From NCBI GenBank assembly GCA_015488295.1, contig WFOC01000002.1:1-46926 (forward strand): 46,926 nt of DNA, read 5' to 3'. Position numbers and translations under genes: made by a program. The notes under the pieces are model-generated. The model was not told the DNA's origin. It was given only the letters and a program-made list of their open reading frames with translations, and made no database searches. Below, piece by piece: positions 1 through 46,926 of the stretch. This DNA comes from Gammaproteobacteria bacterium (lineage in GTDB: Bacteria; Pseudomonadota; Gammaproteobacteria; SZUA-229). Positions within the stretch are counted from its first letter, which is position 1. Every line of letters starts with the position of its first letter.

Positions 1-108
1 GTAGTAACCCTGATCAACCCGATTGCGATGGAAGAAGGCTTACGCTTCGCCATCCGTGAAGGTGGCCGTACTGTAGGTGCGGGTGTGGTTTCTAAAATTA
101 TTGAATAA
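1..108 (+). CDS. tuf: Elongation factor Tu, C-terminal end (partial)
   Basis: The first 36 codons are open in frame 1 and end at TAA. They read as the extreme C-terminus of EF-Tu, with [21 protein letters not shown] followed by VSKIIE. EF-Tu is the GTPase that delivers aminoacyl-tRNA to the ribosome, and this stretch lies in its last beta-barrel domain. The 5' part is outside the window. It sits 22 bp upstream of rpsJ with no terminator between, so this is the end of a str-type operon (rpsL-rpsG-fusA-tuf) running into rpsJ. The ORF track omits it because it has no start codon. Confidence 0.96.
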
Positions 109-130
109 TTGATAACGAGTAATAGACAGC

Positions 131-442
131 ATGGCTAATCAACATATAAGAATTCGTTTAAAGGCATTTGACCATCACCTGATTGATAAATCAGCCAGTG
201 AGATTGTTGAAACAGCTAAACGTACCGGTGCGCACGTAAAGGGTCCTATCCCGCTGCCAACGAAAAAGGAACGTTTTACGATTCTGATTTCACCGCACGT
301 CAACAAGGATGCGCGTGACCAGTACGAAATTCGCACACACAAGCGCATGCTGGATATTATTGATCCAACAGACAAAACAGTGGATGCTTTGATGAAGCTT
401 GACCTGTCTGCCGGTGTGGACGTTCAGATCAAACTGAATTAA
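131..442 (+). CDS. rpsJ: 30S ribosomal protein S10 (also the antitermination factor NusE)
   Basis: The 103-aa product has the full length of S10 and its typical N-terminus ([14 protein letters not shown]) and core ([21 protein letters not shown]). S10 sits in the 30S head. In E. coli it also pairs with NusB in transcription antitermination. The gene begins 22 bp after tuf and is followed by a hairpin terminator and a 454-bp gap. Here it therefore looks like the last gene of the tuf transcript rather than the head of an S10 operon. The ribosome binding site is weak (GAG about 12 bases upstream). Confidence 0.98.
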
Positions 443-487
443 TCGTAACTGCGTAGTTCGCCTCTGGGGTGCGTCGGGCCCGGCGTT

Positions 488-524
488 AAAAAATGCTCGC
501 TTACGTTTGTAAGCTCGCTTTTTT
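488..524 (+). terminator. Rho-independent terminator after rpsJ
   Basis: The hairpin has an inner stem GCTTAC/GTAAGC around the loop GTTT. Outside it lie a small internal mismatch, two more GC pairs and an A-tract that pairs with a six-T run. The T-run and stem layout fit intrinsic termination. It would separate tuf-rpsJ transcription from rplC. Confidence 0.75.
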
Positions 525-596
525 GCCTTGATCTGGCGTATTTCAGAATCGATCTGAGCGGTTATAAGTTATTTTAAAGAATATTCAGTTTCGCGC

Positions 597-625
597 TTTT
601 ATTTACAAATAAAAGTCTTTATAAT
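597..625 (+). promoter_or_regulatory. Candidate promoter of the rplC ribosomal operon
   Basis: A perfect -10 box TATAAT lies at 620-625. It is followed by a GC-rich discriminator (AGCCGGC), a feature of stringently controlled ribosomal promoters. A 17-bp spacer leads back to a weak -35 (TTTTAT at 597-602). The more attractive TTTACA at 602-607 is only 12 bp away and was not chosen. The -35 region is covered by a perfect 9-bp inverted repeat, CTTTTATTT-AC-AAATAAAAG (596-615). The call is an inference from position and boxes. Confidence 0.5.
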
Positions 626-896
626 AGCCGGCTTTGCTGCCTGGCTAATAGCAGAGCCGCTTACAGCTGGTTTGTTATTTAAAGTTACGGCGCAAAGTAC
701 CTGATTATCGTAAGTCCTGAAGCATTAGGGATACTGCGAAAACCGCGAACATAATAGTTTGCATATAAAAGTTCGGTATAAAAATTTAATTCATAAGCCC
801 TGATTCGTTAGATCACGGTTATACGATTTCTTTCACCCTGAGAAATTTGCAGCGGTGAAGAAATCCTAATTAGCAGTTTTTGGTATAGGCACAGAT
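626..896 (+). promoter_or_regulatory. Structured 5' leader upstream of rplC
   Basis: This is about 270 bases without a credible ORF between the candidate promoter and rplC. Two strong hairpins are visible. The first (629-659) has a 10-bp stem, CGGCTTTGCT/AGCAGAGCCG with one G-U pair, and starts almost at the predicted transcription start. The second (827-863) has a 13-bp stem with two single-base bulges (TTTCTTTCACCCTG ... CAGCGGTGAAGAAA) around AGAAATTTG and ends 33 bases before the ATG. In E. coli the S10 operon leader precedes rpsJ and is bound by L4. Here the equivalent position is in front of rplC, so an L4-responsive leader is plausible but unproven. Confidence 0.45.
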
Positions 897-1538
897 ATGA
901 CTATTGGTGTAGTTGGTAGAAAAGCGGGCATGACGCGCATATTCACTGAGGATGGGCGCTCCATTCCTGTTAGTGTGATTGAAGTGGCAGCTAACCGCAT
1001 TACCCAGATTAAAACTGACGAGACAGACGGTTATCAGGCAATTCAGATAACAACTGGTTCGAAGAAAGCTTCTCGCGTTACCAAGCCAATGGCGGGTCAC
1101 TTTGCAAAAGCAGGCGTTGAAGCGGGTCGTGGTCTGTGGGAATTTCGCGTCGAAGGTGATGAGGCGGCTGAGCTGGCTGTTGGCGGTGAACTGTCTCTTG
1201 AGATGTTTGAAGCGGGTCAGAAAGTTGATGTGACCGGCGTTACGATTGGTAAGGGCTTTCAGGGCGGTATCAAGCGCCACAACTTCACCATGCAGGATGC
1301 GACACACGGTAACTCGATCTCTCACCGTTCAAACGGTTCGATTGGTATGTGTCAGACACCTGGCCGCGTTATTAAAGGTAAAAAAATGTCGGGTCACATG
1401 GGTAATGTGCAGCGCACAATCCAGTCGCTTGAGTTGGTTCGTGTTGACGCTGAACGTGGTTTGTTGCTGGTCAAGGGTTCAATTCCTGGCTCAAAAGGCG
1501 GCGACGTAGTCATTAAAGCGGCTGTCAAGTCTAAATAA
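897..1538 (+). CDS. rplC: 50S ribosomal protein L3
   Basis: The 213-aa product carries the L3 N-terminal signature ([13 protein letters not shown]) and the central loop that reaches the peptidyl-transferase centre ([27 protein letters not shown]). L3 is one of the first proteins to nucleate 50S assembly. In many gammaproteobacteria PrmB methylates a glutamine in this loop. Length is normal (E. coli about 209). The ATG at 897 matches the family start. It is the first gene of the block after the leader, and rplD follows after 69 bp. Confidence 0.98.
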
Positions 1539-1607
1539 GGCTGGCCAAAAAATCCTAACTGGCAATTATAGTTAGAAGTTTATAAAGATTAGATAAGAGA
1601 TAATATC

Positions 1608-2234
1608 GTGGATCTGCAATTACATAATAGTAAAGAAACAATCACTGTATCAGATGCAGTGTTTGGTCTTGAATACAAAGAAAGCCTGATTCATCAGCTG
1701 GTGACTGCTTATATGGCAGCTGGTCGTGCCGGTACAGTTGCACAGAAGAATCGTTCTGCTGTAAGAGGCGGCGGTGCCAAGCCATGGAATCAGAAAGGTA
1801 GTGGTCGTGCACGTGCTGGTACCAGTCGTAGTCCTTTATGGCGCAGCGGTGGTACTACCTTTGCTGCCCAGCCTCGTGATTACACGCAAAAACTGAACAA
1901 AAAAATGTATAGAGCGGGTATGCGTTCTATGCTTTCCGAGCTGAATCGCCAGCAGCGTTTAATTGTGGTTGAAGATATTACTGTTGACGCGCCAAAGACC
2001 AAACAGATGGCGGCAAAGCTGGCTGATCTGGGTGTGAGCAAAACACTGATCGTTACCGAGACCGGTGACGAAAGTTTGTATCTGTCTGCGCGTAACCTGC
2101 CTCATGTAGAAGTGTGTGATGTTGCCGGTATGAATCCGGTCAACCTGCTGCGTTACGATCATGTTGTTGTAACTGTTGGTGCGGTTCGTGCCATTGAAGA
2201 AAGTTTTGAAGATAAAGCTGCGGAGAGTAAATAA
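1608..2234 (+). CDS. rplD: 50S ribosomal protein L4
   Basis: The 208-aa product shows the L4 core: [24 protein letters not shown] in the loop lining the exit tunnel, then [17 protein letters not shown]. The start is GTG at 1608, after a purine-rich AGATAAGAGA stretch, and gives a family-length protein. In E. coli L4 also represses its own operon by binding the S10 leader. If that holds here, the target may be the long leader before rplC. The stop codon overlaps the rplW start by one base (TAATG), which implies translational coupling. Confidence 0.97.
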
Positions 2235-2530
2235 TGAATCAGGAACGTATGCACCAGATTTTAGTTTCTCCACACGTGTCTGAGAAGGCCGCGTTGTTAG
2301 CAGATGATCAGAATCAGCACGTATTTAAAGTTCTTTCTACAGCTACCAAGTCTGAAGTTAAGCAGGCTGTTGAAGGCATGTTTAAAGTGAAAGTAGAAAA
2401 AGTACGTATTTTAAACATCAAAGGCAAAGCGAAACGTTTTGGCGGTCGCATTGGTAAACGTTCTGACCTGCGTAAGGCTTACGTTACCCTGATGCCAGAT
2501 AATGATATTGATTTCGCTGGTGCGAACTAG
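2234..2530 (+). CDS. rplW: 50S ribosomal protein L23
   Basis: The 98-aa protein matches L23: an N-terminal LVSPHVSEKA motif and the KVRILNIKGKAKRFGGRIGKRSD extension. L23 lies at the tunnel exit and docks trigger factor and the signal recognition particle. It is normal in length and starts within the rplD stop codon. rplB follows after 27 bp. Confidence 0.97.
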   Translation: MNQERMHQILVSPHVSEKAALLADDQNQHVFKVLSTATKSEVKQAVEGMFKVKVEKVRILNIKGKAKRFGGRIGKRSDLRKAYVTLMPDNDIDFAGAN

Positions 2531-2557
2531 GGCAATACGGGATAAATCGGGTTAGTC

Positions 2558-3382
2558 ATGGCTATAGTAAAAACAAAACCAACTTCACCTGGACGTCGTT
2601 TTGTCGTTAAGGTTGTTAATAAAGAATTGCACAAAGGTGCGCCTGAGCGTTCACTGACTGAGAGTAAGAATAAGTCAGGTGGTCGTAATAATGCAGGTCG
2701 CATCAGTGTTCGTCACATCGGTGGCGGTCACAAGCAGCGTTACCGTATCATCGATTTCAAACGTAACAAAGATGGTATTCCTGCTCGTGTAGAGCGCATC
2801 GAATACGATCCAAACCGCACTGCAAATATCGCGTTGCTGGTTTATAAAGACGGCGTGAAGAGCTACATCATTGCACCGAAAGGCGTGAAAGCCGGTGACG
2901 TGCTGCAATCAGGTGCTGATGCGCCGATTCGCGCAGGTAACACGCTGCCAATCGCTAACATCCCGGTTGGTTCGCAGATTCACTGCATCGAGATGAAACC
3001 AGGTAAAGGTGCGCAAATCGCACGTAGCGCCGGTACTACGGCGCAGCTGCTGGCTCGTGAAGGTATGTATGCAACCTTGCGTTTACGTTCAGGTGAGATG
3101 CGCAAGATCCATACCGACTGTCGTGCGACGCTTGGCGAAGTCGGTAACTCAGAGCATTCTCTGCGTTCACTGGGTAAGGCGGGTGCAACTCGCTGGCGCG
3201 GTGTTCGTCCGACCGTCCGTGGTGTTGTTATGAACCCGGTTGATCACCCGCATGGTGGTGGTGAAGGTCGTACCTCTGGTGGTCGTCATCCTGTGTCGCC
3301 ATGGGGTATGCCTACGAAAGGTTACAGAACACGTAGTAATAAACGCACAGACAACATGATTGTCCGTCGCCGTAATAAATAA
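2558..3382 (+). CDS. rplB: 50S ribosomal protein L2
   Basis: The 274-aa product contains the L2 hallmarks: [11 protein letters not shown] near the start, [19 protein letters not shown], and the conserved C-terminal [20 protein letters not shown] with the histidine close to the peptidyl-transferase centre. L2 is needed for subunit joining and peptidyl transfer. Length is as expected (E. coli 273). It is tightly packed in the operon, 27 bp before rpsS. Confidence 0.98.
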
Positions 3383-3409
3383 TCAAGCGAAATAATTGAG
3401 GACAGTTAA

Positions 3410-3682
3410 GTGCCACGTTCATTAAAAAAAGGTCCATTTATCGATCATCATCTGCTCGTTAAAGTGAACAAAGCGGTTGAAGCGAATGATCGCAAGCCAA
3501 TTAAAACCTGGTCGCGTCGTTCAACAATTTTTCCTGAAATGGTTGGTTTGACCATTGCAGTACATAACGGCAGACAGCATGTGCCGGTTTTAGTTAACGA
3601 AAACATGGTTGGCCATAAGCTGGGTGAGTTTGCATTGACCCGTACTTATAAAGGTCACGTTGCCAACAAGAAAGCGAAATAA
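3410..3682 (+). CDS. rpsS: 30S ribosomal protein S19
   Basis: The 90-aa protein begins [15 protein letters not shown] and contains [27 protein letters not shown], the S19 signature. It binds the 30S head with S13. The start is GTG at 3410, preceded by a GAGGACAG Shine-Dalgarno region. The gene ends 12 bp before rplV. Confidence 0.97.
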
Positions 3683-3694
3683 AAGGTATTCATT

Positions 3695-4027
3695 GTGGAA
3701 GTAATTGCAAAACATCGATACGCACGAATTTCTCCTCAGAAATGTCGTTTGATCGCCGATCAGATTCGCGGCCTGCCTGTTGATAAAGCTTTAGATGCAT
3801 TAAATTTTGGTGTTACTAAATCATCAGACTTAATGAAAAAGGTGCTGGAATCTGCAATCGCGAATGCAGAGCATAACGAAGGTGCTGACATTGACGAGCT
3901 TCACGTTGCAAAAGTATTTGTCGACGAAGGCCCAACAATGAAACGTATTCAGCCACGTGCTAAAGGCCGTGCTAACAGAATTCTAAAACGTACAAGCCAT
4001 ATTACGGTTTGTGTAGCTGACGATTAG
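3695..4027 (+). CDS. rplV: 50S ribosomal protein L22
   Basis: The 110-aa protein matches L22: [22 protein letters not shown] at the N-terminus and the tunnel-lining hairpin [22 protein letters not shown], where macrolide-resistance changes are known in other species. No insertion or deletion is visible in the hairpin. The start codon is GTG. The gene lies between rpsS and rpsC. Confidence 0.97.
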
Positions 4028-4064
4028 GCTGACGCTTAATACAGCGCATAAAGAGAGATTAAAG

Positions 4065-4778
4065 ATGGGTCAAAAAGTACATCCAGTAGGTATTCGTTTA
4101 GGTATTTCAGCGGATTGGAATGCAAAATGGTATGCATCAACAAAAGATTTCCCCGATTTGTTGAATGCAGACATCCAGGTACGTGAGTATTTGCGTAAGA
4201 AACTGGCCAACGCGAACGTCAGCCGCATACAGATCGAACGCCCTACCGGTTCGGCAAACATCACCATCCACACGGCTCGTCCTGGTGTGGTTATTGGCAA
4301 GAAAGGTGCAGATATCGAAATTCTGCGTCGTGATGTTGCCAGGATTATTGGCCTGCATGTTAACTCTGTAAAAGTAAACATCGAAGAAATTCGCAAGCCT
4401 GAACTGGATGCGAAACTGGTTGCTGAAAGCATCTCGCAACAGCTGGAACGTCGTGTCATGTTCCGCCGTGCGATGAAACGTGCCATTCAGAACACTATGC
4501 GCATGGGCGCACAGGGTATCAAAATCAAAATCGGCGGTCGTTTGAACGGTGCCGAGATCGCACGTAGCGAAATGTATCACGAAGGTCGTGTACCTCTGCA
4601 TACTCTGCGTGCTGACATCGATTACGGTACGCATGAAGCACTAACAACATACGGTATTTTAGGTATCAAAGTCTGGATTTACAAAGGCGAGATATTTGAC
4701 CTGTATAAAGAAACTGATACTAAAGACGCTGGCCATAAAGCTGCCGGGTCAGGCGCTGGCGCTGGTGCGGGCAAGTAG
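4065..4778 (+). CDS. rpsC: 30S ribosomal protein S3
   Basis: The 237-aa product starts [13 protein letters not shown] and has the KH domain motif [15 protein letters not shown], then the C-terminal S3 domain ([14 protein letters not shown]). S3 guards the mRNA entry channel and has helicase activity with S4 and S5. The C-terminus ends in a Gly/Ala tail ([10 protein letters not shown]) that is longer and simpler than in E. coli; such tails vary between species. RBS: AGAGAGAT before the ATG. Confidence 0.98.
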
Positions 4779-4811
4779 TCCGAACCATCGACATAAGAGA
4801 GGATAAAAAAC

Positions 4812-5225
4812 GTGTTACAACCTAAGCGTACAAAATTTCGCAAAATGTTCAAAGGCAAGAACCGTGGTCTTGCTCAAAATGGCAATAAGATCAGTTTTGG
4901 TGAGTATGGTCTGAAAGCAACAGAACGTGGTCGTGTGTCTGCTCGCCAGATCGAAGCGGCTCGTCGTGCCATGACACGTAAAGTAAAACGTAACGGTAAA
5001 ATCTGGATTCGTATTTTTCCTGATGTGCCAATTTCAAGCAAACCACTTGAAGTTCGTATGGGTAAAGGAAAGGGTAACGTTGATTACTGGTGCTCAAAAG
5101 TACAACCAGGTACCGTTTTATATGAGATGGAAGGTGTGTCAGAAGAGCTGGCGCGTGAAGCTTTCCGCCTTGCAGCAAACAAGCTGCCTATTAAAACCAC
5201 TTTTGTTATTCGTGCGGTGATGTAA
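4812..5225 (+). CDS. rplP: 50S ribosomal protein L16
   Basis: The 137-aa protein begins [19 protein letters not shown] and contains [21 protein letters not shown] and the C-terminal [13 protein letters not shown]16 organises the A-site region of the 50S subunit. The start is GTG at 4812, with AGAGAGGA upstream. The stop overlaps the rpmC start by one base (TAATG). Confidence 0.97.
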
Positions 5226-5419
5226 TGGCTTCTGCTAAAGAATATAGAAATATGTCTGAAAAAGACTTAAACACTGAATTGTTAAACCTGCGTCGTGAGC
5301 AGTTTAATCTGCGCATGCAAATGGGTTCAGGTAATACACCAAAAATTCATCGTTTCAGTACAGTGCGTCACGATATCGCGCGCATCAAGACTGTGCTGAC
5401 AGAGAAGGGTAATTCATAA
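5225..5419 (+). CDS. rpmC: 50S ribosomal protein L29
   Basis: The 64-aa protein has the typical two-helix L29 pattern, with [18 protein letters not shown] and the C-terminal [14 protein letters not shown]29 lies beside L23 at the exit tunnel. It is coupled to both neighbours by one-base stop/start overlaps (TAATG with rplP, TAATG with rpsQ). Confidence 0.96.
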
Positions 5420-5706
5420 TGACCAATGTTGAGACAGCAGCTGAAAGCAATACAGCAGCGAAGCGTACCTTGCAGGGTGTGGTTACAAGCAATGCGGGTG
5501 ATAAATCTGCAACCATCATGATCGAGCGTCGTATCAAACATCCGATTTACGGAAAGTTTATCAAACGTTCAACAAAGATCCGTCTACATGATGAGGCGAA
5601 CGAATGTAATAAAGGCGACACCATTCTGATTGAGGAATGTCGTCCAATGTCCAAGACCAAGTCCTGGAAACTTGTAAAAATTGTTGAAAAAGCGCCTGAG
5701 CTTTAA
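5419..5706 (+). CDS. rpsQ: 30S ribosomal protein S17
   Basis: The 95-aa protein carries the S17 OB-fold: [39 protein letters not shown] and the C-terminal [14 protein letters not shown]. An N-terminal stretch of about 14 residues ([14 protein letters not shown]) extends beyond the E. coli protein. The start is fixed by the overlap with the rpmC stop. It closes the S10 portion of the block; rplN follows after 51 bp. Confidence 0.96.
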
Positions 5707-5757
5707 TAAGCAGTAATTACTGATATTAATCTTTAGACGCAAGTTTAGGTATAAACC

Positions 5758-6126
5758 ATGATACAGATGCAAACTATTTTGAATTCGGCTGACAACAGCG
5801 GTGCACGCAGCATGATGTGCATTAAAGTGTTGGGTGGTTCGCACCGTCGTTATGCACGTGTTGGTGATGTCATCAAAGTCAGTATTAAAGATGCAATCCC
5901 GCGCGGCAAAGTTAAAAAAGGTGAAGTGTACAACGCTGTTGTCGTACGTACCAAAAAAGGCGTACGTCGCTCTGATGGTTCATCTATACGTTTCGATTCA
6001 AACGCTGCGGTTATTCTGAACGCCAACCTGCAGCCAATTGGCACACGTATTTTTGGCCCGGTAACACGTGAACTACGTAACGAAAAGTTCATGAAGATCG
6101 TATCGCTGGCACCTGAAGTATTATAA
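5758..6126 (+). CDS. rplN: 50S ribosomal protein L14
   Basis: The 122-aa product is a canonical L14: [27 protein letters not shown], then [34 protein letters not shown]14 contacts the 30S subunit (bridges B5/B8) and is the docking site of the silencing factor RsfS, which is encoded at 34692 in this window. It is first in the spc-like part. The 51-bp upstream gap contains a 12-bp palindrome, CAGTAATTACTG (5711-5722), but no clear promoter. Confidence 0.98.
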
Positions 6127-6138
6127 AGGCACTGAATA

Positions 6139-6453
6139 ATGAAACGTATTAAAAAAGGTGATCAGGTCATCGTTGTCGCAGGTAAAGATAAAGGTCGTCA
6201 GGGAACTGTGTTGTCAGTTGCTGAAGACAAAGTCCTGGTCGAAACGGTGAACATGGTTAAGAAACACGCTAAAGCAAATCCGATGGCGGGTGTTGAAGGT
6301 GGAATCATAGAGAAGGAAATGCCTCTGGCCATTTCTAACGTGATGCTGTTTAACCCGATGACAAATAAAGGTGATCGAGTTGGTTTTAAAACGCTGGAAG
6401 ACGGCCGTAAAGTTCGTTACTTCAAGTCTAACGACGAAGTCGTAGACGCTTAA
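6139..6453 (+). CDS. rplX: 50S ribosomal protein L24
   Basis: The 104-aa protein has an N-terminal KOW motif ([22 protein letters not shown]) and [13 protein letters not shown]24 is an early assembly initiator near the tunnel exit. Its length is normal, and it lies 12 bp after rplN and 12 bp before rplE. Confidence 0.97.
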
Positions 6454-6465
6454 GGTATAAGAGTC

Positions 6466-7026
6466 ATGTCAAGATTACAAGAATATTACCGTAATACTAT
6501 CGTCAAGAATTTGATGGCGACAGGCGCATATAAAAATGTTATGGACGTGCCGCGTATTACCAAGATCACTTTAAACATGGGTTTGGGTGAAGCTATCGGC
6601 GACAAAAAAGTATTGGAAAATGCTTTAGGCGATATGGAAAAAATCACCGGTCAGAAACCAGTGACAACACTGGCGCGTAAATCAGTCGCTTCTTTCAAAG
6701 TACGCGATGGCTACCCGATTGGCTGTAAAGTAACTTTACGTCGCGAGCAGATGTACGAGTTTCTTGATCGTCTGATCAGTATCTCGATTCCTCGTGAACG
6801 TGACTTCCGTGGCCTGAATCCGAAATCGTTTGACGGTCGCGGTAATTTCAACATGGGTATTAAGGAACAGATTATCTTTCCTGAAATCGAATACGAAAAA
6901 ATTGATGTCATCCGTGGTATGGATATCTGTATCACAACAACTGCACGTGACAACGAAAGCGGTCTGGCATTGTTAAAAGAATTTAATTTCCCTTTCAAAG
7001 GTGAAAACAAGCAGGGCAGTAAATAA
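6466..7026 (+). CDS. rplE: 50S ribosomal protein L5
   Basis: The 186-aa product matches L5: [17 protein letters not shown], then [15 protein letters not shown] and the C-terminal [28 protein letters not shown]5 binds 5S rRNA with L18 and L25 and contacts P-site tRNA. RpsN follows after 3 bp. Confidence 0.98.
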
Positions 7027-7029
7027 CAT

Positions 7030-7335
7030 ATGGCTAAGAAATCAATGATTGCACGCGAGCACAAGCGTACTCGCCTGGTAAAGAAATACGTTGAAAAACG
7101 TGCAACTTACAAAGCGGTGCTGCTTGATCAAAATGCAAGTTTTGAGGAAAAGATGGAAGCGCAGCGTCAGTTACAGACATTGCCAAGAGATTCTAGCCGT
7201 TCACGTGGTCGTAACCGTTGTCGTATCACTGGCCGTCCACACGGCGTATTCCGTAAATTCGGTTTATGCAGAAACAAATTACGTGAAGCCGCTATGCGTG
7301 GCGACATTCCTGGTCTGGTTAAGGCCAGTTGGTAG
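7030..7335 (+). CDS. rpsN: 30S ribosomal protein S14 (zinc-free form)
   Basis: The 101-aa protein has the long form of S14 ([19 protein letters not shown] ... [34 protein letters not shown]). It lacks the CxxC pairs of the short zinc-binding paralogue. S14 is in the 30S head. It is packed 3 bp after rplE and 12 bp before rpsH. Confidence 0.97.
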
Positions 7336-7347
7336 AGGTATTTCATT

Positions 7348-7737
7348 ATGATGACAGATCCTATAGCAGATATGCTGACACGCGTTCGTAACGCGCAAGC
7401 CGCATCAAAAGTCGATGTCACTATGCCATCGTCCAAACTGAAAAATGCGATTGCGAAAGTTTTACAGGACGAAGGTTTTATCGCTGGTTTTTCCAGTGAT
7501 GGCGCTACCAAGCCTACCCTGACGATCACTTTGAAGTACTACGAAGGTCGTCCGGTTATTGACGAGATAAAACGTGTTAGTCGTCCGGGTTTGCGCATTT
7601 ACAAAAACAAGCACGAATTACCGAAGATTCTGAACGGTTTGGGTGTTGCTATCGTCTCTACCTCAGCAGGTGTGATGAGTGATCGTGAAGCACGCGCTTC
7701 TGGTCGTGGCGGCGAGATTCTTTGTACTGTCTACTAA
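7348..7737 (+). CDS. rpsH: 30S ribosomal protein S8
   Basis: The 129-aa product carries the S8 motifs [14 protein letters not shown] and the C-terminal [20 protein letters not shown] with GGEILCTVY. In E. coli S8 is the autorepressor of the spc operon and acts at rplE; whether that site is kept here cannot be judged by eye. ATGATG gives two possible starts (7348 or 7351). The 59-bp gap to rplF shows nothing obvious. Confidence 0.97.
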
Positions 7738-7796
7738 CAGATTGTCGAAGAAGCCTGAAACAATAGAAACAGATAAACGAATTATAGAGTAGAACA

Positions 7797-8330
7797 ATGT
7801 CACGTATTGCTAAAAAACCGGTTGAACTGGTATCTGGTGTAGAAATCAACATCAGCGGTCAGACAATTACAGCAAAAGGTAAGCAGGGAAACCTGTCTAT
7901 GGAACTGCACGAAACCGTCAGTGTAAAACAGGACGATAATGTTCTTCTGTTTACGCCCAATGACGACTCAAAAAGCACCATGGCTATGACCGGCACAATG
8001 CGCTCATTAGTTAATAACATGGTTGTCGGTGTTACTGAAGGTTTCACCAAACAGCTGCAACTGATCGGCGTGGGTTACAGAGCGCAGATGCAGGGCAACG
8101 TACTTGACCTGTCATTAGGCTTCTCGCACCCGGTTAAATATGCAATACCAGAAGGCATTACAATCGAAACACCAAGCCAGACCGAGATCAACGTGAAAGG
8201 CGCTGACAAGCAGAAAGTCGGTCAGGTATGTGCAGAAATCAGAGCTTATCGTCCGCCAGAGCCTTACAAAGGCAAGGGTGTGAGATATTCTGACGAACGC
8301 GTGATTCGTAAAGAAGCCAAGAAGAAATAA
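7797..8330 (+). CDS. rplF: 50S ribosomal protein L6
   Basis: The 177-aa protein starts [22 protein letters not shown] and has the second-domain motif [10 protein letters not shown] and the C-terminal [18 protein letters not shown]6 lies near the sarcin-ricin loop where the elongation factors bind. Normal length. Confidence 0.98.
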
Positions 8331-8374
8331 CAGAACATAAAAGATTATGGGCCGTAGTAGCCTGGGTTAGTACC

Positions 8375-8731
8375 ATGATATCTAAAAAAGCAAGCAGAAT
8401 GCGCCGTGCAAAAAGAACACGGGCAAAAATCAGTGAACTGGGCGCACACCGTTTAACCATTCACCGCACACCTCGCCATATCTATGCGCAGGTTGTGACT
8501 CCTGATGGCAGCAAGGTAATTGCCGCGGCATCTACCGTACAGAAAGATGTTGCAGGCGATGCAAAATACACAGGTAATGCTGATGCAGCGGCACTGGTTG
8601 GTAAAGCCATTGCTGAAAAAACAAAATCTGCCGGTATTACAAGCGTTGCTTTTGATCGTTCAGGTTTTCGCTATCACGGTCGTGTAAAAGCACTGGCTGA
8701 TGCAGCACGTGAAGGTGGCCTTGAATTCTAG
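8375..8731 (+). CDS. rplR: 50S ribosomal protein L18
   Basis: The 118-aa product matches L18: [16 protein letters not shown], then [15 protein letters not shown] and the C-terminal [26 protein letters not shown]. It binds 5S rRNA together with L5. RpsE follows after 74 bp, a gap in which I see no hairpin or clear promoter. Confidence 0.98.
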
Positions 8732-8805
8732 AATTTTCTGGAACGGCTAGTACATATATTAAGCATTTAAGATTGCAATAAAGTTTAAAAACACAGGGTT
8801 AAAGC

Positions 8806-9309
8806 ATGGCACATCAAGATAATTCAGCAAAAGATGATTTCATTGAAAAATTAGTTGCTGTTAATCGTGTAGCAAAAGTAGTTAAAGGCGGTCGCCAGTT
8901 TGGTTTTACAGCACTGACAGTTGTTGGTGATGGCAACGGCACCATTGGTTTTGGTTACGGTAAAGCAAAAGAAGTACCGCTGGCTATTCAGAAAGCAATG
9001 GATAAAGCACGTAAAAACATGAAAGCTGTGCCTCTGAAAGGTGACACACTGCAACATGCGATCACTGGTATTCATGGTGCGGCGAATGTTTACATGCAGC
9101 CTGCTTCAGATGGTACCGGTATTATTGCCGGTGGTGCGATGCGTGCTGTTTTTGAAGCTGTTGGCGTGAAAAACGTCCTGGCCAAGATTAACGGTACACG
9201 TAATCCGGTAAACGTTGTTCGTGCGACCATCAACGGTCTGTCGTCAATGTCGTCACCCGAATATGTTGCGGCTAAACGCGGCAAGAAAGTTGAAGAAATA
9301 TTAGGTTAA
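8806..9309 (+). CDS. rpsE: 30S ribosomal protein S5
   Basis: The 167-aa protein has the S5 N-terminal RNA-binding part ([45 protein letters not shown]) and the C-terminal ribosomal fold ([19 protein letters not shown]). S5 contributes to decoding accuracy and mRNA helicase activity. The residues where spectinomycin-resistance changes occur (VKGGR loop) look wild type. Confidence 0.98.
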
Positions 9310-9342
9310 TTGAAACCTTAAAAGATTCAGGTATATAGGCTC

Positions 9343-9528
9343 ATGGCTAATAAAGAATTAAAAGTAACACTAACAAAAAGCACGATTGGTCGTTTGAAGT
9401 CGCACAAGGCTTGCGCACGTGGTTTGGGTTTGTTGCGTACAAATCACTGTGTCACCGTTCAGGATACACCTGAAAACCGTGGCATGATTAACAAGATTTA
9501 TTACATGGTTAATGTTGAGGAAGCATAA
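9343..9528 (+). CDS. rpmD: 50S ribosomal protein L30
   Basis: The 61-aa protein has the L30 ferredoxin-like pattern: [25 protein letters not shown] and the C-terminal [16 protein letters not shown]. It ends 2 bp before the first possible ATG of rplO. Confidence 0.96.
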
Positions 9529-9530
9529 AA

Positions 9531-9974
9531 ATGATGCAATTAAATACACTTCAACCTGCACCAGGTAGCAAGAAAAACGGAAAGCGTGTTGGCCGTGGTA
9601 TCGGTTCTGGCCTGGGTAAAACCTGTGGTCGAGGCCATAAAGGTCAAAAGTCACGTTCAGGCGGATTCACCAAGGTTGGTTTTGAAGGTGGTCAAATGCC
9701 TTTACAGCGCCGTTTGCCGAAAGTTGGTTTTGCTTCACGTTCAGTTAAGTCAAGCGCTGAAGTCCGTTTGTACGAATTAACAAAAATTGATGCAGACGTT
9801 ATCGATCTGGCTGCATTGATCAAGGCTGACATCGTTCCGGCGATGACCAAAAAAGCAAAAGTGATCGCTTCTGGCGAAATTTCAAAAGCGGTAAACCTGA
9901 AAGGCATTAAAGTCACACCGGGTGCGCGTAAAGCGATTGAAGCAGCTGGTGGCAAAATCGAGGACGTTGCGTAA
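9531..9974 (+). CDS. rplO: 50S ribosomal protein L15
   Basis: The 147-aa product has the basic glycine-rich N-terminus of L15 ([41 protein letters not shown]) and [18 protein letters not shown]15 is a late 50S assembly protein. Two adjacent ATGs (9531, 9534) are possible; the second fits the family start (M-x-LNTL) better, and the difference is one residue. SecY follows after 28 bp. Confidence 0.97.
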
Positions 9975-10002
9975 AGGACATCTGTCCAAGCGGTAACTAT
10001 AA

Positions 10003-11310
10003 ATGGCAGGTAACCCTAATTTTTCGGAATTAAAACAGCGTCTATTGTTTGTTATAGGGGCGTTGATCGTTTTTCGTATAGGGACGTTTATTCCTGTACC
10101 GGGCATTGATCCAACCGTGCTGTCGACATTATTCGATCAGCAAAAAGGCAGCATTCTGGGCGTATTTAATATGTTCTCCGGCGGTGCCTTGAGTCGTATG
10201 TCACTGTTTGCGCTGGGTATCATGCCTTATATTTCGGCATCGATTATTATGCAGCTGCTGGCGGTTACTGTGCCGTCACTGGAACAGATCAAGAAAGAAG
10301 GCGAGCCTGGTCGTCGCAAGATTGCGATGTACACCCGCTACTTTACCCTGGTGCTGGCAACCTTCCAGTCCATCGGTATTTCGGTGGCCTTGCAGGGGCA
10401 ATCAGTTGGTGCGGCACCACTGGTAATGAACCCGGGTATGAGCTTTATCTTTACCTCGGCAGTGACGCTGGTAACCGGCACCATGTTTTTGATGTGGCTG
10501 GGTGAGCAGGTAACAGAGCGTGGCATTGGTAACGGTATTTCGATTATCATCTTTGCCGGTATTGTTGCAGGTCTGCCTTCGGCGGTTGGCGGCACTCTGG
10601 AGCTGGTAAGAACCGGCGAGTTACATACTCTGGCAATTATCGTCCTGTTTGTACTGGCGGTTGCGGTGACAGCTTTTGTGGTGTTCATCGAAAGGGGGCA
10701 ACGGCGCATTACGGTTAACTATGCGAAGAAGCAGCAGGGTCGTCGTTTGTATCAGGCGCAGAGCAGTCACCTGCCGTTAAAACTGAATATGGCGGGTGTG
10801 ATTCCGCCGATTTTTGCCTCAAGTATTATTCTGTTCCCGGCGACCATGGCGAGCTGGACCGGGCAGACAGAAGGCATGGAATGGTTGTCAGATATCGCGG
10901 CGAAGATATCACCGGGACAACCGATATACATAATTTTATTCGCCGTAGCGATTATATTTTTCTGCTTCTTCTACACCGCGTTACAGTTTAACGCACGTGA
11001 TACAGCAGATAACCTGAAGCGCGGCGGTGCGTTTGTTCCTGGCATACGTCCGGGTGAGCAGACAGCAAAATATATAGACAAGGTAATGACGCGTTTGACC
11101 TTTGTAGGTGCGCTGTACATCACAGCGGTGTGTTTATTACCGGAATTTTTGATTTTGTACTGGAACGTTCCATTTTATTTCGGCGGTACGTCATTATTGA
11201 TTATCGTTGTTGTGGTGATGGATTTCATGGCGCAGATACAGTCGCACCTGATGTCGCACCAGTATGAAGGCATTATGAAAAAAGCGAATCTTGACGGCTA
11301 CAAGCGATAA
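10003..11310 (+). CDS. secY: Protein translocase subunit SecY
   Basis: The 435-aa polytopic membrane protein shows the usual ten hydrophobic segments. Recognisable landmarks are [14 protein letters not shown] in TM1, the plug region [43 protein letters not shown], and the cytosolic loop [20 protein letters not shown]. SecY forms the inner-membrane channel with SecE and SecG and is driven by SecA. It is encoded within the ribosomal block between rplO and rpmJ, as in E. coli. Length is close to the family norm of about 440. Confidence 0.98.
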
Positions 11311-11363
11311 AAAGTAACCATCCGGGTTAAAGACTTAAAGATTTAGGACATAGGGTTGAGAAA

Positions 11364-11477
11364 ATGAAAGTACGTGCATCTGTAAAAAAAATGTGTCGCA
11401 ACTGTAAAATTGTTAAACGCAGCGGTATCGTGCGAGTGATCTGTAGTGATCCTCGTCACAAACAGCGTCAGGGTTAA
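11364..11477 (+). CDS. rpmJ: 50S ribosomal protein L36 (zinc-binding form)
   Basis: A 37-codon ORF too short for the ORF track begins [19 protein letters not shown] and ends [11 protein letters not shown]. The CxxC, then C, then H pattern is the zinc-ribbon form of L36, and the length matches exactly. It lies between secY and rpsM, the usual place. A GAG-containing Shine-Dalgarno region precedes the ATG. L36 is among the last proteins to join the 50S subunit. Confidence 0.97.
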
Positions 11478-11500
11478 TCAGGCGCGGTTGATGCACCCTA

Positions 11501-11529
11501 TTGATTTAGGCTCATATTATTAGTAAAAT
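11501..11529 (+). promoter_or_regulatory. Candidate promoter of the alpha operon (rpsM-rplQ)
   Basis: TTGATT (11501-11506), a 17-bp spacer and TAAAAT (11524-11529) form a good sigma70-type promoter, followed by a GC-rich TGCGCGC discriminator. It lies in the 97-bp gap between rpmJ and rpsM and would give a leader of roughly 40 bases. In E. coli the alpha operon leader is bound by S4; I could not verify an equivalent pseudoknot. Confidence 0.6.
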
Positions 11530-11574
11530 TGCGCGCTTTGTCGCAAATATGGTAACAACACCACGGTAACAAAA

Positions 11575-11931
11575 ATGGCTCGTATTGCAGGTATAAACAT
11601 TCCACAACATAAGCACACGGTAATTGGCTTAAGACACATCTATGGTATCGGTCAAACCCGTGCTCAAAAGATTTGCGCAGTAACAGGCATTGCCGAAGAT
11701 GCAAAAATCGGTGAACTGTCTGAAGAACAGTTAGAAGCACTGCGTACAGAGGTTGGTAAATACTCTGTTGAAGGTGATTTACGCCGTGAAGTTTCGATGA
11801 GTATCAAACGTTTGATGGATCTGGGTTGCTACCGCGGCATCCGTCATCGTCGTGGTTTGCCACTACGTGGCCAGCGCACAAAAACAAATGCACGTACGCG
11901 TAAAGGTCCACGTCGACCTATTACACGCTAA
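11575..11931 (+). CDS. rpsM: 30S ribosomal protein S13
   Basis: The 118-aa protein begins [25 protein letters not shown] and ends with the basic [23 protein letters not shown] tail. S13 forms bridges to the 50S and contacts P-site tRNA. It is the first gene of the alpha-type operon behind the candidate promoter. Confidence 0.98.
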
Positions 11932-11976
11932 GTTGCACGACATCCTAAATAGATCGGACTAGACAAGAGTATTCAC

Positions 11977-12360
11977 ATGGCGAAGCCTGAAGCAAAGAAA
12001 AAGATAAAACGTACCGTGGTTGACGGTGTTGCACACGTTTATGCAACATTTAACAACACCATCATTACCATCACCGACCGTCAGGGCAACACGCTGGCGT
12101 GGGCAACATCCGGTGGTTCTGGTTTCCGTGGTTCTCGCAAGAGCACACCATTCGCTGCGCAGATTGCAGCTGAGCGCGCTGGTACACGTGCCAAAGATTA
12201 CGGCATGAAAAGCCTTGAAGTTCTGGTTCGTGGCCCTGGCCCTGGCCGTGAGTCTGCGATTCGTTCTTTGAACAACATCGGCTTCAAAATCACGAATATT
12301 TCTGATGTAACACCTATTCCACATAACGGTTGTCGTCCACCTAAGCGTCGTCGCGTTTAG
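11977..12360 (+). CDS. rpsK: 30S ribosomal protein S11
   Basis: The 127-aa protein contains the S11 signature ([40 protein letters not shown]) and the C-terminal [18 protein letters not shown]. It lies on the 30S platform near the Shine-Dalgarno duplex. RpsD follows after 21 bp. Confidence 0.98.
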
Positions 12361-12381
12361 TATCAAGATTAAGAGAATTTT

Positions 12382-13002
12382 ATGGCTAAATATATTGGAC
12401 CAAAATGTAAACTCAGTCGTCGTGAAGGCGTTGACCTGGAACTTAAATCATCTTTACGCCCGCTCGACAGCAAATGTAAATTAGACCAGGTACCTGGACA
12501 ACATGGTGCCCGTCGTACACGTCTGTCTGACTACGCGCTGCAGTTACGTGAAAAACAAAAAGTTCGTCGTATTTACGGCGTACTGGAAAAACAATTTCGC
12601 AACTACTACAAAGAAGCTGCGCGTCTTAAAGGTTCAACAGGTGAAAACCTGTTACAACTTCTAGAGCGTCGTCTTGATAACGTAGTATATCGCTCGGGTT
12701 TTGGTTGCACACGCGCCGAAGCAAGACAGATGGTTAACCATAAATCAATTATGGTTAACAATGTCGTGGTAAATATTCCTTCTTATCAGGTAAAAGCCAA
12801 CGACGTTATCACTGTTCGTGAAAAAGCAAAAAAACAGACACGTATTGCCGATTCGATCAATATGGCAAAAGCAAATGGTATTGTAGACTGGATTAGTCTG
12901 GACGATTCAAAACTGGAAGCTGTGTACAAAAATGTTCCTGAGCGCGCTGATCTTTCAGCCGATATCAACGAACAGTTAATCGTCGAACTTTATTCTAAGT
13001 AG
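12382..13002 (+). CDS. rpsD: 30S ribosomal protein S4
   Basis: The 206-aa product has [21 protein letters not shown], the S4 domain ([33 protein letters not shown]) and normal length. S4 nucleates 30S assembly and in E. coli is the alpha-operon autorepressor. The N-terminal residues lack the four-cysteine zinc-binding arrangement seen in some bacteria. RpoA follows after 15 bp. Confidence 0.98.
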
Positions 13003-13017
13003 TGGAGTATATATTAC

Positions 13018-14019
13018 ATGTCAGCGACAGATGAGCTTCTTACACCGCGTACTATTAACGTACAGTCTTACAGCGAAACACATGCCAAGGTTGCATTAGA
13101 GCCATTGGAACGTGGTTTTGGCCACACCCTGGGCAATGCCCTGCGTAGAATTTTATTATCTTCTATCGAAGGCAGTGCCATCGTTGAAGTTCAGATCGAA
13201 AATGTCGTACATGAGTACAGCACACTGGAAGGTGTACAGGAAGATGTACTGGAAATCCTGCTGAACCTGAAAGGCGTTGCCTTGATCATGCACGCCAACG
13301 AAGAACAGACTATCACACTGAGTAAATCAGGTGCCGGTGTTGTTACTGCCGGTGATATCGAAACCGGTCACGACGTAGAAATCGTTAACCCTGACCACGT
13401 TATCGCTAACGTGAACAGTGACGGCGTACTGAATATCACCATGAAAGTGGTTAAAGGTCGTGGTTACCAGCCTTCAAATGCACGTAAAGTTGATGCGGAA
13501 TCAAGTAGCATCGGCAGCCTGCAACTGGATGCATCATTCAGCCCGATCCGTCGTGTTTCCTACAACGTAGAAAACGCACGTGTTGCGCAAAGTACTAACC
13601 TGGACAAGCTGATCATCGATCTGCAGACCAATGGTACAGTTGATCCGGAAGAAGCCATTCGCACCGCAGCGACTATCCTGCAGGCACAGCTTTCATCATT
13701 CGTTAACCTGCAAAGCATGGAAGACGAAGTGGCTGAGGAAGAAGAAGCGGATATCGATCCAATTTTACTGCGCCCTGTTGATGAGCTTGAACTGACTGTA
13801 CGTTCAGCAAACTGCCTGAAAGCAGAGAACATCTACTACATCGGCGACCTGATCCAGCGCACTGAAGTTGAGCTGTTGAGAACGCCTAATCTGGGCAAGA
13901 AATCTTTAACAGAGATCAAAGACGTTCTGGCATCACACGGTTTGTCACTGGGTATCCAGCTAGAAAAGTGGCCACCAGCTTCTATTCGTGAGAAAGAAGA
14001 AGCCGCAGCAGCGATCTAG
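13018..14019 (+). CDS. rpoA: RNA polymerase alpha subunit
   Basis: The 333-aa protein has the N-terminal dimerisation domain ([19 protein letters not shown] near residues 35-55) and, after an acidic linker ([12 protein letters not shown]), the C-terminal DNA/activator-binding domain ([30 protein letters not shown], then [15 protein letters not shown]). Alpha is the scaffold for polymerase assembly and its C-terminal domain contacts UP elements and activators. Length is close to E. coli (329). It lies in its usual place between rpsD and rplQ. Confidence 0.99.
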
Positions 14020-14089
14020 AATTCGCGGAAGTCACGGTAGAAATTTAATACAGCCATAACATGGCATAAAGAGATAAAGGTTATAAATC

Positions 14090-14476
14090 ATGCGTCATCA
14101 TAAATCCGGCCGCAAGCTAAATAGAAACAGCAGTCATCGTAAAGCGATGTTTAGCAACATGGCTAATTCACTGTTCGATCATGAAATCATCAAAACAACA
14201 TTGCCGAAAGCCAAAGAGCTGCGTCGTGTTGCCGAGCCTTTGATTACGCTGGCAAAAGAAGATTCAGTTTCTAATCGCCGTTCTGCCTTTGCAAAGCTGC
14301 GTGACAAGGAAATGGTTGGCAAGCTGTTCAACGAACTGGCACCACGTTACAAAGACCGTCCTGGCGGCTACACACGTATCCTGAAATGCGGTTTCCGTTC
14401 AGGCGACGCAGCGCCGATGGCTTACATCGAACTGGTTGATCGCCCTGAAGACGCGATTGCGGAAGATGCTGAGTAA
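14090..14476 (+). CDS. rplQ: 50S ribosomal protein L17
   Basis: The 128-aa product starts [29 protein letters not shown], typical of L17, and contains [26 protein letters not shown]. It is the last gene of the ribosomal block and is followed 21 bp later by a strong terminator. Confidence 0.98.
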
Positions 14477-14497
14477 GGCTAGCTGTTAGTTCGATTC

Positions 14498-14527
14498 AAA
14501 AAAACCAGCTTCAAGCTGGTTTTTTTT
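14498..14527 (+). terminator. Rho-independent terminator of the ribosomal operon
   Basis: ACCAGC-TTCAA-GCTGGT forms a perfect six-pair GC-rich stem, extended by an A-tract pairing with the following seven-T run. Its symmetrical A and T tracts mean it could also stop minus-strand transcripts arriving from uvrA and the 160-aa gene. Confidence 0.9.
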
Positions 14528-14569
14528 CGTCTTCAAAATATTGCGTGGTGAAGCTCTGGCTGGCAACTT

Positions 14570-15052
14570 TTACCAGCCAGAAATAATAATGCTGAAATAC
14601 CGTTTGAACTGACTCATGTTTTCATCAGTGTCTTCATAGACCTCGGTTCCGTCTGCATTGATATTGACTTCTTTCAGCTCGATGTTGTAACCGATATTAT
14701 TAACCTGTGCTTTAAGCTTTCTGTAATTCTCCGTCATCTTGATGCTGTTGCACGACACCAGGTTCAGTTGAGACAGTTCCAGCCGCTGGCCGGTTTTATT
14801 CTTGATAATGTACCGGATGTAACCGAGTGAATCTGCTGCTGCATTTAACGCCTGCTGGTTTTCTGGATGTGGGTAGAAGCCCAGCTTTTCTGTTTTGATG
14901 TCATCGAGCACAGAGTCGACGGTAGTCGCAAGTGACTGGTTTATTTGCTCGATGCTTTGCTGCCTTTCTTCTTCGTCGTCAATCCGTGGTTTGAACAGGA
15001 TTGCCAGGTCGGCTTTGTCGAGCAGTTTTTTAATAAATGACATAGCAGACAA
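14570..15052 (-). CDS. Protein of unknown function downstream of uvrA
   Basis: A 160-codon ORF starts 17 bp downstream of the uvrA stop on the same strand, so it is likely co-transcribed with uvrA. I recognise no family. The product appears cytosolic: there is no signal peptide or membrane segment. The first half is charged and helical (FIKKLLDKADLAILFKPRIDDEEERQQSIEQIN). The middle looks mixed alpha/beta (SLGYIRYIIKNKTGQRLELSQLNL). The C-terminus is acidic and then ends YFSIIISGW. Two starts are possible (15052, or ATG at 15043 giving MSFIKKLL). Codon use and lack of a better overlapping frame support a real gene. A role in repair is only guilt by association. Confidence 0.7.
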   Translation of the reverse strand: MSAMSFIKKLLDKADLAILFKPRIDDEEERQQSIEQINQSLATTVDSVLDDIKTEKLGFYPHPENQQALNAAADSLGYIRYIIKNKTGQRLELSQLNLVSCNSIKMTENYRKLKAQVNNIGYNIELKEVNINADGTEVYEDTDENMSQFKRYFSIIISGW

Positions 15053-15069
15053 CTATAGTTCAAGTTGCC

Positions 15070-17901
15070 CTATGCTGCCCGCTCCAGAATACGTTTCAGA
15101 TAGATGCCGGTGTAAGAGCCGGGAATTTCGGCGACCTGTTCCGGCGTACCGGTGGCGATGATCCTGCCACCCTTGTAACCGCCTTCGGGGCCCAGATCGA
15201 TAATCCAGTCGGCCATTTTGATAATGTCGAGATTGTGTTCGATGACGATGATGGTGTTGCCGTGATCACGCAGGCGGATCAGCACGTCGAGCAATTGCTG
15301 TACATCATAAAAATGCAGGCCGGTGGTGGGCTCGTCCAGAATATAGGCGGTCTGCCCGGTGTCGCGTTTGGAAAGTTCTTTCGACAGTTTAATACGCTGC
15401 GCTTCACCGCCGGAGAGGGTAGTGGCGCGCTGCCCCAGGGTGATGTAACCGAGGCCGACATCCATCAGTGTTTGCAGTTTGCGCTTCAGCACCGGGATGG
15501 CATCGAAGAAAACCAGCGCATCTTCGATGGTCATGTCCAGCACCTGATGAATATTCTTGCCCTTGTATTTTATCTCCAGCGTTTCGCGGTTGTAACGCTG
15601 GGTTTTACAGACATCACAATCGACATAAACGTCCGGCAGAAAATGCATCTCGACCTTGATTACGCCGTCACCCTGACAGGCTTCACAGCGCCCGCCTTTA
15701 ACATTGAAACTGAAACGCCCGGGTTTATAACCACGCGAACGTGCTTCCTGGGTGGCGGCAAACAGCTCGCGGATCGGCGTGAATAGCCCGGTATAAGTCG
15801 CCGGGTTGGAACGCGGCGTGCGACCGATGGGTGACTGGTCGATATCGACTACTTTATCGAAATTCCCGACACCTTCAAACGATTCGTGTGGTGCGGCGGA
15901 CATCGAATTATTGTTGATTGCTTTGGCCAGAATCGGGTACAGCGTGTCGTTGATTAAAGTCGATTTTCCGGAACCGGAAACGCCGGTAACGCAGGTGAAC
16001 AGGCCGACCGGAATGGTCAGATCAACATTGTTCAGATTATTGCCGCTGGCACCGCTGATGCGAAATTCTTCGCCGCTGTGCGGGGTGCGGCTCTCAGGTA
16101 CTTTTATCTGACGTTTGCCGGCAAGGTATTGCCCGGTGAGCGACTGTTCGTTTTTCATGATCTGCTGCGGTGTGCCGGAGGCGATGATCTCACCGCCGTG
16201 TACCCCCGCGCCGGGGCCGATGTCGATAACATGATCGGCGCTCATGATGGCATCTTCGTCGTGCTCCACCACAATCACCGTGTTACCGATATCGCGCAGG
16301 TGGTTCAGCGTGGTGATCAGCCGGTCATTGTCGCGCTGGTGCAGGCCGATGGAGGGTTCATCGAGAATATACATTACCCCTACCAGGCCGGCACCGATCT
16401 GGCTGGCAAGACGGATGCGCTGTGATTCGCCGCCGGACAGTGTGTCTGAGCTGCGATCCAGGGTCAGATATTCCAGTCCGACATTGACCAGAAAATGCAG
16501 CCGCGTCGAAATTTCACGGTTGATTTTTTTCGCAATCTCGCCGCGATGCCCGCTCAGATTCAGCGTATCAAAAAACTCGAAAGATTTTTCAATCGGCATG
16601 GCGGTGAGTTCGGCCAGGGTTTTTTCCTGAATAAAAACATGGCGCGCGGCTTCGTTCAAACGTGTGCCGTGGCATTCCGGGCATGGCTGCACCGAAAGAA
16701 ATTTGGCCAGTTCCTCACGCACCAGATTGGATTCGGTTTCGCGGTAACGCCGCTCCATGGTGTGCAGCACGCCTTCAAATTTATGTGTGCGCTGTTTGCC
16801 GCGGCGGCCTGCGTGTCCCGGATAATTAAAAGTAATCTTTTCATTGCCGCTGCCATACAGTAAAATTTTTCGGGTTTTGGCGGGCAGTTCCTTGAAAGGA
16901 ATATCGATATCAAAACCGTAATGTTTGGCCAGTGACTGAATAATGCTGAAATAGTAGGCGTTGCGGCGATCCCAGCCACGAATCGCACCGCCGGCCAGAC
17001 TCAGGTGGTCGGTGATGACGCGCTCCGGGTCGAAGAAATTATTGTGCCCCAGGCCTTCACATTCCGGACAGGCACCAGCCGGGTTGTTGAACGAGAACAA
17101 ACGTGGTTCCAGTTCCTGCAGGCTGTAGCCGCAGTGCGGGCAGGCGAATTTGGCGGAAAAGATCAGGTCTTCCTGATCGGCATCGGCATCCATCCAGGCG
17201 ATGGTGGCGACATCGTTGGCCAGCAGCAAGGCGGTTTCAAAGGATTCGGCGAGGCGGGTTTTGATGTCTTCGCGCACTTTAAAGCGGTCGATTACCAGTT
17301 CGATGGTGTGTTTCTTTTTGGCATCAATCTCGGGTACGTCGTCGAGTTCGTACACCGTGCCATCGACGCGCACGCGGATGAAACCCTGCTGTTTAAAATC
17401 GCTGAACAAATTTAAATGCTCACCTTTGCGGTCGCGGATTACCGGTGCCAGCAGCATCAGCTTGCTGCCTTCGGGCAGGGCGAGTACCTGGTCGACCATC
17501 TGGCTGATGGTCTGTGCTTCCAGCTCGATATCGTGTTCGGGGCAGCGCGGTGTGCCGGCGCGGGCGAACAGCAGGCGCAGGTAATCGTAGATTTCAGTGA
17601 TGGTGCCGACGGTAGAGCGCGGGTTGTGCGAAGTGGTTTTCTGCTCGATAGAAATCGCCGGCGACAGGCCTTCGATGGTGTCAACATCGGGTTTTTCCAT
17701 CATCGACAAAAACTGCCGGGCATAGGTGGAAAGTGACTGCACGTAACGGCGCTGACCCTCGGCGAAGATGGTGTCGAACGCCAGTGAAGATTTGCCGGAA
17801 CCGGACAGGCCGGTGATGACGATCAGTTTGTCGCGGGGAATATCGAGGTCGATGTTTTTGAGATTGTGGGTACGCGCCCCGCGAATCTGGATGGTATCCA
17901 T
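15070..17901 (-). CDS. uvrA: Excinuclease ABC subunit A (UvrA)
   Basis: The 943-aa protein has two ABC ATPase modules. The first has Walker [10 protein letters not shown] at residues 31-39 and the signature [12 protein letters not shown]; the second has [12 protein letters not shown] and [15 protein letters not shown]. Zinc-finger cysteines (CPHCGY ... [12 protein letters not shown] ... [10 protein letters not shown]) are present. UvrA2 recognises bulky DNA lesions and loads UvrB in nucleotide excision repair. Length equals the family norm (about 940). The gene is divergent from the YajR-like transporter across a 97-bp gap. I looked for a LexA box (CTG-N10-CAG) in that gap and did not find one, so SOS control is not supported by this sequence. 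Confidence 0.99.
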
Positions 17902-17956
17902 AAATAGAATCAGAGTGTATTAAGCAATCTGATAGAATGCCGTCTTTTAGCTTTTT

Positions 17957-17973
17957 CGGCAATAGCTATGCCG
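17957..17973. repeat. Inverted repeat in the uvrA / transporter divergent gap
   Basis: CGGC-A-ATAGCTAT-GCCG is symmetrical apart from one extra A. It lies 26 bp upstream of the transporter start and 56 bp upstream of the uvrA start. Possible roles are a regulator site or a small mRNA hairpin. Nothing identifies the binding protein. Confidence 0.4.
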
Positions 17974-17998
17974 GAATATTTTTAAAGTCTATACCACG

Positions 17999-19366
17999 AT
18001 GAACCAACAGGTCTCCAACAATCTGGCCGCGCAGGAGCGCAGCGCCGCCATTTCGCTGGCAACTATTTATGCCTTCCGCATGCTCGGGTTGTTCATGATT
18101 TTACCGGTGTTTGCGCTTTATGCCGACCATCTGCCCGGCGCGACACCGTTTCTTATGGGGCTGGCGCTGGGTGCTTATGGCCTGACTCAGGCGCTGCTGC
18201 AGATTCCGTTTGGCATGTTGTCCGACCGCATTGGCCGCAAACCGGTGATCTTTTTTGGCCTGCTTATTTTCGCCGCCGGCTCGTTGATTGCGGGCAGCGC
18301 CGAGAGCATCGAGTGGGTGATTATCGGTCGTGCGATTCAGGGTGGCGGTGCTATCGCAGCTGCCCTGATGGCGCTGGCGGCGGATCTGTCTCGCGAAGAA
18401 CATCGCACCAAAATGATGGCTTTGATCGGTGCCAGCATCGGTGCCTCGTTTGCCATCTCGATGGTCAGTGGCCCTATCGTTAACGATCTGATCGGCATCA
18501 GCGGTATCTTTTATGGCACTGCGATTCTGGCGCTGGTCGGTATTGCGATTCTGTACTTTTTTGTGCCCGATCCACCCAGCAGCCATTTTCATCGTGATGC
18601 TGAAGTTGAGACCCGCTCGTTATTATCAGTGCTGAAAAACACGCAATTACTGCGTCTGGATTTTGGCATTCTGATCCTGCATTTTGTATTGATGTGTGTG
18701 TTTCAGGTGATCCCTCTGGTGTTGCAGAATGAGCTGGGATTCGACTCGCATCAGCACTGGAAAATCTACCTGCCGGTGTTTGTTTTATCGCTGGCGCTGA
18801 TGGTGCCGTTTATTATCATCGGCGAACGTAAAAAAGCCATGAAGCCGGTTTTTATTGGCGCGATCAGCTGCATGCTGGTTGCCGTGCTGCTGTTCATGGA
18901 AACCCCGGTGCTGTGGCTGACGGTTCTGGCGCTGGTCATCTTTTTTACCGGCATCAACCTGCTGGAAGCCTCGTTGCCATCGCTGATCACCAAAACCGCA
19001 CCGGCGACACAGAAAGGCACGGCCATGGGCGTGTATTCCAGCAGCCAGTTTCTGGGCGCGTTTGCCGGCGGGGCCATCGGCGGTCTGGCGCACCAGTACT
19101 GGGGCGATGAAGGTGTTTATGCCACCGTGCTGGTGGCGCTGGCTTTCTGGTTGCTTCTGGCCGTTACCATGAAAAAACCATCACAATTAAGTACTTATCT
19201 GTTGAACGTAAAAGATGTCAGTGTCAAACAGCTGTTAGCAGTGAAAGGTGTGGTCGAGGCATCGCTGATCGATGATGAAAATGAGAACGGTCAGGTGGCT
19301 TACTTAAAAGTGAAAAAACATATCCTTGATGAAGAAAAATTGCTATCGTTAGCAGTCAAAAATTAA
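17999..19366 (+). CDS. YajR-like MFS transporter with C-terminal YAM-type domain
   Basis: The 455-aa protein is a major facilitator. It has about twelve hydrophobic segments and the MFS loop motif (GMLSDRIGRKPVIFFG) between TM2 and TM3. After TM12 a soluble tail of about 60 residues (STYLLNVKDVSVKQLLAVKGVVEASLIDDENENGQVAYLKVKK) looks like the ferredoxin-like YAM domain of E. coli YajR, and the length agrees (454). The substrate of YajR-type proteins is not settled. The order uvrA < > MFS > ssb is also found in pseudomonads, so the gene is a conserved neighbour rather than a recent arrival. The ATG at 17999 has only a weak ribosome binding site. Confidence 0.85.
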   Translation: MNQQVSNNLAAQERSAAISLATIYAFRMLGLFMILPVFALYADHLPGATPFLMGLALGAYGLTQALLQIPFGMLSDRIGRKPVIFFGLLIFAAGSLIAGSAESIEWVIIGRAIQGGGAIAAALMALAADLSREEHRTKMMALIGASIGASFAISMVSGPIVNDLIGISGIFYGTAILALVGIAILYFFVPDPPSSHFHRDAEVETRSLLSVLKNTQLLRLDFGILILHFVLMCVFQVIPLVLQNELGFDSHQHWKIYLPVFVLSLALMVPFIIIGERKKAMKPVFIGAISCMLVAVLLFMETPVLWLTVLALVIFFTGINLLEASLPSLITKTAPATQKGTAMGVYSSSQFLGAFAGGAIGGLAHQYWGDEGVYATVLVALAFWLLLAVTMKKPSQLSTYLLNVKDVSVKQLLAVKGVVEASLIDDENENGQVAYLKVKKHILDEEKLLSLAVKN

Positions 19367-19400
19367 TCGAAAATCAGACAGTGAATAAAGGCGGAGAACT

Positions 19401-19856
19401 ATGGCTGGTGTAAATAAAGTAATTTTAGTTGGTAATCTGGGGAAGGACCCTGAAGTTAAATATATGCCAAGTGGCGACGCAGTAGCGAACCTTACGCTGG
19501 CGACCTCTGATACATGGAAAGATAAAAACTCCGGCGAAAAGAAAGAGAAAACAGAATGGCACCGCGTGGTGTTTTTCGGCAAGTTGGCAGAGATCGCAGG
19601 CCAGTACCTGAAAAAAGGCTCAAAAATTTATGTCGAAGGTCAGTTGCAAACTCGCAAGTGGCAGGGCCAGGATGGACAGGATCGTTATACTACAGAAGTT
19701 GTGGTCAGAGGTTTTAATGGCACCATGCAAATGCTGGACAGCCGTGGTGGTGAAGGCGGTTTTGCGCCCGCGCAACAGTCTGCACCGGCACAGCAGAAAC
19801 CACAGGCAGCACCTGCCATGGTTGATGACGGTTTTGATGACGACATCCCGTTCTAG
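19401..19856 (+). CDS. ssb: Single-stranded DNA-binding protein
   Basis: The 151-aa product begins [37 protein letters not shown], the OB-fold of bacterial SSB (residues 1 to about 110). A Gln/Pro/Ala-rich linker follows, then the acidic tail DDDIPF that recruits repair and replication partners. A good Shine-Dalgarno sequence (GGCGGAGA) precedes the ATG. It lies 34 bp after the transporter gene and is followed by its own terminator. Confidence 0.98.
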
Positions 19857-19886
19857 GAAACAGCTGTTCTGTAAAGAATGCAAGTT

Positions 19887-19914
19887 AGCCTCTGTTTATG
19901 CAGAGGCTTTTTTT
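19887..19914 (+). terminator. Rho-independent terminator after ssb
   Basis: AGCCTCTG-TTTATG-CAGAGGCT forms an eight-pair perfect stem followed directly by a seven-T run. It closes the transporter-ssb transcript 31 bp after the ssb stop. Confidence 0.92.
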
Positions 19915-19961
19915 ATTCGCCGGGTAAAGCAATAAAACGGCGAAATAGTGCGGCCTGTTCA

Positions 19962-19990
19962 ATGATATTTATGTATTTAACTTCTATAAT
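19962..19990 (+). promoter_or_regulatory. Candidate glmS promoter
   Basis: A perfect TATAAT (19985-19990) is preceded by a 17-bp spacer and ATGATA (19962-19967, four of six -35 positions). It would give a short leader of about 37 bases, ending in AAAGGATAG before the glmS ATG. No room or sequence suggests a glmS ribozyme, which is a feature of Gram-positives. Confidence 0.55.
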
Positions 19991-20033
19991 TTGACAGTCT
20001 ATTTTGAATCAAACAAATTTTTAAAGGATAGCT

Positions 20034-21866
20034 ATGTGTGGAATTGTCGGCGCGGTCGCAGAACGTAATGTAACGCCCATTTTGTTAGAAGGACTTCGTC
20101 GTCTGGAATATCGCGGCTATGATTCTGCTGGTATTGCGGTGCTGGATAAGGATGACTGCATCAGCCGTGTGCGCCGTGTCGGCAAGGTGAAAGAACTGGC
20201 CGATGCCTTGCAGAAAACCGAAGTGCGCGGCGTGCTTGGTGTGGCGCATACACGCTGGGCGACGCACGGTGAACCCAGCGAGCAGAATGCTCATCCGCAC
20301 GTATGTAACAAATCCGTGGTCATCGTACACAACGGCATCATTGAAAATCACAGCCAGCTGCGCGAGTTGCAAAGCCAGAACGGCTTTAGTTTTACCTCAC
20401 AGACTGATACCGAAGTTGCGGTGCATCAGGTCGAATATTATCTGAAACAGCAGGGGAATCTGCTCGAAGCCGTGCGCCTTGCAGTGGCCGATTTTGAAGG
20501 TGCTTACGCGCTGGGCGTGATGTCCAACAGCGAAAATGATCACCTGATCGCCACTCGCCGTGGTAGCCCGCTGGTGATCGGTGTCGGCATCGGAGAATAT
20601 TTTATCGCGTCTGATGCTGCCGCTTTGCTGCCGGTGACCCGCCGTTTTATTTATCTTGAAGAAGGTGACATCGCTGATATCCGCACCGATTCACTGGTTA
20701 TTTACAACGACAAGGGTGAAGTTGTCGAGCGTGAAATCAAGGAGTCCGAGCTGAGCGCTGATGCCACCGCCAAAGGTGAATACCGCCATTACATGCTGAA
20801 AGAAATTCATGAGCAGCAATCCTGTCTGGTGGATATTCTGGAAGGTCGCATCGTCGATGGCCAGCTGCTCGACAGCGCCTTTGGTGTTGGTGCAGAAAAA
20901 ATTCTCGACCAGGTGAAAGCGGTGCAGATCATCGCCTGTGGCACCAGCTACCATGCCGGCCTAGTTGCACGATACTGGATCGAAGCCATTGCCGGCGTAC
21001 CCTGCCGGGTCGAAGTCGCCAGCGAATACCGCTATCGCAAAACCGTGTTGCTGGACGGCACGCTGGTGGTCACCATTTCACAATCCGGCGAGACCGCCGA
21101 CACCCTCGCCGCGCTGCGTGCCATCAAGGAAGTCACCGATCTGACGCTGGCAGTGTGTAACGTGCCGGAAAGTTCACTGGTGCGCGAGAGCGAACTGAAA
21201 CTGATGACCCGTGCCGGCCCTGAAATCGGTGTTGCCTCAACCAAGGCATTCACCACTCAGCTGGTGGCGCTGTTAATGCTGGTGGTGGCACTGGGCAAAC
21301 GCCGTGATCTGTCAGCGGATAAAATCAGGGCGCTGTTCCAGCAGGCACAGGCCTTGCCGGCGCTGATCGAGCGTGTATTGCAGGATAAAACTGCTATCGA
21401 AGACTGGGCGCATGAATTTGAAGATCTGGACAATGCTATTTTTATCGGCCGTGGCACACTGTTTCCCATTGCGCTGGAAGGCGCATTGAAGCTCAAGGAA
21501 ATTTCCTATATTCATGCCGATGCTTATCCCGCCGGTGAACTGAAACATGGCCCCATCGCGCTGATCGATCAGGACATGCCGACCATTGCCATCATCTCGA
21601 TGGACGGTTTTGAAGGCAAAATCAAATCCAATATTCAGGAAATCATGGCGCGCGGTGGCAAGGTGTTTTTATTCGCCGATGAGCGGCTGGATGTCAGCGA
21701 TCTGGGCGAGGACTGTCGCGTGATTAAAGTGCCGGCTGTTGAAGCCGAGCTGGCACCGGTGTTGTTCGCTGTGCCGCTGCAGTTGTTCTCTTATTTTGTC
21801 GCAGTGCACAAAGGCACCGATGTCGACCAGCCCAGAAACCTGGCAAAATCGGTAACCGTCGAATAA
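20034..21866 (+). CDS. glmS: Glutamine--fructose-6-phosphate aminotransferase (isomerizing)
   Basis: The 610-aa enzyme makes glucosamine-6-phosphate from fructose-6-phosphate and glutamine, the entry step to peptidoglycan and LPS amino sugars. It starts MCGIVGAV, so the nucleophilic cysteine is exposed after Met removal. The glutaminase domain has HTRWATHGEPSEQNAHPH, and two SIS domains follow (CGTSYHAGL, SQSGETADTLAALR; later GRGTLFPIALEGALKLKE). The C-terminus DQPRNLAKSVTVE is the catalytic tail. Length matches E. coli (609). It stands alone between the ssb terminator and a REP-like palindrome. Confidence 0.99.
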   Translation: MCGIVGAVAERNVTPILLEGLRRLEYRGYDSAGIAVLDKDDCISRVRRVGKVKELADALQKTEVRGVLGVAHTRWATHGEPSEQNAHPHVCNKSVVIVHNGIIENHSQLRELQSQNGFSFTSQTDTEVAVHQVEYYLKQQGNLLEAVRLAVADFEGAYALGVMSNSENDHLIATRRGSPLVIGVGIGEYFIASDAAALLPVTRRFIYLEEGDIADIRTDSLVIYNDKGEVVEREIKESELSADATAKGEYRHYMLKEIHEQQSCLVDILEGRIVDGQLLDSAFGVGAEKILDQVKAVQIIACGTSYHAGLVARYWIEAIAGVPCRVEVASEYRYRKTVLLDGTLVVTISQSGETADTLAALRAIKEVTDLTLAVCNVPESSLVRESELKLMTRAGPEIGVASTKAFTTQLVALLMLVVALGKRRDLSADKIRALFQQAQALPALIERVLQDKTAIEDWAHEFEDLDNAIFIGRGTLFPIALEGALKLKEISYIHADAYPAGELKHGPIALIDQDMPTIAIISMDGFEGKIKSNIQEIMARGGKVFLFADERLDVSDLGEDCRVIKVPAVEAELAPVLFAVPLQLFSYFVAVHKGTDVDQPRNLAKSVTVE

Positions 21867-21871
21867 AAAAA

Positions 21872-21954
21872 CGTAGCCTGGGGAGACAAGGGAACCCCAA
21901 CAATCCCGGTATTCAATTTAATATGCTGGGGGCCGTGCCTCACCCCGGGCTACG
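21872..21954. repeat. REP-like palindromic element downstream of glmS
   Basis: Terminal arms CGTAGCCTGGGG and CCCCGGGCTACG are complementary over 12 bases with one G-T mismatch. They enclose about 59 bases containing further GC-rich complementary runs (GGGG/CCCC). The architecture and the GTAGCCCGGG-type ends resemble dispersed REP/MITE-like elements of gammaproteobacteria. It begins five bases after the glmS stop, and could act as a terminator or mRNA 3'-end stabiliser. No second copy is visible in this window. Confidence 0.6.
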
Positions 21955-21996
21955 GGGTAAAACAGGGTCAAATTACCGCCAAACACAGTGGTAGAT

Positions 21997-22021
21997 ATTG
22001 CGCCTGCTGGCAAGGTATAAT
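21997..22021 (+). promoter_or_regulatory. Candidate miaB promoter (weak)
   Basis: TATAAT at 22016-22021 is a perfect -10. The best upstream partner is a poor TAGATA-like -35 about 18 bp away (four of six). It lies 34 bp before the miaB ATG, after the REP-like element. Confidence 0.35.
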
Positions 22022-22055
22022 CAGCGACCAAGAATCCTATATTTTTCAGGTACGA

Positions 22056-23453
22056 ATGCCTTCTAAGACTAGCTCTACAACTCGCAAGTTATTTATCAAA
22101 ACCTACGGCTGCCAGATGAATGAATATGATTCATCGCGCATTTCTGATGTGCTGGCCGATTCGCATGATCTTGAACTGACTAATGACCCGGAAGAAGCCG
22201 ATGTGCTGCTGCTGAATACCTGCTCGATTCGGGAAAAGGCGCAGGAAAAAGTGTTCTCGCAGCTGGGTCGCTGGAAGAACTGGAAAAATGACAAACCGGA
22301 TCTGGTGATCGGTGTCGGTGGTTGCGTGGCCAGCCAGGAAGGTGCCGAGATTCAGAAGCGCGCGCCGTATGTTGATGTGGTGTTCGGCCCGCAGACCATT
22401 CATCGTCTGCCGGAGATGCTTTCCGGGGTCAGCGAAAATCACAGAAAAGTAGTCGACATCAGCTTTCCCGAAATAGAAAAATTCGACTGCATGCCCGAAC
22501 CCAAAGCCGATGGTCCCAGCGCCTTTGTTTCCATCATGGAAGGCTGCAGCAAATATTGCAGCTTCTGCGTGGTGCCTTATACCCGTGGTGAAGAAGTCAG
22601 CCGACCGTTTGATGATGTGCTGGCCGAAGTTGCCGGGCTGGCGGAGCAGGGCGTGCGCGAGGTCAACCTGCTGGGGCAGAACGTCAATGCTTATCGCGGC
22701 GTGATGCAGGGTGACGACGGTGAAGAACTGTTTGCCGACCTGGCGCTGCTGATCAACTATGTTGCTGCCATCGATGGCATCGACCGCATCCGCTTTACCA
22801 CCTCGCACCCGATGGAATTCAATGATGATCTGGTCGAGGCTTACGCGCAGGTGCCGGAACTGGTCAGCTTTTTACACCTGCCGGTGCAGAGCGGTTCCGA
22901 TAAAGTGCTGGCGGCAATGAAGCGTGGTCATACCGCGGAGCAGTACAAGGACCTTATTCGTCGTTTGAAAATTGCGCGCCCGGATATTTCGATTTCTTCC
23001 GATTTTATTGTTGGTTTCCCGGGTGAAACCGATGAAGACTTTGCTGACACCATGAAGCTGATCGACGAAGTCGGTTTTGATCATTCTTTCAGTTTTATCT
23101 ACAGCGCGCGCCCCGGCACACCGGCAGCAGTTTTGTTTGATAACACCACCGACCTCATCAAAAAGCATCGCCTTGGTATTCTGCAGGATGTTATTGCCTC
23201 GAATGCAGCAGCGGTCAACCAGCAGATGGTCGGCAGCATACAGTCGGTGCTGGTCGATGGTATCTCGCGCAAAAGCGAAAGCCAGGTCACCGGCCGTACA
23301 GAAAATAATCGCAAGGTGAATTTCACCGGTGATAAAAAGCTGATCGGTCATTTTGTCAATGTGAAAATCACCGAAGCGCGCAGTAATTCCCTGCAGGGTG
23401 AGTTTGTTGATTTTTCCGCGATTGACAAGCCTGCGCAGCGTAAACAGGCCTGA
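22056..23453 (+). CDS. miaB: tRNA (N6-isopentenyladenosine-37-C2)-methylthiotransferase MiaB
   Basis: The 465-aa radical-SAM enzyme adds the methylthio group to i6A37 of tRNAs reading UNN codons. The N-terminal domain carries the three cysteines of the auxiliary cluster ([23 protein letters not shown]). The radical SAM motif CSKYCSFC provides C164, C168 and C171. A C-terminal TRAM domain ([31 protein letters not shown]) completes the protein. It heads the miaB-phoH-ybeY-corC-lnt cluster conserved in gammaproteobacteria. Confidence 0.98.
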
Positions 23454-23475
23454 TCTTTATGAGTGCTAAACCTTA

Positions 23476-24465
23476 ATGCGCGACCCTGAACATAAAATGT
23501 CTGCTGGCCAGAATGCCGAGAATGTTTCACCAAAAGTCACAAATATCCAGTTTGAGCTAACGCCCACGGATAACCGGCGGTTGGTGAATCTGTGTGGCCC
23601 GGTCAACCAGAACCTGCAGCAGATCGAGGATTTTTACGATGTAAAAATCAGCTGTCGTGGTAATCAGTTTGAAATTGGTGGTGAAGGCCGGCGTTTGAAA
23701 ACGGTGAAGAGCGCCATTTTAACACTGTACAACGTGGCCGGGCATGAGACCCTGTCGGCAGCCACTGTACAGTTGTATCTGAATGACAATGTCGAAGATG
23801 ACCGAAGCACCAGCGTTAAAAACCGGCGCGGAAAAATCAGCGGCCGTGGCAAAAGTCAGCAGCAATATCTTGAACATATCACGTCGAATGACCTGACCAT
23901 CGGTGTCGGCCCGGCGGGTACCGGTAAAACCTATCTTGCGGTGGCAAGTGCGGTGGAAGCGCTGGAGAGTGACCTGGTTGATCGTTTGATCCTGGTGCGT
24001 CCGGCAGTCGAAGCCGGCGAGCGACTGGGTTTTCTGCCGGGTGATCTGTCGCAGAAAATCGATCCTTATCTGCGTCCGATGTATGACGCGCTGTTTGAAA
24101 TGCTGGGTCAGCAGAAAGTGGCGAAGTATATCGAACGCAACATCATCGAGATCGCACCGCTGGCTTATATGCGTGGCCGCACGCTGAATGATGCTTTTAT
24201 TATTCTTGATGAAGCGCAGAACACCACCATCGACCAGATGAAAATGTTTCTGACGCGTATCGGCTTTGGCTCCAAATCAGTGATCACCGGTGACATCACC
24301 CAGGTTGATTTGCCGCGTGATAAAACTTCCGGCCTGCGTCATGCTCTAAAAATCCTCTCGGATGTTGAAGGGATTGGTGTCACACAGTTTCACAAGGGTG
24401 ACATCGTGCGTCATCCACTGGTGAAGAAAATCGTACACGCTTATGAACAGGACGAGTCGAAATAA
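23476..24465 (+). CDS. ybeZ: PhoH-family ATPase (YbeZ)
   Basis: The 329-aa protein has a KH-like N-terminal region and a P-loop NTPase domain with Walker A GPAGTGKTYLAV, Walker B AFIILDEAQN and the conserved SVITGDITQVDLP. In E. coli YbeZ interacts with the endonuclease YbeY in rRNA processing. It lies 22 bp after miaB and 2 bp before ybeY. The start is ATG 23476 (or ATG 23497, which removes seven residues). A five-codon ORF, ATG AGT GCT AAA CCT TAA (23459-23476), ends on the first base of this start. Confidence 0.96.
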   Translation: MRDPEHKMSAGQNAENVSPKVTNIQFELTPTDNRRLVNLCGPVNQNLQQIEDFYDVKISCRGNQFEIGGEGRRLKTVKSAILTLYNVAGHETLSAATVQLYLNDNVEDDRSTSVKNRRGKISGRGKSQQQYLEHITSNDLTIGVGPAGTGKTYLAVASAVEALESDLVDRLILVRPAVEAGERLGFLPGDLSQKIDPYLRPMYDALFEMLGQQKVAKYIERNIIEIAPLAYMRGRTLNDAFIILDEAQNTTIDQMKMFLTRIGFGSKSVITGDITQVDLPRDKTSGLRHALKILSDVEGIGVTQFHKGDIVRHPLVKKIVHAYEQDESK

Positions 24466-24467
24466 CA

Positions 24468-24974
24468 ATGATGGCACTCACAACTGAAGTGACAATTTCG
24501 GATGCGCTGATTTCAGAAGTTGGCGAGTCAGGGGATGACGACGTTCCCGAACCGGGATTGTTGCAAAGCTGGGCGGCTGCCGCCTACCTGGATAAAACGC
24601 CTGCTATTGCCAGCCTGCTGGTGACTACCTCCGCTGAAATTCAGCAACTCAACAAACAGTACCGCGACAGGGACAGCGCAACCAACGTGTTGTCGTTTCC
24701 TATGCAATCCCCCGAAGAAATTGATGTTTGCCTGCTGGGTGATATTGTTTTGTGCGCAGCAGTTATCAAGCAGGAAGCGGTGCAACAATCAAAAACCGGC
24801 AAGGCTCACTGGGCACACATGGTAGTGCACGGTATGTTACATCTTCAGGGATATGACCACATTGATGACGCTGAAGCCGAGGCAATGGAAGCGCTTGAGA
24901 TTAATATTTTGAAACAGCTCGGTTTCGATAGCCCTTACGAATACTCTACCAATAAAGTACAAATCAATAATTGA
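24468..24974 (+). CDS. ybeY: Endoribonuclease YbeY
   Basis: The 168-aa protein has the zinc-binding YbeY motif as HGMLHLQGYDH (three histidines) and the upstream SATNVLSFPMQSPEE. It matures the 3' end of 16S rRNA and takes part in ribosome quality control. Two ATGs in tandem (24468, 24471) are possible starts. CorC begins 1 bp after its stop. Confidence 0.97.
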   Translation: MMALTTEVTISDALISEVGESGDDDVPEPGLLQSWAAAAYLDKTPAIASLLVTTSAEIQQLNKQYRDRDSATNVLSFPMQSPEEIDVCLLGDIVLCAAVIKQEAVQQSKTGKAHWAHMVVHGMLHLQGYDHIDDAEAEAMEALEINILKQLGFDSPYEYSTNKVQINN

Positions 24975-24975
24975 T

Positions 24976-25881
24976 ATGAAAAAAGAAAACAAAAAAACCA
25001 GCTGGTTTGCAGCGCTGAAAAACAGGTTTTTTAAAAAGAAAGATGATCGCGCGCAATTACTTCAGCACCTGCACGATGCGCAGCGCAGAGGTATTATCAG
25101 TGTTGATGCCCTGATGATGATCGAAGGTGTTTTTCAGGTTACCGAAATGCGCGTGCGTGACATCATGATTCCACGTTCACATCTGGTGGTTCTGCACGAA
25201 GACATGGGCGTGGAAGATATGCTGGCTATTGTTGCCAATTCCGGTCATTCACGTTTTCCGGTGATCGATGAAAGCATCGACCAGGTTGTCGGTATTCTGC
25301 TGGCGAAAGATCTGACGCACTACAGCAATGAAAAAAGCCGCAAGGATTTTGAGATAAAAGACATCCTGCGCCCGGCAGTGTTTGTGCCTGAGAGCAAACG
25401 CCTTGATGTGTTGTTGAAAGATTTTCGTGAGAGTCGCAACCACATGGCGATGGTGATTGATGAGTACGGCGGTGTTGCCGGCGTGGTGACTATCGAAGAT
25501 GTGCTGGAACAGATCGTCGGCGAGATTGATGACGAGCATGACGCGGCTGATGTCACCAACATCCGGCGCAGCGGCTTTCAGCGTTACAGTGTGCGTGGCC
25601 AGACACCGCTGGAAGAATTTAACCAGTATTTTGATTCAAAGCTGACGCACGACAAGTTTGAAACCATTGCCGGCCTGGTTACTTTTGAGCTGGGTCATCT
25701 GCCCGAAAGAGGCGAAGAAGTCACCATCGGTAATTTTCACTTTAAAGTGATCAGCGCCAATTCGCGGCGTATCAATAATATGCAGGTCAGCCTTTTGTCG
25801 GACAATGAAGCGAGCAGTTCTGCTGAAAAAGATGAAGCGGGTGAAGAAGTGAAAACCAGCGCTGTCGGTAGCGATAGTTAA
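24976..25881 (+). CDS. corC: CorC/YbeX CBS-domain protein
   Basis: The 301-aa cytosolic protein starts with a basic stretch and then has two CBS domains (VRDIMIPRSHLVVL ... FPVIDES; ILRPAVFVPESKRLDVLLKDFRESRNHMAMVIDEYGGVAGVVTIEDVLEQIVGEI) and a C-terminal CorC_HlyC transporter-associated domain (FETIAGLVTFELGHLPERGEEV). No membrane segment is present, unlike CorB-type proteins. YbeX has been linked to magnesium/cobalt efflux and to ribosome homeostasis. A Ser/Glu-rich tail (SSSAEKDEAGEEV) is extra. Lnt starts 2 bp downstream. Confidence 0.95.
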   Translation: MKKENKKTSWFAALKNRFFKKKDDRAQLLQHLHDAQRRGIISVDALMMIEGVFQVTEMRVRDIMIPRSHLVVLHEDMGVEDMLAIVANSGHSRFPVIDESIDQVVGILLAKDLTHYSNEKSRKDFEIKDILRPAVFVPESKRLDVLLKDFRESRNHMAMVIDEYGGVAGVVTIEDVLEQIVGEIDDEHDAADVTNIRRSGFQRYSVRGQTPLEEFNQYFDSKLTHDKFETIAGLVTFELGHLPERGEEVTIGNFHFKVISANSRRINNMQVSLLSDNEASSSAEKDEAGEEVKTSAVGSDS

Positions 25882-25883
25882 AC

Positions 25884-27392
25884 ATGGAAAATAAACTATG
25901 GCGCTTGCAATGGCCGTTGTTGAGTTTGCTTTCCGGTGCACTGACCACGCTGGCGTTTGCACCGTTTGATCTGAGCTGGCTGGTGTTTTTGACACTGGCC
26001 GTACCTTTTTATCTATGGCAGCGGCTGGATGCTAAACAGGCTGCAATCAGTGGCTGGCTGTTTGCGATGGGTTTGCAATGCACCGGCGTTAGCTGGATTT
26101 ATTACAGCCTGCATGTTCATGGCAGCGCGCCAGTGTTGTTCGCCGCGTTGCTTATCTTCCTCTTATGCTGCTATCTTAGTCTTTACACTGCACTGGCGGT
26201 GTACACGGTCAATCGTTTTTTGCCTGATAAAACAGCGCTGCGTTTGATGCTGTTCTATCCCGCGGGCTGGGTGCTGTTTGAATGGTTGCAGGGGTATGTG
26301 ATGACCGGTTTTGCCTGGATGCAGTTAGGTTATACGCAGATCGACTACCCGCTTTCAGGTTTCGCACCGGTTTTTGGTAACCACGCGGTTGGCGGTTTTA
26401 TTGCTGTATGCGCGGGAGCCATTGTGTTGTTGGCTACGCAGTATAAACGGCTGAATATCAGGTCGGCTTCTGTGCTGGTTTTACCGGTGCTGGTTTTATG
26501 GCTGGCCGGCGGCATATTAAAGAATGTCAGCTGGACGCAGGCAGAAGGTGAGCCGATAAGCGTCAGCATTATCCAGGGCAATATCCCGCAGAAGGTTAAA
26601 TGGAAATCGCACATGAAGCAGCCAACCATGGATCTGTATCGTGATTTGTCGCTGGCACAGGAAGATGTTGATCTGATCATCTGGCCGGAAACGGCGGTGC
26701 CTGATTACTGGCATCGTGCGGTGCCGTATATTCGTGAATTGCGCCGTGAAATGGAACAGCGCAACACGGATCTGCTGCTGGGCATCTTTGTAAAAAATGC
26801 AGATAACCGCGTACTCAACAGTGTCTTGAATGTGAATGGTGAGGTTTATTACAAGCGTCATCTGGTGCCGCTGGGTGAATATATTCCGCTGCGTTTCCTT
26901 ATCGAATTCTTTAACAAGTTCGTCAAGATACCGATGTCTGACATTGCCTCGGGTGATGAAGAGCAGTCGTTGCTGGTTGCTGCCGGTGTGCCGGTGGGCA
27001 TCTCTATCTGCTTCGAAGAAGCTTTTGCGCGTGATGTGATTAAAGATCTGCCGGAAGCAAAGATACTGATCAACGTCAGCAACGATGCCTGGTTTGAAGA
27101 TTCTATCGAACCGCACCAGCATCATGCCATCGCTCGCATGCGTGCGCTGGAAGCCGGGCGTTACATGATTCGTTCCACCAATACCGGTATCACCTCGTTC
27201 ATCGGCCCGCACGGTGAAGTTATCAAACGTCTGCCACAGTTCAAGGTGGGTGTGCTGAAGGCCGAGGTGCAGCCATTGAGTGGTGCCACGCCGTTTGTGC
27301 GCTGGGGTGACTGGTTGATCGTTGGTTTAAGTGGTTTATTGCTGCTGGGTTTTGCTGTTTTGAGAAGAAAGCAGGCAAGCATCACCAGGTAG
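25884..27392 (+). CDS. lnt: Apolipoprotein N-acyltransferase
   Basis: The 502-aa inner-membrane enzyme adds the third acyl chain to lipoproteins. About six N-terminal membrane segments precede a periplasmic nitrilase-fold domain. The catalytic triad is visible: E269 in IWPETAVP, K324 in YYKRHLVPLGEYIP and C376 in ISICFEEAF. A last hydrophobic helix (WLIVGLSGLLLLGFAVL) ends the protein. It is last in the miaB-lnt cluster, in line with E. coli order. A likely client, the lipoprotein LptE, is encoded 3 kb downstream. Confidence 0.97.
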   Translation: MENKLWRLQWPLLSLLSGALTTLAFAPFDLSWLVFLTLAVPFYLWQRLDAKQAAISGWLFAMGLQCTGVSWIYYSLHVHGSAPVLFAALLIFLLCCYLSLYTALAVYTVNRFLPDKTALRLMLFYPAGWVLFEWLQGYVMTGFAWMQLGYTQIDYPLSGFAPVFGNHAVGGFIAVCAGAIVLLATQYKRLNIRSASVLVLPVLVLWLAGGILKNVSWTQAEGEPISVSIIQGNIPQKVKWKSHMKQPTMDLYRDLSLAQEDVDLIIWPETAVPDYWHRAVPYIRELRREMEQRNTDLLLGIFVKNADNRVLNSVLNVNGEVYYKRHLVPLGEYIPLRFLIEFFNKFVKIPMSDIASGDEEQSLLVAAGVPVGISICFEEAFARDVIKDLPEAKILINVSNDAWFEDSIEPHQHHAIARMRALEAGRYMIRSTNTGITSFIGPHGEVIKRLPQFKVGVLKAEVQPLSGATPFVRWGDWLIVGLSGLLLLGFAVLRRKQASITR

Positions 27393-27428
27393 ATCGGGCA
27401 CTGCCTGCCTCACGAAGTTAGTGCAGGT

Positions 27429-27812
27429 TTAAAAGCTTTTGTTTTTTGGCTGTCTCTGGCCGAACAGTTCAAGTTCGACACGGGTGTAATCGGCCACGGT
27501 TAAAAATAGTTTGATTACCTTGCGCTCGATGATCTCGATGTCCAGCGTCAGCCAGTCATAAAATTCTGTGCTGGTTTCCATCATGTACTCGGCAGCATCA
27601 TTGATGTCACGTTTGATGCACTCACCGATTTCAAAGGCTTCTTCGCTGCTGAGTTCGCCGCGACGCACTGCCTGATATTTTGCCAGGTCCAGTGCATTTT
27701 GTAATGACATAATATTCGCTTCGTCCTGTTCGAATGTTTCACGCATAGACATCATCATCTGGTTATAAGCCGAGGTGAGATGTTTTGCCGGTTTTATCTG
27801 TAGCTGTATCAT
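27429..27812 (-). CDS. DUF1451 (YbeL)-like protein lacking the zinc ribbon
   Basis: The 127-aa protein is alpha-helical and acidic. Its middle (LDLAKYQAVRRGELSSEEAFEIGECIKRDINDAAEYMMETSTEFYDWLTLDIEIIERKVIKLFLTVADYTRVELELF) resembles the N-terminal part of the DUF1451/YbeL family. Those proteins normally continue into a C-terminal four-cysteine zinc ribbon. Here the ORF stops after about 13 more residues and has only one cysteine, so the ribbon is absent. In E. coli ybeL neighbours leuS, which supports the assignment. It is divergent from leuS and convergent with lnt. The function of the family is unknown. Confidence 0.65.
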   Translation of the reverse strand: MIQLQIKPAKHLTSAYNQMMMSMRETFEQDEANIMSLQNALDLAKYQAVRRGELSSEEAFEIGECIKRDINDAAEYMMETSTEFYDWLTLDIEIIERKVIKLFLTVADYTRVELELFGQRQPKNKSF

Positions 27813-27926
27813 GCTGCCCTGTGTTGTAAGGTCTGTCTTGGTTGAAGTAGCTAAAATGCTTGCCAGAATGAAACGAATCCTTTATGTCGTCCCGGTGCTG
27901 GTGTATCCTTCATGCATTATTTATAG

Positions 27927-30440
<2,514 letters not shown>

Positions 30441-30441
30441 T

Positions 30442-31071
30442 ATGGCTTTATTTATCGAAGCGTTTTTGCAGAAATGGCTGCGCGTATGGATGGCTCTTGC
30501 GCTGGTGACCAGTCTCTATGCCTGCGGTTTTCAGCTGCGTGGTTCGATAAATTTATCCAGTGAAATGTCGCCCATATATATCGAACAGAACAGCGTGTTT
30601 GATCTGGCGCGAGAAATAAAAACCCTGCTGGCTGCCAACCAGATTGCCATGGCTGAAACAGCAGCGCAGTCTAAATCGCAATTGATTCTGCTCGATGACA
30701 ATAAAAGTCAGAGTGTACTTTCAGTCGATGGTAGCGGACAGGCGCGGGAATACCTGCTGACTTACAAAGTTAACTTCGTCATAAAGGTCAATCAGAAAAA
30801 CAGGGCGCAGGTTGTTGTGGTGCCGGACTCGCTCACCGTCAGTCGCACCTGGCTGTTTGACCCCGAGGCGGTGCTGGCTGTTACCAACGAAGCCGAACTT
30901 TTGTATAACGATATGCGACGCGAAGCAGCGCGTTTGATTCTGTTGAAGATAAATGCACGTTCGAAAAACGGTGAGGCAAATATCTCAGGGGGTGCTACTT
31001 CATCAGGTGTCAGAGACAGGCTTGTCTATGACACCGGTTTTATGGTCTCCGCCCCCGATTTTGTGCAATGA
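30442..31071 (+). CDS. lptE: LPS-assembly lipoprotein LptE
   Basis: The 209-aa protein has a lipoprotein signal (WMALALVTSLYAC, lipobox L-Y-A-C) followed by GFQLRGSINL, typical of LptE. LptE plugs the LptD barrel in the outer membrane and helps LPS reach the surface. The track's start (TTG 30427) overlaps leuS; ATG 30442, 1 bp after the leuS stop, is preferred. The leuS-lptE-holA order is conserved in gammaproteobacteria. The stop overlaps holA by four bases. Confidence 0.92.
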   Translation: MALFIEAFLQKWLRVWMALALVTSLYACGFQLRGSINLSSEMSPIYIEQNSVFDLAREIKTLLAANQIAMAETAAQSKSQLILLDDNKSQSVLSVDGSGQAREYLLTYKVNFVIKVNQKNRAQVVVVPDSLTVSRTWLFDPEAVLAVTNEAELLYNDMRREAARLILLKINARSKNGEANISGGATSSGVRDRLVYDTGFMVSAPDFVQ

Positions 31072-32078
31072 ACGTTCGCCCGGATCAGCTGCAGTCTGTC
31101 ATCGTGAAAAACACTTACCCGGTGTACATGGTCAGTGGTGATGAACCTTTGCAGCAGATGGAATCGCTGGACCTGATCCGCGCTTTTCTGCGCGATAACG
31201 ATTATTCCGAAAGAGAAGTGCTGGATGTTGATGCGCAGTTTGACTGGCAGCGCCTGCTGGATGAAGCCGCCAACATGTCGCTGTTTGCCGCCCGCCGCAT
31301 CGTCGAGCTGCGTTTGCCTTCAGCCAAACCCGGCAGGCAGGGCTCACAGGTGATCAAGGATTACCTGGCGCGACCGCCGGAAGACACGGTGCTGATTATC
31401 AATGCCGGCAAGGTCGATGGCAATGCTAAAAAATCTGCCTGGTATAAAGCGGTCGATCAGAACGGCCTGGTGGTGCAGTGCTGGCCGGTGCCCATCGACA
31501 AATTATCGCCCTGGTTGCGTCAGCGTTTCAAAGCGCGTGACATGGATGCCGATGACGATGTGCTGGCGTATATTTCGCAGCATGTCGAAGGCAATTTGCT
31601 GGCGGCGGATCAGGAAATTGAAAAACTTTATCTGCTGCTGGGGCCGGGAAAAATCACTTATGCCGATGTCGCTGAAGCGGTGACTTCGCAGTCACGATAC
31701 AGCGTGTTTGAACTGGTGGACATGATGTTGACCGGCAACCGTACGCGTGTGGTTCGAATTATTGCCGGCCTGAAAGCCGAAGGCATCGTACCGGTGATTG
31801 TGAACTGGGCGCTGGCGAAAGATATCCGCCTGCTGGCACTGGTCGCGCAGGATGCTTCGTCGGTCGATTTTACGCTGAAACGTTCCGGTGTGTGGTCGAG
31901 TCGGGTCGCCATGTTCAAGTCCTGCCTGTCGCGACATAGCTTGCGTTCGCTGCAACTGATGCTGAAGCGCTGCGCTTATCTGGATGCGGTGAGCAAGGGC
32001 ATGATCGATGCCAATATCTGGGATGAGATCGAGACGCTTTGCGTGCGGCTGGCGGGCACAACGCGGGCTATGCGCTAG
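31068..32078 (+). CDS. holA: DNA polymerase III subunit delta
   Basis: The 336-aa protein shows the HolA pattern: YPVYMVSGDEPLQQMESLDLIRAFLR at the N-terminus, DTVLIINAGKVDGNAKKSAWYKAVD, and the helical C-terminal domain (YSVFELVDMMLTGNRTRVVRIIAGLKAEG). Delta is the wrench of the clamp loader that opens the beta clamp. Length is normal (E. coli 343). It starts inside the lptE stop (ATGA overlap). Confidence 0.95.
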   Translation: MNVRPDQLQSVIVKNTYPVYMVSGDEPLQQMESLDLIRAFLRDNDYSEREVLDVDAQFDWQRLLDEAANMSLFAARRIVELRLPSAKPGRQGSQVIKDYLARPPEDTVLIINAGKVDGNAKKSAWYKAVDQNGLVVQCWPVPIDKLSPWLRQRFKARDMDADDDVLAYISQHVEGNLLAADQEIEKLYLLLGPGKITYADVAEAVTSQSRYSVFELVDMMLTGNRTRVVRIIAGLKAEGIVPVIVNWALAKDIRLLALVAQDASSVDFTLKRSGVWSSRVAMFKSCLSRHSLRSLQLMLKRCAYLDAVSKGMIDANIWDEIETLCVRLAGTTRAMR

Positions 32079-32191
32079 CCGCCGTTTCCCTTTGCATGAA
32101 TTATTGTTCGGGTCAGAAAAACAAGCCGTATTTTATTCTCTGCGAGAGAAGTATTCGTATATTGCTTTTATAGCGGCAACATTGAAAGCAT

Positions 32192-32222
32192 AAAAAAACC
32201 GCTGACATGTCAGCGGTTTTTA
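32192..32222 (-). terminator. Symmetrical terminator between holA and the 52-aa ORF
   Basis: AAAAACCGCTGACATGTCAGCGGTTTTT is a perfect palindrome with a stem of about 14 pairs, an A-tract before it and a T-tract after it. It lies 114 bp after the holA stop on the plus strand and 24 bp after the stop of the minus-strand 52-aa ORF. It can therefore end transcription in both directions. Confidence 0.9.
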
Positions 32223-32245
32223 AGTGGTGATTTCCTGATCCGTGA

Positions 32246-32404
32246 TTACTCTTCATCAGCCCAGGAAATGTAGTCGGTGTTAAAGTCTTTTTTGTCGACC
32301 GTGGCGACGACGGTTGTTGGCACCTGTTCTGCGCGTGCGTCAGCGGTTTCGGTGATCAATACTGCGGCTACGGTCATGTTGATAATTGCAAGTGTTGCTA
32401 ACAT
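32246..32404 (-). CDS. Small (52 aa) possibly exported protein, unrecognised
   Basis: This ORF is below the track cut-off. It reads MLATLAIINMTVAAVLITE..., then TADARAEQVPTTVVATVDKKD, and ends DYISWADEE. A clear Shine-Dalgarno (GGAGAA, four bases before the ATG), an AT-rich promoter with a TTGACT -35, and a perfect terminator 24 bp after the stop frame it. The first 20 residues are hydrophobic with a following ADA-R/RAE stretch, so it may be a signal peptide or a membrane helix. There is no basic n-region, which weakens the signal-peptide reading. The mature part would be about 28 acidic residues. I recognise no family. An alternative is that the transcript (about 240 nt) is a small RNA. Confidence 0.65.
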   Translation of the reverse strand: MLATLAIINMTVAAVLITETADARAEQVPTTVVATVDKKDFNTDYISWADEE

Positions 32405-32434
32405 TGGATTCTCCGTATTTAGTTAAGTAGTGTA

Positions 32435-32465
32435 AGTATATTATAATATTCTAATATAAAGTCAA
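32435..32465 (-). promoter_or_regulatory. Promoter of the 52-aa gene
   Basis: On the minus strand TTGACT (five of six) is followed by an AT-rich region with -10 candidates TAATAT (16-bp spacer) and TATACT (19-bp spacer). The latter two lie within the palindrome ATATTATAATAT. The leader would be about 25-30 bases and contains the Shine-Dalgarno. Confidence 0.6.
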
Positions 32466-32469
32466 GCAT

Positions 32470-32497
32470 CTGTTATGGGGTGAAATGGCCTGTTATG
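32470..32497 (-). promoter_or_regulatory. Tandem CATAACAG sites upstream of the 52-aa gene promoter
   Basis: On the minus strand CATAACAG occurs twice, start to start exactly 20 bp apart (about two helical turns), each preceded by a C-rich run (CCCCT and CCCC). The proximal copy ends four bases before the -35 TTGACT. This is the layout of direct-repeat activator sites, for example for response regulators. The binding protein is unknown. The region could instead serve proA on the other strand. Confidence 0.45.
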
Positions 32498-32550
32498 AGG
32501 GGCTTTTGAGTCGAGGCTTGATGCTGTGAAAAGCCTGTTTTCTAAATAAA

Positions 32551-32579
32551 TCGCTACATCCTTCTGCTTTCGATATAAT
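32551..32579 (+). promoter_or_regulatory. Candidate proA promoter
   Basis: TATAAT at 32574-32579 lies 45 bp before the proA ATG. The -35 at 17 bp is poor (TCGCTA), so the assignment rests mainly on the -10 box. Confidence 0.35.
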
Positions 32580-32624
32580 TACGCTTTTCCATCAGACAAT
32601 ATTTAGCTAACCCACGATTTTATT

Positions 32625-33920
32625 ATGAGCGCAAACATCGAAACGCTGATCACCGATATCGCCGATTATATGAGCCGCGTCGGCCTGGCCGCGCGTGAAG
32701 CTTCCCGAGCTATCGGTCGGGCATCAACAGCCCAGAAAAATCAATCACTTAATGCAATTGCTGAGCAGATTCTGGCACAGGCTGGTGAGCTTAAGCGGGC
32801 CAATGCACTGGATCTGACTGCAGGCAGGGAAAAAGGTCTGGCCGAAGCCCTGCTTGACCGACTGGAACTGACTGATGAACGTATCGCCTCAATGGCGGAA
32901 GGTTTGCGGCAGATCGCGACATTACCCGACCCAATCGGTGTTATTTCCAACCTGGCGTATCGGCCATCGGGCATTCAGGTGGGGCAGATGCGGGTGCCTT
33001 TGGGGGTAATCGGCATTATTTACGAGTCTCGTCCCAATGTGACCGCAGATGCCGCCGGTTTGTGTCTGAAATCCGGTAATGCAGTGATTTTGCGCGGTGG
33101 TTCTGAAGCTGTTCATTCCAATCAGGCGATTGCGGCCTGCATCAAGCACGGGCTGGAAGTGGCTGGTCTGCCGGCCGATGTGGTGCAGGTGATCGAGACC
33201 ACCGACCGCGCTGCCGTGGGCGAGCTGTTGCGCCTGAAAGATTCGGTGGATGTGATTATTCCTCGCGGTGGTAAAAGCCTGATCGAGCGCATCACCAACG
33301 AGTCAGAAGTGCCGGTGATCAAACATCTTGATGGCATTTGCCATGTTTATATTGATGATGAAGCAGACAGGGAAAAAGCCCTGAATGTGGCGTTCAATTC
33401 CAAAACCCAGCGCTACGGCACCTGTAATACCATGGAAACCCTGCTGCTGGCAGCGTCAGCGGCGGCACGCATCCTGCCGGATCTGGCGAAGATGTATGTC
33501 GAGAAAGGTGTCGAACTGCGCGGCTGTGAAAATACGCAGGCGCTGCTAAAAGACAGTAATATCGCCGTGCTTGCCGCTGAAGAAGAAGACTGGTCGACCG
33601 AATACCTGGCACCGGTGCTGTCGATCAAGATTGTCGAAGACATCGATGCTGCTATCAGCCATATCAACAAATACAGCTCGCAGCACACCGAGTCCATCGT
33701 CACCGAAAACTACACAAAATCCCGCCAGTTCCTGCGCGAAGTTGATTCAAGCTCGGTCATGGTCAACGCCTCAACCCGCTTTGCCGACGGCTTTGAATAC
33801 GGCCTGGGTGCAGAGATTGGCATTAGCACGGATAAGCTGCACGCGAGAGGCCCGGTGGGGCTGGATGGTTTGACGAGTATGAAATATGTGGTGCTGGGGG
33901 ACGGACAGGTCCGTCAATGA
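32625..33920 (+). CDS. proA: Gamma-glutamyl phosphate reductase
   Basis: The 431-aa enzyme reduces gamma-glutamyl phosphate to glutamate semialdehyde with NADPH, the second step of proline synthesis. It has the aldehyde-dehydrogenase-like fold, with [33 protein letters not shown], the catalytic cysteine C267 in [13 protein letters not shown], and the C-terminal [26 protein letters not shown]. proB is not adjacent. The last codons and stop run into an AGTGAAA-type repeat that fills the gap to nadD. Confidence 0.98.
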
Positions 33921-33922
33921 AA

Positions 33923-34024
33923 AATGAAAAGTGAAAAGTGAAAAATGGAGAAACAGTTTATAGATAGGCCAGCGGTTACGTTTTTAGCTTTTCATTTTTC
34001 ATTTTTCACTTTTCACTTTTCATT
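33923..34024. repeat. Inverted AGTGAAA-type repeat between proA and nadD
   Basis: A 25-base tract AATGAAAAGTGAAAAGTGAAAAATG (33923-33947) returns as its exact reverse complement at 34000-34024, with 52 bases between. Both arms are built from 7-base units (GTGAAAA/ATGAAAA). The right arm ends 12 bp before the nadD start. The pair could fold into a long A/T-rich stem at the mRNA level. It is probably a dispersed repeat; its function is unknown. Confidence 0.75.
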
Positions 34025-34036
34025 AAGATTCCGATC

Positions 34037-34702
34037 ATGATCGGAATCTTCGGCGGTACCTTCGACCCAATCCACTACGGTCACATCAAACCCGCGCTCA
34101 GCGTTAAGCAGGCGTTGAATTTAAGCCAGCTGCGTTTTATCCCCAACCGGGTGCCGCCGCATCGCAAGACACCCTGGTTGAGCAGCGAGCAGCGGCTGGT
34201 TTTGTTGAAGGCCGCGTTACTGGATTATCCCGAAATCATTGTTGATGAGCGTGAACTAAATCGTTCCGGGCCGTCTTATATGGTGGACACGCTTAAATCA
34301 CTGAAGCAGGATTTCCCAGACGAAACGCTGTGCCTGATTATCGGCATGGATGCGTTTTATGGCATCAGTGCATGGCATCAGTGGCGTACGGTTTTTGACC
34401 TGTGCCAGCTGGTGGTGACGATGCGGCCGGGTTTTGATCGCAGCGAAATTTCTGCGCACATGGACAGCGATGACTACCGCTTTTTAGAACAGAAAATGAG
34501 CGACGATATAAACATACTTACCGGCCGGGATTTGCCAGCACAATCGGCGCAAGAGCCGGGGAAAATCCTGCTACAATCAGTGCCACAGCTGGCTATTTCA
34601 TCCACGCAGATTCGAGAAAATGTACAGGATAGTGAAAAAATCAGCCAGTGGATGCCGCCGCAGGCATACCAGAAATTACGAGGTTTTATAGATGACAATT
34701 GA
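34037..34702 (+). CDS. nadD: Nicotinate-nucleotide adenylyltransferase
   Basis: The 221-aa enzyme joins nicotinate mononucleotide and ATP to make deamido-NAD. It has the nucleotidyltransferase motif GIFGGTFDPIHYGH at residues 3-16 and the C-terminal ISSTQIRE. Length is normal. The Shine-Dalgarno is poor because the AGTGAAA repeat lies directly upstream. RsfS overlaps its last 11 bases. Confidence 0.97.
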   Translation: MIGIFGGTFDPIHYGHIKPALSVKQALNLSQLRFIPNRVPPHRKTPWLSSEQRLVLLKAALLDYPEIIVDERELNRSGPSYMVDTLKSLKQDFPDETLCLIIGMDAFYGISAWHQWRTVFDLCQLVVTMRPGFDRSEISAHMDSDDYRFLEQKMSDDINILTGRDLPAQSAQEPGKILLQSVPQLAISSTQIRENVQDSEKISQWMPPQAYQKLRGFIDDN

Positions 34703-35048
34703 TGAACTTAAACAAATGGTGAACGACGCGCTGGAAGATCTGAAAGCCGAAGACATCACCGTGCTTGATGTGAACGGCAAGACCACCGTCACCGACTGGA
34801 TTTATATTGCCACCGGTTCGTCCAGCCGCCACGTTAAATCCATCGCCAATAGTGTTGTCGTGGCTGCCAGGCAGGCCGGCAAAGCGCCGCTGGGTATCGA
34901 AGGTGAAAACGAGGGTGAATGGGTGCTGGTAGATTTAGGCGATGTCATCGTGCATGTCATGCAGCGTCAGGTGCGTGAATTTTATGATCTGGAAAGCCTG
35001 TGGTCAGTCGAGGCGGTGGAAAAACGCCGGGAACAGGAAGCGCTGTAA
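34692..35048 (+). CDS. rsfS: Ribosomal silencing factor RsfS
   Basis: The 118-aa protein matches RsfS: DITVLDVNGKTTVTDWIYIATGSSSRHVKSIANSVV and GEWVLVDLGDVIVHVMQRQVREFYDLESLW. It binds L14 and blocks subunit joining under starvation. The start lies inside nadD (11-bp overlap), so the two are probably translationally coupled. Confidence 0.97.
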   Translation: MTIDELKQMVNDALEDLKAEDITVLDVNGKTTVTDWIYIATGSSSRHVKSIANSVVVAARQAGKAPLGIEGENEGEWVLVDLGDVIVHVMQRQVREFYDLESLWSVEAVEKRREQEAL

Positions 35049-35066
35049 ACGACTTAAACGAGTATT

Positions 35067-35537
35067 GTGAAAATAAATCTTATTGCCATCGGAAACAAAA
35101 TGCCGGGCTGGGTCGATGCGGCGAGTGACGATTTCAGCAAACGCCTGCCGGCGGAAATAAAGATCAACCCGATTTTGCTGCCGCTGATAAAACGTGGCAA
35201 GAACCCGGACATTCCGCGCATTATTCGCGACGAGAGCCGGAAGATTCTCGGCGCAGTACCGAAAGATTCATTGCTGGTCGTGCTCGATGTCGTCGGCAAA
35301 TCCATCAGTACCGAAAAGTTTTCCGGCCTGCTGGAGACCTGGTTGCAGCAGGGGCAGGATGTGTCCATTGTCATCGGCGGGCCGGACGGCGTTTCCGATG
35401 AATTATTATCAAAGGCCGCGCTGAAGCTGTCACTGTCAGCGCTGACCTTTCCGCATCCACTGGTGCGGGTTATTTTACTGGAGCAGATTTACCGTGCATG
35501 GAGCATCATCAACAACCACCCCTATCATCGCGCCTGA
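35067..35537 (+). CDS. rlmH: 23S rRNA (pseudouridine1915-N3)-methyltransferase
   Basis: The 156-aa SPOUT methyltransferase acts on helix 69 of 23S rRNA in the assembled ribosome. It has the SAM-binding knot VIGGPDGVSDELL and the C-terminal LTFPHPLVRVILLEQIYRAWSIINNHPYHR. The start is GTG 35067, and length agrees with E. coli (155). It lies 18 bp after rsfS. Confidence 0.97.
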   Translation: MKINLIAIGNKMPGWVDAASDDFSKRLPAEIKINPILLPLIKRGKNPDIPRIIRDESRKILGAVPKDSLLVVLDVVGKSISTEKFSGLLETWLQQGQDVSIVIGGPDGVSDELLSKAALKLSLSALTFPHPLVRVILLEQIYRAWSIINNHPYHRA

Positions 35538-35547
35538 GTTGCCGGCC

Positions 35548-36168
35548 ATGAATCTCACGCAGGCATCAGCACAAATCATTCTGGCTTCGGCCTCACCACG
35601 GCGGCGCGAACTGTTGCAGCAGATCGGCATCAATGCCATCGCGCAGGCGGTTGATATTGATGAGACCAAGCAGCCTGAAGAATCGGTGAATGAATATGTC
35701 GAACGCCTGGCCATGGAAAAAGCACAGCGTGGTTTCGATATTATTCTTAACGAAAATTCTCTGCCGGTACTTGGCTCCGACACCATCGTCGAAATCGGCG
35801 GCGATGTTTTGGGCAAACCTGAAAATCGCCAGCACGCAAAAGAAATACTGATGCGGCTTTCCGGCCAGCAACATGAAGTGCATACCTCGGTGGCAATTAT
35901 TACCACAGATAAAAAAGTAATAGCCACCAGCAGCAGCCAGGTGCAGTTTAAAAAACTCGAAACCTCAGAGATCGAAAATTATCTTGCCACGGGTGAGGCC
36001 GATGACAAGGCTGGCGCTTATGCGATTCAGGGCATCGCTGCGCAGTTCGTCAAAAACATCAACGGCAGCTTTTCCGGGGTGATGGGGTTGCCGCTGTATG
36101 AAACGGTTGAACTGCTCAAACAGTGCGGCGTAATAGCGCTGAAAAATATGCGTGCAGCGGAAAAATAA
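35548..36168 (+). CDS. maf: Maf-family nucleotide pyrophosphatase (YhdE type)
   Basis: The 206-aa product has the Maf motif LASASPRRRELLQQIG, then GSDTIVEIGGDVLGKP and the C-terminal GVMGLPLYETVELLKQCG. YhdE-type members hydrolyse dTTP/UTP and related nucleotides. The track start (35494) would overlap rlmH by 44 bases; ATG 35548 places the motif at the usual distance and lies 10 bp after the rlmH stop. It is followed by rng, as in many gammaproteobacteria. Confidence 0.93.
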   Translation: MNLTQASAQIILASASPRRRELLQQIGINAIAQAVDIDETKQPEESVNEYVERLAMEKAQRGFDIILNENSLPVLGSDTIVEIGGDVLGKPENRQHAKEILMRLSGQQHEVHTSVAIITTDKKVIATSSSQVQFKKLETSEIENYLATGEADDKAGAYAIQGIAAQFVKNINGSFSGVMGLPLYETVELLKQCGVIALKNMRAAEK

Positions 36169-36200
36169 AGCAGACCAACGATACGGATTATAAAAAAATT

Positions 36201-37658
36201 ATGAGCAAAGAAATTTTAATCAATATAACACCGCAGGAAACGCGCGTCGCTATTTTAGAAAATGGCGTGTTGCATGATTTATACATCGAACGCAGTCGAA
36301 GCCGTGGCCTGGTCGGTAATGTATACAAAGGAAAAGTAGTGCGGGTGTTGCCGGGAATGGAAGCCGCGTTTGTTGAAATCGGCCTGGAAAAAGCGGCGTT
36401 TTTGCACGTCTCCGATGTCGCGCATAAAGATAAAAACAATAACCATGGTGAAGCCCTTCATATCAACCAGTTGTTGAGAGAAGGCCAGGAAATTCTGGTG
36501 CAGGTGATTAAAGATCAGCTTGGCACCAAGGGTGCGCGTCTAACCACCAATATCACCATCCCGTCGCGTTATCTGGTGTTTATGCCAAACGCAGACAACA
36601 TCGGTGTTTCTTCTCGCATTGAAAATGAAGAGGATCGTGAGCGGCTGAAAAATGACCTGCTGGCACAGGAACATCGTATGAAAAATGCCGGCTACATTTT
36701 ACGTACGGCCGCCGAGGTTGCCGACAGGGATGCTATCGCCAGTGATATAAAATACCTCAACCGCCTGTGGGAAAATATTAACAACACGGCTGATGTAAAA
36801 GTTGGTAACGCGGTTCATAAAGACCTGCCCCTGTATCTGCGTGTTCTGCGTGACATGGTTGATGAAGACATCGAAGTGATTCGTGTTGATTCGCGTGAGA
36901 CCAGCAACATCATGCTTGAATTTGCGGAAAAATATGTGCCTGAAGTCGCCGAATTTATCGAGCACTATCCGGGTGAACGTCCGGTATTCGATTTGCATGG
37001 CGTTGAAGATGAAATTCAAAAAGGGCTGGAGCGAAAAGTGCAACTCAAGTCCGGCGGTTATCTGATCATTGATCAAACCGAAGCGATGACCACTATTGAT
37101 GTTAATACCGGCGCTTATGTCGGCAGCCGCAATCTCGAAGAAACCATTTTCAAAACCAATCTGGAAGCCGCGCAGGGTATCGCCCGGCAGCTGCGTTTGC
37201 GTAATCTGGGCGGCATTGTCATTCTGGATTTCATTGACATGATTGAAGCCGAACACAAACGTCAGGTTATGCGCGCGCTGGAAAAGGCGCTGGAAAAAGA
37301 TCATGCGCGCACGTCAATCAGTGAAGTCTCGTCGCTGGGTCTGGTTGAGATGACACGCAAGCGCACACGTGAAAGTCTGGAGCATGTGTTGTGTGGCACC
37401 TGCCCAACCTGCGAAGGGCGTGGCACCATCAAAACTGCAGAGACAGTGTGTTACGAAATATTCAGAGAGATACTGCGTGAAGCGCGCCAGTTTGATGCCA
37501 GGGAGTTACTGGTGCTGGCGGCACAGGATGTGGTTGATATGCTGGTTGACGAGGAATCAAGCAGCCTGGCCGAGCTGGAAGACTTTATCGGTATTCCGAT
37601 CAAGTTTCAGGCAGAAGCCCTGTTTACCCAGGAACAGTTTGATGTGGTTATTCTCTGA
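36201..37658 (+). CDS. rng: Ribonuclease G
   Basis: The 485-aa enzyme belongs to the RNase E/G family and matures the 5' end of 16S rRNA. It has an S1 domain near the N-terminus and catalytic aspartates D300 (TIDVNTGAY) and D343 (ILDFIDM). The zinc-link cysteines are CGTCPTC (C398, C401, C404). No RNase E-like C-terminal scaffold follows. The track start at 36123 lies inside maf; ATG 36201 (MSKEILINITPQETRVAIL) fits the family. Confidence 0.97.
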   Translation: MSKEILINITPQETRVAILENGVLHDLYIERSRSRGLVGNVYKGKVVRVLPGMEAAFVEIGLEKAAFLHVSDVAHKDKNNNHGEALHINQLLREGQEILVQVIKDQLGTKGARLTTNITIPSRYLVFMPNADNIGVSSRIENEEDRERLKNDLLAQEHRMKNAGYILRTAAEVADRDAIASDIKYLNRLWENINNTADVKVGNAVHKDLPLYLRVLRDMVDEDIEVIRVDSRETSNIMLEFAEKYVPEVAEFIEHYPGERPVFDLHGVEDEIQKGLERKVQLKSGGYLIIDQTEAMTTIDVNTGAYVGSRNLEETIFKTNLEAAQGIARQLRLRNLGGIVILDFIDMIEAEHKRQVMRALEKALEKDHARTSISEVSSLGLVEMTRKRTRESLEHVLCGTCPTCEGRGTIKTAETVCYEIFREILREARQFDARELLVLAAQDVVDMLVDEESSSLAELEDFIGIPIKFQAEALFTQEQFDVVIL

Positions 37659-37694
37659 TATTTTTTCCGTTAATTAAAACGTTTTATTACTTCT

Positions 37695-40600
37695 ATGCGC
37701 TGGCTTATACGTTTCAGAATATGCATCATCATCTGCCTGGCAGTGGTGCTGATTTCTGCGGCTGTTATATTCAGTGTGTTGCGCGCTGTGCTGCCTTATG
37801 CCACCGGTTATAAAAACGAGATCCAGCTGGAGATCAGTAAACAGATCGGCCTGCCGGTTGAGATCGAATCAATCGACGCGGCGATTCACTGGTTTTCACC
37901 ACGCTTAAAACTTATTGGCGTATCGATCTACGATGAAAAAAACAAGCTACCGTTGTTTAATTTCAGAGAAGCCTTTGTTGAGCTGGATGTGCTGGCCTCG
38001 GTCATGCATGGCAATGTTATCGTTGCTGACGTTGGTCTGGTCGGTGCTGATATTTCAATTGAAAAACTGTCTGAAACTGAATGGTCGATTCAGGGGATTA
38101 AATTTACCAGTGGTGGCTCGAGCGAATTGCCTGAGCGCTTTGTTTACATGCTGCAAAACTCGGATTATTTATTGCATGACAGCAATATTTATTATCAGGA
38201 TCATACCGGCGATAAGTTAAGCCTCAGTCTGTTAGATATAAACATGGATGTCAGAAATGATTTTAATAATCATAAAATAAAATTTTCCATGAACCTGCCG
38301 GAGTCTTACGGAAAAAGTCTGGTGGTGGTTGCCGACTTGCAGGGAGATTTCGATGTGCTGGATGGCGATGTTTACATCGAGGCGCAGCAGCTTAAAGTAA
38401 AACAGTGGAACAGGAAGTTCAATCTTCTGAATAAATACCAGGTCGACACCACGCTTGATATAAATATATGGGGCACGCTGGATAACAGCAATATTGAAAG
38501 CCTGGTGGCGCAACTGACGGCAAAAGATTTATCGGTGGTTAACAGCCGGACGAAAAAAAGCTGGCAGACTAAATATCTGTCAACAAAATTCCGCTATGTA
38601 AAAGAGGCTGAGAATCATTACCTGGCGGTTTCAGATTTTTATTTTGGTAGCAGGGAAAAAGCGGCGTGGGCTCACCCGGCGACAATTCTGGCGAGTGATG
38701 AAGGCGATTACTATTATTTGAGTGCAGATTTTTTAAGAGTCGAGGATTTGCAGCAGATTGCTGATGTGCTGTTGCCTGCCGGTTTAAATCATGAAATCGC
38801 GCAGTTGCTGAAGATTGATAAAGTGGAAGACCTGAATGATTATCAGTTAAAGGCGGATATCTACAATCTTGATCTGCAGATTCCCAAAGACATGTCAGAA
38901 CAGAATCTGCTTGATAAATTAACAGTAGAGGCCGTGCTCAATGACTTTTCAATAGCAAATCATGCCGATGGTTTTAAACTGACCGGGCTTGATGGCGCGT
39001 TAAACTACAGCAAACCGCAAGCTGTGATTGACTTGCAAACAAAGGATGCAGTATTTGAATATAAAGAACTCTTTTCTGAACCGATAGTTGTCGGTACATT
39101 GCAGGGGAAGTTGACGCTGGCTCGCATGGATGATGGCTGGCAGGCAAGCACCGAACAGTTGCAGTTAAAAAATAATCACATCAATACTTTCTCGCGTTTT
39201 GTTCTGAATGTTTCAGCTGAAAATAAAACTTTTGTCGACATGCAAACCAGTTTTTATGATGCTGATGGAAAATATACCCGGCATTACCTGCCGGTTGGCA
39301 TCATGTCGAGTGGGCTGGTCGACTGGTTGAATATGGCGGTAACTGATGGCCATGTTCCTGAAGGTCAGTTTATTATGTATGGCGAGCTTGACGGGTTTCC
39401 CTATGCCGATCACAGCGGTGTGTTTCAGACAATGTTTACCGTGCATGATGTGAACATGAAATTTATGGAAGACTGGCCTGTGCTGACGGATGCTTCTGCA
39501 ACCATCAAGTTTGACAAACAGTCACTGTTTATCACGAAGATGAAAGGCTGGACGCATGATGCAGAAATGCTGGACGGTTCTGTAACGTTTCTGGATCTGA
39601 ACCATCCTCACCTGACGGTTAAAATTGAAGCGCACGGTAAAAACGAGGACTTGCAGTCCTATATATGGAGCAGCCCTCTGGATGATGTGCTTGGTAACGC
39701 CATGCGTCTGTTTCAGCTGGAAGGTAAAAACAACCTGGCCCTGACGGTGGAGGTTCCTCTCGATAAAGATCAGGTGGATGTTACTGTTGATGGTCACCTG
39801 ACGCTTGTTGACACGGGTATTTATTACCCCGCACTGGGGTATGAACTTGACGGTGTCAACGGTGTTATTGATTTTACCGAGAAAAGTATTTTTGCCGATT
39901 CGATCATCGCGCAATTTGATAACAAACCGGTTTCAATTAACGCTTTTACTGAAAAGGGTGATTCCGGTTCGCAGGTGGTTTTTCATCTTGATGGTGAGAT
40001 AGATATCGATTACCTGTTGCAGCGTTATGAGTGGATACCCAAAGACTGGTTGTCAGGGCAGTCAGCGTGGTCGATAAACTTTGAAATACCTTATCAGCCG
40101 AAAGATTATCTGGTGCGTATTACGGCAGATTCTCTTCTGGAAAATGTTGTGGTGCAAATGTCTGACAAGGTGCAAAAACCACCTGCCAGCAAGCTGGATT
40201 TTTCTGCGGAAATCAATATTCTGGATGCTGGTGATTTACAGGTGAATGCCAGCATCAATGGTGTCGGCATCAATGGTGCTGGTGCGGATAAAAATTCAGA
40301 ACACCTTGTCGATTTATTTGCTGTGCGCAATGCAGAAAAAATATGGAACTTTGATGTGAGATCAGGCTACATGACCGGCAGGGGCGAGCTCACCGAAGGC
40401 CTGGGCAAAGACACACAATTTATTCTTGATCTTGATGAAGTGGATGTGCATGCGTTGTTTTTCAGTAAAAATAAAAAAGTATCCCGACCGTTAATGCCAT
40501 CAAGTTTTCCACCGTTGAGCTGGCAAGCCAGAAAAGTATTATGGGATGACTGGACGTTTACCGATGTCAAACTTGAAACCAGCTGGAACAAGCACGGCAT

Positions 40601-41339
40601 GTTGATAAACAGGTTTTCACTGAAAGGTCCGGCGATGACGTTTAGTGCGCGCGGCAGCTGGCTGACCGCGTGGAACGGGTCACACGAAACAGTGATGCAG
40701 GGCAAAATCAGCAGCACTAACTGTGGTGAGACACTGGTCGGGTTAGGTTATCAGCGCAGTCTCGATCACTGCGAATACAATGCGACCTTTAGCTCGAAAT
40801 GGCCGGCAGAGCCTTATGCACTGTCCTGGTCGAACATGAAAGGTGAAACTTCGTTCGAGATGAAAAAAGGTGAGATACTTGAAGTTGACCCGGGCACCGG
40901 CGGGCGCTTGCTTGGGTTGTTGAACATATTCAAGCTGGCAAACCGCCTGGCTTTCGATTTTAACGACGTGACGCGTGAAGGTTTTGCCTTCGACACCATC
41001 CAAGGTGATTTTGAGTTTGTTAATGGCGATGGTTCGCTGAAAAACTTTGATGTCTCTGCACCAGCGGCAGACATCAATATGTTTGGTAGTATAGGCATGG
41101 TAAAACACGACTATGGCCTGTTGATGCGGGTGAAGCCGCATACGGATAGCCTGACATTTGCCGGTGGCTTTTTGATGGGCGGTGTTGTTGTTGGCACCGG
41201 CCTGGCTCTTATTCAAAAGGTGTTTGATCTGGGCGTAATCGGGCATAATGTTTATTCGATTACGGGCACCTGGGATAAGCCGGTTATTGAGAAGATTATT
41301 GAGCGTGAAGCGGATACGTCAGATGAGGAAGATTTTTAA
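37695..41339 (+). CDS. yhdP: YhdP-like AsmA-family protein
   Basis: The 1214-aa protein has one N-terminal transmembrane helix (ICIIICLAVVLISAAVIFSVL) and a very large periplasmic part of repeated beta-strand pattern, ending in the AsmA-like C-terminal region (KGEILEVDPGTGGRLLGLLNIFKLANRL, then GFAFDTIQGDFEFVNGDG). In E. coli YhdP, with TamB and YdbH, carries phospholipid to the outer membrane. The length is close to E. coli (about 1266). It lies 36 bp after rng, the conserved rng-yhdP order. The last stretch is acidic (EADTSDEEDF). Confidence 0.93.
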   Translation: MRWLIRFRICIIICLAVVLISAAVIFSVLRAVLPYATGYKNEIQLEISKQIGLPVEIESIDAAIHWFSPRLKLIGVSIYDEKNKLPLFNFREAFVELDVLASVMHGNVIVADVGLVGADISIEKLSETEWSIQGIKFTSGGSSELPERFVYMLQNSDYLLHDSNIYYQDHTGDKLSLSLLDINMDVRNDFNNHKIKFSMNLPESYGKSLVVVADLQGDFDVLDGDVYIEAQQLKVKQWNRKFNLLNKYQVDTTLDINIWGTLDNSNIESLVAQLTAKDLSVVNSRTKKSWQTKYLSTKFRYVKEAENHYLAVSDFYFGSREKAAWAHPATILASDEGDYYYLSADFLRVEDLQQIADVLLPAGLNHEIAQLLKIDKVEDLNDYQLKADIYNLDLQIPKDMSEQNLLDKLTVEAVLNDFSIANHADGFKLTGLDGALNYSKPQAVIDLQTKDAVFEYKELFSEPIVVGTLQGKLTLARMDDGWQASTEQLQLKNNHINTFSRFVLNVSAENKTFVDMQTSFYDADGKYTRHYLPVGIMSSGLVDWLNMAVTDGHVPEGQFIMYGELDGFPYADHSGVFQTMFTVHDVNMKFMEDWPVLTDASATIKFDKQSLFITKMKGWTHDAEMLDGSVTFLDLNHPHLTVKIEAHGKNEDLQSYIWSSPLDDVLGNAMRLFQLEGKNNLALTVEVPLDKDQVDVTVDGHLTLVDTGIYYPALGYELDGVNGVIDFTEKSIFADSIIAQFDNKPVSINAFTEKGDSGSQVVFHLDGEIDIDYLLQRYEWIPKDWLSGQSAWSINFEIPYQPKDYLVRITADSLLENVVVQMSDKVQKPPASKLDFSAEINILDAGDLQVNASINGVGINGAGADKNSEHLVDLFAVRNAEKIWNFDVRSGYMTGRGELTEGLGKDTQFILDLDEVDVHALFFSKNKKVSRPLMPSSFPPLSWQARKVLWDDWTFTDVKLETSWNKHGMLINRFSLKGPAMTFSARGSWLTAWNGSHETVMQGKISSTNCGETLVGLGYQRSLDHCEYNATFSSKWPAEPYALSWSNMKGETSFEMKKGEILEVDPGTGGRLLGLLNIFKLANRLAFDFNDVTREGFAFDTIQGDFEFVNGDGSLKNFDVSAPAADINMFGSIGMVKHDYGLLMRVKPHTDSLTFAGGFLMGGVVVGTGLALIQKVFDLGVIGHNVYSITGTWDKPVIEKIIEREADTSDEEDF

Positions 41340-41341
41340 CA

Positions 41342-41773
41342 ATGAATAAATTCCCGACGCTGATCCCCGGGGCATTGCTTGCGCTCATATTATCATTGTC
41401 TGCCACGATGATTTATGCTGAAGTATCCGTCGGCGCAGTGACAACCGATAAAGCCGCTGTTATCAGCGCCAGGCCACTGTCACAGCCGGCAGAAGAGAGT
41501 ACCACCGGCTGGCAGCTGTATGCCGAGCAATGGGAGCTGGCGCGAAGCGGTGAGACTATATTGTCGCTGCCGGTGCTGAAACAGGTGATTCAGGCATGGC
41601 TGGCCGATAAAAGTAAAAAGATAGAAATACAGTATCCGGGCGGTGAAGATGGTGAATTCTGGGTGCATGAACTGGCCGACTGGCTGGTTGCTCTGGGAAT
41701 TCCGTCAAAGTATATGGTCATAACACCGGGCAGCGGCGCGGATGATGTGATTAAATTCGATATAATAAAATAA
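41342..41773 (+). CDS. Small secreted/periplasmic protein of unknown function
   Basis: The 143-aa protein starts 2 bp after yhdP. It has a signal peptide (LIPGALLALILSLSATMIYAEVSV, likely cut after YA). The mature part is about 118 residues, with WELARSGETILSLPVLKQVIQAWL and IEIQYPGGEDGEFWVHELADWLVALGIPSKYMVITPGSG. The order strand, YPGGE loop, helix, LGIPS, strand recalls the second half of OmpA-like domains, but I cannot assign a family. Coupling to yhdP suggests an envelope role (inference). Confidence 0.8.
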   Translation: MNKFPTLIPGALLALILSLSATMIYAEVSVGAVTTDKAAVISARPLSQPAEESTTGWQLYAEQWELARSGETILSLPVLKQVIQAWLADKSKKIEIQYPGGEDGEFWVHELADWLVALGIPSKYMVITPGSGADDVIKFDIIK

Positions 41774-41792
41774 ATGAGCAGGAGATTGATTG

Positions 41793-42623
41793 GTGAGTAA
41801 AGTTGCAGCGATACAGATGGCATCAGGACCAAATGTGAAAGCGAATCTGGCTGAAGCTGAAAAGCTGGTGAAAATTGCCGTTCAGCAGGAGGCCGAGCTG
41901 GTCGTGTTGCCGGAAAATTTTGCCATCATGGGCACGACTGAAAACGATAAAGTCAAAATTGCCGAAGATTTTGGCGGCGGTTTATTGCAGGACTATCTCA
42001 GGGATCTGGCAATCAAGTACAATATCTGGCTGGTTGGTGGCACTATTCCGTTAAGCTCGGCTGAGGCTGGAAAGATTTCTGCTGCCTGCTTGTTGTTCAA
42101 CCCGCAGGGCGAAGTTGTCGCCCGCTATGACAAGATACACCTGTTTGATGTCACCATCGAAGCCAGCAACGAAAGTTATACCGAATCAGAAACCATCTCG
42201 GCGGGTAATGATATTGTTGTTGTTGATACGCCGTTTGGTCGACTCGGGCTGGCGGTTTGTTATGACCTGCGTTTCCCCGAACTGTTTCGCGCCATGGTTG
42301 AACAAAAAATGGAAATTTGTGCGCTGCCATCGGCTTTCACCAGCCTCACCGGCAAGGTTCACTGGGAATCATTATTGCGTTCACGAGCTATTGAAAATCT
42401 CTCGTTCATGGTTGCTGCCGACCAGGGCGGCTACCATGTGGGTGGTCGTGAAACACACGGCGACAGCATGATTGTTGATCCCTGGGGGCGGGTGCTTAAC
42501 CGGTTGCCGCATGGCACTGGCGTGGTAGTGGCTAATATTGATATGGTCAAGCTGGAACATACGCGCAAGATGTTTCCTGCGCTTGAACACCAAAGGTTTC
42601 AATGCGCCTTTGCTAGCAGATAG
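41793..42623 (+). CDS. Carbon-nitrogen hydrolase (nitrilase superfamily, Nit/YbeM type)
   Basis: The 276-aa protein shows the triad E41 (LPENFA), K114 (YDKIHLFD) and C156 (VCYDLRFPE). This subfamily includes the deaminated-glutathione amidases (Nit1, YbeM) and other omega-amidases; the substrate cannot be set from sequence alone. The start is taken as GTG 41793, eight bases after GGAG; the track's TTG 41790 is the neighbouring codon. A homologue beside yhdP and rng is also known in pseudomonads. The usual next gene tldD is absent and an antiporter follows. Confidence 0.9.
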   Translation: MSKVAAIQMASGPNVKANLAEAEKLVKIAVQQEAELVVLPENFAIMGTTENDKVKIAEDFGGGLLQDYLRDLAIKYNIWLVGGTIPLSSAEAGKISAACLLFNPQGEVVARYDKIHLFDVTIEASNESYTESETISAGNDIVVVDTPFGRLGLAVCYDLRFPELFRAMVEQKMEICALPSAFTSLTGKVHWESLLRSRAIENLSFMVAADQGGYHVGGRETHGDSMIVDPWGRVLNRLPHGTGVVVANIDMVKLEHTRKMFPALEHQRFQCAFASR

Positions 42624-42670
42624 TGAGCATTCCTGAAAAATACCCGGGTTATTAAATAGCTGTTACAGCG

Positions 42671-43837
42671 ATGGAATTTCAAAATATAATTTTGCAGTTT
42701 GTTTTGATCTTCGCTGGCGCGGCGATTTTTGCCACAATTTTTTTATACCTCAAGCAACCTGTTATTCTCGCCTATATCGGCTTTGGTATTGTCGCCGGGC
42801 CGTGGGGGCTCGGCCTGATCAAGGAGCCGGGGCACATCGAAGAGCTGTCGCATATCGGTGTCATTCTGCTGCTGTATCTTCTTGGCATCAACCTGAAACC
42901 TGATCGCCTGTATCACCTTTTCAGCAAAACGGCAGTGGTGACACTGCTCACCAGTCTGGTGTTTCTGGTAGTGACAGCGTCTGCTGCCATGGCTTTTGGT
43001 TTTGGTTTTGTTGAAAGCGCCATCATCGGTGCCGCTCTGATGTTTTCCAGTACCATCATCAGTCTTAAGCTGATTCCGACCACGGCGCTGCACCACCGCC
43101 ACACTGGCGAGATGATGATCAGCGTATTGTTGATGCAGGATGTCATTGCAATTTTGCTGATCGTGTTGTTGACAGGTGGCCAGGGTGATAACGTTACTTC
43201 AGCTATTGCTATGTTATTTGTGAAATTGATCGCGCTGGCAGTGGTGGCTTATGGCCTGGTTCGATATGTCATCAATAACCTTTTTTTACGTTTTGATATT
43301 ATTCAGGAATACACTTTTCTGCTGGCGCTGGGCTGGGGTATGCTTGGTGCCGGTGTGGCGCAGGCCATTGGCCTGTCGTATGAGATGGGCGCGTTTGTAG
43401 CCGGTGTTGCCTTCGCTTCGTCACCGGTATCGATGGTGATTGCCGAACACCTTAAACCGCTGCGTGACTTTTTTCTGATCCTGTTTTTCTTCTCCATCGG
43501 TGCGCACTTTAATTTCCTGGTAACGCAGCAGGTGCTATTGGCCGGTGTCGTTATTTCGATAATGATCGTGCTGGTAAAGCCTTTTGTATTCAAACAGGGG
43601 TTTCAGTTAATCGGTGAAGACAAAAAGTTTTCTGCAGAGCTGGGTGCAAGGTTGGGGCAGGGCAGTGAGTTTTCCCTGCTGGTGTCATACAGTGCGCTGG
43701 CTGCCGGCATAATCGATCTGCGCGCGTCCTATCTGATACAGCTGGTGGTTATCATCACCTTTGTGTTGTCGACATACTGGGTGGTGTATCGCTACCGTAC
43801 GCCGATTTCGAGCACTGCTAAAAATCGCATGGATTAG
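42671..43837 (+). CDS. CPA2-family cation:proton antiporter (Kef-like, membrane domain only)
   Basis: The 388-aa protein consists of about 12 hydrophobic helices of the Na_H_exchanger fold. Recognisable parts are QPVILAYIGFGIVAGPWGLGL, LLLYLLGINLKPDRLYHL and the Kef-like GAFVAGVAFASSPVSMVIAEHLKPLRDFFLILFFFSIGAHF. KefB and KefC continue after the membrane part into a NAD-binding (TrkA-N) domain; here the protein ends in a short basic tail, so that regulatory domain is missing. The ion (K+ or Na+) is not determined. It is 47 bp after the amidase and followed by palindromic repeats. Confidence 0.88.
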   Translation: MEFQNIILQFVLIFAGAAIFATIFLYLKQPVILAYIGFGIVAGPWGLGLIKEPGHIEELSHIGVILLLYLLGINLKPDRLYHLFSKTAVVTLLTSLVFLVVTASAAMAFGFGFVESAIIGAALMFSSTIISLKLIPTTALHHRHTGEMMISVLLMQDVIAILLIVLLTGGQGDNVTSAIAMLFVKLIALAVVAYGLVRYVINNLFLRFDIIQEYTFLLALGWGMLGAGVAQAIGLSYEMGAFVAGVAFASSPVSMVIAEHLKPLRDFFLILFFFSIGAHFNFLVTQQVLLAGVVISIMIVLVKPFVFKQGFQLIGEDKKFSAELGARLGQGSEFSLLVSYSALAAGIIDLRASYLIQLVVIITFVLSTYWVVYRYRTPISSTAKNRMD

Positions 43838-43850
43838 AGGCAGTTTACAC

Positions 43851-43971
43851 TCGTTCCCACGCTCCCGCGCGGGAATGCATAGGATGCTTAGATTAAATAT
43901 CCCATTTCAAAATTTCTGAACGTAGCGTGTTTCTCAAGGTCAGGTATGGATTCCCACAGAGACTGTGGGAA
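43851..43971. repeat. Pair of GTTCCCAC-type palindromes
   Basis: The 146-bp gap between the antiporter and yjgA contains CGTTCCCACGCTCCCGCGCGGGAATGC (about 43852-43878), with TTCCC and GGGAA ends. Further on is a perfect hairpin TTCCCACAG-AGA-CTGTGGGAA (43951-43971). The GTTCCCACGCTC...GTGGGAA(T/C)GC type is a known, widely scattered gammaproteobacterial intergenic repeat. The gap is between two convergent genes, where such elements usually sit. Confidence 0.65.
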
Positions 43972-43983
43972 CCAGAGAATTCA

Positions 43984-44526
43984 CTATTCACTATTTACTA
44001 TCTTACTGTCTTCCAGTTCACGCAAATATTTAAACAGCTTGCGTGAAGCAGCGGGCGGTTTGCCCTGCTTTTTTTCCTGATGTGCGGCGCGAATCAACTG
44101 GTTGATGTGCTGGCGGTCGATCTCCGGAAAATGTGCGATGACTTCGTTGAGTGTGTTTTTGTCGTTGTCAATCAAACTGTCGCGCCATTTTTCCAGGCGT
44201 TTAAAATGCGCAGTGTTGGTGTCGTGGCGATGCTGTATTTTTCTCAGTTGCGCTTCGATGTCTTCACTGTCGATAGCGCGTAATAATTTCCCGATGTACA
44301 GACGCTGCCGCTTGAGGCCGCTGCGTGATTTTATTTTTAATGCGGTGTTTATCGCTTCTTCCAGTTCGTCGCTCATGTTCAGCGAATCCCGGTCTTCCCG
44401 TGACAGCTTTAATATTTCCCCGCCGACATCGATTAGATGCTGGCTGTCACGTTTTAGCTGTGACTTGCTGGGGCCATCATATAAAGGTTCTTCGCTGTTT
44501 TTTTCTGAATTATGATTAGTAGTCAT
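43984..44526 (-). CDS. yjgA: Ribosome-associated protein DarP (YjgA, DUF615)
   Basis: The 180-aa charged helical protein has the DUF615 core: PSKSQLKRDSQHLIDVGGEILKL near the N-terminus, GLKRQRLYIGKLLRAID, and ALKIKSRSG. YjgA/DarP associates with late 50S precursors. ATG 44526 is preferred to the track's 44586 because it gives the family N-terminus; it overlaps the DUF3108 gene by 11 bp. The last six residues (KIVNSE) and stop come from a TTCACTA/TTTACTA microrepeat at the 3' end. Confidence 0.92.
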   Translation of the reverse strand: MTTNHNSEKNSEEPLYDGPSKSQLKRDSQHLIDVGGEILKLSREDRDSLNMSDELEEAINTALKIKSRSGLKRQRLYIGKLLRAIDSEDIEAQLRKIQHRHDTNTAHFKRLEKWRDSLIDNDKNTLNEVIAHFPEIDRQHINQLIRAAHQEKKQGKPPAASRKLFKYLRELEDSKIVNSE

Positions 44527-45307
44527 CGTCGTTATCGATTGCTTGTTCGATGTATGGTTTTTCGTGATTGAAACTGACGCTTTCAAGTTGCATGCGTGAG
44601 TGCAGTTTTCCGTCGCGGTAGTTTTCTATAATAACGGGAATATTATACAGTGCGGGTATCAGCCAGATATGCAACTGCCGATCTCTGTCCGGGTCGCTGC
44701 GTACTAGTTGCAATGCTTTGTATTCCTTGCCGGCAAAAGTGATTTTTTTGCTTGATGTTAAAACAAAGTTATAGTCACCGATCTCGCCTTTAAGAATAGC
44801 CTTGTAAGGGTATTCTTTAACATCTTCGCTGGCTTCAATCATCAGCGGAATCTGAAATGAAACAATGTCCCAGATTTCGCTATCGGTTTGAAGGTCTATT
44901 TTTTTGCCGCGAACAACACCGCTTATTTTTCCTTTCAGCGTGTTTTTATATGTGTTCCATAATATGTCGATGTCTTCGTCCCGGTTTTTCTCTCGACCGG
45001 TTTGTTTGTAGACGTGCTTTTTTAGTAATAGATTGTCGCCGGCTTCATCGATATAGCTGACCGCAGAAACAGTGTCGCTGGCAAACATGCTGGCGATGCC
45101 GAACAGTTTTGTATCCTGGCTGAACTTATAGCCCTTGTCGGTATAACTTAGCTGGTAGTGTGCTTCGGCAAGTTTTAAATCATATTTTTGAATGGCATAC
45201 CTGGCATCGAATTCGGGCAGGGCGTGAGTGGCAAAAACATTATGAGAAAGCAGGGTGGTCGCGGCAACAAGCAGTGGTAACAGAAAAAATGTTTTTTTGC
45301 GCGGCAT
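44516..45307 (-). CDS. DUF3108 exported protein
   Basis: The 263-aa protein has an N-terminal signal peptide (KKTFFLLPLLVAATTLLSHNVFA) and a beta-rich mature part typical of DUF3108 (ARYAIQKYDLKLAEAHYQLSYTDKGYKF ... YNFVLTSSKKITFAGKEYKALQLVR ... HIWLIPALYNIPVIIENYRDGKLHSRMQLESV). The family is of unknown function and often encoded next to purN. It starts 3 bp after purN and overlaps yjgA. A lipid- or envelope-binding role is only a guess from the fold pattern. Confidence 0.88.
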   Translation of the reverse strand: MPRKKTFFLLPLLVAATTLLSHNVFATHALPEFDARYAIQKYDLKLAEAHYQLSYTDKGYKFSQDTKLFGIASMFASDTVSAVSYIDEAGDNLLLKKHVYKQTGREKNRDEDIDILWNTYKNTLKGKISGVVRGKKIDLQTDSEIWDIVSFQIPLMIEASEDVKEYPYKAILKGEIGDYNFVLTSSKKITFAGKEYKALQLVRSDPDRDRQLHIWLIPALYNIPVIIENYRDGKLHSRMQLESVSFNHEKPYIEQAIDNDDDY

Positions 45308-45310
45308 GGT

Positions 45311-45997
45311 TCAAGTGCTTAGTTTATTGTTTTTCCACAGCAATGGTTTATGCAGAGGTTTGTTGTCAAGGTTCAGCTGTTCGCCATCAAATGTCAGACG
45401 GCCATCGGCTACCATTTGTAACATCATGGGGTAAATTTTGTGTTCCTGCTCCAGTACGCGAGAGGCCAAGCTGTTTTTATCGTCGCTATCAAGTACAGGG
45501 ACTTCAGCCTGTATGACAATCGGCCCGCTATCAAGTTCGTGGCTGACGTAATGCACGCTGGCACCGTGCACGGCATCGTGGTTATCGATGGCCATCTGGT
45601 GGGTGTTCAGGCCTTTGTATTTCGGCAGCAGGGACGGGTGGATGTTGACCAGGCGATCATGAAAATGGTCGATAAAGCCATCGCTTAAAATGCGCATGAA
45701 GCCGGCAAGCACAACAAGATCGGGTCTTAATGGATCGATGATATTGACCAGTGCGCGGTCAAAGGTTTGCCGGTCTGGGAACTGTTTGTGGTCGACGACG
45801 TGGGTTTCGATGTCGGCCAGCGCGGCACGATCCAGGCCGCCGGCTGTTACCTGATTGCTGATGACGGTTTTTATCTCGGCATCGAGCTGCTGGTTTTTTA
45901 TGGCATCAATGATGGCCTGCAGGTTACTGCCGCCGCCAGAGATGAGTACGACCAGTGAGATTTTTTTCTTTGCCACAGCGGTTTTATTGCAGGCCAC
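45311..45997 (-). CDS. purN: Phosphoribosylglycinamide formyltransferase
   Basis: The 228-aa enzyme moves the formyl group of 10-formyl-THF to GAR in purine synthesis. It has the N-terminal LVVLISGGGSNLQAIIDAI, the active-site region LVVLAGFMRILSDGFIDHFHDRLVNIHPSLLPKYKGLNTH and HYVSHELDSGPIVIQ with the catalytic aspartate. It is about 15 residues longer than E. coli PurN (212), partly through the N-terminal MACNKTAVAKKK. It starts 2 bp after the purM stop. Confidence 0.98.
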   Translation of the reverse strand: MACNKTAVAKKKISLVVLISGGGSNLQAIIDAIKNQQLDAEIKTVISNQVTAGGLDRAALADIETHVVDHKQFPDRQTFDRALVNIIDPLRPDLVVLAGFMRILSDGFIDHFHDRLVNIHPSLLPKYKGLNTHQMAIDNHDAVHGASVHYVSHELDSGPIVIQAEVPVLDSDDKNSLASRVLEQEHKIYPMMLQMVADGRLTFDGEQLNLDNKPLHKPLLWKNNKLST

Positions 45998-45999
45998 TG

Positions 46000-46926
46000 T
46001 TATTTAAAAACAACCTGGTCTTTGTCGCCGGGCTCGACAGTGCCCAACTGCCATGCGTTTTCACCGTTGTTATTCAACGTGTTGACGATGGCTTCGGCTT
46101 CGTCTGCGCTGACCATCAGTACCATGCCGACACCGCAGTTGAAGGTGCGGTACATCTCGTTGATTTCGACGTTGCCGTTTTTCTGTAACCACTGAAAAAT
46201 GTCTGGCAGTTGCCAGCTGCCGGTATCGACCACGGCCTGTGCATTTTCTGGCAGTACGCGTGGAATGTTTTCCAGCAGGCCGCCGCCGGTGATGTGTGCC
46301 ATGGCGTGGATGTCGAAATCTGGCAGCAGCTGGTGAATGGCTTTGACATAAATTCTTGTGGGTGCGAGCAGGGCATCCCCCAGTGACTTGCCGTCTTCGC
46401 CGAAACCGGCGTTGATGTCCGCACCGCTGACTTCGATAATTTTACGTACCAGTGAATAACCGTTGGAATGTGGCCCGCTGGAAGCGATAGCGACCATGAC
46501 ATCACCGGCTTTGACTTTCGAGCCGTCGATGATCTGCTGTTTTTCGACCACGCCGACGCAGAAGCCGGCCAGGTCATAATCACCTTTGCCGTACATGCCG
46601 GGCATCTCGGCGGTTTCGCCGCCGATCAATGCTGCATTCGACTGGCGGCAACCTTCGGCGATGCCTTCGACCACGCTGGCGGCGATCTCGGTGTTCAACT
46701 CGCCGGTGGCGTAGTAATCGAGAAAATACAGCGGCTCAGCGCCCAGCACTAAAATATCATTGACGCACATGGCGACCAGGTCGATGCCGATGGTGTCGTG
46801 TTTGTTCAGCTCGATGGCCAGTTTCAGCTTGGTGCCAACACCGTCAGTGCCCGAGACCAGTACCGGTTGCCTGTAGTTTTCCGGCAGTTCGAACAGGCCG
46901 CCAAAACCACCGAGACTGCCCATCAC
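46000..46926 (-). CDS. purM: Phosphoribosylformylglycinamidine cyclo-ligase (5'-truncated)
   Basis: At least 308 residues of PurM (AIR synthetase) are present. Landmarks are [69 protein letters not shown] and the C-terminal [15 protein letters not shown]. The reading frame is open to the window edge; by comparison with E. coli (345 aa) about 37 N-terminal residues lie outside. The track's first Met is a codon at the edge (GTG) and not a real start. It heads a purM-purN-DUF3108-yjgA transcript. Confidence 0.97.

Follow-up and report, generated by a model that had tools for sequence, protein, structure and literature searches.

A 52-codon gene between holA and proA has its promoter inside a predicted BigR/SqrR-type operator

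Results

A small transcription unit between holA and proA

The gap between holA and proA contains a compact unit on the minus strand. In the window (the whole 46,926-nt stretch of DNA that was analyzed), TTGACT, a 16-nt spacer, TAATAT, GGAGAA, a 52-codon open reading frame (ORF), and a terminator follow one another in that order (Table 1). The first-pass annotation had proposed a promoter, a Shine-Dalgarno sequence, an ORF, and a terminator here, and all four are in the sequence where it placed them. The unit stands alone because holA is convergent with it and proA divergent from it. The terminator had been described as perfect, with 14 pairs, and 24 bp after the stop codon. Its position is correct and the palindrome AAAAACCGCTGACATGTCAGCGGTTTTT (32221-32194, then T's) forms a perfect inverted repeat of 14 bp at the DNA level, but the hairpin predicted for the RNA has 12 pairs and a 4-nt loop.

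Table 1. Features of the holA-proA region of the window
Feature	Position	Strand	Remarks
holA	31068-32078	+	convergent with the unit
-35 element TTGACT	32460-32465	-	TTGAC kept in three homologous loci
22-bp near-palindrome TATATTAGAATATTATAATATA	32437-32458	-	predicted BigR/SqrR-type operator over promoter spacer and -10
-10 element TAATAT	32438-32443	-	within right arm of the predicted operator
Shine-Dalgarno GGAGAA	32409-32414	-	kept in all four loci
52-codon ORF MLATLAIINMTVAAVLITETADARAEQVPTTVVATVDKKDFNTDYISWADEE	32246-32404	-	ATG 32404, stop TAA 32248-32246; homologues, dN/dS, hydropathy
Intrinsic terminator	32187-32221	-	12-pair hairpin, 4-nt loop, then T run
proA	32625-33920	+	divergent from the unit

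The arrangement of the signals is above chance. Taken singly, promoter-like matches (2 versus 1.3 expected from shuffles) and terminator-like matches (1 versus 0.7) were no more frequent than chance. We place the unit above chance because three other genomes have the four signals in the same order and position, and because none of 5000 shuffles of the holA-proA intergenic region contained the 22-bp palindrome that underlies the promoter (arms with ≤1 mismatch).

The ORF is under purifying selection

Homologues of the 52-aa protein are present at the same position in other members of the genus. A search of 96 related genomes identified homologues in G017 (65% identity, E 7e-14), G012 (61%), and G006 (60% over residues 1-40). 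All three occupy the proA-holA gap and are oriented as in the window, on contigs from Gammaproteobacteria MAGs, one of which is labelled Thiotrichaceae (n=3). In the substitution analysis that the first-pass annotation had suggested, dN/dS across the six pairs was 0.08-0.39 (Nei-Gojobori), pN/pS was below 98-100% of simulated random placements, and substitutions were mostly at third codon positions. Frame-disrupting indels, which had been named as a sign against the ORF, were absent from the three full-length copies. The G006 homologue is 44 aa long and has no YISW tail, indicating weaker constraint on the C-terminus than on the N-terminus.

The signals around the ORF are also conserved. In an alignment of the four loci, TTGAC, the block TATATTAG.AT.T.ATAATATA, GGAGAA, and the first codons were conserved and the flanks were not. 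A terminator is at the same place in all four loci, each time with a different stem sequence. Based on the same-position homologues, the dN/dS values, the intact frame, and the terminators with differing stems, we consider it well supported that the ORF is a real, translated protein-coding gene known from this genus only. The proposal of a complete single-gene unit for a 52-aa protein is thus borne out by syntenic homologues, purifying selection, and signals conserved in four genomes. Two other readings of the stretch were rejected: an overlapping 49-aa ORF on the plus strand, which is not open in G012, and a leader peptide or attenuator, because holA is convergent and nothing lies downstream in the same direction.

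The gene is patchily distributed within the genus. No homologues were found beyond it in 96 relatives and 369 genomes of the class, a scan of GTDB contigs returned the same three homologues and no others, and there were none in plasmids, viral contigs, or the PDB. Matches with E values of 0.04-0.9, for example inside the ftsZ and groEL loci, were rejected as spurious. On a holA tree with weak support, the carriers are the basal G006, a group with G012 and G017, and the window's genome, a pattern that fits a gene already present in the ancestor of the genus, with several later losses. In G014, which is near the window's genome, a degenerate promoter palindrome is kept (2 mismatches; 0.15% of shuffles) and the ORF is lost.

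The product is small, acidic, and probably membrane-anchored

The 52-aa product is hydrophobic over residues 2-18 and has an acidic tail, in agreement with the initial description, and has no basic N-terminus. All four homologues have a 17-residue hydropathy of 2.0-2.5, and the net charge of the full-length copies is -6 to -7. Structure prediction gave a helix over residues 2-26 in a low-confidence model that was otherwise uninformative. With one predicted hydrophobic N-terminal helix, the product is probably in or on the inner membrane. As the first reading had it, the protein matches nothing known: there was no match in Pfam, NCBIfam, or the PDB.

The promoter coincides with an operator-like palindrome

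The promoter spacer and the -10 box of the small gene coincide with the 22-bp palindrome TATATTAG-N6-CTAATATA. In the window's genome, the exact 22-mer has 8 sites with ≤3 mismatches versus 0 for a reversed control. Across 17 genomes of the genus, TATATTAG-N6-CTAATATA has 182 sites with ≤2 mismatches, compared with 48 control sites. Relaxing the search to a 20-mer with 3 mismatches gave no enrichment over control, so only near-exact sites are informative. In the small-ORF promoters, the box directly follows TTGAC and its right arm contains TAATAT, and a protein bound there should therefore block RNA polymerase.

The core of this box is associated with genes for BigR-like repressors. We examined 29 loci that match the BigR model across the class Gammaproteobacteria. 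In 13 of them, the core [AT][AT]TTAG-N6-CTAA[AT][AT] occurs in the 280 nt that precede the bigR-like gene, versus 0.04 expected from dinucleotide shuffles (maximum 1 in 1000); the other 16 lack it. Of 21 core matches in 94 kb, 19 fall in these upstream windows, including those of loci with 63% GC. The simplest reading of this position is that the box is an operator of the BigR/SqrR repressor family, and assignment of the small-gene promoter to this operator class appears well supported. The promoter thus lies inside a predicted BigR/SqrR-type operator, one common to sulfur-metabolism genes, which goes beyond the first-pass annotation.

The box precedes sulfur-metabolism genes

The genes at good sites recur between genomes of the genus. 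Our list comprises inspected sites and is not a full census; weak boxes, such as that before ccoN, were left out. This site, L041:3043-3064 (G000:C7), is box-like with 2 mismatches in the arms and immediately precedes the cbb3 oxidase genes ccoNO.

In the window's genome and its relatives, the box precedes a rhodanese gene followed by an MBL-fold dioxygenase-like gene, whose product matches the GloB and Blh models with scores below their cut-offs. The box also precedes sulfur-globule protein genes (Pfam SGP, PF17228), including tandem arrays with one BigR-type box per gene: L040 and L038 (G000:C3 and C107), L161 (G012:C40), and L162 (G004:C90). The SGP matches in these arrays are above the Pfam cut-off. 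Further boxes are before a YceI gene, by a HAD/NUDIX pair, and in the divergent promoter of DUF1249 and RND-adaptor (membrane-fusion) genes, both in the window's genome (L044:2959-2980) and in eight relatives (L062-L064, L066, L069, L072, L073, and L169).

The stretch from the BigR-type box to the rhodanese gene holds a second unlisted small hydrophobic ORF of 31-40 aa (MIFDALTY.IIAV..ILTFTV...), at L042:3099-3194 (G000:C45) and L059:994-1116 (G009). This ORF was not seen in G015, G012, G017, or G008.

A BigR-like protein is the likely repressor

The closest protein to these repressors in the window's genome is a 112-aa BigR-like protein (G000:C89:17041-17376, hereafter C89) that retains both cysteines, C37 and C103. 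Its best PDB match is Xylella BigR (3pqj, E 1.4e-17). The Xylella BigR sequence in our alignment was checked against the 3pqj alignment only. C89 scored 78 bits against the BigR equivalog NF040642, below the curated cut-off of 155, and we therefore file it as BigR-like and not as BigR; none of 274 class genomes reached that cut-off. An orthologue, 92-99% identical across the genus, is present in nearly all genus genomes, and all of these genomes have the box. There is no box before the BigR-like gene itself in this genus. The repressors L116 and L126 are 66 and 64% identical to C89, have the same recognition helix, and have the box in their own promoters. C89 is the likely repressor acting on the box.

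At two other loci (L130 and L131, in G004 and G002), the BigR-like match crosses an in-frame TAG near its end, and the protein may be slightly shorter. L053:9-680 (G000:C73) encodes an ArsR-rhodanese fusion with a weak, 3-mismatch box in its divergent promoter.

Discussion

We think that the unit encodes a small, acidic, probably membrane-anchored protein that is derepressed by sulfane sulfur under control of a BigR-like repressor, and we give this reading as a whole a probability of about 0.7. When sulfane sulfur is absent, an ArsR-family repressor of the BigR/SqrR type, likely C89, would sit on the 22-bp palindrome and cover the spacer and the -10 element. Sulfide oxidation would raise persulfide and polysulfide, and a bridge would form between the two cysteines of the repressor, as has been reported for SqrR and homologous proteins (PMC9774250). 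The bridged repressor would leave the DNA, allowing synthesis of a ~240-nt mRNA that ends at the terminator. The product would then work on excess sulfane sulfur alongside the sulfur-globule proteins, the persulfide dioxygenase, the YceI protein, and the RND adaptor. Its role in handling or storing sulfane sulfur is suggested by the co-regulated genes and hydropathy only, and its membrane location, like this role, is guilt by association.

Other explanations of the locus differ in how well they fit. An ORF that arose by chance in AT-rich intergenic DNA would agree with single signals that stay within shuffle expectation, but is contradicted by the syntenic homologues, dN/dS, and the conserved signals, and we give it almost no credence. 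It is improbable that the unit is a small regulatory or dual-function RNA in which the ORF is secondary. The unit is short with a strong terminator, and several near-start codons (GCAATTATCAA) also show nucleotide-level conservation; however, third-codon-position substitutions predominate with the low dN/dS, the terminator stems differ in sequence, and Rfam gave sub-threshold matches only. More improbable still is a product that acts as a type I-like small hydrophobic toxin or a membrane-acting stress peptide and not as a sulfur-handling accessory. Its size, hydrophobic N-terminal helix, and patchy distribution would suit such a peptide. Type I-like toxins usually have a basic tail, whereas the tail here is acidic, and the other strand of the region has no promoter-like site. 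The fixed chromosomal position and an operator common to sulfur genes also argue against a toxin.

The identity of the repressor leaves more room for doubt. A regulator other than C89 might bind the box, for example the ArsR-rhodanese fusion, which has a 3-mismatch box before its gene, or a BigR missing from the assembly; the genome encodes several ArsR proteins and is 88% complete. We consider this unlikely, though less so than the alternatives above, given the co-occurrence of C89 orthologues and the box across the genus and the boxes in the promoters of L116 and L126. Control by the BigR-like protein C89 is the reading that we prefer.

The proposed regulon resembles those of BigR, SqrR, and YgaV in its operator class, a rhodanese/persulfide-dioxygenase target, and a genome-encoded repressor with two cysteines. 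Known persulfide-responsive relatives include E. coli YgaV and R. capsulatus SqrR, and the deduced SqrR site, ATTC-N8-GAAT (PMC9774250), differs from the palindrome described here. Unlike those regulons, the one predicted here would also take in sulfur-globule genes, YceI, the RND adaptor, and a small orphan protein. The small gene has the same operator as the sulfur-globule protein genes (PF17228), but its product has neither an SGP match nor Gly/Asn/Tyr-rich repeats. Stress-induced small bitopic membrane proteins are a general bacterial class, and the product is like them in having one short N-terminal hydrophobic stretch, fewer than 60 aa, and its own regulated promoter and terminator. Its membrane insertion is a prediction, and it showed no sequence relation to any named family.

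A further step, for which we would stop somewhat short of even odds, is that members of this previously undescribed genus-level family serve as dedicated effectors in a BigR-like regulon for sulfane sulfur. In these uncultured sulfur oxidizers, the regulon would control globule formation together with persulfide detoxification, and the small protein would act in globule storage or membrane sulfur trafficking. Among the paper listings covered by our literature search, none describes a persulfide-sensing repressor controlling sulfur-globule protein genes. The operator suggests that such a repressor switches these genes in one uncultured group of sulfur-oxidizing Gammaproteobacteria. More generally, small proteins left unlabelled by annotation and homology searches can be assigned through the conservation of their operators. 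The operator gives an anonymous micro-gene a likely role and a testable physiological context, and we believe that its importance is in linking this orphan protein with a regulon for sulfane sulfur, one that also appears to control the sulfur-globule proteins.
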